DNA of 64,000 nucleotides from Azospirillum humicireducens. Lineage in GTDB: Bacteria > Pseudomonadota > Alphaproteobacteria > Azospirillales > Azospirillaceae. A program made the position numbers and the translations under genes. Shown piece after piece: positions 1 through 64,000 of the stretch. Under the pieces are notes generated by a model that worked only from the letters and a program-made list of their open reading frames with translations, did no database searches and was not told the origin of the DNA. Position 1 is the stretch's first letter; every line of letters begins with the position of its first letter. The stretch is from assembly GCF_001639105.2 (NCBI RefSeq), contig NZ_CP015285.1, forward strand, positions 2,906,001 through 2,970,000. The letters run 5' to 3'.

Positions 1-268
1 CCACGTCCAGGTCGGGGATGCGGTGGGCGTCGGCACGGGCGCCGATCACGGTGACGCGGTGGCGGGCCTTCAGCTCGGCCACGCCGCCGATATGGTCGTT
101 GTGGTGGTGAGTCAGAAAGATGTGCGTCAGGGTCCAGCCGCGCCGCTCCAACTCGGCCTGCACCGGGGCGGCCTCGCCGGGATCGACGACGCCGACCTTG
201 CCGGATGCCGCGTCACGCAGCACATAGATGTAATTGTCGGCGAAAGCCGGAACGAGAATGACCTCCAC
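1..268 (-). CDS. gloB: Hydroxyacylglutathione hydrolase (glyoxalase II), N-terminal part
   Basis: Only the first 89 codons lie in the window; the rest runs off the left edge. The product hydrolyses S-lactoylglutathione to D-lactate and glutathione, the second step of methylglyoxal detoxification. The start reads [19 protein letters not shown], the usual glyoxalase II N-terminus, and is followed by the metallo-beta-lactamase zinc motif THHHNDH at about residues 53-59. The start is a GTG at 268 with AGGGAG about 10 bases upstream. No ATG lies nearby in frame, and the family begins exactly here. It is divergent from a methyltransferase gene with only 54 bases between start codons, so the two probably share a promoter region. 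Confidence 0.9.
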
Positions 269-322
269 GGCAGCGGACTCCCTGCTGTTGCGATACGAAA
301 CCCGTGTTACGCTTGGGATACC

Positions 323-1135
323 ATGTACACAGATATCGTCGATCTGAGGGAGTTCTACGAGTCCGGATTGGGCAGGACCGCCCAGCGGATGATCCGCCGC
401 CGCATCCGCACCATCTGGCCGGACGTGCGCGACCAGATCGTGCTGGGCATCGGCTACACCACCCCCTACCTGCGTCCCTTCATGGGGGAGGCGGACCGGG
501 TGGTCGCCGTGATGCCGGCCAGCCAGGGCGTCAGCTTCTGGCCGGCGGAAGGACCGGGCATGGTGGCGCTCGGCGACGAGGCCGATCTGCCCTTCGGCGA
601 CAACACCATCGACCGCGTCCTGCTGGTCCATGGGCTGGAGGGGACGGAACAGCTGCGGCCGATGATGCGCGAGATCTGGCGGGTGCTGGCCGGCGGCGGA
701 CGGGTGCTGGCGGTGGTGCCGAACCGCCGCGGCCTGTGGGCGCGCGCCGACTGGACGCCGTTCGGCCATGGCTTTCCCTATTCCTCCTCGCAGCTGAAGC
801 AGGTGCTGCGCGACACCATGTTCGTGCCGGAACGCACCCGCCACGCCCTGTTCATCCCGCCGCTGCGCTCGCATTTCCTGCAGAAGACGGCACCGGCCTG
901 GGAAGAGGTCGGCGTGCGCTGGTTCAAGGCCTTCGCCGGGGTGACGATGATCGAGGCGTCGAAGCAGATCTTCGCCGGCGTGTCGCGCCGGGCAGCACAC
1001 CAGCCGGTCAAGCGCCGGCTGATCGTGCCCCTGCCGGGCGGTGCGGCCCCCGCCGCAAGAAGCGGCAGCGCCCGCATCATCACCGGGCCCGGCGGCGATG
1101 CCGTGGACGGGCAGCAGCCCTATCCGCGGACCTGA
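323..1135 (+). CDS. Class I SAM-dependent methyltransferase, unknown substrate
   Basis: A 270-residue protein starting at the ATG at 323. The protein has the Methyltransf_11-type fold: a first strand around residue 40 ([11 protein letters not shown], a degenerate glycine motif), an acidic [18 protein letters not shown] stretch near residue 90, and a typical [18 protein letters not shown] strand after it. Substrate cannot be read from sequence. It sits back to back with gloB, a pairing I recall from other alphaproteobacteria. Its 3' end overlaps the convergent chemoreceptor gene by 16 bases. The C-terminus (last 45 residues) is low in hydrophobic content and looks disordered. Reading frames upstream of 323 are not needed for the fold. 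Confidence 0.8.
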
Positions 1136-2346
1136 CGCAGCGCATCGGACAACCGGCTGCCCAGCCCGCTGCCCAGGCTTCCCGCCCGCGCCGCGATGGT
1201 CTGGCTCAGAGTCGCCAGCTCGTCCAGCGTGCGCGTCACCCCGCCCAGCGTCTGTTCGGCGTCGCCGATCCGCTGTTCCGCCGCCATCGCATCCTGGCGG
1301 GAGCGGTCGAGCGAGCGTGCCACCTCGGCGGTCAGCGTCGCCTGTTCGTCGATGGCGGCGGCGACGGTGCCGTTGATCGACTGGATCGAGCCGATGGTGG
1401 AATGGATGCGGCCAAGCGCCTCGTCCACCGCAGCCGTCTCCTTCTGCAGGTTGGCGACCTGGTCGGCGATCTGCTTGGTGGCGTCGGCGGTCTGGCGCGA
1501 CAGGGCCTTCACCTCGTTGGCGACGACGGCGAAGCCGCGCCCGGCCTCTCCGGCCCGCGCCGCCTCGATGGTGGCGTTGAGCGCCAGCAGGTTGGTCTGG
1601 CTGGCGATGGCGTTGATCAGCTTCACCACGCTGGCGATCTGCTCCGCCGCAGACCGCAGGGAGTTCATCACGGTGGTGGCGCGGTCGCTGTCGGATGCCG
1701 CCGCGAGGCTGATCTCCCGCGCCTTGCTGGTGTCGCCGGAGATCTGGTCGGAGGTGGAGGCAAGACGGTCGAGCATGCCGGCGATGGCGCCGACCGATCC
1801 GTCGACAGCACGAGCGGCACCGGCCGCGTCGGCGGTCTGGCGCAGCCCCTCGGTCCCGGCGGTGCGGACGGAGGCGATCGCCGCCTCCAGCCGGCGGCCG
1901 GCATCGGCCAGATCGGCGGCCAGCCCGCCGACCTCGCGCTCCACCCGGTCGGACAGGTCGCGCATCAGGGCGACGCGGCGGGTCTCCGCCGTCTCGGCCC
2001 GCAGAGTCGCCACCGCCCAGTGGCGGGCGAGGCGGGCAAAGCGGCGGGCCTGTTCGGCCGGACCCGCGACGGCCAGCGCGCCCACGCGGTCGCCGTCCAG
2101 ATCGATGGCGATGGCGTAACCCTCGCGCATCGTACCGCCCGACTTGGCCGCCTCCTCCCGGCTGACGGCGCGTTCGTCCAGCCGCCGCGCGACGATGTCG
2201 GCCGCGACCGGGTGGCCGGTGCCGATCCGCTCCCTCGCGGTGGAGGCGGCGACGGTGCCGCCCTTGCCGATGAGGGACACGACGGTGTCCAGTTCACGGC
2301 CGATTGCATCACAGAGATCCTGTGCGATGGTGGCGCTGATGTCCAA
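1120..2346 (-). CDS. Soluble methyl-accepting chemotaxis-type protein with a CdaR-like diacid-recognition domain
   Basis: A 408-residue protein with no membrane segment. Residues 1-110 resemble the sugar-diacid-recognition domain of CdaR regulators (for example [20 protein letters not shown] then RERIGTGHP). A coiled coil follows, then an MCP signalling domain at about 200-390 with the hairpin-tip sequence [20 protein letters not shown] and [15 protein letters not shown]. The MCP tip should bind CheA/CheW, so this is probably a cytoplasmic receptor for a metabolite. Ligand identity is inference. No HAMP domain or C-terminal methylesterase-docking pentapeptide is visible. A cheA/cheW cluster is not in the window. 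An AT-rich 128-base gap separates it from the divergent hydrolase gene. Confidence 0.85.
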
Positions 2347-2474
2347 GGCGCTTCTCCCCTGTCTCCGGTTGGTGTTTCCCGGCCCTGCTCCGCCTACCGG
2401 GCAGAGAGCATTTGCAGGATTTTTGATTATCTTCCGACACTACACGCAACATTTACAAACGCAGAGTTGAAAGA

Positions 2475-3023
2475 ATGACGCAGCCGACCGTTCTGGTTCT
2501 TCCCGGTCTGGGCAACTCCGGACCGGAGCATTGGCAGAGCTGGCTCGAAGGCCGGCTGCCGGCACTGACCCGCGTCGAGTTCGGCGACTGGGACGCACCG
2601 GAGCCTGACCGGTGGGTCGAGCGGCTCGATGCTGCGGTCCGCACGGCTCCCGGACCGGTGGTGCTGGTGGCGCACAGCCTGGCCTGCATCCTGGTCGCGC
2701 GCTGGGCGGCGGTTTCCGACGCCGCGGAGAAGGTGGCGGCGGCGCTGCTCGTCGCCCCGCCCGATGTCGAGTCGCCGGACCGCGTGCCGGCGGTGGTGCG
2801 CCGCTTCGCGCCGGTGCCGACCGATCCGCTGCCTTTCACCGCCGTGACGGTCGGCAGCCGCAACGATCCCTACTGCGCAGCCGCACGCGCCTGCGGCTTC
2901 GCCGCCCTGTGGGGCGCCGACTTCATCGATGCGGGCGAGGTCGGACACATCAACGGCGACAGCGGCCACGGTCCCTGGCCGATGGGCGAAACTCTGCTGA
3001 AGGACCTGCTGGCACAGCTGTGA
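2475..3023 (+). CDS. RBBP9/YdeN-family alpha/beta serine hydrolase
   Basis: A 182-residue protein of the RBBP9/YdeN family of small serine hydrolases. Visible features are the N-terminal LVLPGLGNSGPEHWQSWLE (a family signature), the nucleophile elbow VAHSLAC near residue 67, an acidic GSRNDPYC around residue 131, and the C-terminal histidine region GHINGDSGHGPWP. The elbow reads A-H-S-L-A where most hydrolases have G-x-S-x-G, which is common in this family. Natural substrates of the family are not established. The start at 2475 follows an AT-rich stretch (2347-2474) shared with the divergent chemoreceptor gene; the ribosome site is weak (GAAAG). Confidence 0.85.
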   Translation: MTQPTVLVLPGLGNSGPEHWQSWLEGRLPALTRVEFGDWDAPEPDRWVERLDAAVRTAPGPVVLVAHSLACILVARWAAVSDAAEKVAAALLVAPPDVESPDRVPAVVRRFAPVPTDPLPFTAVTVGSRNDPYCAAARACGFAALWGADFIDAGEVGHINGDSGHGPWPMGETLLKDLLAQL

Positions 3024-3029
3024 AGCAAC

Positions 3030-3053
3030 CCCTTGCCGCTGCGGGGGCAAGGG
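3030..3053 (+). terminator. Hairpin between hydrolase and ispE
   Basis: CCCTTGCC at 3030-3037 pairs perfectly with GGCAAGGG at 3046-3053 across an 8-base loop, 7 bases after the hydrolase stop codon. There is no U-rich tail, so it may be only a weak or Rho-assisted terminator, or an mRNA-stabilising hairpin ahead of ispE. Confidence 0.4.
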
Positions 3054-3100
3054 TGCGACACAGGGCATGTCGTCGCGCGCCCGCCAGCGGATTGGAGCTT

Positions 3101-4141
3101 ATGACCGGCATTCCCATCGTCGAGGCCGCCCCGGCCAAGCTGAACCTGTACCTCCACGTCACCGGCCGGCGCGCAGACGGCTATCACGAGTTGGACAGCC
3201 TCGTCGCCTTCGCCGACCTTGGCGATGCCATCGCCCTGACGCCGGCCGCCGCAAGGCTCGCCCTGCGCGGCGCCGATCTGCCGCCGGCCGGCCCGCGTCT
3301 TGCCATCGCCGGCCCCTTCGGCCCGGACCTGATGGGTGGAAATCCGGCCGACAATCTGGTGATGCGCGCCGCCCATGCGCTGGCCGCCCGGCTGGGCCGG
3401 CAGGCAGACGTGATGATCGCACTGACCAAGGCGCTGCCGGTCGCATCGGGCATCGGCGGCGGGTCGGCCGACGCCGCCGCCTGCCTGCGGGCACTGGCCC
3501 GCCTGTGGGGGATGCCGACGGACGATCCGGCTCTGTTCGCGGTGGCCGCCGGGCTGGGCGCCGATGTGCCGGTCTGCGTCGCCGGGCGCAGCTGCTATTT
3601 CGGCGGCATCGGTGACGTGCTGGACGAAGCGCCGGAGCTGCCGGAAACCCATGCGGTTCTGGTCAACCCGAACCTGCCGGTGCCGACGCCGGCGGTGTTC
3701 AGGGCACTGGCCGCCGCACGCGCGGAAAGCGCCGCCCCATTCTCCGCCCCCGCCCGCTTCGCCCGCAAGCCGGCGGACGCCCGCGATCTGGCCGCGCTGC
3801 TGCTGGAACGGACCAACGACCTCACTGCCCCGGCCCTGACGGTCGCCCCGGCGATTGCCGACGTGCTGGCGGCGCTGGAGCGCAGCGCCGGTTGCCTGCT
3901 GTCCCGCCTGTCCGGCAGCGGCGCCACCTGCTTCGGCCTCTATGCCACGACGCAGGAGGCGGAGGCCGCGGCCAAGGCCATCGCAACGGCGGAGCCGGGC
4001 TGGTGGGTCAGGCCAACCCGCCTGCGCCCCACCCCGCCCGATGCCCCGGCCCTGCCGCGCGGCATCGTCGCCGATCCCGCAGCCGCAGTCCCACCCCCGG
4101 CCGTTCCCTTCCCGGACACCGGCGGATGGGGCATCGGCTGA
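3101..4141 (+). CDS. ispE: 4-diphosphocytidyl-2-C-methyl-D-erythritol kinase
   Basis: GHMP kinase of the non-mevalonate isoprenoid pathway; it phosphorylates the 2-hydroxyl of CDP-methylerythritol using ATP. The N-terminus EAAPAKLNLYLHVTGRRADG and the GHMP ATP-binding motif LPVASGIGGGSADAA (from about residue 112) are diagnostic; LLSRLSGSGATCFGLY is the C-terminal glycine motif. The ATG at 3101 has GGAG 4 bases upstream and lies just before the conserved N-terminus; upstream in-frame sequence is not conserved-looking. At 346 residues it is longer than the usual 280-300 because of a proline-rich tail of about 40 residues with no recognisable domain. This is the only biosynthetic gene among its immediate neighbours. 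Confidence 0.95.
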   Translation: MTGIPIVEAAPAKLNLYLHVTGRRADGYHELDSLVAFADLGDAIALTPAAARLALRGADLPPAGPRLAIAGPFGPDLMGGNPADNLVMRAAHALAARLGRQADVMIALTKALPVASGIGGGSADAAACLRALARLWGMPTDDPALFAVAAGLGADVPVCVAGRSCYFGGIGDVLDEAPELPETHAVLVNPNLPVPTPAVFRALAAARAESAAPFSAPARFARKPADARDLAALLLERTNDLTAPALTVAPAIADVLAALERSAGCLLSRLSGSGATCFGLYATTQEAEAAAKAIATAEPGWWVRPTRLRPTPPDAPALPRGIVADPAAAVPPPAVPFPDTGGWGIG

Positions 4142-4157
4142 CAAGGGGGGACGCCGC

Positions 4158-4481
4158 TCAGGCCCGCATGTAGCCCCAACCCGCCGCCTGCGCCTCGGCG
4201 ATGTCGAGGACGCCGGCGGGAACCACCGTCAGCCCCTCGGCGGTGCGGCCGGTCTTCGCCAGCGTGTTGCCGCAGACGCGCAGAAGCCGGTCGGTCTCCG
4301 CATCGGGCCCGTCCAGCGCAGCCGCCACGGCGCCGGCATTCACCACGATCCGGACCTCGGCGTCCGGCCGCGCCCTCAACAGGTTGCGGGCGTTGTTCCG
4401 AGCCCGCTCCAGCGCCGCCGGGGTCGGGGCGTGGATGACCAGACGCAGGGGCGCTTCGGGCTGCGACGTCATGGCGGTCAT
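4158..4481 (-). CDS. DsrE-family small protein, coupled to a binding-protein gene
   Basis: A 107-residue protein whose core (RLVIHAPTPAALERARNNARNLL, then AEVRIVVNAGAVAAAL and LRVCGNTLAKTG) matches the DsrE/DsrF-like fold seen in sulfur-relay proteins. One cysteine is visible in the strand-loop position (RVCGNTL), but sulfur transfer is not shown. The start ATG at 4481 overlaps the TGA of the upstream gene in an ATGA junction, so translation is coupled to the binding protein. A second in-frame ATG at 4472 is possible. What a DsrE-like protein does beside a NitT/TauT-type binding protein is unknown; both could belong to sulfur-compound metabolism, which is inference. Confidence 0.75.
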   Translation of the reverse strand: MTAMTSQPEAPLRLVIHAPTPAALERARNNARNLLRARPDAEVRIVVNAGAVAAALDGPDAETDRLLRVCGNTLAKTGRTAEGLTVVPAGVLDIAEAQAAGWGYMRA

Positions 4482-5554
4482 TTCCCCATGGCCGCGTCGT
4501 GGAAGGACAGGTCGAACAGCGCATCCACGTCGACCGGCTCGGTGATCTGGCCCAGCGTCTGCTGGAAGGCCTGCATCCGCTTGGTGGAGTCCAGGATCGC
4601 CCTGGGGTCGTCGACGAAGGTCGTCGCGTCGGAGGTCAGCGCCGCCCGCATCACATCGCGCTCCACCAGCCCCTTGCCGATGATGTCCGTCACCAGCTCC
4701 GCCGTGCGGTCGGGGTTGGACTTGGCGAAGGCGGTGGCGCGGATATGCAGCTTGACCAGATCGGCGACGGCGGCGCGGTTGTTGGCGATGGCATCCTCCG
4801 TCACCGCCAGGACGGCGCCCGGCTGCTTGGGGAACATGGTGCCGGCCTTGGCGATGATGGCGGCATCCGGCAGACGGGACCGGACCAGCGTCAGGATCGG
4901 TTCCAGGATCGAGGCGCCGTCGATGGCCCCGGTCAACAGCGCCTGCTGCAGCGGCTGTTCGCCCATGCCGACGATCTCGACCTCGTCCGCGCCGATATGG
5001 GCGACTTCCGCCATCCAATAGCGCAGAACCGTGTCGGGCACCGAACCGGCCGGGAGCGAGCCGATCTTGGGCAGCCGGCCGTTGGCGGCGCGGAAGGCCC
5101 TGATCCCCTCCGCCGGGCTGGCGGCGCCGGCCATCGCCTTGGCCAGCGGGCCGCGGCCGATCAGCGCCACCTGGTCGATGACGTTGGCGGCGACGACCTT
5201 CAGCTTCACACCCTTCGACCGCGCGATCATCGCCGGGCCGATGCCGACATATGCGACGTCCATCGTCCCCGATGCCAGCGCCTGGATCATCGCCGGACCC
5301 GACTGGAAGCTGGTGGTCTGCAGGGCCAGCCCGGCTTCCTTCGCCCATCCCTCCCCGGTCAGCACATAGAGCTGGGTCATCGGGATGATCGGGATATAGC
5401 CGACGCGCAGGGTGGTCGCTGCGAAGGCCGGCAGCGACGCGGCACCCCCGGCGGCAACGGCGCCCAATGCGGCGGCGCCCAATATGGTGGCGTCGGCCAG
5501 CAGCCGGCGGCGGGCGATGGGAAAGGCGGTGTTTGAACGGTTGTTCGTCGGCAT
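4478..5554 (-). CDS. NitT/TauT-family ABC transporter substrate-binding protein (orphan)
   Basis: A 358-residue periplasmic binding protein of the nitrate/sulfonate/taurine (SsuA/TauA) type. The N-terminus has a long signal peptide with a twin-arginine-like stretch (ARRRLL) before a hydrophobic core ending PAFA. The mature part begins TTLRVGYIPIIPMTQLYVL and continues with SGTMDVAYVGIGPAMIA, both typical of the family. The start at 5554 has AAGGGAG 8 bases upstream; a longer reading frame to 5605 lacks this. No permease or ATPase gene is adjacent, so the transport partners are elsewhere or the protein has another role. The downstream DsrE-like gene is coupled by a 4-base overlap. Ligand not predictable. 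Confidence 0.88.
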   Translation of the reverse strand: MPTNNRSNTAFPIARRRLLADATILGAAALGAVAAGGAASLPAFAATTLRVGYIPIIPMTQLYVLTGEGWAKEAGLALQTTSFQSGPAMIQALASGTMDVAYVGIGPAMIARSKGVKLKVVAANVIDQVALIGRGPLAKAMAGAASPAEGIRAFRAANGRLPKIGSLPAGSVPDTVLRYWMAEVAHIGADEVEIVGMGEQPLQQALLTGAIDGASILEPILTLVRSRLPDAAIIAKAGTMFPKQPGAVLAVTEDAIANNRAAVADLVKLHIRATAFAKSNPDRTAELVTDIIGKGLVERDVMRAALTSDATTFVDDPRAILDSTKRMQAFQQTLGQITEPVDVDALFDLSFHDAAMGK

Positions 5555-5639
5555 TGCGGTCTCCCTTTGCCGGGCAAAGCTAGCCCGCCCAGCCGGGAAA
5601 CTCAATTCACATCACTCCGGATGCAGGCTCCCGAATTTA

Positions 5640-5652
5640 ACAAATGATTTGT
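5640..5652. promoter_or_regulatory. Inverted repeat upstream of the binding-protein gene
   Basis: ACAAAT-G-ATTTGT, a perfect AT-rich palindrome, lies directly after the exporter stop codon and 86 bases upstream of the binding-protein start. Its placement fits an operator or promoter element for the binding protein/DsrE pair; no regulator has been identified. Confidence 0.35.
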
Positions 5653-5655
5653 GTT

Positions 5656-6888
5656 TTACTGTTCGCAATGCTGCCGGCGGCGCACCGGACCGATCAGCCA
5701 CAGGTTCAACGCGAGGCTGACCAGGGCCGTGCCACCGATCACCGCCGCCATCGGCATGGCGGTGCCGTTGGCCATCAGCCCAACCACCCAGCCGGACACC
5801 GCGCCGATGCTGAACTGCAGCATGCCCGCGAGCGCCGATGCGGTTCCCGCCATCTGCGGGAAGGACTGCAGCGCCCCGGCCATGGAGTTGGCGAAGCAGA
5901 AGCCGGTCAGCGACATGAACAGGAACAGACAGCCGACCAGCCCCCACAACCCACCCCAGCCGCCGGCCACCGTGGCGACCAGCAGGATGCCGCTCGCAGC
6001 CGACAGCCAGACCCCGATCCGCAGCATCATGTCGGACCCGAAACGCATGACGGCGCGGCTGTTCAGCGTGTTGACGATGATCATGCCGACAATGTTCAGC
6101 CCGAAGAGGAAGCCGTAATTCTCCGGCTGCACCCCGAACAGCTCGATGTAGACGAAGGGCGATCCGGAGATGAAGGCGAACATCCCCGCATAGATGAAGG
6201 ACGATCCCACCGCATAGCCGAGGTAACGGCGGTTGGTCAGCAGTGTGCGGTAGGACTCCGCCAGCACCATCGGGCGCAGGCTGGTGCGCCGCGTCTCGGG
6301 GTGGGTTTCCGGCAGGGTGGCGAGCGCCAGCATGGCGATGACGCCGAAAGCCGCCTGGGCCCAGAAGATCCAGCGCCAGTTCGCCCAGATCAGGATCTGC
6401 CCGCCGATCAGCGGCGCAATGATCGGGGCGGCACCCATCACCAGTATCATCATCGACAGCACGCTGGCGGCGCGGTCGCGCTCGAACACGTCGCGGATCA
6501 TGGCACGGACCAGCACCGGACCGGCGCACGCCCCCACCGCCTGCACGAAGCGCCAGGCCGCCAGATGGCCGACATCGGTGGTCAGCGAGCAGCCGACACA
6601 GCCCACGGCATAGAGCAGGATGCCGGTCGCCACCGGGATCCGCCGGCCGAACCGGTCGCTCAACGCCCCCCACAGCAGTTGTCCGACGCCGAAGCCCAGG
6701 AAGAAGGCCGACAGCGTCCATTGCACCTGATCCTGCGGCGCATGCAGATCACGCCCGATCTCCGGCATGCCGGGCAGATACATGTCGGTGCCCATCGGAC
6801 CGAACGACATCAACACGCCGAGCGCCGCGATGAAGAAGGGGCTTTCCGCAGGCAAACGGGAACGGACGGCGGCAAGGCGCGCGAGCAT
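5656..6888 (-). CDS. Bcr/CflA-family drug-resistance MFS exporter
   Basis: A 410-residue major facilitator of the DHA1 drug:H+ antiporter type, with about 12 hydrophobic segments. Diagnostic stretches are GPMGTDMYLPGMPEIGRDL after TM1, the motif A loop WGALSDRFGRRIP, and motif C in TM5 (GAAPIIAPLIGG). Bcr/CflA proteins export bicyclomycin, chloramphenicol and sulfonamide-like compounds; the substrate here is unknown. The start at 6888 gives the normal family length; an extension to 6972 would add 28 charged residues. No clear Shine-Dalgarno precedes it. It lies upstream of, and in the same direction as, the orphan binding-protein gene, separated by 101 bases containing a palindrome. Confidence 0.88.
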   Translation of the reverse strand: MLARLAAVRSRLPAESPFFIAALGVLMSFGPMGTDMYLPGMPEIGRDLHAPQDQVQWTLSAFFLGFGVGQLLWGALSDRFGRRIPVATGILLYAVGCVGCSLTTDVGHLAAWRFVQAVGACAGPVLVRAMIRDVFERDRAASVLSMMILVMGAAPIIAPLIGGQILIWANWRWIFWAQAAFGVIAMLALATLPETHPETRRTSLRPMVLAESYRTLLTNRRYLGYAVGSSFIYAGMFAFISGSPFVYIELFGVQPENYGFLFGLNIVGMIIVNTLNSRAVMRFGSDMMLRIGVWLSAASGILLVATVAGGWGGLWGLVGCLFLFMSLTGFCFANSMAGALQSFPQMAGTASALAGMLQFSIGAVSGWVVGLMANGTAMPMAAVIGGTALVSLALNLWLIGPVRRRQHCEQ

Positions 6889-7137
6889 CGGCAAATCCGA
6901 ATGAGAAGGGATGGGGAATCGGCCGGACAGAGTCCACAGCCTATAAGCTGATCCGTCACCCGCTCTGCGCAAAGTCCTGTCTTGTCATGGCTGCCTTGAC
7001 CGCCGCGCGATGGGCCGAAGCCCCGACAATTCCGGCTTTCACCGGTTTGCGGAGCACAAATTTCTGGTTCCGGCGGCGGGCCCGTGTCTAAGATTGAGTC
7101 TGGATACCGGGTTTTCCACCCAGCCGGAGGCAGCGTC

Positions 7138-8133
7138 ATGCCGCACCCCAACCGCCGGTCGGTCCTGTCCTGCGTCGCCGCTGGGGCCACCCTGGTCCTG
7201 CTGCCGCAACACACGCGGGCAGCGGATATGCGGCCGGGGCTGATTTATGCGGCGGGCCAGAAATTCGACAAGAGCTTCAACGAAGGCGCCTTCGCCGGGG
7301 CGGAGCGGTTCAAGGCGGCCAGCGGCATTCCGGTGCTCGAATACCTGCCATCCAATCCGGCGCAATTCGACCAGGGCGTGGCATCGCTGTTGCGGCGCGG
7401 TGTGACCGATCTGGTCGCCATCGGCTTCTATTATGCGACGCCGCTGACCCGGCTGGCCCCGGCGCATCCGGCGGTGCGCTTCACCCTGGTCGATGCGGTG
7501 GCGGAGGCGCCGAACATCCGCTGCGTCACCTTCAAGGAGCAGGAGGGCGCCTTCCTGGTCGGCGTGCTGGCGGCGCTGGCGTCGAAAAGCGGGACCGTCG
7601 GCTTCGTCGGCGCCTTGGACATCCCGCTGATCCGCAAATTCATCGCCGGCTTCGAACAGGGTGCGCGCCATGCCCGCGGCGATATCCGGGTGGTGGTGAA
7701 TTTCGTCGGCACCACGCCCGCCGCCTTCAACGACCCCACCGCCGGGGCGGAGGTGGCGCGCAGCCAGTTCCAGCGCGGGGCCGACGTGGTCTTCGCCGGG
7801 GCGGGCGTGTCGAACTTCGGCATCTTCGCCGCGGCGAGCGAGGCGCGCCGGCTGGCCATCGGCGTCGACAGCAACCAGAACTATCTCTATCCCGGCGCCA
7901 TCCTCACCTCGATGCTGAAGCGGGTCGATCTGGCGGTGGACTCGAGTTTCCAGGCCGCACTCCAGGGACGATGGAGCGCCGGCACGGTGGCACTGGGGCT
8001 GGCTGAGGGTGCGGTCGATTACGCAGTGGATGAAAACAACCGGGAGCTTCTGACCCCCGCCATGCTGGATGCGGCGGAAGCAGCACGCCGAGCCATCGTC
8101 GCGGGCCGCATTCCCGTGGCGGACGGCAGTTGA
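7138..8133 (+). CDS. BMP-family ABC transporter substrate-binding protein (orphan)
   Basis: A 331-residue periplasmic protein of the BMP (basic membrane protein/PnrA) family, which in other bacteria binds nucleosides or similar ligands for ABC import. It has a signal peptide (NRRSVLSCVAAGATLVLLP, then TRA before ADM). The mature start RPGLIYAAGQKFDKSFNEGA matches the family, followed by GVTDLVAIGFYYATPL, FKEQEGAFLVGVLAAL and GFVGALDIPLIRKFIAGF. The ATG at 7138 has a strong GGAGG 7 bases upstream, which decides it over a GTG at 7084. There is no lipobox cysteine at the signal end. No permease or ATPase gene is adjacent. Confidence 0.88.
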   Translation: MPHPNRRSVLSCVAAGATLVLLPQHTRAADMRPGLIYAAGQKFDKSFNEGAFAGAERFKAASGIPVLEYLPSNPAQFDQGVASLLRRGVTDLVAIGFYYATPLTRLAPAHPAVRFTLVDAVAEAPNIRCVTFKEQEGAFLVGVLAALASKSGTVGFVGALDIPLIRKFIAGFEQGARHARGDIRVVVNFVGTTPAAFNDPTAGAEVARSQFQRGADVVFAGAGVSNFGIFAAASEARRLAIGVDSNQNYLYPGAILTSMLKRVDLAVDSSFQAALQGRWSAGTVALGLAEGAVDYAVDENNRELLTPAMLDAAEAARRAIVAGRIPVADGS

Positions 8134-8163
8134 ACCGGCGGTTGGTTTGCGATCAGGACAGGC

Positions 8164-9357
8164 TCAGGCCGGCGCCTCGCAAGGCTGCCATCCCAGCGCG
8201 GCGGACAGGTCGGCCCCCTTCAGCGTGGCGAAACTGGTCTTGATCGCGGTCAGGTCGGTGCCGCGCAGCACCACCCCGGCAAGGCTCGCGTCGCGCAGGT
8301 CGGCACCGGTCAGCCGCGCCTTGGCGAAGCTGGTCGGCCACAGGCGGCTGCCGTCGCCGCTGAGGTCGACCTTGCGGAACTTCGCCCGCCACAGTTTGGC
8401 GCCGGCCAGATTGGCGCCTTCCAGGTTGCAGCCGGACAGATCGGCGCTGGTGAAATCGGCATCGCGCAGGTCGCTGTAGGACAGGTCGGCCATCATCAGC
8501 TTGGCGCCGGAGAAATCCGCCCCGCGCAGCCCGCTGAAGCGCATCACCGCCCCGCACAGCAGCTGGTTGGCGAAATTGTAGCCGCGCAGGTCGATGCGCT
8601 GGAACTGGATGCGCTCCCCGCCCTTCCCCAGCTTCTCCACCCAGATTTGATGCTCGGCGATCAAGTCGGACATCCGCGCCGCGGTGGTGGTCAGCCCGGT
8701 GCCGTCCACATCGACGCCGTGCCGCTCAAGCGCCACCCGCAATTCCTCGTTCAGCCGGGCGCCGCACATCAGCACGCCGTCCAGCGTCGCCTTGCGCATG
8801 GTCGCTCCCGTCAGGTCAGCCCCGATCAGGATGGCGCCGCTGAGGTCGCTGCCGCTGAGATCCGCGCCTGACAGGTCGCTGCCGCTGAAATCGCATTGCG
8901 CCATCCGGCAATCGGTCAGGACCGCCTGGGTCAGGCTGCAGCCGACGAAGGTCGTGGTGCCGTCACTGTTGCCAGCGGCGCGGAGCTCGCCGGCGTCCAG
9001 CACCATGCCGCGGCGCAGGTCGGCGCCCTGCAGGTTGGCGTTCTGAAGTTTCGCACCGTCGACCCTGGCCCCGCGCAGATCGGCGCCTTGCAGCTGCGCG
9101 CCGGTGAGGTCGGCCCTGGACAGGTCGGCGCCATAGAGATCGGCCTTCGACAGCACGGTGCCGATCATCCGCGCCCGCGCCAGGCTGGCGCCCGTCAGCT
9201 TGGCACCCGACAGGTTGACGCGGTTGAGGCCCAATCCGGCCAAATCGTAAAAGCTGAGATTGGCGCGGCGCCCCCGTCCGGTCGGGTCGCGCAGCAGCCA
9301 TTGCTGGTGCCGCACCAGCGCGTCGCGAACCGCCCGAAGGTAGCGTTCTTCCATCAT
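8164..9357 (-). CDS. Pentapeptide-repeat protein
   Basis: A 397-residue protein built mainly of A(D/N)LxX pentapeptide repeats, which fold as a square right-handed beta helix. Two repeat blocks are visible: about residues 38-210 (for example KADLYGADLSRADLTGAQL) and about 285-395 (SGADFSGAKLMMADLSYSDL). They are separated by about 70 residues without repeats, including RVALERHGVDVDGTGL and IAEHQIWVEKLGKGG. The function of this class is unknown; some pentapeptide proteins protect DNA gyrase, but nothing here points to that. The first ATG pair (9357 and 9354) was chosen; the frame extends upstream to 9561 without repeat character. It is convergent with the BMP gene. Confidence 0.85.
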   Translation of the reverse strand: MMEERYLRAVRDALVRHQQWLLRDPTGRGRRANLSFYDLAGLGLNRVNLSGAKLTGASLARARMIGTVLSKADLYGADLSRADLTGAQLQGADLRGARVDGAKLQNANLQGADLRRGMVLDAGELRAAGNSDGTTTFVGCSLTQAVLTDCRMAQCDFSGSDLSGADLSGSDLSGAILIGADLTGATMRKATLDGVLMCGARLNEELRVALERHGVDVDGTGLTTTAARMSDLIAEHQIWVEKLGKGGERIQFQRIDLRGYNFANQLLCGAVMRFSGLRGADFSGAKLMMADLSYSDLRDADFTSADLSGCNLEGANLAGAKLWRAKFRKVDLSGDGSRLWPTSFAKARLTGADLRDASLAGVVLRGTDLTAIKTSFATLKGADLSAALGWQPCEAPA

Positions 9358-9659
9358 GCGGCGCGTCGTTGCCCCGGCATTGCCGTCCCGGACACGCTGT
9401 CCCGGACTGTTGGCAACCGGGATGTTACCGAAACCGAATCGATTCCGGAAGGCATCTCCCCTCGAACCTGTGCCGGACCGGCAAGATTCCACCTGTCGCA
9501 GCCTCAGATCCGTTCCAGCCGGTTCCGCCGATCCTGCCCGACATAGGACGACCGCCATCACGGACGCGTGATCGACACCACGCCACGCTTGGGCCGGCGG
9601 CAGGACCGACCAATATAGTGGGTCTGAGACACCGAAAACCGAAAGCGGAGACCGGCGGA
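9358..9659. other. 302-base intergenic region between divergent pentapeptide and msrB genes
   Basis: No supported gene was found. It must hold the promoters of the two divergent genes. A relatively AT-rich stretch (CCAATATAGTGGG near 9610-9622) lies about 40 bases before the msrB start and may be its -10 region; this is a guess from position. Confidence 0.4.
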
Positions 9660-10076
9660 ATGCCCGACTCGGACAACACCAACACGGCCAAGAGCGAGCA
9701 GGATTGGAAGCGGGAGCTGTCCCCCAACCAGTTCAAGGTCCTGCGAGAACACGCGACCGAATATCCCGGCACCAGCCCGCTGAACGACGAGAAGCGCCAG
9801 GGCGTCTACCGCTGCGCCGGCTGCGGACAGCCGCTCTATGCCAGCGACACCAAATACGAGAGCGGGTCGGGCTGGCCCAGCTTCTGGGAGCCGATAGCTG
9901 GGGCGGTGGAGACCTCCACCGACCACAAGCTGGCCTATCCGCGGACCGAGGTTCATTGCGCCAACTGCAAAGGCCATCTCGGCCATGTCTTCGATGACGG
10001 GCCACAACCGACAGGGAAGCGCTACTGCATGAACGGTATCGCCATGACGTTCGTGCCGTCGGGAAAGTCCGGCTGA
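9660..10076 (+). CDS. msrB: Peptide-methionine (R)-S-oxide reductase
   Basis: A 138-residue MsrB, which reduces methionine-R-sulfoxide in proteins and is recycled by thioredoxin. Both zinc-binding CxxC pairs are present (CAGC and CANC), as are the family signatures SGSGWPSFWEPI and TEVHCANCKGHLGHVF. The catalytic cysteine sits in GKRYCMNGIAM near the C-terminus. The ATG at 9660 has GGAG 9 bases upstream (9647-9650). The length is typical for the single-domain enzyme. It appears to be a single-gene unit followed by two strong hairpins. Confidence 0.95.
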   Translation: MPDSDNTNTAKSEQDWKRELSPNQFKVLREHATEYPGTSPLNDEKRQGVYRCAGCGQPLYASDTKYESGSGWPSFWEPIAGAVETSTDHKLAYPRTEVHCANCKGHLGHVFDDGPQPTGKRYCMNGIAMTFVPSGKSG

Positions 10077-10089
10077 CCCACGGAACAAT

Positions 10090-10129
10090 GACCGGGTGCC
10101 GGGTTCCTTCGTCTGTTCGGCGCCCGGTC
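10090..10129 (+). terminator. Large hairpin after msrB
   Basis: GACCGGGTGCC at 10090-10100 pairs with GGCGCCCGGTC at 10119-10129 (11 pairs, one G-T wobble) around an 18-base loop, starting 13 bases after the msrB stop. There is no T-run directly after it, so it may act as a Rho-independent-like or stabilising structure. Confidence 0.5.
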
Positions 10130-10130
10130 A

Positions 10131-10157
10131 TAAACCCTCCCCAAAAAGGTGGGTTTA
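10131..10157. repeat. Second inverted repeat downstream of msrB
   Basis: TAAACCC (10131-10137) and GGGTTTA (10151-10157) form a perfect 7-base inverted repeat with an inner CC/GG pair around an A5 loop, immediately after the previous hairpin. It lies 160 bases upstream of the first coiled-coil gene. It could be part of the msrB terminator or an operator for that gene. Confidence 0.4.
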
Positions 10158-10316
10158 CCCCTAACTGAGCTAAAAATGACAACCTTGGAACAAAGCGCAA
10201 TGGTATGATCCCTTTCGTGCGGCGGGTTGTCGCGAGAGCGTCGCGGCTCTCGGCCGTCCGTGGCACCATGCGTCGTCGAAGCGGCGCAGGCATTCGGTCC
10301 GGCTGGCGGAGGGCGA

Positions 10317-10880
10317 ATGGTCATTTCGGCCGAGTTCCTGGGGATGCTGCTTCTGATCACCAGCGCCGCCGCGCTCGGCCTGTCGATCGTGATCGATGTC
10401 GGCCGCGTCAGCGCCGAAAAGGCGCGTGAGGCGATGAACCAGAGATTGTACGACAAGAAGCGCGCCGCGCTGGCCGAATGGCGCCAGAAGACGGAGCGCA
10501 AGCGCGTCGACCTGACCACCCTGCAGGCCCGCCTGACCGAATTCAACGGCCGGCGCCAGAAGGCGCTGACGGAGTTGCGGGCTCTGGAGTTCTCCAAGAT
10601 CGAACTGGTGCACGAGCTGGGCGACCTGGAGTCGGACGGCGACGTCTATTGGGCACAGCTGGCGGTCGGTCCCAATTTCAACGAGCTGGACCGCAAGGAC
10701 ATCGTCTTCTCCCGCCAGATCTGGGAGTACCGCAACGTCGCCCACATCACCGCCCCCTCGGCCGAACAGGCGCATGCAACGGTTCGCGCCAGCTTTTCCC
10801 AGCGCAACGGCCTGATCTGTTCGCCGGTGGTGCCGCTGGCCCTCGCTCCCGATCCCGAGGCGGAGGCGACCGCAGCATGA
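10317..10880 (+). CDS. Single-pass membrane coiled-coil protein, unknown function (copy 1)
   Basis: A 187-residue protein I do not recognise by name. Residues 1-28 are one hydrophobic helix (EFLGMLLLITSAAALGLSIVI). Residues 30-110 are strongly charged heptad-like coiled coil (AEKAREAMNQRLYDKKRAAL, then TTLQARLTEFNGRRQKALTE). Residues 110-175 form a small globular part (DVYWAQLAVGPNFNELD, RNVAHITAPSAEQAHATVR). The ATG at 10317 has GGAGGG just upstream (10308-10313). The layout closely matches the next protein, suggesting paralogues that may assemble together. Its stop overlaps the start of an 11-codon ORF, which in turn overlaps copy 2, so the three are translationally coupled. Confidence 0.75.
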   Translation: MVISAEFLGMLLLITSAAALGLSIVIDVGRVSAEKAREAMNQRLYDKKRAALAEWRQKTERKRVDLTTLQARLTEFNGRRQKALTELRALEFSKIELVHELGDLESDGDVYWAQLAVGPNFNELDRKDIVFSRQIWEYRNVAHITAPSAEQAHATVRASFSQRNGLICSPVVPLALAPDPEAEATAA

Positions 10881-10912
10881 TGGGCGGCGGCATGATGGGA
10901 ATGGCCCGATGA
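10877..10912 (+). CDS. 11-codon Met/Gly-rich linker ORF (MMGGGMMGMAR)
   Basis: The ATG at 10877 overlaps the TGA of copy 1 (ATGA), and its own TGA at 10910-10912 overlaps the ATG of copy 2 (ATGA again). The peptide would be MMGGGMMGMAR. It may be a translation-coupling device that carries ribosomes across the 28-base gap, a real micropeptide, or chance. The double overlap is what makes it notable. Confidence 0.4.
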   Translation: MMGGGMMGMAR

Positions 10913-11541
10913 CCGGCATGATGCTGTATTTCGCGCTTGGCCTGATGGTGCTGACCGTCCTGTCCAACCGATACTGGCGCCGCCAGCTGACCCTGACGCG
11001 GATTGCCATGTCCAAGCTGAAGGAGAGGGTGGACGACGTGACCAGGGAGGTGGCGGACATCGCCACCGACTATGCCCAGCTGGCCCAGCATCAGGCGGAC
11101 ATGGAAAAGCGCGTCCAGAAGGCGGAAATCGACATGCAGGCCGCCATCCTGGAACTGGATCAGAAGAAGGGCGCCCCCATGCAGCGCTACTTCGTGTTCG
11201 ACCGGAACGAGCCGCGCCCCGGTCGCTTCTGGGAGGTCGCGGTGCGCTTCCAGCCGATGGCGGTCAGTTTCGCCGACCAGCGCGGCTATCGCGGCTGGAC
11301 CGGCATCCGCCGCGTCCTGCTGGTCGCCGACGGCGAGCGTGACGCGCGCGAACGGGTGGCCGCCCGTTACCCCCGCAAGGCGGGTTTCGAAATCGTTGAG
11401 GTCGCCGGCTGCCGCCTGAACGGCCTGACGGTGAACCGCATTTCCGAACTCAGCACCTTCCGCAAGCCCGGCAAGCCGGAGGAGGAGGCTGCGGCCGCGG
11501 CGGCCCGTCCGCAACGCCGCACCTCGCCGGCCCAATCCTGA
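10909..11541 (+). CDS. Single-pass membrane coiled-coil protein, unknown function (copy 2)
   Basis: A 210-residue protein with the same plan as the upstream one: an N-terminal membrane helix (MMLYFALGLMVLTVLSN), a coiled coil at about residues 30-90 (MSKLKERVDDVTREVADIA, MEKRVQKAEIDMQAAILELD), then a globular domain (GRFWEVAVRFQPMAV, RRVLLVADGERDARERVAA). The globular part aligns by eye with copy 1: RNVAHITAPSAEQAHATVR against RRVLLVADGERDARERVAA, each followed by an aromatic-basic stretch and a short strand. The last 25 residues are Glu/Ala-rich and look disordered. No strong ribosome site of its own is seen; coupling through the preceding ATGA is likely. Function unknown; a membrane-tethered scaffold is one possibility. 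Confidence 0.75.
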   Translation: MTGMMLYFALGLMVLTVLSNRYWRRQLTLTRIAMSKLKERVDDVTREVADIATDYAQLAQHQADMEKRVQKAEIDMQAAILELDQKKGAPMQRYFVFDRNEPRPGRFWEVAVRFQPMAVSFADQRGYRGWTGIRRVLLVADGERDARERVAARYPRKAGFEIVEVAGCRLNGLTVNRISELSTFRKPGKPEEEAAAAAARPQRRTSPAQS

Positions 11542-11562
11542 ATCGGGTGCAGACGAGGCCGA

Positions 11563-12258
11563 TCAGTCCACCGCGGCCTGGAACATATACCCCATGCCAT
11601 GCACGGTGACGATTCGGGTCGGTTCGGCCGGATCGGGCTCCACCACCCTGCGCAGACGGCGGACCAGCCGGTCGATCGACCGGTCGTAGGGCACGGAATC
11701 GCCCCGCAGCGTCAGGTCCAGCAGATCGTCGCGGCTCAGCACCCGCCCCGGATTCTCGACGAAGGCCGCCAGCAGTTCGAATTCGGCGGAGGTCAGCCGC
11801 GCATCTTCGCCGCCCGGATCGCGCAGGCGGCGCTTGTCCAGATGCAGCTCCCACCCGTCGAACCGCTTCACCCGTCCGCCGGCCGGCCGGGTCGGCTTGG
11901 CGATGCGGCGCAGCAGGCTGCGGGTGCGGGCCAGGATCTCGCGCGGCTCGAACGGCTTGGTGATGTAGTCGTCGGCACCCAGCTCCAGCCCGATCAGCCG
12001 GTCCATCCGGTCGGAACGGCCTGTGATCAGAATGATGCCGATGTTGGAGGTAGCCCGCAATTCGCGCGTCACCGCCAGACCGTCCTTGCCGGGAAGCCGG
12101 ATGTCCAGCAGCAGCAGGTCGATCCGCCCGCGCGCCAGCAGCGCCGAGAGCTGATCGCCGTCGCGCGCCAGCATCACCCGATACCCCTCGCCTTCCAGAT
12201 AGGCCTTCAGGGTCTCGCGGGTGATGGGATCGTCGTCGACCACCGCGATGGTGTTCAT
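11563..12258 (-). CDS. OmpR/TorR-type response regulator
   Basis: A 231-residue DNA-binding response regulator. The receiver domain (1-120) has the acidic pocket VVDDD, the phospho-acceptor Asp52 in LLLLDIRLPGKDG and the conserved lysine in DDYITKPFEPREIL. The C-terminal winged helix (about 130-228) includes LTSAEFELLAAFVENPGRVL and the recognition region SIDRLVRRLRRVVEPDP. The motif set most resembles TorR/ArcA-like OmpR regulators. No kinase is directly adjacent; the nearest is the TorS-like hybrid kinase at 14007-17525, beyond the MocR-type gene. Pairing with that kinase is inference. It is divergent from the MocR-type gene (149-base gap). Confidence 0.88.
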   Translation of the reverse strand: MNTIAVVDDDPITRETLKAYLEGEGYRVMLARDGDQLSALLARGRIDLLLLDIRLPGKDGLAVTRELRATSNIGIILITGRSDRMDRLIGLELGADDYITKPFEPREILARTRSLLRRIAKPTRPAGGRVKRFDGWELHLDKRRLRDPGGEDARLTSAEFELLAAFVENPGRVLSRDDLLDLTLRGDSVPYDRSIDRLVRRLRRVVEPDPAEPTRIVTVHGMGYMFQAAVD

Positions 12259-12407
12259 TGTCCCCCGTGACGGAGTCCGATGGCCCGCGGATTGTCTGCC
12301 GGCCCCTCATACCAAAGCTATCGGTTCCGCCAACCGGACACAAGGTGGAGCGCACCGCCTCCTCACTGCTGGCATCCGCTGATTGTGCGGCCTGCACAGA
12401 AGGGGAA

Positions 12408-13886
12408 ATGATGACAATCGCACCGAACTTGCCAGAAGGCGGGGACAATGCCACATTTGTACTCATGACAAATTGGACCCCGAACCTGGAGGGCCGCGCT
12501 GGCCCGCTCTACCGCGTCATCGCCGACGCGCTGGCCGACGACATCGCGGACGGCGCGCTGGCGGTCGGAACCCGCCTGCCCACCCACCGCGACCTCGCCT
12601 TCCGCCTCGGCGTGACGGTGGGCACGGTGACTCGCGCCTATACGGAAGCGGAAAAGCGCGGTCTGATCGGTGGAGAGGTTGGACGCGGAACCTTCGTCCA
12701 GGGTCAGCGCCCACCGGCGACGCCCCTGCCGCTCGGCTGGCCGCCGGCCGGAGAGATGTCCGCCGGGGAGACGGGCACGGAAACCGCCATCGTCAACATG
12801 ACGACGGTCCACCCCGAACATGCGGTCGCGGTGCAGGCCTTCGGCCAGACGCTTGCCGCCATCGGAGCCTCCGGCCGCGCCGCGGCGCTGATCGGATACG
12901 GCCCGCATGCCGGTCTGCCCGACCATCGCACAGCCGCCGCCGCATGGCTGGAGCGCCAGCACCGGGTGCAGGCGACGGCCGACTCGGTGCTGCTGACCAC
13001 CGGGGCGCAGAATGCGCTGGCGGTGGCGCTGGCCGCCGTCGCCCGCCCCGGCGACGTCATCCTGGCGGAACGGCTGACCAACATCGGCACCAAGGCGCTG
13101 GCGGCCACCCAGGGCTATCACCTGGAAGGGGTCGCCATCGACGAGCATGGGCTGGTGCCCGACGCCTTCGACAGCGCCTGCCGCCGGCTGGGACCGAAGG
13201 CGGTCTATCTGGTGCCGACCCTGCAGAATCCGACCGCGGTGGTGATGCCCGCCACCCGCCGCCGCGAGATCGCCGAGATCGCCCGCCGCTATGGTGTGAT
13301 CCTGATCGAGGACGACGTGTTCGGCTTCATGGTGCCGGACGCCCGTCCGATCCAGACCATCGCCCCCGACATCACCCTCTATGTGTCGAGCGTGTCCAAG
13401 AGCCTCGCCGCCGGGCTGCGGCTGGGCTTCGTCGTCGCCCCGGCGGAGCTGCGCTCCCGTGTCGAGACCGCCATCCGCGCGCTGCAATATTCCGCCCCAG
13501 CCCTGCCGGCGGAGGTGGTGGCGCGCTGGATCCAGGACGGCACCGCCGACCGCATCGTCGCCACCCAGCGGGAAGAGGATCTGGCCCGCCAGCGGCTTGC
13601 CCGCTCCATCCTGCCGGCCGGCACCGTCTATGGCAGTTCGGCGGCACAGCATCTGTGGCTGGTCCTGCCGGAGCCCTGGCGGCGCGAGGACTTCATCGGC
13701 GAGGCGAGGCGCCGCGGCGTGATCGTCACCGGCGCCGACGCCTTCGCCGTCGGCCGCGCCAGCGCGCCCCATGCGGTGCGCGTGGGGCTGTGCATGCCCC
13801 GCAGCCGCGACGAGGCCGCCCGCGGCCTGCGCGCGCTGGCCGATGCGCTGGACGCGCCGGCGGCGGCGATGCTGTCGATCGTGTAG
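12408..13886 (+). CDS. MocR-type regulator: GntR DNA-binding domain fused to a PLP aminotransferase fold
   Basis: A 492-residue MocR/PdxR-type regulator. Residues about 20-95 are a GntR winged helix (GPLYRVIADALADDIADGAL, LPTHRDLAFRLGVTVGTVTR). The rest is a class I aminotransferase-like fold with LLTTGAQNALAVAL, VPTLQNPTAVVMP and the PLP-lysine segment YVSSVSKSLAAGLRLGFV. Such proteins use PLP or an adduct as effector and often control PLP, GABA or amino-acid genes. The start at 12408 has AGGGGA upstream. Many homologues begin at the later in-frame ATG at 12465 (MTNWTPNLEGRAGPLY), which lacks a ribosome site, so the true start is uncertain. Its target genes are not evident. Confidence 0.88.
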   Translation: MMTIAPNLPEGGDNATFVLMTNWTPNLEGRAGPLYRVIADALADDIADGALAVGTRLPTHRDLAFRLGVTVGTVTRAYTEAEKRGLIGGEVGRGTFVQGQRPPATPLPLGWPPAGEMSAGETGTETAIVNMTTVHPEHAVAVQAFGQTLAAIGASGRAAALIGYGPHAGLPDHRTAAAAWLERQHRVQATADSVLLTTGAQNALAVALAAVARPGDVILAERLTNIGTKALAATQGYHLEGVAIDEHGLVPDAFDSACRRLGPKAVYLVPTLQNPTAVVMPATRRREIAEIARRYGVILIEDDVFGFMVPDARPIQTIAPDITLYVSSVSKSLAAGLRLGFVVAPAELRSRVETAIRALQYSAPALPAEVVARWIQDGTADRIVATQREEDLARQRLARSILPAGTVYGSSAAQHLWLVLPEPWRREDFIGEARRRGVIVTGADAFAVGRASAPHAVRVGLCMPRSRDEAARGLRALADALDAPAAAMLSIV

Positions 13887-13905
13887 GGACGCGTCACACC
13901 AGCGC

Positions 13906-13935
13906 CTCTCGATCGTGACCTGTCAGGATCGAGAG
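13906..13935. terminator. Perfect 9-base inverted repeat between convergent genes
   Basis: CTCTCGATC (13906-13914) and GATCGAGAG (13927-13935) flank a 12-base loop. It lies between the converging ends of the MocR-type gene and the hybrid kinase gene and could stop transcription from both sides. No T-run is present. Confidence 0.45.
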
Positions 13936-14006
13936 CTTCGGCGGCATGGGCCGCCGCCGCGCCGGTCGGCGCGGATACCGGCGGTCATTGGCAAAGACCT
14001 CCGGTA

Positions 14007-17000
14007 CTACGCCCCCTGCAGCATCCCCTGTACCGCGTCCATCGCCGCAAGCCCGCGGCTGAACACCGATTCCGCGGTCGCGGCCAATTCCTGCGCCTCG
14101 CCGCGGCGGCCTTCGCGCATGCCATCCTCCACCGCGCGCATCAGCCCGACGAAGCGGGTCAGGCCGAAATGGCTGGCTGCCCCGGCCAGACGGTGGGCGA
14201 TGTCCTCGATCTCATCGTCGGGCGTATCGGCGGCGGTCAGACGGGGCAGCCCCTCCTGCGCTGAATCCAGCAGCAGCCCGCGGATGGTGGCGAAGCGCGC
14301 CGGTCCAAGGGAGCGGATGTAACGCTCCAGAATCTCGTCGCTCACATCCTCCTCCTCCACCATCAGCGGGCGGGCGGGGACCGCGACGACGGCTTCGTCG
14401 CCCGCCAGAACCTCACCATCGCCGCGTTCGGCGACAGCATTGGACAGGAGGTGCATCAGCCGTTCCGGGAAGATTGGCTTTTCGATCACCGCATCGATGC
14501 CGGCGGCAAGGTAGCGGGCACGGTCGGCGGCGAAGACGTTGGCGGTCACCGCGACGATCGGCACCGCCGCCCGGTCGGCATCCGGGAAGGCGCGGATGCG
14601 GCGCGCCACTTCGGGACCGTCGATGTCGGGCAAGCGGATGTCCAGAAGCACGGCGTCGTAGCGCCGCCGCACCGCCAGTTCCAGCGCCTTCTCTCCCGTT
14701 TCGGCGACGGTGATGCGGTGCCCGGCGTCGGACAGCAGGCCGAGCGCCACCTCGCGGTTGATCGCGTCGTCCTCCACCAGCAGCAGGGCCAGCGACCGCA
14801 CCCGGCTGATCGGCAGAAGCCGGCCGGGCCGCAGTGCCGGCAGGGCGGTTTCTTCCACCCGCTGCAGGGGAATGGTGACAGTGAAGACGCTGCCCAGCCC
14901 GACCGCGCTGTCGACCCGGATGCTGCCCTGCATGGCGTCCAGCAGGTGCCGCACGATGGCGAGCCCCAGCCCACTGCCGCCGAAGCGCCGCGCGATGGTG
15001 GGGTCTGCCTGTTCCAGCTTCTCGAAGATGGCGGCACGGCGTTCCGCCGGCACGCCGATGCCGGTGTCGCGCACGGCCAGTTTCAGCATTTCGCCGGCCT
15101 CTCCGCTTCCGGAACGTTCCGGCGCCGGTTCGATATCGACACGCAGGTCCACGCCACCGCGCTCGGTGAACTTCACCGCGTTGCCGACAAGGTTCACCAG
15201 GATCTGGCGCAGCCGCTGGCGATCCACCACCACCAGTTCCGGCACGGTCGGCGCGATGTCGAGGTCGAGGTCGATCCCCTTCTCGTTCGCCAGTCCTTCC
15301 ACTGTCGCAACGACCTCTTCCAGCACCGGCAGCAGGGCGCAGGGAGCGGGGTCGAGGTCGAGCTTGCCATCCTCGATCTTGCGAAGGTCGAGGATGTCGT
15401 TGACCTGATCGAGCAGCCCATGGCCGCAGCGCATGATCGACATGGCATAGCGCCGCTCGCCCGCATGCAGCTGCCCGGTCAGCAGGAGCCGGCAGAGGCC
15501 GAGGATGCCGTTCAGCGGGGTGCGCATCTCATGGCTGACGGTGGCAAGGAATTCGGTCTTGGCGGCGTCGGCGCGCTCCGCCCGCTCCTTGGCCTGCCGC
15601 AGCTCCTCGCGCGCCCGGCGCGACGCGGTGATGTCGTTGGCGACGCAAATGATGCGGCAGCGGCCGTCGCCCGACCATTCGAAAGGATGACGCTGCAGGG
15701 CGAAGACCGCACTCTCGCCATTGCGGGCCAGCACCAGCTCCTCCACGCCCAGCGAGCGCATGGCGCCGGGAACGCCGCCGGCCAGCGCCCGCCCGGTCTC
15801 GTGCCCCAGCACCGCGGTCAGGGTGCGGTCCTCGATGTCGGCGCGGCGGGTGCCGAAGCAATCCTCCGCCGCCCGGTTCCACAGCACGACGCGGCCGGTA
15901 TCGCCCTCCAGCACGTAGAGCACGCTCGGCACATTGTCGATCACCGCATCCAGGAAGGCCTGCGTCCGGCGCAGCAGCTCCTCCGCCTCGCGGCGGCGGG
16001 TGATGTCGACCACCGAACTCAGCAGCACCTCCTCCCCCTGGAATTCGAAGGCGATGCCCGACAACAGGCCCCACAGCCGGCGGCCGGTGCGGGTCACCAG
16101 CTCCGTCTCGACGTCGAGCGCCAGACCGCTGGCGAAGACGTCGCGGACGAACTCCTCCCGCACCGCCGGGGCATACCAGACGGAGGCGGCCGGCCGGCCC
16201 AGCAGCTCGGCGGCATCGGCCACCTCGAACAGGTCGGCGGCGCGGCGGTTGACGAAACGGATCTGGCCGTCGGCGCGGCCTGAGATCACCAGCGGGACCG
16301 GTGCCGCCTCCAGCACCGTGCGCAGCCATTGCTCGTTGCGGCGCAACGCCTCGCTCTTGTCCTCGGTCTCCTGGATGTAGAAGCGGAGCGCGCGGGCCAA
16401 CTCGCCGATCTCGTCGGCACCGGTCGCCGGCACCTCCGCCCTGCCGCCCCCGGTGCGGTCGCGGATCGCCTCGCTGACCGCCCACAGCCGGGCCAGCACC
16501 TTGCGCCGGACATACAGCACCGACAGCACCATCCCCAGCACCACCACCCCGACGGAGGCGAAGAACAGGCGGGTGTAGGTGGTGGACACCTCGATCACCT
16601 GCTGGCGGCTTTCCTCCGCCGCCTTGGTCTGCTCGACGAAGATGCCGGTGTTCAGGCCGGTGTTGATCAGAGACACCTGATTGGCGCGGTCGACCAGCCC
16701 GTTCAGGGCCTCCGACGCCTGCAGTTCGGCCTGCCGCTGGCGGAAGACGGAACGGTCGCCCTCCACCACCGCGCGCATGCCCTCGGCAAGGCGGGTCAGC
16801 CGGTCCGATACCCCATCCGCAAGGCCCTGCGGCACGGAGGAGACAAGGCTTTCCAGCTGCGCCGCCCCGCCATCGGCCAGCCGGGCCAGGGCGAAGCTGT
16901 TCTCGGCCTGATGGACCGAGGCGATCAGGAACAGCAGCCGTTCGGCCATCGCCAGCCAGCGTTGCACACCGACATCCTCGACCCCGCGCAGCCCCGGTTC

Positions 17001-17525
17001 CGCCAGGGCATCGGCGATCCGCCGCACGTCGCGGGTTCGGTCGGCCAGGGCGCGGCGGGCGGCGACACGGGCAGTCACGCCGCGGTCGATGGCGTCCCGC
17101 AGCCGCAGGATCTCGTCGCGCTGCTGCTTCAGCCCGACGATCCGCCTTGCCTGGGGAGCATCGGACGATTCCATCTCCGCCAGCAGCCGATCATAGCCGT
17201 CCAACTGGTCGGCCAACCCCTGCTTGATCGTTTCACGGCCGAAATTGTCGTCCGACAGCGCCAGCTGTTCCAGGGTCCGCATGATCCGCTGATGCTGGCG
17301 CTCCAGCTTGGCGGAGGCGACGACGGCGGGAAACTGCTCCGACGTCACCCTGGTGATTCCGGCATGCAGGCCGTCGAAGGCGCTGTAGGCGCCAAGCCCG
17401 ATCAGGAAGGCGACCAGACCGTTGAAGGCGAGCGCGCCGAACAGACGCGTGCCGACGCCGATCCTCACCACGCCCGCCTTAGCGGCTTCGGACCTTCCGG
17501 CCCCCGCCTTGCTGCCGCCTGTCAT
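14007..17525 (-). CDS. TorS-like hybrid sensor histidine kinase (TM-sensor-HAMP-PAS-PAS-HK-REC-Hpt)
   Basis: A protein of about 1172 residues. After a basic N-terminus there is TM1 (about 27-50, FGALAFNGLVAFLIGLGAY), a long helical periplasmic region, TM2 near 335-355 (LFFASVGVVVLGMVLSVLYV), HAMP, two PAS domains, HisKA with His665 in FLATVSHEMRTPLNG, an HATPase domain (DTGIGV, GGSGLGLAIV), a receiver with Asp962 (VLLDIRLPDIDG), and an Hpt domain with His1111 (IAHRLAGAASHFG). The helical periplasmic sensor and full phosphorelay are TorS-like. The start at 17525 is the first ATG with AGGA nearby; GTG at 17573 or ATG at 17546 remain possible. It is divergent from an orphan binding protein (113-base gap), recalling TorS with its periplasmic partner TorT. 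Confidence 0.88.
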   Translation of the reverse strand: MTGGSKAGAGRSEAAKAGVVRIGVGTRLFGALAFNGLVAFLIGLGAYSAFDGLHAGITRVTSEQFPAVVASAKLERQHQRIMRTLEQLALSDDNFGRETIKQGLADQLDGYDRLLAEMESSDAPQARRIVGLKQQRDEILRLRDAIDRGVTARVAARRALADRTRDVRRIADALAEPGLRGVEDVGVQRWLAMAERLLFLIASVHQAENSFALARLADGGAAQLESLVSSVPQGLADGVSDRLTRLAEGMRAVVEGDRSVFRQRQAELQASEALNGLVDRANQVSLINTGLNTGIFVEQTKAAEESRQQVIEVSTTYTRLFFASVGVVVLGMVLSVLYVRRKVLARLWAVSEAIRDRTGGGRAEVPATGADEIGELARALRFYIQETEDKSEALRRNEQWLRTVLEAAPVPLVISGRADGQIRFVNRRAADLFEVADAAELLGRPAASVWYAPAVREEFVRDVFASGLALDVETELVTRTGRRLWGLLSGIAFEFQGEEVLLSSVVDITRRREAEELLRRTQAFLDAVIDNVPSVLYVLEGDTGRVVLWNRAAEDCFGTRRADIEDRTLTAVLGHETGRALAGGVPGAMRSLGVEELVLARNGESAVFALQRHPFEWSGDGRCRIICVANDITASRRAREELRQAKERAERADAAKTEFLATVSHEMRTPLNGILGLCRLLLTGQLHAGERRYAMSIMRCGHGLLDQVNDILDLRKIEDGKLDLDPAPCALLPVLEEVVATVEGLANEKGIDLDLDIAPTVPELVVVDRQRLRQILVNLVGNAVKFTERGGVDLRVDIEPAPERSGSGEAGEMLKLAVRDTGIGVPAERRAAIFEKLEQADPTIARRFGGSGLGLAIVRHLLDAMQGSIRVDSAVGLGSVFTVTIPLQRVEETALPALRPGRLLPISRVRSLALLLVEDDAINREVALGLLSDAGHRITVAETGEKALELAVRRRYDAVLLDIRLPDIDGPEVARRIRAFPDADRAAVPIVAVTANVFAADRARYLAAGIDAVIEKPIFPERLMHLLSNAVAERGDGEVLAGDEAVVAVPARPLMVEEEDVSDEILERYIRSLGPARFATIRGLLLDSAQEGLPRLTAADTPDDEIEDIAHRLAGAASHFGLTRFVGLMRAVEDGMREGRRGEAQELAATAESVFSRGLAAMDAVQGMLQGA

Positions 17526-17638
17526 TCCCAATCCTGCCCGCCCCATCCAGACGCCCAACCCGAACACCGACACCCCAATCGTTTGCGCGGCGCCGTGGGC
17601 AGCGTATCATAGCCTTGCCGTAGGATAAGGGGAGAAGG

Positions 17639-18703
17639 ATGGGGCTGAAGCCTGTTGCCGCCGCGCTGGGACTGTGTCTGGCGTTCATTCCGGCAGTCGG
17701 CGCAACCGCCGGGGCGCCGCCGGACAGGCAGCCCGTGCCGAACGGCGACCGCCCCGTCCTGGCGGAGATCGAGCGGCGCGGGGTGGTCCGCTGCGGCGTG
17801 TCCTTCAATCCCGGCTTCGCCGCCAACGACGACAACGGACGGCCTGTCGGCTTCATGGTCGATCTGTGCCGGGCGCTGGCCGCCGCCGTCCTGGGCAAGG
17901 CCGACGCCGTGGAGATCCGCCGCCTGTCCAAGCCGCAGGAATTCGACGCCGTCGCCGCCGGCGAGGTCGACGTGTCCTTCGCCCAGACCTCCTGGACGCT
18001 GAGCCGCGACGCGACCTACGCCGTCGATTTCGGTCCGCCGGTCTTCCACGATGTGCAGGGAATAGCCGCGTGGCGCCTGACCGACGGCCGGTCGGCGCTG
18101 GACGGATCCGAACTGACGGTCTGCGTTCCCGCCGGAACCACCACGCAGGCCGAGTTGGAGGCACTCGTCGCCGGCGGAAAGCGGCCCTGGAAGCTGCGGA
18201 GCTTCCCCGGCTGGCCCGATGCGCTGGAGGCCTTCCTCAGCCGCGATTGCGCGGCGCTCAGCGCCGATCGGGCCCTGCTGACCACAGCGCTCCATATGCT
18301 GGAGTCGCCGAAAGAGGCGCCGGAGATCGCCGACGCCCCTCTGCCGTCACGAGAGCCACTGGCGCCGCTGACGCCGAACGCCGACCGCATGTGGATGGCG
18401 GCGGTGCGCTGGACCGTCTATGCGCTGTTCCTGGCCGAGGATGCAGGCGTTACAGGCGCCAATGCCAATTTCCAGCGGATCACCGGCGGCAGCGAGATGC
18501 GGCGCCTGCTGTCCGGCCTGCCGGAGATCGCGGCAAAGGCGGGGCTGCGTCCGGACTGGGCCTATCAGGTCGTGATGCAGGTCGGGAATTACGGCGAGAT
18601 CTTCGACCGCAACCTGGGCAGCCGGTCGCCGTACAAACTTGACCGCGGACCGAACCGGCCCTGGACGCAGGGTGGGCTGCTGTACGCGCCGGTGTTCCAG
18701 TGA
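17639..18703 (+). CDS. AapJ/BztA-like amino-acid-binding periplasmic protein (orphan)
   Basis: A 354-residue family-3 solute-binding protein with a signal peptide (AAALGLCLAFIPAVGATA). It matches general L-amino-acid-binding proteins AapJ/BztA: LAEIERRGVVRCGVSFNPGF near the start, GFMVDLCRALAAAVLG, and the characteristic C-terminus WAYQVVMQVGNYGEIFDRNLG with WTQGGLLYAPVF. The ATG at 17639 has GGAGAAGG just upstream. No aapQMP-type permease or ATPase genes follow; the next gene is an unrelated transporter. Divergent pairing with a TorS-like kinase suggests it may present a ligand to the sensor rather than feed a transporter. That role is inference from position. Confidence 0.88.
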   Translation: MGLKPVAAALGLCLAFIPAVGATAGAPPDRQPVPNGDRPVLAEIERRGVVRCGVSFNPGFAANDDNGRPVGFMVDLCRALAAAVLGKADAVEIRRLSKPQEFDAVAAGEVDVSFAQTSWTLSRDATYAVDFGPPVFHDVQGIAAWRLTDGRSALDGSELTVCVPAGTTTQAELEALVAGGKRPWKLRSFPGWPDALEAFLSRDCAALSADRALLTTALHMLESPKEAPEIADAPLPSREPLAPLTPNADRMWMAAVRWTVYALFLAEDAGVTGANANFQRITGGSEMRRLLSGLPEIAAKAGLRPDWAYQVVMQVGNYGEIFDRNLGSRSPYKLDRGPNRPWTQGGLLYAPVFQ

Positions 18704-18716
18704 TGGTGTTCCGATA

Positions 18717-18762
18717 GGGGAGCCCGAGGCCGAGCTTGCGCTCGTGCAAAGGCATGGCTCCC
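18717..18762. repeat. Nested inverted repeats after the binding-protein gene
   Basis: GGGAGCC (18718-18724) pairs with GGCTCCC (18756-18762), enclosing a smaller CGAG (18731-18734)/CTCG (18741-18744) hairpin. It begins 15 bases after the stop codon of the amino-acid-binding protein. It may contribute to termination, although no T-run follows. Confidence 0.4.
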
Positions 18763-18803
18763 GTCCAAAAATATTATTCTGACCCAGTCCCGCAACGGCC
18801 GAT

Positions 18804-18825
18804 ACCCCCGACCATGGTCGGGGGT
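18804..18825. promoter_or_regulatory. Perfect 22-base palindrome
   Basis: Each half is ten bases plus one central base of an AT centre: left half begins ACCCCCGACC (18804-18813), right half ends GGTCGGGGGT (18816-18825). It lies 139 bases before the MHS-transporter start. With no loop it looks more like a dimeric-regulator binding site than a terminator, but a short-loop terminator of the upstream gene is not excluded. Confidence 0.45.
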
Positions 18826-18878
18826 GACGCAGATGATTTGCTAGGCACACTATCGGTCAGAAAACCAAGGCTCAGGCT

Positions 18879-18900
18879 CGGTCATCAGTTCATATGACCG
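18879..18900. promoter_or_regulatory. Inverted repeat upstream of the MHS transporter
   Basis: CGGTCAT (18879-18885) and ATGACCG (18894-18900) are perfect inverted arms 8 bases apart, ending 63 bases before the transporter start codon. The position fits an operator or activator site. The bound protein is unknown. Confidence 0.4.
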
Positions 18901-18963
18901 GAATGCACTGGGCGATCAAAACCAACCGATATGCATGACTATTCACTTGGGAGGGTGAAGACC

Positions 18964-20679
18964 ATGGCCTATGCGGCTTCGTCGGACGATGCCGTCCGAC
19001 CGATGACGGGCGAGGAGAAGAAAGTCATCTTCGCATCCTCGCTCGGGACCGTTTTCGAGTGGTACGACTTTTATCTGTACGGTTCGCTCAGCGCGGTCAT
19101 CGCCGCGCAGTTCTTTTCCGGTGTCAATCCGACCGCCGCTTTCATCTTCGCGCTGATGGCCTTTGCCGCCGGCTTCGCCGTCCGGCCCTTCGGCGCCCTG
19201 GTCTTCGGCCGTCTCGGCGACATGATCGGCCGCAAATACACCTTCCTGGTCACCATCCTGATCATGGGCGTGTCGACCTTCATCGTCGGCATCCTGCCCA
19301 ACTATGCCTCCATCGGCATCGCCGCCCCGATCATCCTGATCATCCTGCGCCTGCTGCAGGGCCTGGCGCTGGGCGGCGAGTATGGCGGTGCCGCGACCTA
19401 TGTGGCCGAACATGCGCCGCATGGCCGCCGCGGCAACTACACCTCCTGGATCCAGACCACCGCGACGCTGGGCCTGTTCCTGTCGCTGCTGGTCATCCTG
19501 GGCTGCCGCGTGTCGATGTCGCCCGAGGATTTCAACGCCTGGGGCTGGCGCATCCCGTTCCTGATCTCCATCGTGCTGCTCGGCATCTCGGTGTGGATCC
19601 GTCTGATGCTGAACGAATCGCCCGCCTTCAAGAAGATGAAGGAGGAGGGCAAGCACTCCAAGGCGCCGCTGACCGAGTCCTTCGGTGAATGGAAGAACCT
19701 GAAGATCGTGCTGCTCGCCCTGTTCGGCCTCGTCGCCGGCCAGGCGGTGGTGTGGTACACGGGCCAGTTCTACGCCCTGTTCTTCCTGACCCAGACGCTG
19801 AAGGTCGATGCCCAGGCGGCCAACCTGATGATCGCCGCGGCCTTGCTGATCGGCACACCCTTCTTCGTGATCTTCGGCACGCTGGCCGACAGGATCGGCC
19901 GCAAGCCGATCATCATGGCCGGCCTGCTTCTGGCCTGCCTGACCTACTTCCCGCTGTTCAAGGCCATCACCCACTACGCCAACCCGGCGCTGGAGGAGGC
20001 CATCGCGACCTCGCCGGTGGTCGTGGTCGCCGATCCGAACGAATGCTCGTTCCAGTTCAACCCGGTCGGCACCAGCCAGTTCACCAGCTCCTGCGACATC
20101 GCCAAGAGCGCGCTTGTCCGGCGCGGCATCCCCTACACCAACGAAGCGGCTCCGACCGGCACCGTGGCCTCGATCAAGGTCGGCAGCACGGTCATCCCCA
20201 GCTACACCGCGGCCCCGCAGGCCAGCACCACCGTGTCGCTGAGCCACGGCCCGACCGCCTCGCATGCGCCGACCGATACCAAGGCCGCCGGCGCCGCCTT
20301 CGACAAGGGCCTGACCGACGCGCTGAAGACCGCCAACTATCCGCCGAAGGCCGATCCGGCCCGCATCGACACGGTGATGGTCATCGCCCTGCTGACCATC
20401 CTGGTCATCTATGTGACGATGGTGTACGGCCCGATCGCCGCGATGCTGGTGGAGATGTTCCCGACCCGCATCCGCTACACCTCGATGTCGCTGCCCTACC
20501 ACATCGGCAACGGCTGGTTCGGCGGCTTCCTGCCGACCACCTCCTTCGCCATCGTGGCGGCGACCGGCGACATCTACTCCGGCCTCTGGTATCCGATCAT
20601 CATCGCCGCCGCGACCCTGGTGATCGGCCTGCTGTTCGTCCGCGAAACCAAGGACGTGGACATCTACCAGCATGATTGA
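18964..20679 (+). CDS. MHS-family (ProP/KgtP-like) MFS transporter
   Basis: A 571-residue metabolite:H+ symporter-family major facilitator. It opens with EEKKVIFASSLGTVFEWYDF, a hallmark of the family, and has the motif A loop GRLGDMIGRKYTF and RLLQGLALGGEYGGAATYV. The start at 18964 is preceded by GGGAGG at 18949-18954. It is longer than typical (430-450) because about 110 residues are inserted between late membrane helices (about 350-465: NECSFQFNPVG, ... GPTASHAPTDTKAAGAAFD), probably a periplasmic loop with two cysteines. Family members carry proline/betaine, ketoglutarate, shikimate or similar compounds. The neighbouring CrbS/CrbR-like pair makes an organic-acid substrate reasonable but unproven. 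Confidence 0.88.
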   Translation: MAYAASSDDAVRPMTGEEKKVIFASSLGTVFEWYDFYLYGSLSAVIAAQFFSGVNPTAAFIFALMAFAAGFAVRPFGALVFGRLGDMIGRKYTFLVTILIMGVSTFIVGILPNYASIGIAAPIILIILRLLQGLALGGEYGGAATYVAEHAPHGRRGNYTSWIQTTATLGLFLSLLVILGCRVSMSPEDFNAWGWRIPFLISIVLLGISVWIRLMLNESPAFKKMKEEGKHSKAPLTESFGEWKNLKIVLLALFGLVAGQAVVWYTGQFYALFFLTQTLKVDAQAANLMIAAALLIGTPFFVIFGTLADRIGRKPIIMAGLLLACLTYFPLFKAITHYANPALEEAIATSPVVVVADPNECSFQFNPVGTSQFTSSCDIAKSALVRRGIPYTNEAAPTGTVASIKVGSTVIPSYTAAPQASTTVSLSHGPTASHAPTDTKAAGAAFDKGLTDALKTANYPPKADPARIDTVMVIALLTILVIYVTMVYGPIAAMLVEMFPTRIRYTSMSLPYHIGNGWFGGFLPTTSFAIVAATGDIYSGLWYPIIIAAATLVIGLLFVRETKDVDIYQHD

Positions 20680-20716
20680 GCAAGGACGCAACCCGGCTGA
20701 CTGACGGGCGGCGGAA

Positions 20717-20749
20717 CGGACGGGCGGAGGGTTTCCCTCCGCCCGTCCG
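20717..20749 (+). terminator. Strong 15-bp hairpin terminator of the MHS transporter gene
   Basis: Bases 20717-20731 pair perfectly with 20735-20749 (15 pairs, mostly G-C) around a TTT loop, followed shortly by CGCATTTTCG. It lies 38 bases after the transporter stop and before the kinase gene, so the two are probably separate transcription units. It is the clearest intrinsic-terminator-like structure in the window. Confidence 0.75.
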
Positions 20750-20815
20750 CGCATTTTCGTGATAGCCTCTGCCGCCATAGGGAGAAGAAGTCCAAAACGG
20801 GATGCGAAAAGCCCC

Positions 20816-23800
20816 ATGGAAAGCTGGTTCATCCTGGCCGTGTCGATGGCCTATCTGCTGTCGCTGTTCGCCATCGCATGGTACGGCGACCGGACCGGCG
20901 ACCAGGGCGCCGAACGGCGTACGCCCTGGCTCTATGCGCTGAGCTTCGGGGTCTACTGCACCTCCTGGACCTTCTACGGCGCGGTGGGACGGGCGGCCAC
21001 CGGGGGCTTCTATTTCCTGCCGATCTATATCGGGCCGATCCTGATGATCGGGCTGGGCTGGCCGGTTCTGGCCCGCATCGTGCGGGTCGCGAAGTCGGAG
21101 AACGTCGTCTCCATCTCCGACTTCCTGTCGGCCCGCTACGGCAAGAGCCGCAGCCTCGCCGCCCTCGTCACCGTCGCCGCGGTGATCGGGCTGCTGCCCT
21201 ACATCGCCCTGCAATTGAAGGCGATCAGCGTCAGTTTCGAGATTCTGGCCGGGGCGTCGCTGGGCACCGACCTCAACCAGATGCCAGGCGGCACCGCGCT
21301 GATGGCGGCCCTGCTGATGGCGGCCTTCGCCATCCTGTTCGGCGTGCGCAGCGTGTCGGCCAACGAACACCATCGCGGCCTGATGATGGCCATCGCCGCG
21401 GAATCGGTGGTGAAGCTGGCGGCGGCGCTGGCGGTGGGCGGCGCCATCGCCTATTCGGTCTTCGGCGACCCCGCCACCTTCTTCGAAGCGGCGGCGAATC
21501 ATCCCGGCTTCCTCGACCTGATCCGGCTGGACAGCATCGGCGCGGACTGGTGGGTGGCCTGCCTGCTGTCGGCGCTGGCGATCCTGTGCCTGCCGCGCCA
21601 GTTCCACGTCGCGGTGGTGGAGAACACCCATGGCGGCGACGTGCGGTCGTCGGCCAAGCTGTTCCCCGCCTATCTGGTCGCCATCAACCTGTTCGTGCTG
21701 CCGGTGGCGCTGGCCGGGCTGATGCTGTTCCCGGACGGCACGACCAACGCCGACACCTTCATGGTCTCCATCCCCTTGAGCCAGGGCTGGCCGTGGCTGG
21801 CGCTGGCCGCCTTCATCGGCGGCCTGTCGGCGGCGACCAGCATGATCCTGGTGGAGATGGTGGCGCTCAGCACCATGATCTGCAACGACGTCGCCGTGCC
21901 GCTGCTGATGGCGCTGCGCCCCGACGACCGGCGGCTGCGCGACGACCCGGCGGGCATCCTGCTGCTGATCCGCCGGTCGGCGGTGATCGTGCTGGTCCTG
22001 CTGTCCTACGGCTGCTACCGGCTGATCGGCCCGGCCTTTCCGCTGGCGACCATCGGCATGATGAGCTTCACCGCGGTGGCGCAGTTCGCCCCCGCCCTGC
22101 TCGGCGGCCTGATCTGGAGCCGCGCCAGCCGTGCCGGCGCCTTCGCCGGCATCTGCGCCGGCTTCCTCGGCTGGGCCTACACCATGCTGCTGCCGTCCTT
22201 CGCCGATGCGGGATGGCTGGCCTCCAGCGCCCTGCGCGAGGGGCCGTTCGGCCTGACCGGCCTCAGCCCGGTGGCGCTGGCCGGCATCGCCGGCATCGAC
22301 CCGCTGACCAACGCCGCGCTGTGGAGCCTGGGGCCGAACATCCTGCTGTTCGTGCTGGTCTCTCTGCTGACCCGGCCGTCGACGCTGGAGCGCCAGCAGG
22401 CCGCACGCTTCATCAACCTGCGCCGCTCCGCCGACGGCGAGCCGCACGGGCCGCGCGGCGCCACGCTGGCCGACCTGCACGACCTCGCCGTGCGCTATGT
22501 CGGGCAGGCCCGCGCCGATGCCGCCTTCTGCCGCTTCACCGGGGTGGAGGACGGCGACCTGCCGACCGCGCTGCTGACCCGCACCGACGGCGAGGCGATC
22601 CAGCTGACCGAGCGGCTGCTCGCCGGCGCCGTCGGCTCCGCCTCCGCCCGCGTGGTGGTGGCCGGCCTCCTGTCCGACCGCCGGCTGTCGCGCACCGACG
22701 CGCGGTCGATCATCGACGAGGCGTCGCGCGCCATCCTGAAGCAGCATGAGCTGCTGCGCGCCACCGTGGAGAATGTGCCGCAGGGCATCGCCGTGTTCGA
22801 CGAGGATTGGCGCGTCGCCACCTGGAACAACCAGTTCCTGGTCCTGCTGGACCTGCCCGACGGCTTCGTCCAGGTCGGAACCTCGCTGCAGGAGATCGTC
22901 GGGCTGATCGCGCGGCGCGGCGAGTATGGCCGCAACGGCGAGATCGAGACCCTGCTGGAGCGCCGGTCCGACCCGCGCCGCCGCAACAAGCCCGACGTCT
23001 ACGAACGGGTGCGTCCCGACGGAACCGTGCTGGAGATCGCCACCAACCCGATGCCGGGGCCGAAGCCCGGCGGCGGCGGCTTCGTCGCCGTCTACACCGA
23101 CGTCACCGAACGCCACCGCGCCGCCGCCGCCCTGCGCGAAGCCAACGAGACGCTGGAGCGCCGCATCGCCGAGCGCACCCACGCCCTCTCCGAAGCCAAG
23201 GCGGAGGCCGAGCGCGCCAACCGCGGCAAGACCCGTTTCCTCGCCGCCGCCAGCCACGACCTGCTGCAGCCGCTGCACGCCGCCCGCCTGTTCCTGTCCG
23301 CTCTGGCCGAGCGCAACGGCGACAGCGCCATCCGCCAGATCGACACCTCGCTGCGGTCGGTGGAGCAGATCCTGGGCGACCTGCTGGACGTCTCCAAGAT
23401 CGACAGCGGCGTGGTGAAGCCGAACCCCGTACCGATGCGCATCGAGGAGCTGCTGAAGCCGCTGGGCGAGGAGTTCACCGTGCTGGCGAGCCGCCACGGG
23501 CTGGCCCTGCGCGTGGTGGAGTGTTCGGCCATCGTGCACAGCGACCCGACGCTGCTGCGGCGCATCCTGCAGAACTACCTCGCCAACGCCGTGCGTTATA
23601 CCCGGACCGGCCGCATCCTGCTGGGCTGCCGCCGCCGCGGGAATTTCCTGTCCATCGAGGTGTGGGACACCGGCCCCGGCATCCCCGAGCACAAGGTGCC
23701 GGAAATCTTCATGGAGTTCCGCCAGCTCGACAACGACGCCGACGACCGCGGCAAGGGTCTGGGGCTCGGCCTCGCCATCGTCGAGCGTCTGGCCGGCATC

Positions 23801-24310
23801 CTCGGCCATACGGTTCAGGTTCGCTCCAAGGTCGGGCGCGGCAGCGCCTTTTCCGTCCTGGTGCCGCTGACCGACGAGCCGGTCGCCGCCCGCGCCGTGG
23901 TGGTCCGCCCGCGCGGCCGAGACCTGAGCGGCGTCCTGGTGCTGTGCCTGGAGAACGAGCCGGCCATCGCCCGCGCCACCGAGGATCTGCTGTCCAGCTG
24001 GTCCTGCCGCGTCGTCACCGCGGCGGCCCCCGACCTCGCCCTGGCGAAACTGGAGGGTCGCACGCCCGACGTGATCCTGACCGACTACCACCTCGACCGC
24101 AGCCTGACGGGAGTGGAGGCCTTGGCGACCCTGCGCGCGGCGCTGGGCAGCGACCTTCCCGCCGCCGTCGTCACCGCCGACCGCGACGCCGCCGTGCGCG
24201 AGGACATCGAAGCGGCGGGATGCCGCCTGCTCTACAAGCCGGTGCGTCCGGGCGCGCTCAGGGCGCTGCTGGGGCAGTTGCTGGCGGAGGGGCAGCGGCT
24301 GGCGGGGTAA
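20816..24310 (+). CDS. CrbS-like (NahK/ErcS family) hybrid histidine kinase with sodium/solute-symporter domain
   Basis: A protein of 1164 residues. The first ~500 residues form a polytopic SLC5/SSF symporter-like domain (ESWFILAVSMAYLLSLFAIA, YCTSWTFYGAVGRAATGGF, LPYIALQLKAISVSFEILAG). A PAS-7 domain follows at about 640-760 (ATVENVPQGIAVFDEDWRVA), then a coiled coil, HisKA with His814 (FLAAASHDLLQPLHAARLF), an HATPase domain (DTGPGIP, GKGLGLGLAIV) and a C-terminal receiver with Asp1090 (VILTDYHLD). This architecture is that of CrbS/MxtR kinases, which with CrbR control acetate assimilation in Vibrio and Pseudomonas. A CrbR-like regulator lies just downstream in convergent orientation, supporting the assignment. 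Whether the SSF domain transports anything is unknown. ATG 20816 was chosen because it directly precedes TM1. Confidence 0.9.
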   Translation: MESWFILAVSMAYLLSLFAIAWYGDRTGDQGAERRTPWLYALSFGVYCTSWTFYGAVGRAATGGFYFLPIYIGPILMIGLGWPVLARIVRVAKSENVVSISDFLSARYGKSRSLAALVTVAAVIGLLPYIALQLKAISVSFEILAGASLGTDLNQMPGGTALMAALLMAAFAILFGVRSVSANEHHRGLMMAIAAESVVKLAAALAVGGAIAYSVFGDPATFFEAAANHPGFLDLIRLDSIGADWWVACLLSALAILCLPRQFHVAVVENTHGGDVRSSAKLFPAYLVAINLFVLPVALAGLMLFPDGTTNADTFMVSIPLSQGWPWLALAAFIGGLSAATSMILVEMVALSTMICNDVAVPLLMALRPDDRRLRDDPAGILLLIRRSAVIVLVLLSYGCYRLIGPAFPLATIGMMSFTAVAQFAPALLGGLIWSRASRAGAFAGICAGFLGWAYTMLLPSFADAGWLASSALREGPFGLTGLSPVALAGIAGIDPLTNAALWSLGPNILLFVLVSLLTRPSTLERQQAARFINLRRSADGEPHGPRGATLADLHDLAVRYVGQARADAAFCRFTGVEDGDLPTALLTRTDGEAIQLTERLLAGAVGSASARVVVAGLLSDRRLSRTDARSIIDEASRAILKQHELLRATVENVPQGIAVFDEDWRVATWNNQFLVLLDLPDGFVQVGTSLQEIVGLIARRGEYGRNGEIETLLERRSDPRRRNKPDVYERVRPDGTVLEIATNPMPGPKPGGGGFVAVYTDVTERHRAAAALREANETLERRIAERTHALSEAKAEAERANRGKTRFLAAASHDLLQPLHAARLFLSALAERNGDSAIRQIDTSLRSVEQILGDLLDVSKIDSGVVKPNPVPMRIEELLKPLGEEFTVLASRHGLALRVVECSAIVHSDPTLLRRILQNYLANAVRYTRTGRILLGCRRRGNFLSIEVWDTGPGIPEHKVPEIFMEFRQLDNDADDRGKGLGLGLAIVERLAGILGHTVQVRSKVGRGSAFSVLVPLTDEPVAARAVVVRPRGRDLSGVLVLCLENEPAIARATEDLLSSWSCRVVTAAAPDLALAKLEGRTPDVILTDYHLDRSLTGVEALATLRAALGSDLPAAVVTADRDAAVREDIEAAGCRLLYKPVRPGALRALLGQLLAEGQRLAG

Positions 24311-24332
24311 GGGTCTGCCCCTTCCCTATCCC

Positions 24333-24983
24333 TCACTCCACCGGCGGCGGCGGGGCGGACGACAGCGCCAACTGGCTCGCCAACACCGCGGCCTGGGTGC
24401 GGGTCAGCACGCCCAGCTTGCGCAGGATCGTCGTGACATGGGCCTTCACCGTCGTCTCGGCGACGTTCATCTCATAGGCGATCTGCTTGTTCAGCTTGCC
24501 CTCGGCGATGCCGGCCAGGACACGGAGCTGCTGGGGGGTCAGGGTGGCGGCGCGCTGGGCGGGATCGGGGGCGTCGGTCTCGGGACCGCCGTTGATCTCG
24601 GGCAGCCACAGCTCACCGTCGAGAACGGCGTGGATCGCCTCGACGATCTGGGTGTTGGGGGCGGATTTCGGCACGAAGCCGGAGGCACCGTAGTCGATGG
24701 CGCGTTGGATCGTCACCGGATCCTCGGACGCCGACACCACGATCACCGGAATCGCGGGATGTTCGGAGCGCAGCATCATCAGGCCGATCAGGCCGCTCAT
24801 GCCGGGCATGTGCAGGTCGAGCAGGATGATGTCCGGCGGCTCCCCGGTGTCCAGCACGGGCTTGATCTGGTCGAACCGCGACGCTTCCAGGATCACGGCG
24901 CCGGGGATCGCCTGCCCGATGGTCTGGGTCAAGGCGGTGCGCATCAGCGGATGGTCGTCGGCGATCAGGATGCGGTGCGACAT
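24333..24983 (-). CDS. LuxR/NarL-family response regulator, CrbR/ErdR-like
   Basis: A 216-residue regulator: receiver with the acidic pair Asp9-Asp10, phospho-acceptor Asp56 (IILLDLHMPGMSG) and the lysine in SGFVPKSAPN; then a LuxR helix-turn-helix at about 145-205 (LTPQQLRVLAGIAEGKLNKQ, TTVKAHVTTILRKLGVLTR). It resembles ErdR/AgmR/CrbR, the partner of SSF-type kinases that turns on acetyl-CoA synthetase and related genes. It converges on the kinase gene, with 22 bases between their ends. Start 24983 has AAGAAGG upstream; an extension to 25076 adds no domain. Its target genes (acs, actP) are not in this window, so the acetate role is by family analogy. Confidence 0.88.
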   Translation of the reverse strand: MSHRILIADDHPLMRTALTQTIGQAIPGAVILEASRFDQIKPVLDTGEPPDIILLDLHMPGMSGLIGLMMLRSEHPAIPVIVVSASEDPVTIQRAIDYGASGFVPKSAPNTQIVEAIHAVLDGELWLPEINGGPETDAPDPAQRAATLTPQQLRVLAGIAEGKLNKQIAYEMNVAETTVKAHVTTILRKLGVLTRTQAAVLASQLALSSAPPPPVE

Positions 24984-25109
24984 CGGCCTTCTTGGACTTT
25001 CCGGGTATGGACATTCCGGGTTTGAAACCGTCCCGGCAGTATCCGCTTGCAGCCGCCCGTTGACAACTGCGCCCAATGCCGCGCGTCGAAGTTTCCGATG
25101 GATTTTCCC

Positions 25110-26123
25110 TTATCCGTCCGCGGATGGGATGGCGCCAGCGCTGGTGCGTTCGTGGATGGCCTGGCGACGGAAGCGGTACAACTCCGCCGGACGGCCGCCG
25201 GTCTGGCTTTCATACTGCCCGGTGGGCTCGACGAAGCCGCCGGAGATCATCAGGCGCCGGAAATTCTGCTTGTGCACCCGCTCGCCAGACAGCGCCTCCA
25301 CCACCAGCTGCAGCTGGTGCAGGGTGAAGGTCGGCGGCAGCAGTTCGAAGACGATGGGGCGGTAGCGCAGCTTGCCGCGCAGCCGTTCCAACGCGGTCGC
25401 CAGGATGCGCCGGCCGTCGCGCGCCATCGGCCGGCCCAGCGCCCGCGGCATCGGCCCGCCGACACCGACCGACGAATCGACCCGCGCGGCGAGGTCGCGG
25501 TCGCGGAAGGCCTCCACCACCAGCCCGGCTTCGTAGAGCAGTTCGAAGCGCTCCAGCACCCGTTCCATGTCCCAGTCCGCGCCGTCGAGGCCGAAGGCCA
25601 TCTGGGCGCGTTCGGCCCGGCGCAGGCGGGTCTCCCCGTCGGGTGCCGACGCGATCCAACTGCCGAGCGCCGGGGCGATCACGCCGTCCAGCAGCGGCGG
25701 GCGCCGGTCGCGCCAGTCCTCCCACGGGAAATGGTCGTAGAGGTCGCGCCACTCGGCCGAGGCATCTCCGCCCAGCGGGCCGTCGCGGACCAGGGCGAGA
25801 TAGCCGACCACGACCGAACGCGGGCCGCCGAACAGCTCATGCGGATCGCGATGGCGGTCGCCGAAGGTGTAGAGCTGCTCGACATAGCGCAGTGCTAGTC
25901 CCGACAGCCCTTCCGCCACCGCGCGGACGCCCTCCTGCAGGGTGCGGAAACGGTCGGGCTCGAAGGGCGCGCCGGGCAGGGCGTCGCGATGCGGCAACGG
26001 CTCGTCGCCGCGCCGGTGGTCTTCCGGCACGGCGAAGCCGCTGCGCACCGTCACGACGCGCGGCGTCCCGCCGGCCACCGCCACGATGGCGACCGACAGG
26101 CCGAGTTGCAGGGGCTGGGTCAC
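25110..26123 (-). CDS. nadQ: NadQ-like (COG4111) NAD-metabolism transcriptional regulator
   Basis: A 337-residue protein. The first ~200 residues are Nudix-related but lack a proper Nudix box (degenerate TLQEGVRAVAEGLSG), followed by RYVEQLYTFGDRHRDP. The C-terminal winged helix resembles that of NrtR (FELLPPTFTLHQLQLVVEAL, NFRRLMISGGFVEPTG, GGRPAELYRF). COG4111 proteins in alphaproteobacteria are predicted NAD-biosynthesis regulators (NadQ). The GTG at 26123 has GGAGAGG upstream and gives the natural N-terminus VTQPLQLGLSVAIVAV; another GTG at 26144 is less likely. It lies 49 bases downstream of citrate synthase on the same strand and may be cotranscribed. Confidence 0.82.
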   Translation of the reverse strand: MTQPLQLGLSVAIVAVAGGTPRVVTVRSGFAVPEDHRRGDEPLPHRDALPGAPFEPDRFRTLQEGVRAVAEGLSGLALRYVEQLYTFGDRHRDPHELFGGPRSVVVGYLALVRDGPLGGDASAEWRDLYDHFPWEDWRDRRPPLLDGVIAPALGSWIASAPDGETRLRRAERAQMAFGLDGADWDMERVLERFELLYEAGLVVEAFRDRDLAARVDSSVGVGGPMPRALGRPMARDGRRILATALERLRGKLRYRPIVFELLPPTFTLHQLQLVVEALSGERVHKQNFRRLMISGGFVEPTGQYESQTGGRPAELYRFRRQAIHERTSAGAIPSADG

Positions 26124-26172
26124 GGGACGCCCCTCTCCTTGCACTGGAGGGGGGACGTCCGATGATCTGGGG

Positions 26173-27504
<1,332 letters not shown>

Positions 27505-27699
27505 GACCTTATCGCACTCCTTGCTGTCCGGCCGGGCACGGTCTCCGCAGCCGGACCTTGGTGGTTGGCCCGTTCTTCGCGCGCTTTGGCGCCCTGTCGG
27601 CGCCGCGCCGTCTTCTCCCGGTCTTCGAAGGATCGGTCAGGATCGGAACCCGCACCCGCCCGCTGTCGTTGACTCCTCCGGAAGATAGCAGAGGACATC

Positions 27700-27963
27700 A
27701 TGACCGACACGCCCCAAACGCGCATCCCCTCCGAAGGAATGCCCCGTCCAAACAATCCCGTATCGGGCAAACCCATATCGGGCAAACCCGGTTCCGACAC
27801 CCACGACCGGACGCCGGCGGGTGAACGCTCCCCGCGCGAGGACATGACCAAGACTCCCGGCGACGGCACCCTGCAGGACGCCACCCCGGCCGGCCTGTCG
27901 TCGAAGGAACTGCGGGAGCGGGCCGAGGACACCGACGGCTCGACCCAGCCCGGCACCGGCTGA
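27700..27963 (+). CDS. Small disordered hydrophilic protein, unknown
   Basis: An 87-residue protein starting at ATG 27700 with AGAGGA 6 bases upstream. It contains no hydrophobic core: it is rich in Pro, Gly, Ser, Thr, Asp and Lys, with a short internal repeat (SGKPISGKPGS) and an acidic SSKELRERAEDTDGS near the C-terminus. The composition suggests an intrinsically disordered, perhaps stress-related, protein. It is divergent from gltA (195-base gap) and converges with the hybrid kinase gene. Not recognised. The ribosome site and codon use make it probably real. Confidence 0.6.
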   Translation: MTDTPQTRIPSEGMPRPNNPVSGKPISGKPGSDTHDRTPAGERSPREDMTKTPGDGTLQDATPAGLSSKELRERAEDTDGSTQPGTG

Positions 27964-28000
27964 CGCCGCCCAGGCCCGTCGGAAGACCGCGGGGGACGGA

Positions 28001-31000
28001 TCAGGCCGCCGGTTGCTGCACGCCGGTGCGCTCGCGCAAGGAACGCTCCAGACGCGCGGCCTCGCGCAGCAGCACCGGCAGAAGCTGGCCGGCCTGCGCG
28101 GTGTCGCCGTTGCGGCAGATCACCTCCATCCGCCAGGCGAGATGCATGACCGCCATCCCGCCGAAACTGCCGGCAAGGCTGGAGAGATCGTGCGCCTCCC
28201 CCGCCAGCGCCCGCATGTCGAGGGTGCCGGCCGGAGCCGTGCGCGCCATCGCCGACAGCCGTTCCAGCCGGCGGGACACGTCGTCGAGGAAGCTCTCGAC
28301 GATCAGGCTGAGGTTGTCGGCACCCACCGTCGCGACCAGATCGGCCAGCACCGCCTCGTCCAGCACCTCGCCGTCATCGCCGCCAGCCTCTTCGCCAGTG
28401 CCGCCGGCACCATCGGCATCCGCCGCGGCGGGCAAACTGTCGGACCCGGCCTCCGCCATCCAGCGGTCCAACGCCGCCAGAAGCCCGGCGCGGCTGATCG
28501 GCTTGGTGAGATAGTCGCTCATGCCCGCGCGCAGACAGAGTTCGCGCGTGCCCGGCATGGCGTCGGCGGTCAGGGCGATGATCGGCAGGCCGGCGAACCG
28601 CCCGCCGCGGGCACGGATCGCCTGCGCGGCCTCCAGCCCGTCCATGCCCGGCATCTGCACGTCCATCAGCACCAGATCGACGCCGCCGCGGCAGGCCGCC
28701 GCCACCGCCTGCTCCCCATCCTCCGCCACTTCGACCGTGTAACCCAGCTTGCGCAGCAGGGTGGTGGCGAACAGCTGGTTGGTGCGGTTGTCCTCCGCCA
28801 GCAGGATGCGGCCGCTGCGCGCCGGCTCCTCGCTGCGGTCGGCGGGCTGCCCCTCGGCGGCCAGCCTGTCCGCCGAAGACGGCGGTGCCGCCGCCTGGAA
28901 CAGGCCGGTCAGGCAACAGGCCAATGCACTCTGGCGCAGCGGACGGTTGAGGATGGCATCGACCAGTCCGGGGACCGTTCCGCAGTCGCCCCGCGCCGCC
29001 GGTCCCAATCCGGCGATCAGCACGCGTCTGGTGCCGGCCAGCATCGGATTGCCGGCAATGGCCGCGAGCAGGGCGTCGCCGCCCATGCCCGGCATGGTGT
29101 GGTCCACCAGCACCACGTCGAAGGGCCTGCCACCGGCCACCGCACGGCGCAGTTCCTCCAGCGCATCGGGGCCGTTGTCCACCGCCGTCGGGCGGGCGCC
29201 CAGGCTGTCGAGCATCGCCGCCAGCACCCGGCGGTTGACCGCCAGATCGTCCACCACCAAAGCGCGGCGCCCGGCCAGCGGCTGTTCGGCCGGCGGGAGC
29301 GCCTCGTCGAGCAGTGCCAGCGGCAGATCGACCTGGAAGCGGCTGCCGGCCCCCAGGCGGCTTTCCACCGCGATGCTTCCTCCCATCAGTTCCGAGAGCT
29401 GGCGGCAGATCGCCAGCCCCAGCCCGGTTCCGCCGAACTTGCGGGTGATCGACCCGTCGACCTGCTGGAACTTGTTGAACAGGGTGGGCAGCGCCTCTGC
29501 CGGGATGCCGATCCCGGTGTCGGTCACGGTGATGCGAAGCACCAGATGCGCCTCGGTGGCGTCCAGCGCCTCCAGCTCCACGGCGACCGAGCCCCGATCG
29601 GTGAACTTCACCGCGTTGCCGACCAGATTGACCAGGATCTGCCGGATGCGCGTGGGATCGCCCAGCAGGGTGCGGCGCAGGAGCGGGTCGATGTAGAAGC
29701 CGATCTCGATCCCTTTTTCGTGGGCGCGGGGGGTCAGCAGCTCCACCACCCCCTCCACCAGATCGGCCGGATCGAAGGGCAGCGTCTCGATGGTGACGCG
29801 GCCGGCTTCCAGCTTCGAGATGTCGAGGATGTCGTTGATGATGGTCAGCAGCGCGTTGGAGGAGCTGCGGATGGCCTGGGCGAACTGGTGCTGCTCCGCC
29901 GTCAGCGCGGTGTCGAACAGCAGCTCGGTCATGCCCATGATGCCGTTCATCGGCGTGCGGATCTCGTGGCTCATCGCCGCCAGGAATTCCGACTTCGCCT
30001 GGGTCGCCGCCTCCGCCCGGGCGCGCAGGGCATCGGCCTCCTCGCGGGCGGCGTCCAGCCCTTCGGCCAGCGCGCACATGTCGGCCGCCTGACGCTGCAG
30101 CTCCGCCTCGAAGCGCTTGCGTTCGGTGATGTCGGTGCGGGTGCACACCAGCGCCCCGCTGCTGGTCCGGTTCTCCGCCACCAGGATCCAGCGGCCGTCG
30201 GGCAGCTCCCGCTCGAAGGGCGGGCCGGGATTGCGGTGCTGGGCCAGCTCCGCCCGGATCCACGCCTCGTCGCTCGGACCGTCCGGGTTGGCCGCGAATT
30301 CGCCGTTGGCGATCGCCGTGCGCAGGATCTCCTCGAAGGAACGGCCAGGGGTCAGCAGTGGTGCGGTCAGGGGATGCGCGTCGCGGTAGCGCTGGTTGCA
30401 CAGGATCAGCCGGTCGTCGGCGTCGAAATAGGCCAGCCCCTCCGGTACCGCCTCGATGGCGTCGTCCAGGGTCTGCTTGGCGAGACGGAGCTCCTCCTCC
30501 GTCATCTTGTCGCGCGAGATGTCGGTATGGGCGCCGACCATGCGCACCACCCGCCCCTCGGCATCGCGGATGTGGATGGCGCGGCTCAGGATGTAGACGG
30601 TGTGTCCCTGCTTGTGCCGGAAGCGCTGCACCGCCTCGAATTTCGGGATCAGGCCGGCATTGTAGGCCCGCACCATCTCCAGGGCCGCGGTCCGGTCCTC
30701 CTCGAAGATCAGGCCCGCCCACATGTCCAGGCTGTTCTCCAGCTCGTCGTCGCGGTAGCCCAGCTGCTCCTTCCAGGTCGGGGAGAACCAGATGGCGCCG
30801 GTGTCGAGCGCCCAGTCCCAGATGCCGTCCCGCGTCGCCTGGACGGTGAGGGCCAGCAGTTCGCGGTTCGACCGCAGTTCAGCCTCTTCCCGCTTGGCGT
30901 CGGTGATGTCCTGCACCACGCCCAGCAGCCCGATCGGCCGGCCGGCCTCCCCCCATTCGGCCATGCCGCGGATGAAGACGTGGCGCAGCGTGCCGTCGGG

Positions 31001-31801
31001 CCGGATGACCCGTGCCTCGGTCGAGAAGCCCTCGCCGGTCGTCCGCGCCCGCTGAACCAGGGCGGCGAGAGTCGGCAGGTCGTCGGGGTGGTAGGCGCCG
31101 CGCGACATGTCCACCGTCGGCGGACCGTCCTGCGGACTCAGCCCCATGATGCGGTAGACCTCGTCCGACCAGCGGCGGGTGTCGGTGACGAAGTCGATGT
31201 ACCAGTGCCCGAACTGGCCGATCTCCTCGGCCAGATTCAACAGACGGGAGCGGTCGCGCAATTCCGCTTCCGCCAGCTGGCGGCGGGTCACCTCGCGGCG
31301 GAGCTCCAGCTCGTCCACCACCAGCCGGGCGAGCTGGGTCAGGGTTTCCGCCTCCCGCGCGTCGAACCCGCCGCGGGGAGTATCGTCGATCACGCACAGG
31401 GTGCCCAGCTTGAAGCCGTCCGCCACCAGCGGCGCGCCGGCATAGAAGCGGATGTGGGGATCACCGGTGACCAGCGGATTGCCGGCGAAGCGCGGGTCCT
31501 TCGTTGCGTCCGGCACCACCAGGACACCGTCGTCGAGGATGGCATGGGCGCAGAAGGCAAGGTCGCGGTGCGTCTCCTCGACGTCCAGCCCGATGCGGCT
31601 CTTGAACCACTGCCGGTTCCGGTCGATCAGCGAGACCAGCGCGATGCGCGTGCCGAAGAAATGCTGGGCAAGCCGGGTGATGTTGTCGAAGCCGGACTCC
31701 GCCGGGGTATCGAGGACGCAGTACGATTCCAGAACCGCCAGACGCCGCTCCTCGTCGCGCGGCAGCGCCGCCGGAACCTCGCCAGCCCTACGCCCGCTCA
31801 C
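28001..31801 (-). CDS. GAF/PAS hybrid sensor histidine kinase (GAF-PAS-PAS-PAS-HK-REC-REC-Hpt)
   Basis: A soluble protein of 1266 residues. Order: GAF (about 25-165; ALVSLIDRNRQWFKSRIGLD), three PAS domains to about 570 (GIWDWALDTGAIWFSPTWKE is one), coiled coil, HisKA with His612 (FLAAMSHEIRTPMNGIMGM), HATPase (DTGIGIPAEALP, GGTGLGLAICRQL), a first receiver (VVLVDHTMPGMGG) and a second receiver with Asp1047 (LVLMDVQMPGMDG), then Hpt (GEAHDLSSLAGSFGG). The first receiver has Arg where the conserved Lys belongs (ILNRPLR), so it may be degenerate. The start GTG at 31801 overlaps the stop of the sigma-54 regulator (GTGA), so the two are coupled and probably partners. No membrane segment: cytosolic sensing. 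Confidence 0.9.
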   Translation of the reverse strand: MSGRRAGEVPAALPRDEERRLAVLESYCVLDTPAESGFDNITRLAQHFFGTRIALVSLIDRNRQWFKSRIGLDVEETHRDLAFCAHAILDDGVLVVPDATKDPRFAGNPLVTGDPHIRFYAGAPLVADGFKLGTLCVIDDTPRGGFDAREAETLTQLARLVVDELELRREVTRRQLAEAELRDRSRLLNLAEEIGQFGHWYIDFVTDTRRWSDEVYRIMGLSPQDGPPTVDMSRGAYHPDDLPTLAALVQRARTTGEGFSTEARVIRPDGTLRHVFIRGMAEWGEAGRPIGLLGVVQDITDAKREEAELRSNRELLALTVQATRDGIWDWALDTGAIWFSPTWKEQLGYRDDELENSLDMWAGLIFEEDRTAALEMVRAYNAGLIPKFEAVQRFRHKQGHTVYILSRAIHIRDAEGRVVRMVGAHTDISRDKMTEEELRLAKQTLDDAIEAVPEGLAYFDADDRLILCNQRYRDAHPLTAPLLTPGRSFEEILRTAIANGEFAANPDGPSDEAWIRAELAQHRNPGPPFERELPDGRWILVAENRTSSGALVCTRTDITERKRFEAELQRQAADMCALAEGLDAAREEADALRARAEAATQAKSEFLAAMSHEIRTPMNGIMGMTELLFDTALTAEQHQFAQAIRSSSNALLTIINDILDISKLEAGRVTIETLPFDPADLVEGVVELLTPRAHEKGIEIGFYIDPLLRRTLLGDPTRIRQILVNLVGNAVKFTDRGSVAVELEALDATEAHLVLRITVTDTGIGIPAEALPTLFNKFQQVDGSITRKFGGTGLGLAICRQLSELMGGSIAVESRLGAGSRFQVDLPLALLDEALPPAEQPLAGRRALVVDDLAVNRRVLAAMLDSLGARPTAVDNGPDALEELRRAVAGGRPFDVVLVDHTMPGMGGDALLAAIAGNPMLAGTRRVLIAGLGPAARGDCGTVPGLVDAILNRPLRQSALACCLTGLFQAAAPPSSADRLAAEGQPADRSEEPARSGRILLAEDNRTNQLFATTLLRKLGYTVEVAEDGEQAVAAACRGGVDLVLMDVQMPGMDGLEAAQAIRARGGRFAGLPIIALTADAMPGTRELCLRAGMSDYLTKPISRAGLLAALDRWMAEAGSDSLPAAADADGAGGTGEEAGGDDGEVLDEAVLADLVATVGADNLSLIVESFLDDVSRRLERLSAMARTAPAGTLDMRALAGEAHDLSSLAGSFGGMAVMHLAWRMEVICRNGDTAQAGQLLPVLLREAARLERSLRERTGVQQPAA

Positions 31802-33315
31802 GCGGCATTCCCCTGGGCGGCAACCCCGTCGGCGGCGCGCCACTGCTGCAGCTTGCGGTAGATGGTGGAGGGGCTGATCTCCAGCATCAGGGCGGCGCGC
31901 GGCACGTCGTCGCCGCTCAGCCGCAGGGCCTTCAGGATCATCTCCTTCTCCACCTGCCACAGCGGAAGGACCGCGCCGTCCTCCTCCCGGACGCCACCAG
32001 CCGGGGCCCCGGCATCGGAGGAGGTGGCAGCGATCCCGGCGGCACCGGTCAGGGGCGGCAGCATCTCCGGCACCACCTGCGGTCCGTCGTTCAACACGAC
32101 CACGTTGCGGAGGACATTCTGAAGCTGCCGGACGTTGCCCGGCCAGTCATGGGCGCGCAGCCGCGCCTCCACCTCCGGAGCGAAGGCGGCCAGGGACTTC
32201 CCCTCTTCCCGCGCGTAATCGATCAGGAAGGAGCGGGCGATCTCGATCACGTCGTCGCCGCGGTCGCGCAGCGGCGGCAGGGCGAGCGGAATGACGTGCA
32301 GCCGGTAGTAGAGATCCTCGCGGAACCGGCCGGCCTGCACCTCGGCCAGCGGATCACGGTTGGTGGCGGCGACGAAGCGCACATCCACCCGCTCCTCCCG
32401 CCCGCTGCCCACCGGATTGACGGTGCCGGTCTGGACGAAGCGCAGCAGCTTGCTCTGCAGCTCCACCGGCATCTCGCAGATCTCGTCCAGGAACAGCGTG
32501 CCGCCGTCGGCCAGCAGCGCCGCCCCCGGCCGGTCGCCCGCCGCTCCGGTGAAGGCACCCTTCACATGGCCGAAAATCTCCGATTCCAGCAGCTCCTTCG
32601 GAATGGCGGCACAGTTCAGCGCGATGAAGGCGCGGTCGCGGCGCGGGCTGGCACGGTGGATGGCCTGGGCCGCCACCTCCTTGCCGGTCCCGCTCTCTCC
32701 GGTGATGAACACGTTGGCCCGGCTGGCCGCCACGCTTTCGATGGTGCGGTAGACCGCCTGCATCTCGGGCGAGCTGCCGATGAAGCCGTGGAAGCGCCCG
32801 CGGTCGAGATCCTTGCGGTATCCCTCCACCATCCGCGCCAGCGTCCGCCGCTCCAGCGCGTTGCGCAGGGTCAGGTTCAGCCGGTCGGCATTGAAGGGTT
32901 TCACGATGAAGTCGAAGGCGCCCAGCTTCATCGCCTCCACCGCCAGATCGATGGAGCCGTGGGCGGTGATGATGACCACCGACACGCTCGGGTCGCGGGC
33001 ATGCAGGGCCTTCAGCACCTCCAGCCCGTCCATGTCCGGCAGCTTCAGGTCCAGGATCACCGCGTCGGGCGGCGATGCCGCCGCCGCGTCCAGCGCCTCG
33101 CGCCCGCGGGTGCAATGCACGACCTCCTGGGCGTCCGCACGCAGGAACTCGATATACAGCTTGGCGAGCGGGACCGTATCCTCGATCAGCAGGATGCGGT
33201 GCTTCTTGGCGGAGGACACGGGCGCAGCACTCGGGCAATCGATGAAGAAGGACTGTTCGCCTGCAGTGTAACCCGGCGAAAGCCCTGCCGCCAGTCGGGG
33301 CGAGCCCACTTGCAT
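31798..33315 (-). CDS. Sigma-54-dependent response regulator (NtrC/LuxO type)
   Basis: A 505-residue regulator: receiver with Asp89 ([13 protein letters not shown]) and lysine in [15 protein letters not shown]+ sigma-54 interaction domain with Walker [11 protein letters not shown], the sigma-54 contact loop GAFTGA, Walker [14 protein letters not shown] and an arginine-finger region; and a C-terminal Fis-type helix-turn-helix ([20 protein letters not shown]). It should activate sigma-54 promoters when phosphorylated. Start ATG 33315 has GAAGG upstream; GTG 33219 would remove a 32-residue N-terminal extension and is possible. The downstream hybrid kinase is coupled by a 4-base overlap and is the probable phosphodonor through its Hpt domain. 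Targets unknown. Confidence 0.9.
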
Positions 33316-33364
33316 ATGACCTTCGACGGAGAACCTCCGCCTGCCACGATTCCGGAGTCTCCGC

Positions 33365-34135
33365 TTACGCCCCGCTGTCGATCAGGTCGGTGCGCCCGAT
33401 CCGCCGCAGCGAGACCTGGACGCGGGCATTATGGTCCCTGATCTCGCGCAGGGTCTGCAGCGTGAACTCCACATGGGCGTCGGCCGCCGCACTCGCCGCA
33501 TCCGCGTCGCCGGCCAGCACCGCATCGGCGATGGCCAGATGCTGCTGCAGCAGAAGCTCGCGCACCCCCGGCCGGGAATAGAGGTCGGCGCGGTTGTAGA
33601 ACACGTCGTTGCGCAGCAGGTCGGACAGGGTCCGCATGATGTGCAGCATGACGACGTTGTGCGCCGCCTCGTAGACCGCCAGATGCAGGTCGGCGTCGGC
33701 CTCCGCCTCCTCCGAGCTGTCGTCCTTGCCGTGGGCGGCCCGCATGCGGGCGATGATGGCGCGGATGCCGTCGCGGTCGAGATCGGTCGCCCGCTGTGCC
33801 GCCAGCCCGGCAGCAGCCGCCTCGATGGAGCGGCGGAACTCCAGATAGTCGAAGGACGCATCCGGCTTGTTGCGCATCAGCGTCATCAGCGGGTCGGCAA
33901 TCTGCGACAGGAAGGTGGCGACATGGGTGCCGCCGCGCCCGGTGACCAGCAGGCCGCGCTCCTCCAGCTTGGCGATGGCATCGCGCAGCGACGGGCGCGA
34001 CACGTCCAGCTTCACCGCCAGCTCGCGTTCGGCCAGCAGCTTTTCCCCCGGACGGAGCGCACCTTCCAGGATCAGCCGTTCCAGATGCTCGGCAATGGCG
34101 TCGGCCAGCTTGGCCGGTTTGATCGTCCCCTGCAT
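33365..34135 (-). CDS. lldR: LldR/PdhR-type FadR-subfamily GntR regulator of the lactate locus
   Basis: A 256-residue regulator. The N-terminal GntR winged helix is clear (ADAIAEHLERLILEGALRPG, LLAERELAVKLDVSRPSLRD, ERGLLVTGRGGTHV), followed by an FCD effector domain (about 95-235) with candidate metal/ligand residues in DADLHLAVYEAAHN and QHLAIADAVLAGD. FCD regulators of this group respond to small carboxylates such as lactate or pyruvate. It is divergent from the lactate permease operon and is the natural regulator of it. The start 34135 (MQGTIKPAKLADAIAEHLE) fits the family; reading upstream to 34240 adds nothing recognisable. Symbol assigned from context. Confidence 0.85.
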   Translation of the reverse strand: MQGTIKPAKLADAIAEHLERLILEGALRPGEKLLAERELAVKLDVSRPSLRDAIAKLEERGLLVTGRGGTHVATFLSQIADPLMTLMRNKPDASFDYLEFRRSIEAAAAGLAAQRATDLDRDGIRAIIARMRAAHGKDDSSEEAEADADLHLAVYEAAHNVVMLHIMRTLSDLLRNDVFYNRADLYSRPGVRELLLQQHLAIADAVLAGDADAASAAADAHVEFTLQTLREIRDHNARVQVSLRRIGRTDLIDSGA

Positions 34136-34612
34136 TGGATCGGCGGCCTCTCCCTTCACGTCTCGATGCTCTTCAATACCGGTGGACGGAACAGGCGTCC
34201 AGAGCAGTGGCAGACCGGCAGCGTCGCACCCCCCTACCAAAGTTGGTCGATTGGCAAACGATTCAGCCGTTGCACAGTCTGGTAAAATATTTTATCCAAC
34301 GCCAACCGTATGGATAAGAGATGTCCACCGCTTCTCCGATGGCAAGGGTTCTTCCCCATGGCCGGCGGAGCGGAAAGTGCATCCAGACGTACCGGGACAG
34401 GACGGACCAGCACCCGCAAGGGCGCATCCGCACCGCGAGCTTGGGGCCGCAAGACCCCGGCGGCGGTGAACGCCTCCGTTTTGCCGAACATCCGGCCTTC
34501 CTCCTGCGCCACCATCCAGGCGCGGGCGGGCCGGATGCATGCAAAGGCGGACCTCCTTCTCCCGGAACGCCGTTCGGACCGACATCACTCCCCGAGAAGG
34601 AGACCCCTGACG
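34136..34612. other. 477-base regulatory gap between lldR and lldP
   Basis: No convincing gene. The section near 34210-34320 is much more AT-rich than the surroundings and contains the palindrome at 34281-34296. From about 34320 to the permease start the sequence is GC-rich and could be a long 5' leader (about 290 bases). I found no recognisable riboswitch or attenuator in it. Open frames here are extensions or shadows of neighbouring genes. Confidence 0.5.
34281..34296. promoter_or_regulatory. AT-rich palindrome, candidate LldR operator/promoter
   Basis: GGTAAAATATTTTATC: a perfect 12-base core TAAAATATTTTA plus outer G..C and one mismatch. It lies 146 bases upstream of lldR's start and about 317 bases upstream of lldP, in the only AT-rich part of the divergent region. 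Its symmetry fits a dimeric GntR-type site or a -10 element. The assignment rests on position alone. Confidence 0.4.
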
Positions 34613-36289
<1,677 letters not shown>

Positions 36290-36324
36290 CGCGGCCTTCC
36301 CCCCACCAGCAGGAGCCGCCGCCG

Positions 36325-39180
<2,856 letters not shown>

Positions 39181-39223
39181 ACGACGCTCCGCCATAAGAA
39201 GACGCCCAGCGAGGAAACGCCCG

Positions 39224-39973
39224 ATGTCCGCAATCCCCAAACCCACCCGCGTCTATTACTTCGGCACCTGCCTCGTCGACCTGTTCTTCCCCGACGCCGG
39301 CATGGCGGGGATCGAGCTGCTGCAGTCCCAGGGCCTGACCGTCGTTTTCCCCCAGGGGCAGAGCTGCTGCGGCCAGCCGGCCTACAATTCCGGCTATCGG
39401 GCCGACGCCCTGAAAGTCGCCCGCGCCCAGTTGGAGCTGTTCCCCGGCGACGACCCCATCGTCGTGCCGTCGGGCTCCTGCGCCGGCATGATGAAGAAGC
39501 ACTGGCCCGACCTGTTCCGCGGCGAACCGGACGAGGCCAAGGCGGTGCAGGTCGCGGCCCGCGTCTGGGAGCTGACGCAGTTCCTGGTCCATGTCCTCGA
39601 CGTCCAACTGACCGACAAGGGGGAGCCGGTGCGCGTCACCTGGCACGCTTCCTGCCATGCCCAGCGCGAGATGGGCGTGGTCGAGGAGCCGAAGGCGCTG
39701 CTGCGCCAGCTTGCCAATGTCGAGCTGGTGGAGCTGAAGCGGGAGAAGGAATGCTGCGGTTTCGGCGGCACCTTCGCCGTGCGCCATCCGGAGATCTCCG
39801 CCGCGATGGTCGGCGACAAGGTGGCGGACATCGAGGGCACCGGTGCCGCCCGCGTGGTGTCGGGCGACTGCGGCTGCCTGTTGAACATCTCCGGCGCGCT
39901 GGAGGCCGGAGCCAAGGCCGCGCGGGGCCAGCACATCGCCCAGTTCCTGAAGGAGCGCATCCATGGACGGTAA
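39224..39973 (+). CDS. lldE: LldE/LutA subunit of L-lactate dehydrogenase complex
   Basis: A 249-residue protein with two cysteine-rich CCG domains (Cys48 in QSCCGQPAYNSGY, Cys177 in ECCGFGGTFAVRHP), which bind an iron-sulfur or heterodisulfide-reductase-type centre. It is the LutA/LldE component of the three-part LldEFG L-lactate oxidising complex. GAGGAAA precedes ATG 39224. It begins 43 bases after the dehydrogenase and overlaps the next gene by 11 bases, consistent with one mRNA and matched expression of the subunits. Confidence 0.93.
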   Translation: MSAIPKPTRVYYFGTCLVDLFFPDAGMAGIELLQSQGLTVVFPQGQSCCGQPAYNSGYRADALKVARAQLELFPGDDPIVVPSGSCAGMMKKHWPDLFRGEPDEAKAVQVAARVWELTQFLVHVLDVQLTDKGEPVRVTWHASCHAQREMGVVEEPKALLRQLANVELVELKREKECCGFGGTFAVRHPEISAAMVGDKVADIEGTGAARVVSGDCGCLLNISGALEAGAKAARGQHIAQFLKERIHGR

Positions 39974-41387
39974 CGCACCGGATTTCGCCGCCGCCTCGCG
40001 CGCAGCGCTGGCCGACCCCCAGCTGCGCGGCAACTTCCGCCGCGCCATGGATGGCTTGATGAGCAAGCGCGCCGCCCAGTTCGCCGATGCCGGCGAATGG
40101 ACTGGCGTGCGGGCGCTCGCCGCCTCGGTCCGGCTGCGCGCCCTGTCGAAGCTGCCGGAGCTGCTGGAAAAGCTGGAGGAGACCTGCACCCGCAACGGCA
40201 TCACCGTCCATTGGGCCGCCACCACCGACGAGGCCAACGCCATCGCGCTCGACATCCTGCACCGGGTCGATGCCAAGCTGGTGGTCAAGGGCAAGTCGAT
40301 GGTGACGGAGGAGATGCACCTGAACGCCGTTCTGGAAAAGGACGGCATCGAGGTGCTGGAAAGCGACCTCGGCGAATACATCGTGCAGCTGGACGGCACC
40401 ATGCCGTCGCACATCATCATGCCGGCGATCCACCTGAACACCAAACAGATCGCCCATCTGTTCAAGCGCAAGATCAAGGACGCCGAGAGCCGCGAGGATG
40501 CGGCCTATCTGACCGACCTCGCCCGCCGGGTGCTACGCGCCAAGTTCCAGGCCGCCGATGTCGGCATGTCCGGCGTCAACGCCGCGGTGGCGGAAACCGG
40601 CACCCTCTGCCTGATCGAGAATGAGGGCAACGGCCGCATGTGCACCACGGTGCCGCCGGTCCACATCGCCTTCATGGGGCTGGAGAAGGTGGTGGAAAAG
40701 CTGGAGGACGTGCCGCCGGTGATCAGCCTGCTGCCGCGCTCCGCCACCGGCCAGCCGATCACCACCTACGTCAACATGATCTCCGGCCCTCGCAAGGACG
40801 GTGAGAAGGACGGCCCGCGCGAGGTGCATCTGGTCATCCTCGACAATGGCCGCTCCAGCATCTACGCCGACCCGGAACTGCGCGACACGCTGCGCTGCAT
40901 CCGCTGCGGCGCCTGCATGAACCATTGCCCGGTCTACACCAAGGTCGGCGGCCATGCCTATGAGGCGCCCTATCCCGGCCCGATCGGCAAGATCCTGGTG
41001 CCGCAGATCGAGGGGTTGGCCAAGCGCGGCGCCATGCCCCACGCCTGCACCATGTGCAACGCCTGCGTCGAGATCTGCCCGGTGAAGATCCCAATCGTCG
41101 AGATCATGGGACGCCTGCGGGTCGAGGCAGTGAAGCCCGGCGGTGCGGTGAAGGACGGCGGCGCCAAGGCCAGCCGGACGGAAGCAATGGTGTGGAGCGG
41201 CTGGGCGGCGATGAACGCCTCCCCCACCGCCTACCGCGTCGCCACGCTGGCGATGAGCAAACTCGGCAATGCGGCGCCCTCGTCGCTGCCCCTGCTGAAG
41301 GAGTGGACGAACGTCCGCACCAAGCCGCGCTTCGCCGGCCGCACCCTGCACGACCTCGCCCGCGCCAAGGGGGTTCCCGATGTCTGA
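39963..41387 (+). CDS. lldF: LldF/LutB iron-sulfur subunit of L-lactate dehydrogenase complex
   Basis: A 474-residue protein: an N-terminal LUD domain (DAKLVVKGKSMVTEEMHLN, AAVAETGTLCLIENEGNGR) followed by two 4Fe-4S clusters, CIRCGACMNHCPVY from Cys312 and CTMCNACVEICPVK from Cys362, and a C-terminal DUF3390-like tail. This matches LutB/LldF/YkgF. It overlaps lldE by 11 bases and lldG by 8, so expression is tightly coupled. It passes electrons from lactate oxidation towards the respiratory chain; the direct acceptor is not known from sequence. Confidence 0.94.
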   Translation: MDGNAPDFAAASRAALADPQLRGNFRRAMDGLMSKRAAQFADAGEWTGVRALAASVRLRALSKLPELLEKLEETCTRNGITVHWAATTDEANAIALDILHRVDAKLVVKGKSMVTEEMHLNAVLEKDGIEVLESDLGEYIVQLDGTMPSHIIMPAIHLNTKQIAHLFKRKIKDAESREDAAYLTDLARRVLRAKFQAADVGMSGVNAAVAETGTLCLIENEGNGRMCTTVPPVHIAFMGLEKVVEKLEDVPPVISLLPRSATGQPITTYVNMISGPRKDGEKDGPREVHLVILDNGRSSIYADPELRDTLRCIRCGACMNHCPVYTKVGGHAYEAPYPGPIGKILVPQIEGLAKRGAMPHACTMCNACVEICPVKIPIVEIMGRLRVEAVKPGGAVKDGGAKASRTEAMVWSGWAAMNASPTAYRVATLAMSKLGNAAPSSLPLLKEWTNVRTKPRFAGRTLHDLARAKGVPDV

Positions 41388-42045
41388 CGCCCGCAGCTCC
41401 ATCCTGACGAAACTGCGCGCCACCCGCGACGCCCACCCGCTGCCCCCGCCCGCATCGGACTTCGCGCCGATCGAGGCGAAGCGCTGGCCGCCGGAGGAGC
41501 GCCTGCCCCGCATCCGCCGCCTGATGGAGGCTGTGCATACGGAGTTCATCGACGCAACCGAGGCCGATTGGCCGGTCGTGCTTCGGGAGTTCCTCGCGCG
41601 GGAGGGGGTGGAGTCGCTGCTCTACGCGCCGGCGACTGAGGCGGGGAAGCGGCTGGTCGAGGGATGGGAGTCGGCAGCGAACCCCACCCTCATCCCCTAC
41701 GACCGCCCGCTCGAAGACCTCAAGCCCCAGCTGTTCGAGTCCATCGAGGCCGGCTTCACCACCACCCGCGGCGCCATCGCCGAGACCGGCAGCCTGATCC
41801 TGTGGCCCACCGCCGAGGAGCCGCGCACGCTCTCGCTGGTCCCGCACATCCACATCGCGCTGCTGCGCACCGACGCCCTCTATGACACCTTCCTGCAGGC
41901 GATGCGCGAGCAGGGATGGGCACAGGCGATGCCGACCAACGTGCTGCTGGTGTCCGGCCCCAGCAAGACCGCCGACATCGAGCAGACGCTGGCCTACGGC
42001 GTCCACGGTCCGAAGCGGCTGGTCGTCCTGGTGGTCCATCCATGA
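41380..42045 (+). CDS. lldG: LldG/LutC subunit (LUD domain)
   Basis: A 221-residue LUD-domain protein of the LutC/LldG/YkgG family. The core AGFTTTRGAIAETGSLILWP and VPHIHIALLRTDALYDTF, ending in GPSKTADIEQTLAYGVHGPK, is diagnostic. It completes the LldEFG set. Its start overlaps lldF by 8 bases. Its stop TGA overlaps the ATG of a further small ORF, suggesting that the operon continues one gene beyond the usual three. Confidence 0.93.
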   Translation: MSDARSSILTKLRATRDAHPLPPPASDFAPIEAKRWPPEERLPRIRRLMEAVHTEFIDATEADWPVVLREFLAREGVESLLYAPATEAGKRLVEGWESAANPTLIPYDRPLEDLKPQLFESIEAGFTTTRGAIAETGSLILWPTAEEPRTLSLVPHIHIALLRTDALYDTFLQAMREQGWAQAMPTNVLLVSGPSKTADIEQTLAYGVHGPKRLVVLVVHP

Positions 42046-42299
42046 CCACCCGCCCAACCAACGAGCCGGCGACCCGGCTCTACGAGGCGATCCTGCATCT
42101 CAGGCGCCTCGGCCACCGGGTGGAGAAATGCGAAGGGCGGCGCGGGCGACATCGGCTGGATGGGGCCGAAATCGCCGACGCCGCCCTTCTGGAGCTGGCG
42201 ATGACCCGCGTCCGCCGGGCGGCGCGGGCCGCACTTCCGGGTCAGGCCGGACGCACCGCCGCCGGGCGCGACACCGTCACCGCCGGCTTGCGGCCGTAG
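42042..42299 (+). CDS. Small basic protein coupled to lldG, unknown
   Basis: An 85-residue ORF whose ATG overlaps the lldG stop (ATGA), which is the main reason to accept it. The protein is basic and helical-looking ([38 protein letters not shown]), with a single cysteine. The first half has the look of a small helix-turn-helix-like or RNA-binding protein but matches nothing I can name. Its last 58 bases overlap the 3' end of the convergent dadA gene, so the C-terminal 20 residues are constrained by dadA. It may be real or an opportunistic frame. Confidence 0.5.
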
Positions 42300-43543
42300 C
42301 GCTCGACGCTGAGGCCTTCCATGTCGATGTCGGTCTGGCGGCCGCTGACCAGGTCGGCCAGAACGCGGGCGGAGCCGGCGGACATCGTCCAGCCCAGAGT
42401 TCCGTGGCCGGTGTTGAGATAGAGGTTGCGGACATGGGTCGGCCCCAGGATCGGCGTGCCGTCCGGCGTGTTGGGACGCAGGCCGGTCCAGAATTCCGCC
42501 TTCGACAGGTCGCCGCCCTTCGGGAACAGGTCGCTGACCACATGGTCCAGCGGCCCGCGGCGCTTCTCGCGCAGGGTCAGGTCGAAACCGGTCAGCTCCG
42601 CCGTGCCGCCGACGCGGATGCGGTCGCCCAGCCGGGTGACGGCGATCTTGTGCGTCTCGTCCATCACCGTCGATTCCGGGGCGTGGGCGGCATCGGTGAT
42701 CGGCAGGGTCAGCGAATAGCCCTTCACTGGATAGACCGGCAGGTCGATGCCGAGCGGCTTCACCAGCTTCGGCGAATAGCTGCCCATGGCGACGATGTAG
42801 CTGTCGGCGGTCAGCGTGCCTTCGTCGGTCAGGACGCCGGTGATCTTGCGCCCGTCGCTCTCAAGCCCGCGGATGGAGACGCCGTAGCGGAACTCCACAC
42901 CGCGCTTGGCGGCATAGGCTGCCAGCTTGGCTGTGAACTGGAAGCAGTCACCGGTCTCGTCGCCCGGCAGATGCAGAGCGCCGACCAGCTTGTCCTTCAC
43001 ATGGGCCAAGGCCGGCTCGACCGAGGTCAGGCCGTCGCGGTCGAACAGGCTGTAGGGAACGCCATAACGCTCCAGCACCGCCATGTCGTAGCCGGCGGCG
43101 TCCATCTGCTTCTGGGTGCGGAAGACCTGCAGCGTGCCCTGGGTGCGCTCGTCATAGGTGATGCCGGTTTCGGCGCGCAGAGCCTTCAGGCAGTCGCGGC
43201 TGTATTCGGCGACGCGGACCATCCGGCCCTTGTTGAGCTGGTAGCTCGCCTCGTTGGCGTTGGCCAGCAGCTTCAGGCACCAGGACCACATCGCCGGATC
43301 CAGCTTCGGCCGGACCACCAGCGGCGAATGCTTCATCAGCATCCACTTGGCGGCCTTCAGCATCAGCCCCGGCGCCGCCCAGGGAGCGGAATAGCCCGGC
43401 GATACCTCGCCCGCGTTGGCATAGCTGGTCTCCAGCGCCGGGCCGGCCTGACGGTCCAGCACGGTCACCTCATGCCCGGCACGCGCCAGATAATAGGCGG
43501 TGGTGACACCGATGACGCCGCTGCCCAGAACGATCACGCGCAT
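42242..43543 (-). CDS. dadA: D-amino acid dehydrogenase, small-subunit type
   Basis: A 433-residue FAD-dependent quinone reductase that oxidatively deaminates D-amino acids (notably D-alanine). The N-terminal Rossmann motif [20 protein letters not shown], then [20 protein letters not shown] and the C-terminal [20 protein letters not shown] are typical DadA. Start ATG 43543 has GGAG 8 bases upstream; an extension to 43558 is not needed. No alanine racemase (dadX) follows. A near-consensus sigma-54 promoter lies about 50 bases upstream, with TyrR-like boxes behind it, and the activator gene is divergent. It is therefore probably induced by an amino acid through that activator. Confidence 0.94.
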
Positions 43544-43592
43544 GAGACTGGCTCCCAAGGGGATGGATGACTTCGCTTGGAGTGGGTGGTTC

Positions 43593-43607
43593 GCAAGGGG
43601 CGTGCCA
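43593..43607 (-). promoter_or_regulatory. Sigma-54 (-24/-12) promoter of dadA
   Basis: Read on the minus strand the sequence is TGGCACGCCCCTTGC, matching the consensus TGGCACG-N4-TTGC at all fixed positions with correct spacing. It points towards dadA; transcription should begin near 43581, leaving a leader of about 38 bases that includes the ribosome site. Confidence 0.8.
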
Positions 43608-43660
43608 GAGGGGAAAATGGCGGATTTGCTGGGATCTGGGGGAATTGGCGGGGAGCGATG

Positions 43661-43678
43661 TGTATGCGTGGGTTTACA
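43661..43678. promoter_or_regulatory. TyrR-box-like site 1
   Basis: TGTATG-N6-TTTACA against the TyrR consensus TGTAAA-N6-TTTACA: ten of twelve defined bases match, with the essential G and C 14 bases apart. It lies about 55 bases upstream of the dadA -24 element, a normal distance for an enhancer-bound activator. Confidence 0.55.
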
Positions 43679-43729
43679 GGAAAAAGAGGATGAAGGCCAT
43701 TTTTGTTGAAAAACAAAGACTTGAGTGCA

Positions 43730-43747
43730 TGTAAAGATTTTGATACG
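43730..43747. promoter_or_regulatory. TyrR-box-like site 2
   Basis: TGTAAA-N6-GATACG: the left half is perfect and the right half is weak (three of six), with the essential G/C pair kept. Its centre is 69 bases from site 1. It is nearer to the activator gene and may mediate its autoregulation. Between the boxes, TTTGTT (43702-43707) and AACAAA (43712-43717) form an AT-rich hairpin that could be a bend or IHF-like region. Confidence 0.35.
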
Positions 43748-43803
43748 GCGTAACGATTTCTATACAGTGGTTGCCAAGTGCCTCTCCCCCAGCATTGCCC
43801 CCC

Positions 43804-45345
43804 ATGCGCATCGAAGTCACCTTCACCGACCGTGTCGGCATCGCCCATGAGATCCTCGCCGTGCTGGCGCTGCGCCGGCTCAACGTCGTCGGCGTCGAGG
43901 TCGATCCGCCGCTGATCCACATCGACGCCCCCGGCCTCGATCCGGCGGCGCTGCCCGCCCTGTCGGACGCGCTGCAACGCATCGCCGGCGTTCGGGCGGT
44001 GGCCGCCATCGACATGTTGCCGGGCACGCGGCGGCGGCTGCATCTCGACGCGCTGCTCGCCGCCCTGCCCGACCCGGTGCTGGCAGTCGACCGCGGGGGC
44101 CGGATCGTGGTGGCGAGCGCCGCCGCCGCCCAAGTCGCCGGACTGCCGGAATCGCGGCTGGCCGGCCGCGACCTCGGCGAGCTGTTGGACGAACCCGGCC
44201 TGACGCGCGAGTTGGCCGACGGCGGATTCCGCATGTCAGGCCGCGAGGTGACGCTGAACGGCCAGCCCTTCCTGCTGGAGGTGACACCCATCGTCGATGT
44301 CGAAGCGGCGGGCGCCGTGATCTCCCTGTTCACGCCGTCGCGCCTGGGCGAGCGGCTCGACGCCATCCAGAATTTCGACGATTTGGGTCTGGGCGGCGGC
44401 TTCGACCGCATCCTCGGCGAATCGCCACCGGTGCGGGCCCTGAAGGCGCGCGCCGCGCGCGTCGCCGCCATGGAGGCGCCGCTGCTGATCCTGGGCGAGA
44501 CGGGGACCGGCAAGGAGCTGATCGCCCATGCCTGCCACCGCGCCAGCCCGCGCCGCGACAAGCCCTTCCTGGCGCTGAACTGCGCCGCGGTGCCGGAGAA
44601 TCTGGCGGAGAGCGAACTGTTCGGCTACGCCCCCGGCTCCTTCACCGGGGCGCAGCGCGGCGGCAAGCCCGGCCTGCTGGAACTCGCCCATGGCGGCACC
44701 GTCTTCCTCGACGAGATCGGCGAGATGTCGGCCTATCTCCAGGCAAAGCTGCTGCGCTTCCTCAATGACGGCAGCTTCCGCCGGGTGGGCGGCGAGCGCG
44801 AGCAGAAGGTGGATGTCCGCGTCATCAGCGCCACCCACCGCTCGCTCGAGGCGATGGTCGCCGACCACAGCTTCCGCGAGGACCTGTTCTACCGCCTGAA
44901 CGTGCTGACGCTGGATGTCCCGCCATTGCGGGAGCGTGGGCAGGACATCCTGCTGCTGGCCCGCCATTTCATCGCCCGCGCCGCGGCGCAGGCCCGCCGT
45001 CCGCCCGGCCGGCTGACCCCGGCGGCGGCGGCGGCACTGCTCGCCAACCGCTGGCCCGGCAATGTCCGCCAGTTGGAGAACGTCATCTTCCGCGCCGTGA
45101 CCATGAGCGACGGCGGCGCGTTGGACGCTGCCGACCTGGAACTGGCCGGGGCCGGCATGCAGTCCGCCGAGTTGCAGGCAGAGGACGCCGAAAACTGGGA
45201 GGAGGCGGTGGACGGCTTCGAACGGTCGCTGCTGCGCCGGCTCTATCCGCGTTTCCCGTCCAGCCGCAAGCTGGCGGCGCGGCTGAACACCTCGCACACC
45301 ATGATCGCCAACAAGCTGCGGAAATACGGCATTCCGGAGCGGTGA
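43804..45345 (+). CDS. TyrR/PhhR-type sigma-54 activator (ACT-PAS-AAA+-HTH)
   Basis: A 513-residue regulator closely matching TyrR in order: ACT domain (1-75; [20 protein letters not shown]), PAS (about 80-190), AAA+ domain with Walker [13 protein letters not shown] and Walker [14 protein letters not shown], and a C-terminal TyrR-type helix-turn-helix ([20 protein letters not shown]). Enterobacterial TyrR has lost the sigma-54 contact loop, but here it reads GSFTGA, close to GAFTGA, as in Pseudomonas PhhR. Together with the sigma-54 promoter of the divergent dadA, this suggests true sigma-54 activation. Amino-acid ligands would bind the ACT/AAA+ regions. ATG 43804 matches the TyrR N-terminus; a TTG at 43771 is less likely. 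Confidence 0.9.
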
Positions 45346-45357
45346 CGTGCGCGGTCA

Positions 45358-46137
45358 GTGACCGGATGGCTTCGCCGGAGCGGCGGGCTTTGCGGCCGCC
45401 GGCTTCTCCGGGGTTTTCTCGGCCGGCTTCTCGGTGGCGGCCGCATCCAGCCCCGGCGGCGGACCGCCGAAGGTGATGGTCACTTCGGTCACCGGACCGG
45501 GATCCGGCTGGCTGTGGTGGAAGCTCACCACCTCGCCCGGTGCCAGCACGGGCGCAGACGGTTCGATGGTCCAGCTCTGCAGCGGCTTGTGCTCGGTACC
45601 GAAGGTGATGGCGCGAAGCGGCGGCAGCGCGCGCTCGATGTCGGTGGTGTTGGCGATCTCACCATCCAGCAGCAGGACGGTCTTCCCACCCTCCAGCTTC
45701 TGTTCGGAGCGGATGTTGCGCAGTTCCAACCCAAAGCCCGGCGGCTCGGCCGGCATTCCGATCGTCTCGTAGAAGAGGGCCGCGGGCGGCCAGCCGCGGA
45801 CGATGGCCTCGCGGCCGAAATAGCCGCCGGCCACAGTCCCGGCGACGAGCACTCCGAGCACCGCGAAACCGATCACCGTGCTGCGCGCCGGCTTGGCGCG
45901 CGGTGCCTTGGGCGGCTTCGACTTGCTCTTTCCGGCCGCCTTCTCGGTGGAGTTTGCCGGCCTCGCCGGCCGGATTTCCGTCGGCGCGTCGGGAACCACC
46001 GGATCGGGGTCCGCCCGTTCCGGCATCTGCCACCATGTGTGGCCGCAGCGGGCACAACGGACCTTCCGGCCGTCGGTGCCGAGCGACTCGTCGGACAGGG
46101 TGTAGCGCGTTGAACAGGTCGGGCAGGAAACGATCAT
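45358..46137 (-). CDS. Zinc-ribbon (MJ0042) and DUF3426 membrane protein
   Basis: A 259-residue protein. Residues 1-40 are an MJ0042-type zinc ribbon (VSCPTCSTRYTLSDESLG with two CxxC pairs, the second CARC). A disordered Lys/Pro-rich linker follows to about residue 85. Then comes one membrane helix (TVIGFAVLGVLVAGTVAGGY) and a DUF3426 domain (about 130-225; LRNIRSEQKLEGGKTVLLL) probably outside the membrane, ending in a Pro/Ala/Lys-rich tail. This is a common alphaproteobacterial gene of unknown role, often found beside ftsEX in other genomes, which is not the case here. It converges with the TyrR-like gene, leaving only 12 bases between their ends. Confidence 0.85.
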
Positions 46138-46230
46138 CGCGCCGTCGCAGAAAGGTTACCGCTTGCGTTATAGATAGGAGTGGCCGGCGGCGCAACCGAC
46201 ACCCGACGGACGGCAGCCTGCCCCCTCCCT

Positions 46231-46321
46231 CCCACGCTTGCGCGTGGGCCCCTCCCTCCCCCGCCTGCGGCGGTGGAGGGGAAGAAAGCGGCAGTTCCCT
46301 CTCCCTCGAAGAGGGGGAGGG
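46231..46321. repeat. REP-like cluster of three hairpins
   Basis: Three consecutive inverted repeats in a C/T-rich then G/A-rich stretch: 46231-46248 (CCCACGC/GCGTGGG), 46254-46280 (12-pair stem with one mismatch, loop TGC) and 46297-46321 (11-pair stem with one G-T wobble, loop GAA). They lie between the ETF-QO gene's 3' end and the start of the zinc-ribbon gene. Similar CCCTCTCCC/GGGAGAGGG arms recur at 54926-55006 and 58178-58211, indicating a dispersed intergenic repeat family. Confidence 0.6.
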
Positions 46322-46350
46322 TTAGGGAGGGGGCAAATGCCCCGGCCCCC

Positions 46351-48000
46351 TTACATCCCACCCGGATAGTTCGGCCCCCCGCCGCCTTCCGGCACGACCC
46401 AGTTGATGTTCTGGGTGGGGTCCTTGATGTCGCAGGTCTTGCAGTGGACGCAGTTCTGGGCGTTGATCTGCAGCCGCGGGTCGCTGCCGTCGTCGTTGCG
46501 GACGATCTCGTACACGCCGGCCGGGCAATAGCGCTGCTCCGGCGCGTCGTAGAGCGCCAGATTGACGCTGATCGGCACCGACTTGTCCTTCAGCGTCAGA
46601 TGCGCCGGCTGGTCTTCCTCATGGTTGGTGTTGGACAGGTAGACCGAGGACAGGCGGTCGAAGCTGACCTTGCCGTCCGGCTTGGGGTAGGCGATCTTCG
46701 GCGCCTCGCTGGCCTTCACCAGGGTGGTGTGGTCGGCATGGTGCTTCAGCGTCCAGGGCGACTTGCCCTTGAGCGCCGTCTCGTAGGCGGCATTCGCCAG
46801 ACCGGCCCACAGGCCCTTCTGGAAGCCGGGGCGGATGTTGCGGACGGCATGCAGCTCCGACCAGACCCAGGACTGCTTCAGCCGCTCCGGATAGGCGATG
46901 ACCTCGGGGCCGTTGTCGTTGCCGCCGGCCAGATGGTCGAACACCGCCTCGGCCGCGACCATGCCCGACTTCATGGCGGTGTGGTTGCCCTTGATCTTCG
47001 GCACGTTCAGGAAGCCGGCGCCGTCGCCGATGAGGAGGCCGCCGGGGAAGGTCAGCTTGGGGATCGACTGGAAGCCGCCCTCCGACAATGCCCGCGCGCC
47101 ATAGGCCAGACGCCGGCCGCCCTCGAAGGTCGGGCGGATCGCCGGATGGGTCTTGTAGCGCTGGAACTCCTCGAACGGGCTCATGTGCGGATTCCAGTAG
47201 TCGAGGCCGACGACGAAGCCGACCGACACCAGATTCCCTTCCATGTGATACAGCCACGACCCGCCATAGGTCTTGGGGTCCATCGGCCAGCCGATGGTGT
47301 GGACGATCAGGCCCGGCTTCGACTGCGACGGATCGACCTCCCACAGCTCCTTGATGCCGATGCCGTAGGTCTGCGGCTGGCAGTCGCGGCGCAGGTCGAA
47401 CTTGTCGAACAGAGTCTTGGTCAGCGAGCCGCGGCAGCCTTCGGCGAAGATGGTCTGCTTGGCGTGCAGTTCCATGCCGGGCGTGTAGTTGCCGGTCTTC
47501 TCGCCGTCCTTGCCGATGCCCATGTCGCCGGTGGCGACGCCCTTCACGGCACCGTTGTCGTCATACAGCACCTCCGCCGCAGCGAAGCCGGGGTAGATCT
47601 CCACGCCGAGTTCCTCGGCCTGGGTCGCCATCCAGCGGGCCAGATTGCCGAGGCTGATGATGTAGTTGCCGTGGTTGTTCATCTGCGGCGGGGCGAAGGG
47701 CGACTTGTAGGCCTTCGTTTCCGTCAGGAACAGGAAATGGTCCTCGCGCGCCGGGGTGGTGAGGGGGGCGCCCTTTTCCTTCCAGTCGGGGATCAGCTCC
47801 TGCAGCGCATGCGGTTCGAAGACGGCGCCGGACAGCAGGTGGGCGCCGACCTCCGACCCCTTCTCGATCACACAGACGCTGAGTTCCTGCCCGGTCTCGA
47901 CCGCGCGCTGCCGCAGACGGATCGCCGCGCTCAGGCCCGACGGGCCGGCGCCGACGATCAGAACATCGTATTCCATGACCTCGCGCGGTTCGCGTTCCAT
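46351..48000 (-). CDS. Electron-transfer flavoprotein-ubiquinone oxidoreductase
   Basis: A 549-residue ETF-QO, which passes electrons from ETF (fatty-acid, amino-acid and choline oxidation) to ubiquinone at the membrane. N-terminal FAD motif [19 protein letters not shown]; central [19 protein letters not shown] and [14 protein letters not shown]-terminal 4Fe-4S ligands in YCPAGVYE and [18 protein letters not shown], just as in the mitochondrial enzyme. ATG 48000 has GGAG 7 bases upstream; in-frame TTG and GTG codons precede it. It is divergent from the uracil-DNA glycosylase gene, with three inverted repeats in the shared region. etfAB genes are not in the window. Confidence 0.95.
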
Positions 48001-48068
48001 CACCAAACTCCCCCACCGTCTTGTTTTGGTACTGTTTCCCTCGGGACGCCCTATGGTGTTTTGCGGGC

Positions 48069-48140
48069 GCGTGCTTGTAGCACGCTTTGCACCGCACCCA
48101 AATTGGGTATCTGGACATGTAAGACCACACGATCTGTGGT
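48069..48140. promoter_or_regulatory. Three inverted repeats in the ETF-QO/UDG divergent region
   Basis: GCGTGC-N5-GCACGC (48069-48085), ACCCAA-A-TTGGGT (48096-48108) and ACCACA-N5-TGTGGT (48124-48140) follow one another at roughly 28-base centre spacing, ending 11 bases before the glycosylase start. The even spacing suggests several operators or structured leader RNA; no regulator is known. Confidence 0.4.
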
Positions 48141-48151
48141 AAGGTCAAACG

Positions 48152-49033
48152 ATGATTGACGTATGCGACATCCTCGACGCGCTGCGCTGGCATGCCGATA
48201 TCGGCTGTGACGAGGCCATCGGCGACGAGCCGACCGACTGGGCCACACTGGCCGCCCGGCCGGCGGCGCGCGCCATGCCTGCGGGCGCCAATGCGCCGAC
48301 CGGTGTCGGAATGGGTGCCGCGGCGATGCGCGGCCCGGCGCCGACTCGGCCCCCCACCCCCGCGCCGCCGCGGCCTGCCGCACTCTTCCCCTCCCCCGAC
48401 CAGCCGTTGGGCGCCAGCGAAGCCGGCATCCAGGCACGCGCCCGTGCGCATGAGGCGCAGACCCTGGAAGCGCTGGAGACGGCGTTGCGCAGCTTCGACG
48501 GCTGCCCGCTGAAGGCCACCGCGATGAACACCGTCTTCGCCGACGGCAACCCGCAAGCGCCGGTCATGCTGATCGGCGAGGCGCCGGGCGAGGACGAGGA
48601 CCGGCAGGGCAAGCCGTTCGTCGGGGTCAGCGGCAAGCTGCTGGACCGCATGCTGGCGCAGATCGGCCTGGACCGCGGCAAGGTCTACATCACCAACATC
48701 CTGCCCTGGCGTCCGCCCGGCAACCGCAGCCCGACCCAGGCCGAAATCGCCGCCTGCCTGCCCTTCCTGGAACGGCATGTCGAACTGGTGCGGCCGAAGC
48801 TGCTGGTGGCGCTGGGCGGCGTGTCGGCCAAGACACTGCTCAACCGGCCGGAGGGAATCACCCGCCTGCGCGGGCAATGGCGGTCCTATGAGGGAACCGG
48901 TACGCCCGTGCCGCTGATGCCGATGCTCCATCCGGCCTACCTCTTGCGCAACCCTGTCGCGAAGCGGGAAGCGTGGCGGGACATGCTTGCGCTGCGGCAA
49001 AAGATCGACGAAGAAGACATAAAGTATTCATAA
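48152..49033 (+). CDS. Uracil-DNA glycosylase, family 4/5-like
   Basis: A 293-residue base-excision-repair enzyme removing uracil from DNA. Motif A is [17 protein letters not shown] (Gly142 on), and the second motif is HPAYLLRNP near residue 262. [19 protein letters not shown] is also typical. Family-4 members carry a 4Fe-4S cluster; candidate ligands such as the cysteine in DGCPLK and in EIAACLPF are present, though not all four can be assigned with confidence. The first ~95 residues form a Pro/Ala-rich low-complexity extension common in alphaproteobacterial forms. Divergent from ETF-QO. AAGG lies about 8 bases before ATG 48152. Confidence 0.9.
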
Positions 49034-49255
49034 GATAAAAATCACCGCCGCAATCCAGCCGAAATCGTTCGTGTGACCGGCCAGGTTGCATGACACAAAT
49101 GTAATCCACCCATACCAACAGGCACCTTCCCAACGGACTAAGGCCTTTTTTCCCCATGCCTTAAGCCGTTGTAGAGACTGGCGAATACCGGAACCGACAC
49201 ATTCCGCGCGAATCCGCTGCTTGCGGTTCTCGAACAACTGCGCTATTTCGGAAAA

Positions 49256-51502
49256 ATGCTCCGGATATTTTGCAGTGCAGCATACCGGGCCGCGAACGCG
49301 GTCCCGCTGCGGCGGAACCTTCTGGGGGTGCTGGGTCTCGCGGTGGCTTACACCCTGGGACCCGACGGTGCGGTCGGGTTCCGGCCCGCTTGCGCCGCCC
49401 TCATCATCCACGCGCCGGACGGTCACGCCGTCGTCCCGCCCGGCCCGGATTCCGTGCCTGACCCCGATACCCCCGATTTCGGCGAGCCGGTCATTGGCTC
49501 CCCGGCCATCGGCCCCCCCGACCCGGCCAGTCCCGGCGACCCGGTTTCCGCTGCTGCGGCCGCCGATGCGCCCACCGGCGCGACCGGTTCCGCGCTGCTG
49601 CTCGCCCGCGATGACGAAGCCCGCGCCGTCCAGTTGGACGAGGAGGATGCCGGCCGCTACCGCCGAATCTTCGCACTGCAGGAGCGGGCGGACTGGGACG
49701 CCGCCGATGCCGAGATGGCGAAGCTGAAGGACCGCCGGCTGATCGGCTATGTCCTGCGCCAGCGCTATCTCCATCCCGACCGCCGTGCCGGCTACGAGGA
49801 ACTCGCCCGCTGGATGCAGGATTACGGCGACCTCGCCGGGGCGGAGCGGGTCCACAGCCTGGCGCAGAAGCGCCAGCCCGCCGGCCAGCGCGCGCCGAAG
49901 CCCCCGCGGGGGGAGGAGCGCGTGCGCCTCGTCGGCTCGCTGGAACGGCTGGGCGGACTGCGCACGGTCGCCGCGACCGAGGAGGACGAGGACGACAGCG
50001 TCACCGTCGCCCCGCGCAGCCGCACCGTGTCGCGCGCCCGCAGCGACCGCGCCGCCGTGGCGCGGGTGGAGGAGTTGCTGCGGTCCGGCCGCGCCGGCCA
50101 TGCGCTGGGCCTGCTGAACCAGGACGAGTTCGGCGGCAAGCTGGACACCGTGCAGTATGACGCCGCCCGCGCCCGTATCGCGGCATCCCTCTACTTCTCG
50201 GGCGAGACGACGCAGGCGCTGACGCTCGCCGCGGCCAGCGCCGCCCGATCGGGCGAGATGCTGCCGGAAGCCCACTGGATCGCCGGGCTTTCCGCCTGGC
50301 GGCTGAAGCAATTCGACCGCGCCGCCCGCCATTTCCAGGGCATGGCCGCCGCCGGTCCGCGCTCCCCCTGGAAAGCGGCTGCCGCCGATTATTGGGCGGC
50401 CCGCGCGCTGGCCCGCAAGCCCGGCAGGGAGAAGGCGGCGGCGGAGCATCTGACCGCCGCGGCACGCTATCCCCACACCTTCTATGGCCTGATCGCGCTC
50501 CGCACCCTGGGCACTCTCCACGATGTGCGCTGGCAGGCGCCGGAGCTGAGCGGGCGGACCCTGGCGGCGATGGCGGCCAAGCCGGCAGGGTCCCGCGCCA
50601 TCGCCCTGCTGCAGGTTGGGCAGCGCGAGTTGGCGGGACTGGAGCTTCAGCGCATCCATCCCCAGGGCGACCCGCTGGTCGAACAGGCGATGGTGGCGCT
50701 GGCAGACCGTGCAGGAGTGGCGACCCTGTCGTTGCGGCTGGGCAATGCGGTGGCCGGACCGGACGGTGCGCCCTATGCCGCCGCACTCTACCCCCTGCCC
50801 CACTGGACGCCGCGCGACGGCTTCGCCGTGGACCGGGCGCTGGTCTTCGCGGTGATGCGGCAGGAATCGCGCTTCGACCCGCGGCTGGTCAGCTCCGCCG
50901 GGGCGACCGGGCTGATGCAGATCCTGCCCAGCACCGCCCAGCATGTGCGAGAGCGCCACGCCGACATCGGCAGCGAGGACGCCAACCGCGACGCCCTGTT
51001 CGATCCGTCCCGCAACATGGAGCTGGGCCAGCGCTACCTGACCGAGCTGCTGGGCATGCCGGAGATCGACGGCAACCTGTTCCTGGCCGCCGCCGCCTAC
51101 AATGCCGGACCGGGCACGCTGGCGCGCTGGCGGCGGGAATTGAGCGACATCACCGATCCCCTGCTGTTCATCGAAAGCCTTCCCTTCGGCGAGACGCGCG
51201 ACTATGTGGAGAAGGTGATGGCGAATTTCTGGATCTACCAGCTTCGGCTGGGCCAGGAGACCGCCTCGCTCGATGCCGTCGCCGATGGGAAATGGCCGGC
51301 CTACAGTCCGGTGGAGGTCCGCACGGCCCATATCGCGACCCAGGTCGCGGCCCAGCCGGACTCCCAGCCGGCGGTGAAGCCCGCGGTTCCGGCCGCAGTG
51401 ACTGCCGCAGCCCCCGCCGAGAAGCCCGAGGCGGACGCCCCTGCCGGTCCGGTCCGGGTGGAGACGGTGGCGGAGCGGGGGGAGGCCAGCCCGATACCCT
51501 GA
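49256..51502 (+). CDS. slt: Soluble lytic murein transglycosylase
   Basis: A 748-residue periplasmic enzyme that cleaves peptidoglycan with 1,6-anhydro product formation. A hydrophobic N-terminal segment (NLLGVLGLAVAYTLG) precedes a ~70-residue Pro/Ala/Gly-rich linker. The middle is an all-helical superhelical U-type domain (about 115-510, e.g. AAGPRSPWKAAAADYWAARA). The C-terminal SLT domain has catalytic Glu537 in VMRQESRFDPRLVSSAGATG, then GLMQILPSTA and AAAYNAGPGTLARW. A Pro/Ala/Lys tail ends the protein. Start ATG 49256 has only a weak ribosome site. It lies 222 bases after the glycosylase and heads a run with moaB and the APH-fold gene in the same direction. Confidence 0.92.
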   Translation: MLRIFCSAAYRAANAVPLRRNLLGVLGLAVAYTLGPDGAVGFRPACAALIIHAPDGHAVVPPGPDSVPDPDTPDFGEPVIGSPAIGPPDPASPGDPVSAAAAADAPTGATGSALLLARDDEARAVQLDEEDAGRYRRIFALQERADWDAADAEMAKLKDRRLIGYVLRQRYLHPDRRAGYEELARWMQDYGDLAGAERVHSLAQKRQPAGQRAPKPPRGEERVRLVGSLERLGGLRTVAATEEDEDDSVTVAPRSRTVSRARSDRAAVARVEELLRSGRAGHALGLLNQDEFGGKLDTVQYDAARARIAASLYFSGETTQALTLAAASAARSGEMLPEAHWIAGLSAWRLKQFDRAARHFQGMAAAGPRSPWKAAAADYWAARALARKPGREKAAAEHLTAAARYPHTFYGLIALRTLGTLHDVRWQAPELSGRTLAAMAAKPAGSRAIALLQVGQRELAGLELQRIHPQGDPLVEQAMVALADRAGVATLSLRLGNAVAGPDGAPYAAALYPLPHWTPRDGFAVDRALVFAVMRQESRFDPRLVSSAGATGLMQILPSTAQHVRERHADIGSEDANRDALFDPSRNMELGQRYLTELLGMPEIDGNLFLAAAAYNAGPGTLARWRRELSDITDPLLFIESLPFGETRDYVEKVMANFWIYQLRLGQETASLDAVADGKWPAYSPVEVRTAHIATQVAAQPDSQPAVKPAVPAAVTAAAPAEKPEADAPAGPVRVETVAERGEASPIP

Positions 51503-51556
51503 CCGCCGGTGCGCCCTTGCCGGGCTCCGGCCCGACACGAGGACATGCCTGCCGCC

Positions 51557-52093
51557 ATGCCTAAGATCGACGAGAGCCGCCCCTTCCTTCCCGTGAACAT
51601 CGCGGTGATCACGGTGTCCGACACCCGCAGCGCCGCCGACGACCGCTCCGGCGACGCGCTGGCGGAGCGGATCGCCGGGGCCGGCCACCGGCTCGCCGCC
51701 CGGACCATCGTCCGCGACGACATCGCGGCGATCCGCGCCCAGGTTCAGGCTCACATCGCCGATCCGCAGATCGACGTGGTGCTGACCACCGGCGGCACCG
51801 GGGTCACCGGCCGGGATGTGACGCCGGAAGCGGTCGAGGCGCTCTATGAGAAGGCGATACCCGGCTTCGGCGAACTGTTCCGTTACCTCAGCTACGCCAA
51901 GGTGGGCACGTCCACCATCCAGAGCCGGGCAACCGGCGGTGTCGCCAACGGCACCTACATCTTCGCCCTGCCGGGTTCGCCCAGCGCCTGCCGCGACGCC
52001 TGGGACGACATCCTGGTCTGGCAGCTCGACAACCGCCATCGCCCCTGCAACCTGGTGGAGCTGATGCCCCGCCTGCGCGAGCATATGGCGTGA
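51557..52093 (+). CDS. moaB: Molybdenum cofactor biosynthesis protein B
   Basis: A 178-residue MoaB/MogA-fold protein, thought to adenylylate molybdopterin before molybdenum insertion. Core motifs: NIAVITVSDTRSAADDRSGD, VVLTTGGTGVTGRDVTPEAV and the GTSTIQSRATGGVANGTYIF region. Start 51557 gives the usual N-terminus; an ATG at 51545 is also in frame, but its GAGG is only 2 bases away. It follows the transglycosylase by 54 bases. Its stop overlaps the GTG start of the next gene (GTGA), linking moaB and the APH-fold kinase. No other molybdenum-cofactor genes are nearby. Confidence 0.92.
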   Translation: MPKIDESRPFLPVNIAVITVSDTRSAADDRSGDALAERIAGAGHRLAARTIVRDDIAAIRAQVQAHIADPQIDVVLTTGGTGVTGRDVTPEAVEALYEKAIPGFGELFRYLSYAKVGTSTIQSRATGGVANGTYIFALPGSPSACRDAWDDILVWQLDNRHRPCNLVELMPRLREHMA

Positions 52094-53121
52094 GCCGAGC
52101 TGGCATGAGTGGAGCGGCGGGCTTCTCGACGGAGGCTCTCCACGCCGCCCTGATCCGGCTGCCGCGCCTTGCCGACCTTCCCGCGGACGCGCTGGAGCCG
52201 ATGCCGCTGAAGGGCGTCGCCCACGACCATGTCCGTCTGCAAGGCCGCCGGCTGATCGCCCGCATCCCGCGCTGGAGCCAGCTCGGCCTCGATGCCTGGA
52301 CGGCGCTGGACCGGCAGGCCGCCGCCTTCCGGCGGGCGGAACCGTCGGGCCACACCCCGCGCTTCGCCGGCCTGCTGCCGCCGGGCGAGGGGCTGCCGCT
52401 GGGCGCGCTGGTGGTCGGCGAGGTGGAGGGACGAACCCCCGTCCTGCCCGGCGACATGCCGGCCATCGCCCGCGCGCTGGCGGCGATCCACCGCATGGCA
52501 CCGCCCGACCTCTACGAGCCGCTGCCCGCCCCGCCCGATCCGGTCGCGGCACTGCTGGCCCAGGTGGAGCGTCAGGCGGAGTGGTTCGACCGCGCCGCGC
52601 TGGACGCCCGCGCCCGCGCCCTGGTCGCGGAGGAGCTTGCCGCCGCCCGAACCGGCGACCTCGCCCCGCCGCCGGAAACCCCGATGCCGCTGACGGCGGT
52701 GGGGGTGGATGTCCATCCCGGCAATTTCCTGATCGACGGCCACGGCAAGGCCTGGTTCACCGACCTGGAGAAGCTGCAGTACGGCCACCCCGCCAGCGAC
52801 CTTGCCCATGCCAGCCTCTACAGCTCGACCAAATGGGACCCGGCGGTGAATGCGGAACTGACACCGGCCGACGTCGACGCCTTCGTCGCGGCCTGGGCGA
52901 TGGCGGTTCCCGGCGACCTTGCCGACGAGGTGCGGCCCTGGCTGAAGCCGTTGCGCCGGCTGACCTGGCTGCGCACCCTGTCCTGGATGGCGCGCTGGAC
53001 CGTGGAGGGCGCCACGCTGTCGCCGGGCATGCCGGAGCGGTTGCGCACCCATATGGACACCCACGCCACCGACATCCTGCGTGCCGACCGGATCGAACAG
53101 GTGCGGCGGGATTGGCATTGA
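52090..53121 (+). CDS. APH-family (aminoglycoside phosphotransferase fold) kinase, unknown substrate
   Basis: A 343-residue protein with the choline/aminoglycoside kinase fold. The catalytic loop is VGVDVHPGNFLIDGHG (Asp207, with the HPGN asparagine), and the metal-binding Asp is in AWFTDLEKLQYGHPASDLAH. The N-terminal lobe (KGVAHDHVRLQGRRLIARIP) is compatible with nucleotide binding. Antibiotic resistance should not be assumed; many such proteins phosphorylate metabolites or sugars. The GTG at 52090 overlaps the moaB stop and is preferred; an ATG at 52105 is the alternative. The conserved coupling with moaB may hint at a shared role, but nothing in the sequence identifies it. Confidence 0.8.
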   Translation: MSRAGMSGAAGFSTEALHAALIRLPRLADLPADALEPMPLKGVAHDHVRLQGRRLIARIPRWSQLGLDAWTALDRQAAAFRRAEPSGHTPRFAGLLPPGEGLPLGALVVGEVEGRTPVLPGDMPAIARALAAIHRMAPPDLYEPLPAPPDPVAALLAQVERQAEWFDRAALDARARALVAEELAAARTGDLAPPPETPMPLTAVGVDVHPGNFLIDGHGKAWFTDLEKLQYGHPASDLAHASLYSSTKWDPAVNAELTPADVDAFVAAWAMAVPGDLADEVRPWLKPLRRLTWLRTLSWMARWTVEGATLSPGMPERLRTHMDTHATDILRADRIEQVRRDWH

Positions 53122-53213
53122 CGGGTGCGAAAAGGGAAGGGACGCGAAAGTCTCTTGCCCGCGCCCGGCCGGAAGTGATGGGATACCCGCTCGGAAAACG
53201 AGGTGACGAGAGC

Positions 53214-54914
53214 ATGACGAGGGTCCGACACCGGTTGCTGCCGATCTCTCTGGCCGCCCTGCTGGCCGGAGCAATGCCGGCGCCGGCCTTCGCCGCCGGT
53301 CCGGCCGGCGAGAGCGCAGGCTCCGCCACCGGCAGCTATCTGGCCGGGCGCTACGCCCAGCACCAGGACGACTGGACGGCGGCGGCCCGCTTCACCGCCC
53401 AGGCGCTGGCCGCCGATCCGGACGATCAGGCCCTGTTGCGCCGCAGCTTCCTGCTGCGGCTGGGCGAAGGGCAGATCGACACCGCCATCGGCTATGCCAC
53501 CCGCCTGCTGGGCGAACAGGGCGAGCCGCAGATGGCGCTGACCCTGCTGGCCGCCGATGCGCTCGCCAAGGGCAGGCTGGATGAAGCGGACGGCTATGCC
53601 GCGCGCCTGCCGAACGACGGGCTGGGCCGTTTCATCACCCCGCTGACCCGCGCCTGGCTGGCCGCATCCCGCGGCAGGACCGACGAGGCGCTGGCCGCGC
53701 TGGAGCCGCTGGCCGCCGTCCAGGGCTTCGGCGCGCTCTACAATCTGCACGCCGCCCTGATCCTCGACCTCGCCGGCCGCAGCGAGGATGCGGCGGCCCG
53801 CTACGTCAAGGTGACGGACACCGAGGCGCCCCTGCGGGTGGTGCAGATCGTCGGCAACTTCATGATGCGCACCGGCCGCAAGGACGAGGCGCGCAAGCTC
53901 TACGAAACCTTCCAGGTCAACAACCCGGACGGTCTGCTGGTGGAGCCGGCGCTGGACGCCATGGCGAAGGCGCCGTCCGACACCCGCCCGGTGCCCGACG
54001 CCCGTTCCGGCCTTGCCGAGGCGCTGTTCGACCTGGGCAGCGCGCTGCATCACGAGAATGCAGACGAGCCGGCGCTGCTGTTCGGCCGCATCGCACTGCA
54101 TCTGCGCGACGATCTGGCGCTCGCCCATCTGCTGATCGGCGACATCGCAGCCTCCCGCGACCATCACGAGGAGGCGCTGGCCGCCTACCGGCTGCTGGTC
54201 AAGGACCCGCTGCTGGGCTGGACCGCCCGCATGCGCGAAGCCGACAGCCTCGCCCGCATGAACCGCAACGACGACGCCATCGCGATCCTCGCCGCGCTGT
54301 CGGCCGAACGGCCGGAACGCACCGACGCGGTGACCCGGCTGGGCGACATCTACCGCTACGCCAAACGGTACGAGGAGGCGATCCCCGCCTACACCACCGC
54401 TCTGGAGCGGATCGGCACGCCGCAGGAACGGCACTGGCCGCTGCTGTACGCCCGCGCCATGAGCTATGAGAAGACCAGGCAGTGGCCGAAGGCGGAGGCC
54501 GACCTGCAGGCCGCGCTGAAGCTGCGGCCGGACGAACCCTCCCTGCTGAACTTCCTCGGCTACAGTTGGATCGACCGGGGCGAGCATCTGGACAAGGCCA
54601 GGGCGATGGTGGAGCGGGCGGTGGAGTTGCGCCCGCGCGACGGCTACATCGTCGACAGTCTGGGCTGGGCGCTCTACAAGCTGGGCGATTTCGAGGGGGC
54701 GGTCACGAAGCTGGAGCGTGCCGTGGAGTTGAAGCCCGGCGATCCCACCATCAACGATCATCTCGGCGACGCCTATTGGCGGGCCGGGCGCCGCAACGAA
54801 GCCCGGTTCCAATGGATGCGCGCGCTGCGCAACGCCGACGAGGACACCGACAAGGCCGCCATCCAGGCCAAGCTGGACGAGGGGCTGGCCGACCAGAAGG
54901 CAGCGGCGAAGTAA
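53214..54914 (+). CDS. Periplasmic tetratricopeptide-repeat protein
   Basis: A 566-residue protein with a signal peptide (RVRHRLLPISLAALLAGAMP ... PAFA) and TPR-like helical repeats throughout, for example YLAGRYAQHQDDWTAAARFT, LLNFLGYSWIDRGEHLDKAR and DSLGWALYKLGDFEGAVTKL. The repeat pattern with W/LG/Y/A/F/A/P positions is clear in the last 200 residues. Such proteins serve as scaffolds, for instance in envelope assembly; the partner is unknown. ATG 53214 with GAGG upstream places the signal peptide at the very start; an in-frame ATG at 53178 is possible. In other Rhodospirillales I recall this gene lying next to ispE; here ispE is 49 kb away. Confidence 0.85.
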   Translation: MTRVRHRLLPISLAALLAGAMPAPAFAAGPAGESAGSATGSYLAGRYAQHQDDWTAAARFTAQALAADPDDQALLRRSFLLRLGEGQIDTAIGYATRLLGEQGEPQMALTLLAADALAKGRLDEADGYAARLPNDGLGRFITPLTRAWLAASRGRTDEALAALEPLAAVQGFGALYNLHAALILDLAGRSEDAAARYVKVTDTEAPLRVVQIVGNFMMRTGRKDEARKLYETFQVNNPDGLLVEPALDAMAKAPSDTRPVPDARSGLAEALFDLGSALHHENADEPALLFGRIALHLRDDLALAHLLIGDIAASRDHHEEALAAYRLLVKDPLLGWTARMREADSLARMNRNDDAIAILAALSAERPERTDAVTRLGDIYRYAKRYEEAIPAYTTALERIGTPQERHWPLLYARAMSYEKTRQWPKAEADLQAALKLRPDEPSLLNFLGYSWIDRGEHLDKARAMVERAVELRPRDGYIVDSLGWALYKLGDFEGAVTKLERAVELKPGDPTINDHLGDAYWRAGRRNEARFQWMRALRNADEDTDKAAIQAKLDEGLADQKAAAK

Positions 54915-54925
54915 CAGGTTGATCG

Positions 54926-55006
54926 CCCTCTCCCGCCTCTTGCACAAACTTTGTTTGTGCTGACGGCCTCAGGCGGATCGAAGCTCCGCTAAGAGCGGGG
55001 AGAGGG
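54926..55006. repeat. REP-like element with outer and inner hairpins
   Basis: Outer arms CCCTCTCCC (54926-54934) and GGGAGAGGG (54998-55006) are a perfect 9-base inverted repeat. Inside, GCACAAA (54942-54948) and TTTGTGC (54954-54960) form a 7-bp hairpin with a 5-base loop. The right arm encodes the last residues of the hemerythrin gene, so the repeat seems to have become part of that gene's 3' end. Confidence 0.6.
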
Positions 55007-55405
55007 AGACTCCCCGACATAGGGCTTGTACAGGCTGTCCGTCTGCTGGATGTGCTCCACGAACCAGTCCTTCAGCAGAAGGATCAGGTCGACTCGCAGC
55101 ATGGTGGGGTTGTCGCCCTCGAAATCGCGGGCCAGCTTCTCCACCTCGTCGGCGAAATAGCGGTGGGCGGCGAGATGGCCGTCCAGCTCGGGATAGCCGC
55201 AGCGCTCCATCATCGCCTCTTCCCGCGCGAAATGGACGGCGACATAATCCCGGAGACTGGCGAGCAGGCTGGACAGTTCCTCCCGGTTGGCCGGGGTGAT
55301 GCCGCTTTCCAGCAGACCGTTGAACAGGTCGAGGAGCCGCCGATGCTCGTCGTCGAGCACGGCCACACCGACGCTCATGGATTCGTCCCAGGCGACATAG
55401 GTCAT
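54989..55405 (-). CDS. Bacteriohemerythrin
   Basis: A 138-residue single-domain hemerythrin with a complete set of di-iron ligands: His21 (LDDEHRRL), His58 and Glu62 (HFAREE), His77 and His81 (HLAAHRYF), His118 and Asp123 (HIQQTD). It should bind O2 (or NO) reversibly and may deliver or sense oxygen; microaerophilic bacteria often carry several. The start at 55405 is preceded by GGGGAGG at 8 bases; the frame extends to 55447 without need. The last ~6 residues (SPSPRS region) are encoded by a REP-like arm and are not part of the family fold. It may be relevant that the neighbouring genes show no redox function. Confidence 0.92.
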   Translation of the reverse strand: MTYVAWDESMSVGVAVLDDEHRRLLDLFNGLLESGITPANREELSSLLASLRDYVAVHFAREEAMMERCGYPELDGHLAAHRYFADEVEKLARDFEGDNPTMLRVDLILLLKDWFVEHIQQTDSLYKPYVGESPSPRS

Positions 55406-55623
55406 CGCAGCGACCTCCCCCTCGCATCCCGCGAATTCAAGCGCCATCCGCCCTCATTCAAGCGGTTGCGGCCGGCCATGGCTGGGTTGTGGACATCTTG
55501 ACAGGGATCCTAAAACCGGCAACCGTGCCCGTCCAAGCGGCAAATCCCCGCAGGGGGCGCGGCATGATGCGCCAAGCGCTTCTCAAACCGACCGAATCCC
55601 GCCCCACCAGACCAGAGTGACCG

Positions 55624-56382
55624 ATGGCCCTGCTCGACGAGATCGCGGAGAAGAAACGGGCGCTGGACGCGGCCCGCCCCCTGCCGCAGGAGGTCGTGCA
55701 TGGGATCGCCGACCGGTTCGAGCTGGACCTAACCGTCGCCGCCGCAGGGCTGGAGGAGGTGCCGGTCAAGCCCGCCGACGTCAAGGCGATCCTGGAGCGC
55801 GGCAGCATCCTGCGCCATCGCGCAGTGGAGGAGCAGCGCTTCGTACTGAACCATCGCGCGGCATTGGAGCTGATGGCGCGGCTGTCCTTCGATCCGGCAG
55901 GCGCCGTGACCGAACGCACGGTCGCTGCCTTCCACAGCGTGCTGCATCGCGGGATCGAGGACGAGGCCGGCAAGTACCGCAACGGCCCGCCGAAGGACGA
56001 TCCGGCGGAGACGGCACCCGATCCGGCCAAGCTGCGCGTGTCGATGTCGGCGCTGTCGACCTGGATGCGCAAGTCGGACGCCGGTCCCGACACCGCCTTC
56101 GAAGCGCATCACAAGCTGAGCGCCATCCGCCCCTTCCACACCGGCAACCGGGCCACGGCGCTGCTGCTGTGCAACCTGATCCTGAACCGCGCCGGCTACC
56201 CGCCGGTGGTGGTCCTGGCGGAGGACCGCGGACTCTATCTCGACCTCGTCGAACGGGCCTGGGCGGTCGGCGACAAGACGCCCTTCCGCGACCTGATGAT
56301 GCGCTTCCTGTCGCAGAGCCTGGATTTCTGCCTGCAGGCAGCCGGAAAGGGCGAGCCGGACGAGCCCGTCAGCCTGCCCTGA
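55624..56382 (+). CDS. Fic-fold protein with a degenerate active site
   Basis: A 252-residue protein with the Fic/DOC helical fold. Residues 160-190 align without gaps to the Fic signature: IRPFHTGNRATALLLCNLIL against the usual IHPF-x2-GNGR-x2-R. The catalytic His is Arg169, the second Gly of GNG is Arg, and both the following Arg and the last Arg are changed (Ala and Leu). The flanking NRAGYPPVVVL and the N-terminal GSILRHRAVEEQ/VLNHRAALEL also fit the fold. AMP transfer by the standard mechanism therefore looks impossible. It may be a pseudoenzyme, binding protein or an enzyme with different chemistry. Start ATG 55624. It converges with the CocE-fold gene (20-base gap). Confidence 0.82.
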   Translation: MALLDEIAEKKRALDAARPLPQEVVHGIADRFELDLTVAAAGLEEVPVKPADVKAILERGSILRHRAVEEQRFVLNHRAALELMARLSFDPAGAVTERTVAAFHSVLHRGIEDEAGKYRNGPPKDDPAETAPDPAKLRVSMSALSTWMRKSDAGPDTAFEAHHKLSAIRPFHTGNRATALLLCNLILNRAGYPPVVVLAEDRGLYLDLVERAWAVGDKTPFRDLMMRFLSQSLDFCLQAAGKGEPDEPVSLP

Positions 56383-56402
56383 CATTTGCGGCCCTGAGCT
56401 TT

Positions 56403-58061
56403 TCAGGCCGGCAGGCGCAGGCGCGAAGGCCGGTCCGGGCCGCTATGGATCAGCAGCGTGATCGGCAGCGCGTCGACCCGGCGGGTCTCGCCCGGCTCCG
56501 CCCCGGTGCCGGGATTGACCGGATAGGCCGGGAAACAGGAGCCGGCGAGGCTGAGGCGCAGCGCCGATCCCGGCGCCAGCGTGGCGCAGACCGCCCGCAT
56601 GGCGATGGTCAGCGGCCGGGTCGGGTCGCCCGGCTCCACCCGCGCATGGCCCTGGGTCAGCGGCAGCACCTGCCCGTCGGGACGCACCACCGACAGCACG
56701 GCGCTGACGTCGAAGGACGGGGCATCCGCCTCCACCCACAGATCGAGCGCCACCCGCCCAGCCAGCGTCGACGGCTCCTCCAGCGGCGGGCTGGTGTAGG
56801 TCGCCACATCCGGCCGGCGGTCGACGGCGGCCCGGTCGACGCGCCCGGCGGCGGACGGCACCGCATGGCCGCCAACCGTCGGCACCGGCGTGCGCGGATC
56901 GTGCACCACCACATCGAGCGCCTCGAAATCGGGCATTTCCAGCCCAAGCCGGCCCCCCTGCCGGTTGGCGAGGCCGTCGCTGGCCAGATGCAGCACAGCC
57001 TCGGCGGCGGGCAGGGCGGGCAGGTCGTGCCAACGCCCGGTCTCCATGTCATGCAGGCGTACCGGCCCGCTGCGGTCGGCCCCATGCCCCTTCAGCACAC
57101 GGTCGAACCAGGCAAGCTGCAGCGTGTCGAGCGTCGGCGCCTCTCCCGGTGCCGCGGCGGGACCATCGGCACCCCAGGGGCCGACCACCAGCCGCACCGG
57201 CGCCCTGCCCCGAGCGACAAGCCGGTCGGCCGCAATCAGGTCGTGGGCATCCAGCGTCCCGGACAACCTTGGATCGTACCAACCGCCGAGTTGCAGCACG
57301 GCGACATCGGCCGGCATGTCCGCCAGCATCGATTTCGGCGACAGGGCGTTCCAGGCCGGGCCGGGCAGCGGGTTGGTCAGCCAGTCATCGTAATGGGAAT
57401 AGCGGGCATAGTCGCGCAGGGCCTGCGGCCGCGACGGGATCTCGTCGTCGATGGGCAGGCTGCGCGCCGCATCGGACAGGATGCGGTGGCCGGTTCCGTC
57501 CTCCACCCGGCGCGCCGCCTCGGCCGCGGCCCGCAGAGCCCAGCCCATGGCGTCGGCCAGCCGGAAGGCGCCGCCCTCATAGGCCCAGTCGGAAAAGACG
57601 TCCCAGCCGGCGAAGGCCGGCGCCACCGCGCGCAGGGCCGACGGCCGCTCCGCCAGCGCCAGCCACTGCGCCATCCCGGCATAGCCGCAACCATACATCG
57701 CCACCACGCCGGAAGACCCCGGCAGCGAGGCCGCCCAGGCGACGGCGTCGGCCCCATCCTCCCGCTCCGCCTCGAAGGGGCGGAAGCGGCCGTCCGACGT
57801 GCCGCAGCCGCGCGCGTCCTGCACCACCACCACATAGCCGCGCGCCGCGTACCAGCGCGGATGGGCGTAATGGCTGGTCAGCGCGGTGCGCCGGCCGCAG
57901 GCGACGCGCAGCAGCAGAACCGGCCATGTGCCGGCCGCGTCCGGCCGGTAGAGATCCGCATCCAGCCGCACGCCGTCCCGTGTCCGCATCGACACGGTCT
58001 CCGGCGGCCGGACCGGCAGCAGGTCATGTGACTGAAGGATCACCGGGGCCAGATGGGTCAT
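56403..58061 (-). CDS. CocE/NonD-family hydrolase-fold protein lacking nucleophile and His
   Basis: A 552-residue member of the CocE/X-Pro dipeptidyl-peptidase family: N-terminal alpha/beta hydrolase (VSMRTRDGVRLDADLYRPDA, VVQDARGCGTSDGRF), and a C-terminal jelly-roll (VALDLWVEADAPSFDVSAVL). The nucleophile elbow reads MYGCGYAGMAQW, where active members have G-x-S-Y-x-G, so the Ser position (about residue 126) is Gly, preceded by Cys. The usual Trp-x-His-Gly is GPWGADG, with Ala (about 298) for His. The Asp in GGWYDPRLSG is kept. By homology it should not hydrolyse esters in the usual way. The start 58061 omits an unconserved upstream frame to 58307. Confidence 0.85.
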   Translation of the reverse strand: MTHLAPVILQSHDLLPVRPPETVSMRTRDGVRLDADLYRPDAAGTWPVLLLRVACGRRTALTSHYAHPRWYAARGYVVVVQDARGCGTSDGRFRPFEAEREDGADAVAWAASLPGSSGVVAMYGCGYAGMAQWLALAERPSALRAVAPAFAGWDVFSDWAYEGGAFRLADAMGWALRAAAEAARRVEDGTGHRILSDAARSLPIDDEIPSRPQALRDYARYSHYDDWLTNPLPGPAWNALSPKSMLADMPADVAVLQLGGWYDPRLSGTLDAHDLIAADRLVARGRAPVRLVVGPWGADGPAAAPGEAPTLDTLQLAWFDRVLKGHGADRSGPVRLHDMETGRWHDLPALPAAEAVLHLASDGLANRQGGRLGLEMPDFEALDVVVHDPRTPVPTVGGHAVPSAAGRVDRAAVDRRPDVATYTSPPLEEPSTLAGRVALDLWVEADAPSFDVSAVLSVVRPDGQVLPLTQGHARVEPGDPTRPLTIAMRAVCATLAPGSALRLSLAGSCFPAYPVNPGTGAEPGETRRVDALPITLLIHSGPDRPSRLRLPA

Positions 58062-58177
58062 GGCTGCTCGGGCTCGCTCGATGACGGACAACGAATAATG
58101 TGTCGTCGTGGCAAAGCCTGTGCCAGAGGGTCCGGGGCACCTCCCGCCGATTTTCAGTCGAAGATCCGCCCGCTCCG

Positions 58178-58211
58178 GATTCCCCTCTTCCCTTGCAGGA
58201 GAGGGGGAATC
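58178..58211. repeat. REP-like inverted repeat
   Basis: GATTCCCC (58178-58185) and GGGGAATC (58204-58211) with further near-symmetry inside (TCT ... AGA) around TTCCCTTGC. It lies in the 235-base gap between adenine deaminase's 3' end and the CocE-fold gene's start, and belongs by appearance to the CCCTCTTCC-type repeat family seen at 46231-46321 and 54926-55006. Confidence 0.5.
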
Positions 58212-58296
58212 GCCTGCATGACCGTTGCCTTCCCCGGAGCGATCAGGTTTCGCCCATGCTCCACGCCTCTGCCTATTTTCCGGGCAATCTGCCCGA

Positions 58297-60006
58297 TCAG
58301 GCGGCAATCAGCTCGAAGCGGTCGACGTCGACCATGCCGCGGTCGGTGATCTTCAGATGCGGGATCACCGGCAGCGGCAGGAAGGCCAGTTGCAGGAAGG
58401 GTTCGGCCAGCGGGCAGCCCATGGCGCGGACGGCGGCGCGCAGGGACCGCAGCTTCGCCTCCACCGTCTCGAACGGCTCCAGGCTCATCAGCCCGGCCAG
58501 CGGCAGGGCCAGTTCGCCCACCACCTTGCCCTCGCGCACGGCGACGAAGCCGCCCTGCAGTTCGATCAGCCGGTTGACCGCGATCCGCATGTCGGCGTCG
58601 CTGGCCCCGACCACGCAGATGTTGTGGCTGTCATGGCCGACCGACGAGGCCAGCGCGCCCTCCGGGAAGCCGAAACCCTGGACGAAGCCGCGGCCGATGT
58701 TGCGGTTGCTGCCATGGCGGGCGAGGACACAGATCTTCAGGAGGTCTCGCGACGGATCGGCCACCATCCGGCCGCCCACCGCCGGCACCTCGATCCGGCG
58801 ATGTTCGGTCAGGATCTTCCCCGGCTCCAGCCCGATCACCGACTGGACAGACCCGCCGGCCGGCACGGCGAAATCCTCCTCCGCCACCGGCTCAAGCTTC
58901 ACCGAGTCCAGCCCGACCGGCGTCACCGCCGGCCGGCCGCCGAAGCTGTGCGGACCGACGAGGCGACCATTGCGGATGACCCGGTTGACCGCACACTCCT
59001 CCAGATCGTCGAGCAGGACGAGGTCGGCGCGATGACCCGGCGCCACCAGCCCGCGGTCATACAGGCGGAAGCCGCGGGCGGCCGACCAGGTGGCGGCGCG
59101 GTAGACATGGGCGACCGGGGCACCCAGGCGGATGGCGCTGCGGATCAGGTGATCCATGTGCCCCTCCTCCGCGATGTCCAGCGGGTTGCGGTCGTCGGTG
59201 CAGAAGCCCAGGAAGGGCGAGGTCTCGGGACCGATGACTTCGGCCAGGGCATGGACGTCCTTCGACACCGACCCGTCGCGGATCAGCACCTGCATGCCCT
59301 TGCGCAGCTTCTCCATCGCTTCCGCAGCGCTGGTGGTCTCATGGCAGTTGCGGATGCCGCAGGACAGATAGGCGTTCAGTTCCTTCCCCGACACCAGCGG
59401 GGCGTGGCCGTCGATGTGGCGGCCGTCGAAGGCGGCCAGCTTGTCCAGCACCCCGTCCACCTTGTGGAAGACGCCGGGGAAGTTCATGAACTCCGCCAGC
59501 CCCAGCACGCGGGGATGGTCCATGTGGCGGATCAGGTCCGGCGCCTCCAGCCGCGCCCCGGATGTCTCCAGCTCCGTCGCCGGCACGCAGGAGGACAACT
59601 GCACGAACAGGTCGAGCACCGTCCCGCCGGCACTGTCCAGGAAATAGCGCAAGCCTTGCTCGCCCAGCACGTTGCAGATCTCGTGCGGATCGCAGATGGC
59701 GGTGGTGGTGCCGCGCGGCAGGACGCACCGGTCGAATTCCTGCGGGGTGACGCAGGTGGATTCACAATGGAGGTGGGTGTCGATGAAGCCGGGAACCACG
59801 GTCAGCCCGCGCCCGTCGATCTCCTCGACCCCATCGTAGGACTCGTAGGTGCCGACGATGACCTCGCCGCAGACGGCGATGTCGCCTTCGGCGATCTCGC
59901 CGGTCACGACATTGAGAAAGCGCGTGTTCTTGATGACCAGATCGGCCTTCGCCTCGCCCAGCGCCTGCCCGATGCGCGTCTTCAGATCGTCCCGGCTGAT
60001 TGCCAT
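58297..60006 (-). CDS. ade: Adenine deaminase
   Basis: A 569-residue amidohydrolase of the Ade type, converting adenine to hypoxanthine and ammonia in purine salvage. Metal-site motifs: VVPGFIDTHLHCES and TTTAICDPHEICNVLG; further GHAPLVSGKELNAYLSCGI, FCTDDRNPLDIAEEGHMD and the C-terminal SSVGHDSHNICVVG region. Start ATG 60006 lies right before the conserved N-terminus and follows a G-rich stretch (GGGGTGGG). It is 23 bases downstream of the GNAT-like gene on the same strand and may be the last gene of a four-gene run. Confidence 0.95.
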   Translation of the reverse strand: MAISRDDLKTRIGQALGEAKADLVIKNTRFLNVVTGEIAEGDIAVCGEVIVGTYESYDGVEEIDGRGLTVVPGFIDTHLHCESTCVTPQEFDRCVLPRGTTTAICDPHEICNVLGEQGLRYFLDSAGGTVLDLFVQLSSCVPATELETSGARLEAPDLIRHMDHPRVLGLAEFMNFPGVFHKVDGVLDKLAAFDGRHIDGHAPLVSGKELNAYLSCGIRNCHETTSAAEAMEKLRKGMQVLIRDGSVSKDVHALAEVIGPETSPFLGFCTDDRNPLDIAEEGHMDHLIRSAIRLGAPVAHVYRAATWSAARGFRLYDRGLVAPGHRADLVLLDDLEECAVNRVIRNGRLVGPHSFGGRPAVTPVGLDSVKLEPVAEEDFAVPAGGSVQSVIGLEPGKILTEHRRIEVPAVGGRMVADPSRDLLKICVLARHGSNRNIGRGFVQGFGFPEGALASSVGHDSHNICVVGASDADMRIAVNRLIELQGGFVAVREGKVVGELALPLAGLMSLEPFETVEAKLRSLRAAVRAMGCPLAEPFLQLAFLPLPVIPHLKITDRGMVDVDRFELIAA

Positions 60007-60029
60007 AACCCACCCCGACTGTCGTCCAT

Positions 60030-61307
60030 TCAAGCAGGCAAAGTGGCTTGCACCGCCTTGCGGTGCAAGCGGGCATCGTCCCCGATCCCGCCTGCCGGCT
60101 GCCGAAAGGGAGAACGGGCCTGTTCCAGCGCCAGGGCGGCGAGGATTCTCGCATTGTGCAGGGCCAACCCTTCCGCCACCGTGCGATGCATGTTGGTGTG
60201 CCGGAACCAATGGCAGGCATGGGTCAGCTTCGGCCGGAAGCCGCGTGCCAGCTTGTGCGGTCCACCCCGGCCGCCATCCACCGCATCCAGGCCGAGGGCG
60301 ATCGCCCGCTCGACGGTCCGGCAATAGCAGGTCTCGAAATGGACCAGCCTCGCCTCCTTCCGCGCCCCCCAATTGCGAACATAAAGACGGCCATCCCCCT
60401 CGACAGTCAGCAGCGTACCGACCGCGACACCCCCGGCTTCGGCAAAGGTCAGCGTCACGGCATCTCCCAACGCGGCGCAGAGCCGATGGACGAAGTCGGC
60501 GGTCAAGGGCTGGCTCGTCCCCCGGCGGGCATGCAGATCGTCGAAAAGCCCAAGGAAAAGCACGACATCGCTCTCGCCCACCCTGCTCCCCGGCACGTCG
60601 CGGAAACGAACCCCGCTCGCCAGCACCTTCCGGCGCTCCCACAACAGGGTGTCGCGTCGGTGCTTCGTCAGGCTGGCGGCAAAGTCGCCGAAATTCCGGT
60701 ATCCGGCGTTCCTCCATTCATAGTCCACCGCATGCCGGGTCAGCCAGCCAGCCGCCTCGAAACGGCAACGATCGGTCTCATCCGGAAAACTCACATGAAT
60801 GGAGGACAAGCCGTCACGATGGGCAAGCGTCCGCATCGCACCGATCAACGCATCCGCAGTGCCCGGCGGCGCCCCCTGCCGCAGCAGCAGCCGGGGGCCG
60901 GCGACCGGCGCATAGGGAACCGCCGACACCAGCTTCGGGAAATAGCGGCCGCCGGCAGCCTGATAGCCGTCGACCCAGACCTGATCCGGCCAATGCTCGT
61001 CCGTGGAACGGTCGCGCAGATAGAGCGGAGCCGTACCGACCACCCGTCCGGACGCCTCCCGCACCATCAGATGAACGGGATACCAGCCCGCCGCCGGCCC
61101 GGCCAGCCCGCTGTCCTCCGTCGCTTTCAAACAGGCATGGCTCAGAAACGGCCCATGGCCTGCAGCGCAGGCATCCCAGTCCAGCCGGTCGATGCCGGAA
61201 ATCCCCTGGACCACCGCGACCGCCGGCGGAGCGGAAGTCGGCAACCCGACCGCCGGCACGTCGCCGTCCGTGAACCGGTTTCCGCTCCCCGCGTTATTCG
61301 CCGTCAT
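60030..61307 (-). CDS. FemAB-like/GNAT-fold acyltransferase (PF04339 type)
   Basis: A 425-residue protein of the FemAB_like/DUF482 group, annotated elsewhere as peptidogalycan biosynthesis protein. Typical stretches: [73 protein letters not shown] and [18 protein letters not shown]. The double-GNAT fold suggests transfer of an acyl or aminoacyl group, but no substrate is known. Its ATG at 61307 overlaps the 3' end of the kinase gene by 14 bases, implying one transcript. Adenine deaminase follows after 23 bases. Confidence 0.85.
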
Positions 61308-62622
61308 AGCGCGGCGCCACCGGCAGGCGCACGCTGACCGTCGTGCCCTCGCCTTCGCGGCTGCGGATGTCGAGCGTGCCGTTCAGCAGATCGACGAAGG
61401 AGCGGACCAGCGGCAGGCCCAATCCCGTCCCGCCGGACCGGCGGGACAGCTGGCTGTCGACCTGTCCGAAGGGCTGAAGCGCCACGGCGATGCCCTCGGC
61501 ATTCATGCCGATGCCGGTGTCGGCGATCTCGATCAGGATGCGCCCGGCGTCCGGGCGGACGCGCAGCGCGATGCGACCGCCGGCAGGGGTGAACTTGACG
61601 GCGTTGGACAGCAGATTCAGCAGGATTTGCTTCACCCGCACCGGATCGCCCAGCAGATGCGGGGTATCGGGGGCGATGTCCTGCGTCAGCACAAGGCCGC
61701 TTTCCTCCGCCCGTTCGGCGATCAGCAGCAGCGAGCTTTCCACCGCGTCGCGCACGTCCATCGGCTGCGGGTGCATCTCCAGCTTGCCCGCCTCGATCTT
61801 GGCGACGTCCAGGATGTCGCTGATGACGGCCAGCAGATGCTGCCCCGACTTGCCGATCACCTTGGCATAGTCGAGGTATTTCGGGTGGCCGAGCGGACCG
61901 ACGATCTCGCTTTCCATCATCGAGGAAAAACCGATGATGGCGTTCAGCGGAGTGCGCAACTCATGGCTCATGTTGGCCAGGAACTCGCTCTTGGCCCGGT
62001 TCGCCAGTTCGGCCTGCTCCTTGGCCTGGATCAGCGCCTGCTCGGCCCGGCGGCGTTCCTGGATTTCCTGCATCAGCGCGCGGGTACGCTCGGCGACGCG
62101 CATCTCCAGCTCGTCACGGGCCTGCCGCAGGTCCAGCTCCGCCCGCTTGCGCCGGGTGATGTCCTGGCCGACACACAGGATTCCCGGCGGCACGCCGTCC
62201 GCCTCCGGCAGGCGGTTCAGGTTCCACAGGAACACCCGCTCGCTCATGCCGTCCTGCTCGCGCAAGGCCTGCTCGAAGTTGCGGATTTCGGTGCCCTCGC
62301 CGGCGATGGCGAGTTGGGCGGCGAAGGCGCCGGTCGGTCGCCCCCCCATCACCTCCGTCCAATGGCGGCCGATGGCGCCGCCGTCGCCGATGCCGAAGGC
62401 GCGTTCGGCCTCCCGGTTGGCCTCCTGCACGCGACCGTCCTCGCCCAGAACCAGGATGATGCTGGCCGCGGTCTGCACCAGGGACCGGAAACGCGCTTCT
62501 CCCGCCCGTGCCTCGCTCTGCCGCAGGGCGGCCTCCAGTTCGGCCACGCGGGCTTCGAGACGGCTGACGGTTGAAGCCGCTCCGGGAGAGGCTGCATCCA
62601 TGAATGCGGCCCGGTCGGTCAC
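61294..62622 (-). CDS. PAS-domain sensor histidine kinase (soluble)
   Basis: A 442-residue kinase without membrane segments: short coiled coil ([20 protein letters not shown]), PAS/PAC (about 40-165; [20 protein letters not shown]), coiled coil, HisKA with His220 ([20 protein letters not shown]) and HATPase ([21 protein letters not shown]). There is no receiver domain. The GTG start at 62622 overlaps the stop of the DUF2336 gene (GTGA), and the stop region overlaps the FemAB-like gene by 14 bases, so all three are translated from one message. No cognate response regulator is adjacent; signal unknown, presumably cytosolic. Confidence 0.9.
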
Positions 62623-63764
62623 GCCGCGGCGTTTTCCGGCTGCATGATGTCGCCCAGCTTCACCAGCAGGAACTCCAGATCCTCCGGCGCCAGATCCTCG
62701 TACTGGGTCAGGATGCGCTCGATCACGCGGCGGCGATGACGCTCGCGGTCGCCGGGTTCGCCGTCATAGGGCGTCTCCTTCAGCACGTCGATGGCGATTC
62801 GGCAGGCCGGCAGCAGGGCCGGCGGCAGCTTCGCCTTGTCGTACAGCGACTTCAGCCCCAGCCGGCCGGCATCGTGGATCAGCAGGCGGGCGTTGGTCAG
62901 CGGCACGTTGGCCATGCGCGACATCGCCATCTCGAAGAAGGCGATGTCGCCGGTGCACAGCGAACGGACCAGCAGCGAGGGCGTCAGGCGGCCGGTCCGG
63001 GCAAGCTGGCTCACCAGCCGGTCCAAGGCGCCCTCGTCGCTCTCCCCGGTGAACAGGGCAACGGTCGCCCGCTCGCGGCTCTGCAGGATCAACTCCGACG
63101 CGATCTTGGCCGGCAGTTCATGGTGGGCGACGAGATGCTGGCGCAGCCGTTCCGACACCACGGCGACCAGCCGTTCGGCGATGGTGATCGGAAGCCTGGA
63201 GCGGTGGACCAGCGGATCCTGCACCGCCTCGCTGGCCCCGAAGCGGTCGATGACGCGGCCCAGACTCTGCTCGCCCAACTCCGCCCCTTCGTTGGCGACC
63301 AGGGCAGCGACGGCGCGTTCGGACCCACTTTCGATCAGCGCGTCGGCGACCGCCGCCGGCACGGTCGGACGTTGGGCGATGGCGGTGCTCTTGGCCTCGG
63401 CCCCGGATCCCCCGGATCGCACGATCTCGACCAGATCGGCCGGCGTCAGCACGGTGGAGACGCTGAGGACCGGGATCGCCACCGCCTCCACGTCGCGGGC
63501 AAGGGTCAGCGCCACGTCGCGCGGCAGGGACGGGCTGGATTTCAGATTCTCGGCCAGGGTCTGGCGGACGCGCAGGACCGTGTCGTTGACCATCAGGCGG
63601 ATGATGTCCTCCGCCAGCTTGTGCTCCGCCTGCGACAGCTCGGGGCTGTCGAACTGCTGGGCCAGCTTGGCGGCCAGATCGGTCCGGCTGGTGGGTGACG
63701 GGTCGGCCAGCAGCCGCACCACGTCCCCCTGGGTCAGATGACCCGAATTCATACCGTCACTCAT
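62619..63764 (-). CDS. DUF2336 protein
   Basis: A 381-residue all-helical protein of the DUF2336 family, restricted mainly to alphaproteobacteria, with HEAT-like repeats (for example [60 protein letters not shown]). Function is not established; members are often found near signalling or flagellar genes. It is followed directly by a histidine kinase through a GTGA overlap, so it may act in that pathway. Start ATG 63764 is preceded by AAGGG at about 11 bases; an ATG at 63752 is also in frame. Confidence 0.85.
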
Positions 63765-63948
63765 GGGTCCGTGACCCTTCCTGCCCTGGTCCGTCTCCAA
63801 ATCGGTCGCGAAGAGGCGATACCCGCGCGGATGTGGGCGGAGACTTGTCCACACGATCAAGGATCTTCCGAAACGGTTGAACCTTCCTTAACGCCGGCGG
63901 GTCATAGATCGTCGGACGGAGGGCGGCTTGCGGGCCACGGGCGGGGGA

Positions 63949-64000
63949 TCAGAGCAGTTCGACGAAACTGGGCGGTTCCGGCAGGACAGCGCGGCGGCGC
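63949..64000 (-). CDS. Possible 3' end of a further minus-strand gene
   Basis: The minus strand here reads RRRAVLPEPPSFVELL then a TGA stop at 63949-63951. The codon use and the shape of the tail look like a normal C-terminus, but only 17 codons are inside the window. The protein cannot be identified. It may be chance. Confidence 0.3.
   Translation of the reverse strand, partial: RRRAVLPEPPSFVELL

What the first reader, a model, noticed from the sequence alone, without database searches (positions are those of the whole stretch)
55624..56382. Fic-fold protein with every key active-site residue replaced
The signature aligns gap-free as RPFHTGNRATAL in place of HPFxxGNGRxxR: the catalytic His, the anion-binding Gly and both Arg residues are changed. 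The surrounding fold sequence is well kept, so this is not simple decay. It may be a pseudoenzyme or have new chemistry, as seen with other degenerate Fic proteins.
Basis: partly seen in the sequence, partly recalled or inferred. Interest (0 to 1): 0.58.

Follow-up and report, generated by a model that had tools for sequence, protein, structure and literature searches.

The report
Dead Fic enzyme kept by Azospirillum
Soil bacteria of the genus Azospirillum keep one copy of a Fic-type enzyme whose catalytic machinery is gone but whose fold and a new set of fixed residues are preserved, which points to a protein that now works by binding rather than by adding AMP to other proteins.

Summary
The ORF at 55624-56382 (+) is a 252-aa Fic protein (Pfam E 2.6e-9). 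Its signature reads RPFHTGNRATAL: catalytic His, metal-site Asp/Glu, second Gly and both Arg are replaced; Pro, Phe, Gly-Asn and the inhibitory Glu (E44) are kept. It is not a local mutation: all 45 Azospirillum genomes searched carry an orthologue, with R169 (the catalytic-His site) and E44 in 45 of 45. Metal, Gly and first-Arg sites drift; seven positions switched to a new, nearly or fully fixed residue. Close pairs give median dN/dS 0.11. The model superposes on FICD (Z 27) with a disordered flap. In 23 of 45 genomes it is the only Fic-domain match, so helping another Fic is unlikely in general. Best reading: a genus-core pseudo-AMPylase held in the inhibited form and used as an Arg-rich binding module; the partner is unknown. 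Degenerate Fic proteins are in print, so this is a new variant of a known kind. In 43 of 45 loci it lies head to head with a hemerythrin gene.

The parts
55624..56382 (+). pseudo-Fic gene, 252 aa, present in all 45 Azospirillum genomes searched
55732..55758 (+). remnant of the inhibitory helix motif (S/T)xxxE(G/N): residues 37-45 TVAAAGLEE; E44 kept in 45 of 45, the S/T position is A 23, C 21, G 1
55954..56034 (+). degenerate flap, residues 111-137: model pLDDT under 50; A115, G116, Y118, R119, D133, A135 and K136 invariant, the part between them changed or variable
56128..56163 (+). degenerate Fic signature, residues 169-180, RPFHTGNRATAL
55536..55552 (+). intergenic element AGCGGCAAANNNCCGCA, exact in 42 of 45 orthologous loci; one copy in this genome and one in each of 5 of 7 others searched
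54989..55405 (-). divergent single-domain hemerythrin gene (start taken at MTYVAWDE; the ORF as listed starts at 55447), head to head with the pseudo-Fic in 43 of 45 loci

Best explanation
A genus-core pseudo-AMPylase. An ancestral class II (FICD-like) Fic protein lost its nucleotide-handling and catalytic residues, and probably its substrate-docking flap, and was kept as a non-catalytic binding module. SHOWN: the motif loss is fixed in the 45 genomes; the fold is predicted to be kept; selection is purifying; E44 and R169 are invariant; the counterparts of FICD's dimer-relay pair keep their charges (R66 for Lys256, Asp or Glu at 52 for Glu242); Arg residues are preferentially invariant; 23 of 45 genomes have no other Fic match. 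INFERRED: E44, which in FICD pairs with the second motif Arg (here Leu), now pairs with R169 at the old catalytic-His site and clamps the inhibitory helix over the dead pocket, so that the protein stays in the inhibited, probably dimeric, shape and presents a conserved basic surface to an anionic or protein partner. The partner is unknown. The neighbouring hemerythrin is at most co-regulated, since one genome has no match to it and keeps the pseudo-Fic.
For: 45 of 45 genus genomes carry it. R169, P170, F171, G174, N175, A179 and E44 are 45 of 45, while position 173 takes nine residue types, 176 four and 177 three. Against 14 motif-bearing outgroup Fics, seven positions have switched to a new residue: R66, Q71, R138 and R169 in 45 of 45, S140 and L180 in 44, D125 in 43; the metal, second Gly and first Arg sites are relaxed. 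R169 uses all four CGN codons, so silent change occurs without replacement. Median dN/dS 0.114 over 154 close pairs of 946. AlphaFold2 pLDDT 77.6, pTM 0.79, flap residues 111-137 below 50; FICD Z 27.0, rmsd 2.6 over 221 residues. 12 of 21 Arg columns invariant against 58 of 221 others (Fisher p 0.005; not seen in the hemerythrin or CocE neighbours; six residue classes were tried). 23 of 45 genomes have no other PF02661 match at E 0.001. The sister protein in another genus of the family has lost both charges (Q44, A169, with V at 180), and L086-L088 keep an acid (D44) together with the last Arg, as an acid-Arg pairing would predict. Glu234-Arg374 salt bridge and the Lys256/Glu242 relay in FICD: PMC6826200, passages. 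A FIC domain acting by protein binding without catalysis: PMC7842960, passages including the abstract.
Against: No binding partner, expression datum or biochemistry. The E44-R169 contact was not measured (the tool gives no coordinates). The sister grouping rests on a long branch (1.24) with 97/91 support, and that sister keeps an Asp at 173. R169 could also serve an anion or a new reaction. The Arg bias is modest after allowing for six tests. dN/dS by Nei-Gojobori in GC-rich genes is approximate: one close pair reaches 0.53 and the median over all 990 pairs was 0.38.
Confidence: 0.7

Rival explanations
1. New chemistry: the Fic fold was rebuilt into an enzyme of another kind, with R169 and E44 as new functional residues, as AvrB is a motif-less Fido fold that acts as a rhamnosyltransferase.
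For: R169 and E44 in 45 of 45, with a set of switched residues. AvrB precedent: PMC2686095 passages, and title and abstract start of PMC10866546 in a listing. A Doc clade with Gln for the His is discussed in PMC4454073, passages.
Against: The D/E site, which AvrB fills with a conserved Arg that contacts the nucleotide, varies freely here (nine residue types). The second Gly and both Arg of the anion site are gone, and the flap that docks substrates is not modelled with confidence.
Confidence: 0.12
2. Regulator of another Fic protein: a dead copy that inhibits or heterodimerises with an active Fic.
For: Inhibitory Glu and relay charges kept. In-trans control between Fic proteins is reported for Campylobacter fetus (PMC5651007, passages), although there the proposed antitoxin Fic1 keeps its active site and the degenerate Fic2 is the toxin. 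22 of 45 genomes have other Fic matches.
Against: 23 of 45 genomes, this one included, have no other PF02661 match at E 0.001.
Confidence: 0.06
3. Residual or altered phosphoryl transfer without the His, for example very slow AMP or phosphate transfer.
For: A His-to-Ala mutant of one Fic domain kept some activity, as cited in PMC4454073 (passage).
Against: Here the metal site, second Gly and both Arg are lost as well, not the His alone.
Confidence: 0.05
4. Decaying gene without function.
For: Loss of the catalytic motif and many relaxed columns.
Against: 45 of 45 genomes keep it with no stop inside the match; median dN/dS 0.114 in close pairs; 70 invariant columns.
Confidence: 0.03

Closest known systems
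FICD/HYPE and class II Fic proteins
   Same: Predicted fold over 221 residues (Z 27, rmsd 2.6, 25% identity), N-terminal inhibitory helix with its Glu, dimer-relay charges
   Different: Catalytic His, Asp, second Gly and both Arg lost; flap degenerate; no sequence outside the Fic core and its N-terminal helices
Canonical bacterial class II Fic proteins (e.g. L066, L067, L071, L078)
   Same: Among the closest sequence relatives, 28-33% identity for L066, L067 and L071, L078 by profile; L067 lies in an Azospirillum genome
   Different: They keep HPFxDGNGRTAR and an SNAIEG inhibitory motif
Bartonella BepC FIC domain
   Same: Works like: a FIC domain reported to act by protein binding without catalysis (PMC7842960)
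   Different: BepC keeps HxFxKGNGRxxR and was crystallised with an ATP analogue; it is an injected effector with a BID domain
AvrB
   Same: Fido fold that lacks the motif, His included, yet keeps small Pro and Gly residues of the loop (PMC2686095); among the structural matches, Z 10.6
   Different: Has an inserted upper lobe and a conserved Arg at the D/E site; reported as a glycosyltransferase (title)
Campylobacter fetus Fic2 and Doc clade D2
   Same: Natural Fic/Doc proteins with degenerate motifs (PMC5651007; PMC4454073)
   Different: Fic2 keeps a His that its toxicity needs; D2 is described by a Gln at the His; neither is described with the E44/R169 pattern in the passages seen

Membership tests
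Fic/Doc (Fido) fold family, PF02661 | significant match to the family profile | tested here: met
   E 2.6e-9, 38.2 bits, cut-off 24; the orthologous place is listed over the cut-off in the genus scan
Fic/Doc (Fido) fold family, PF02661 | Fic fold | tested here: met
   FICD 9yz5_A Z 27.0, rmsd 2.6, 221 aligned, on a predicted model of pLDDT 77.6
Fic AMP-transferase | HPFx(D/E)GNGRxxR signature | tested here: not met
   RPFxxGN[ARTM][AST][TV]A[LM] in 45 of 45
Fic AMP-transferase | beta-hairpin flap that docks the target | tested here: inconclusive
   residues 111-137 pLDDT under 50, no strand called; outgroup flap residues changed
Fic AMP-transferase | transfer of AMP | not testable with these tools
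   no biochemistry
Class II Fic (self-inhibited, N-terminal helix) | (S/T)xxxE(G/N) in an N-terminal helix | tested here: not met
   E44 kept 45 of 45, but the S/T position is A 23, C 21, G 1 and the G/N position is G in 24 only. It resembles this class by fold but lacks the full motif
Doc kinase toxin | HxFx(D/E)xNKR-type motif with an antitoxin gene beside it | tested here: not met
   motif absent; neighbours are hemerythrin and a CocE-type hydrolase. Doc motif from PMC4454073 and recall
AvrB-like Fido protein | conserved Arg at the D/E site and inserted upper lobe | tested here: not met
   position 173 takes nine residue types; 252 aa without a large insert. AvrB features from PMC2686095 passages
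Pseudoenzyme | lacks catalytic residues by sequence, yet conserved and under purifying selection | tested here: met

The most novel reading that the evidence does not exclude
The old Fic pocket has been rebuilt around a fixed E44-R169 pair into a new functional site (a sensor or a new enzyme) that serves the low-oxygen life of Azospirillum together with the divergent hemerythrin, under a regulator that binds one dedicated site per genome.
Probability: 0.1. Interest if true: 0.78.

Novelty: new variant of a known kind. Interest (0 to 1): 0.5.

Why it matters
In the papers seen here, degenerate Fic proteins are discussed mainly as effectors or toxins. Here the dead copy is the one Fic-domain protein shared by all 45 genomes of a plant- and soil-associated genus, and in 23 of them the only one found. 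It offers a clean case to ask what a Fic fold is for when it cannot transfer anything. It also warns that the label 'Fic family protein' can hide non-AMPylases: 6 of the 13 Azospirillum plasmid records matched carry that name at this gene.

Tried and rejected
Tried: (1) This copy is just mutated: rejected, 45 of 45 share the change. (2) The motif should be read as Doc-like (NKRTA against NRATA): rejected, position 176 is Ala in 23 of 45, and the neighbours are not antitoxin-like. (3) Partner of an active Fic: weakened, 23 of 45 genomes have no other match. (4) Functional tie to the hemerythrin: kept only as linkage; G027 has no match to this hemerythrin at E <= 1e-15 and lacks the intergenic element but keeps the pseudo-Fic (L060). 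(5) The intergenic element as a known RNA: no Rfam family at gathering score in the window; one hit of 11.1 bits against a cut-off of 100 near it; predicted folds of four lineages disagree. (6) Defence or phage links: only weak matches to SoFic and PDC-S04 models and PHROGs of unknown function. (7) Distance between E44 and R169: could not be measured. (8) Literature: no paper held has Azospirillum with 'Fic domain' or with 'filamentation induced by cAMP'; the searches on degenerate or inactive Fic list no Azospirillum title. Passages only were seen of PMC5651007, PMC8401265, PMC7842960, PMC3667792, PMC4454073, PMC6826200, PMC2686095 and PMC4919030; of PMC10866546 only title and abstract start in a listing (a find in it returned nothing).

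Choices that affect counts: the 14 outgroup Fics were chosen by me from the profile hits because they read HPFxxGNxR and are near, so 'H 14 of 14' is by selection. Eleven further hits with HPF or HPY (L068, L069, L070, L073, L074, L089, L090, L091, L096, L097, L098), L075 (QPF) and the duplicates L079 and L084 were left out of it. The tree left out L076, L077, L079, L084 (duplicates or genus rows) and L068, L074, L075. L035 lacks the first 32 residues and was left out of the close-pair dN/dS (44 rows, 946 pairs, of which 154 used) and the Arg count (44 rows); all 45 rows were used and the median over 990 pairs was 0.38, which I take to be inflated by saturation. In one search other residue classes were enriched in the neighbours (His in hemerythrin, Gly/Pro and Trp in CocE). 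In one search the reversed control pattern also hit once in G018 and once in G080. Of 20 loci of other Fic matches in the genus, 10 showed an HPF/HPY motif; 10 did not fit my expression and were not classified. The scans of class and phylum covered 385 and 398 genomes drawn from larger groups.

Full report
What is there. The ORF at 55624-56382 on the + strand starts with ATG and encodes 252 residues. Pfam Fic (PF02661) matches residues 95-187 at E 2.6e-9, and FICD is the best solved relative by sequence, E 1.4e-15. The signature is RPFHTGNRATAL without a gap against HPFx(D/E)GNGRxxR. His, the acidic metal ligand, the second Gly and both Arg are replaced; Pro, Phe and Gly-Asn are kept.

It is a fixed state, not a lesion. 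Record titles of the 19 near relatives found by scan name the genus Azospirillum. All 45 genus genomes searched have an orthologue (53-100% identity); of the 37 other genomes of the family, 4 have any match at E 0.001. Read out, the 45 orthologues all have R at the catalytic-His site and E at the inhibitory-Glu site. At R169 the codons CGC, CGT, CGA and CGG are all in use (30, 9, 3, 3), so silent changes occur and replacements do not. Among 154 close pairs (of 946) the median dN/dS is 0.114, the largest 0.528; over all 990 pairs the median was 0.38. No stop lies inside any of the 45 matches; one copy (L035) is cut by a contig end.

What was lost and what was rebuilt. I compared the 45 with 14 near outgroup Fic proteins, chosen because they read HPFxxGNxR. 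Relaxed: the metal ligand (nine residue types at 173), the second Gly (four at 176), the first Arg (Ala, Thr or Ser at 177), the S/T and N positions of the inhibitory motif, and flap positions. Switched to a new residue: R66, Q71, R138 and R169 (45 of 45), S140 and L180 (44), D125 (43). Kept: 36 positions, among them E44, P170, F171, G174 and N175. By the alignment and FICD numbering (my count), R66 corresponds to FICD Lys256 and position 52 (Asp 33, Glu 12 of 45) to FICD Glu242, the two residues described as linking the FICD dimer interface to the inhibitory Glu (PMC6826200, passages). So the inhibitory half of the machine is conserved, and the catalytic half is not.

Structure. AlphaFold2 on 20 sequences gives pLDDT 77.6 and pTM 0.79, helices only, with residues 111-137 (the flap) below 50. 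FICD entries lead the structural comparison at Z about 26-27 with rmsd 2.6-2.8 over 216-224 residues; rows within 1 Z are tied. [quoted passage not shown]

Origin. In a tree of 41 rows the genus clade (100/99) joins L065, the protein of another genus of the family (G080), at 97/91. L065 is also degenerate, but differently: Q at the inhibitory Glu, A at the His site and V at the second Arg, with Asp kept at 173. Loss therefore probably preceded the genus, and the charges E44 and R169 go together: both present in Azospirillum, both absent in L065. L065 has a long branch (1.24), so this is a lead. A separate clade in another family (L086-L088) is degenerate in its own way, with D at the Glu site, QPF in two of three, and the last Arg kept. 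A canonical Fic (L067, HPFADGNGRTAR) exists in one Azospirillum genome beside the pseudo-Fic. The wider scans found no other R at the His site among the hits read: class, 385 genomes at E 1e-12, and phylum, 398 genomes at E 1e-20, both drawn from larger groups.

Not a helper of another Fic. A PF02661 scan of the 45 genomes finds exactly one match at E 0.001 in 23, this genome included: the pseudo-Fic itself. Of 20 loci of the other Fic matches, 10 read out with HPF/HPY motifs and 10 did not fit my expression and were not classified. The dead protein is in all 45; the others are patchy.

Neighbourhood. A single-domain hemerythrin gene lies head to head in 43 of 45 loci; of the other two, one is cut by a contig end and one (G027) has no match to this hemerythrin at E 1e-15. 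A CocE-type hydrolase was found downstream, convergent, in 41 of 45 stretches held. In the three most divergent loci (L061-L063) a phosphoribosyltransferase (Pfam Pribosyltran for L061; adenine phosphoribosyltransferase is my reading) and MlaE-type transporter genes (Pfam MlaE for L061) follow instead. Between hemerythrin and pseudo-Fic lies AGCGGCAAANNNCCGCA: exact in 42 of 45 loci, 56-138 bases before the pseudo-Fic start; of the rest, L011 differs in its first base (my reading), L035 is cut, L060 lacks it. It occurs once in this genome and once in each of 5 of 7 others searched; the two without it are G027 and G080, the latter outside the genus; the reversed control pattern hit once each in G018 and G080. 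It matches no Rfam family at gathering score.

Arg residues. 12 of 21 Arg columns are invariant against 58 of 221 others (Fisher p 0.005), a bias not seen in the hemerythrin (p 1.0) or the hydrolase (p 0.73) from the same loci; six residue classes were tried, and the neighbours show enrichments of their own. This suggests, but does not show, a conserved basic face.

Mechanism I commit to (0.7). A non-catalytic class II Fic descendant kept as a binding module. Shown: fixed loss of catalytic residues, predicted fold kept, purifying selection, fixed E44 and R169, kept relay charges, no other Fic match in 23 of 45 genomes. Inferred: E44, which pairs with the second motif Arg in FICD, is now neutralised by R169, clamping the inhibitory helix on a dead pocket and holding one shape, probably a dimer, whose basic surface binds a partner. 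New chemistry (0.12) is the main rival; AvrB shows that a motif-less Fido fold can be an enzyme.

Novelty. Degenerate Fic and Doc proteins, and a FIC domain acting without catalysis, are in print. No paper held joins Azospirillum with a Fic domain under the two wordings tried. The new part is a dead Fic that is the one Fic-domain gene shared by the 45 genomes of a free-living genus, with H-to-R and the inhibitory Glu both fixed.

Noticed in passing
window 55536-55552: AGCGGCAAANNNCCGCA, exact in 42 of 45 orthologous loci and single in each of the 6 of 8 genomes where it was found, between the divergent hemerythrin and pseudo-Fic genes; no Rfam match at gathering score; looks like a dedicated operator or leader element.
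   Followed up: partly
L086, L087, L088: A separate degenerate Fic lineage in another family of the class: Asp at the inhibitory Glu site, QPF in two of three, GNAC or GNGA in place of GNGR, last Arg kept.
   Followed up: no
L065:748-1545 (-): Sister dead Fic in another genus of the family with Q at the inhibitory Glu, APF and GNLVVAV; no hemerythrin found in the 6.5 kb stretch held.
   Followed up: partly
protein positions 45 and 176: Covary in the genus: Gly45 with Ala or Met176 in 24 of 45, Glu, Asp or Arg45 with Arg or Thr176 in 21 of 45; may be few events on the tree.
   Followed up: no
window 58297-60009 and L061:5943-6455: Adenine metabolism genes may lie near the pseudo-Fic in different lineages (adenine deaminase here; in L061 a phosphoribosyltransferase that I read as adenine phosphoribosyltransferase); may be coincidence.
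   Followed up: no
locus in NC_016624.1 and other Azospirillum records: The locus lies on plasmid records of 0.44-2.05 Mb in 13 Azospirillum entries, while here it is on contig 1 near 2.96 Mb.
   Followed up: no
L060 (G027): The one genus genome without any match to this hemerythrin at E 1e-15 keeps the pseudo-Fic; an AcrB-type pump gene lies directly upstream there.
   Followed up: partly
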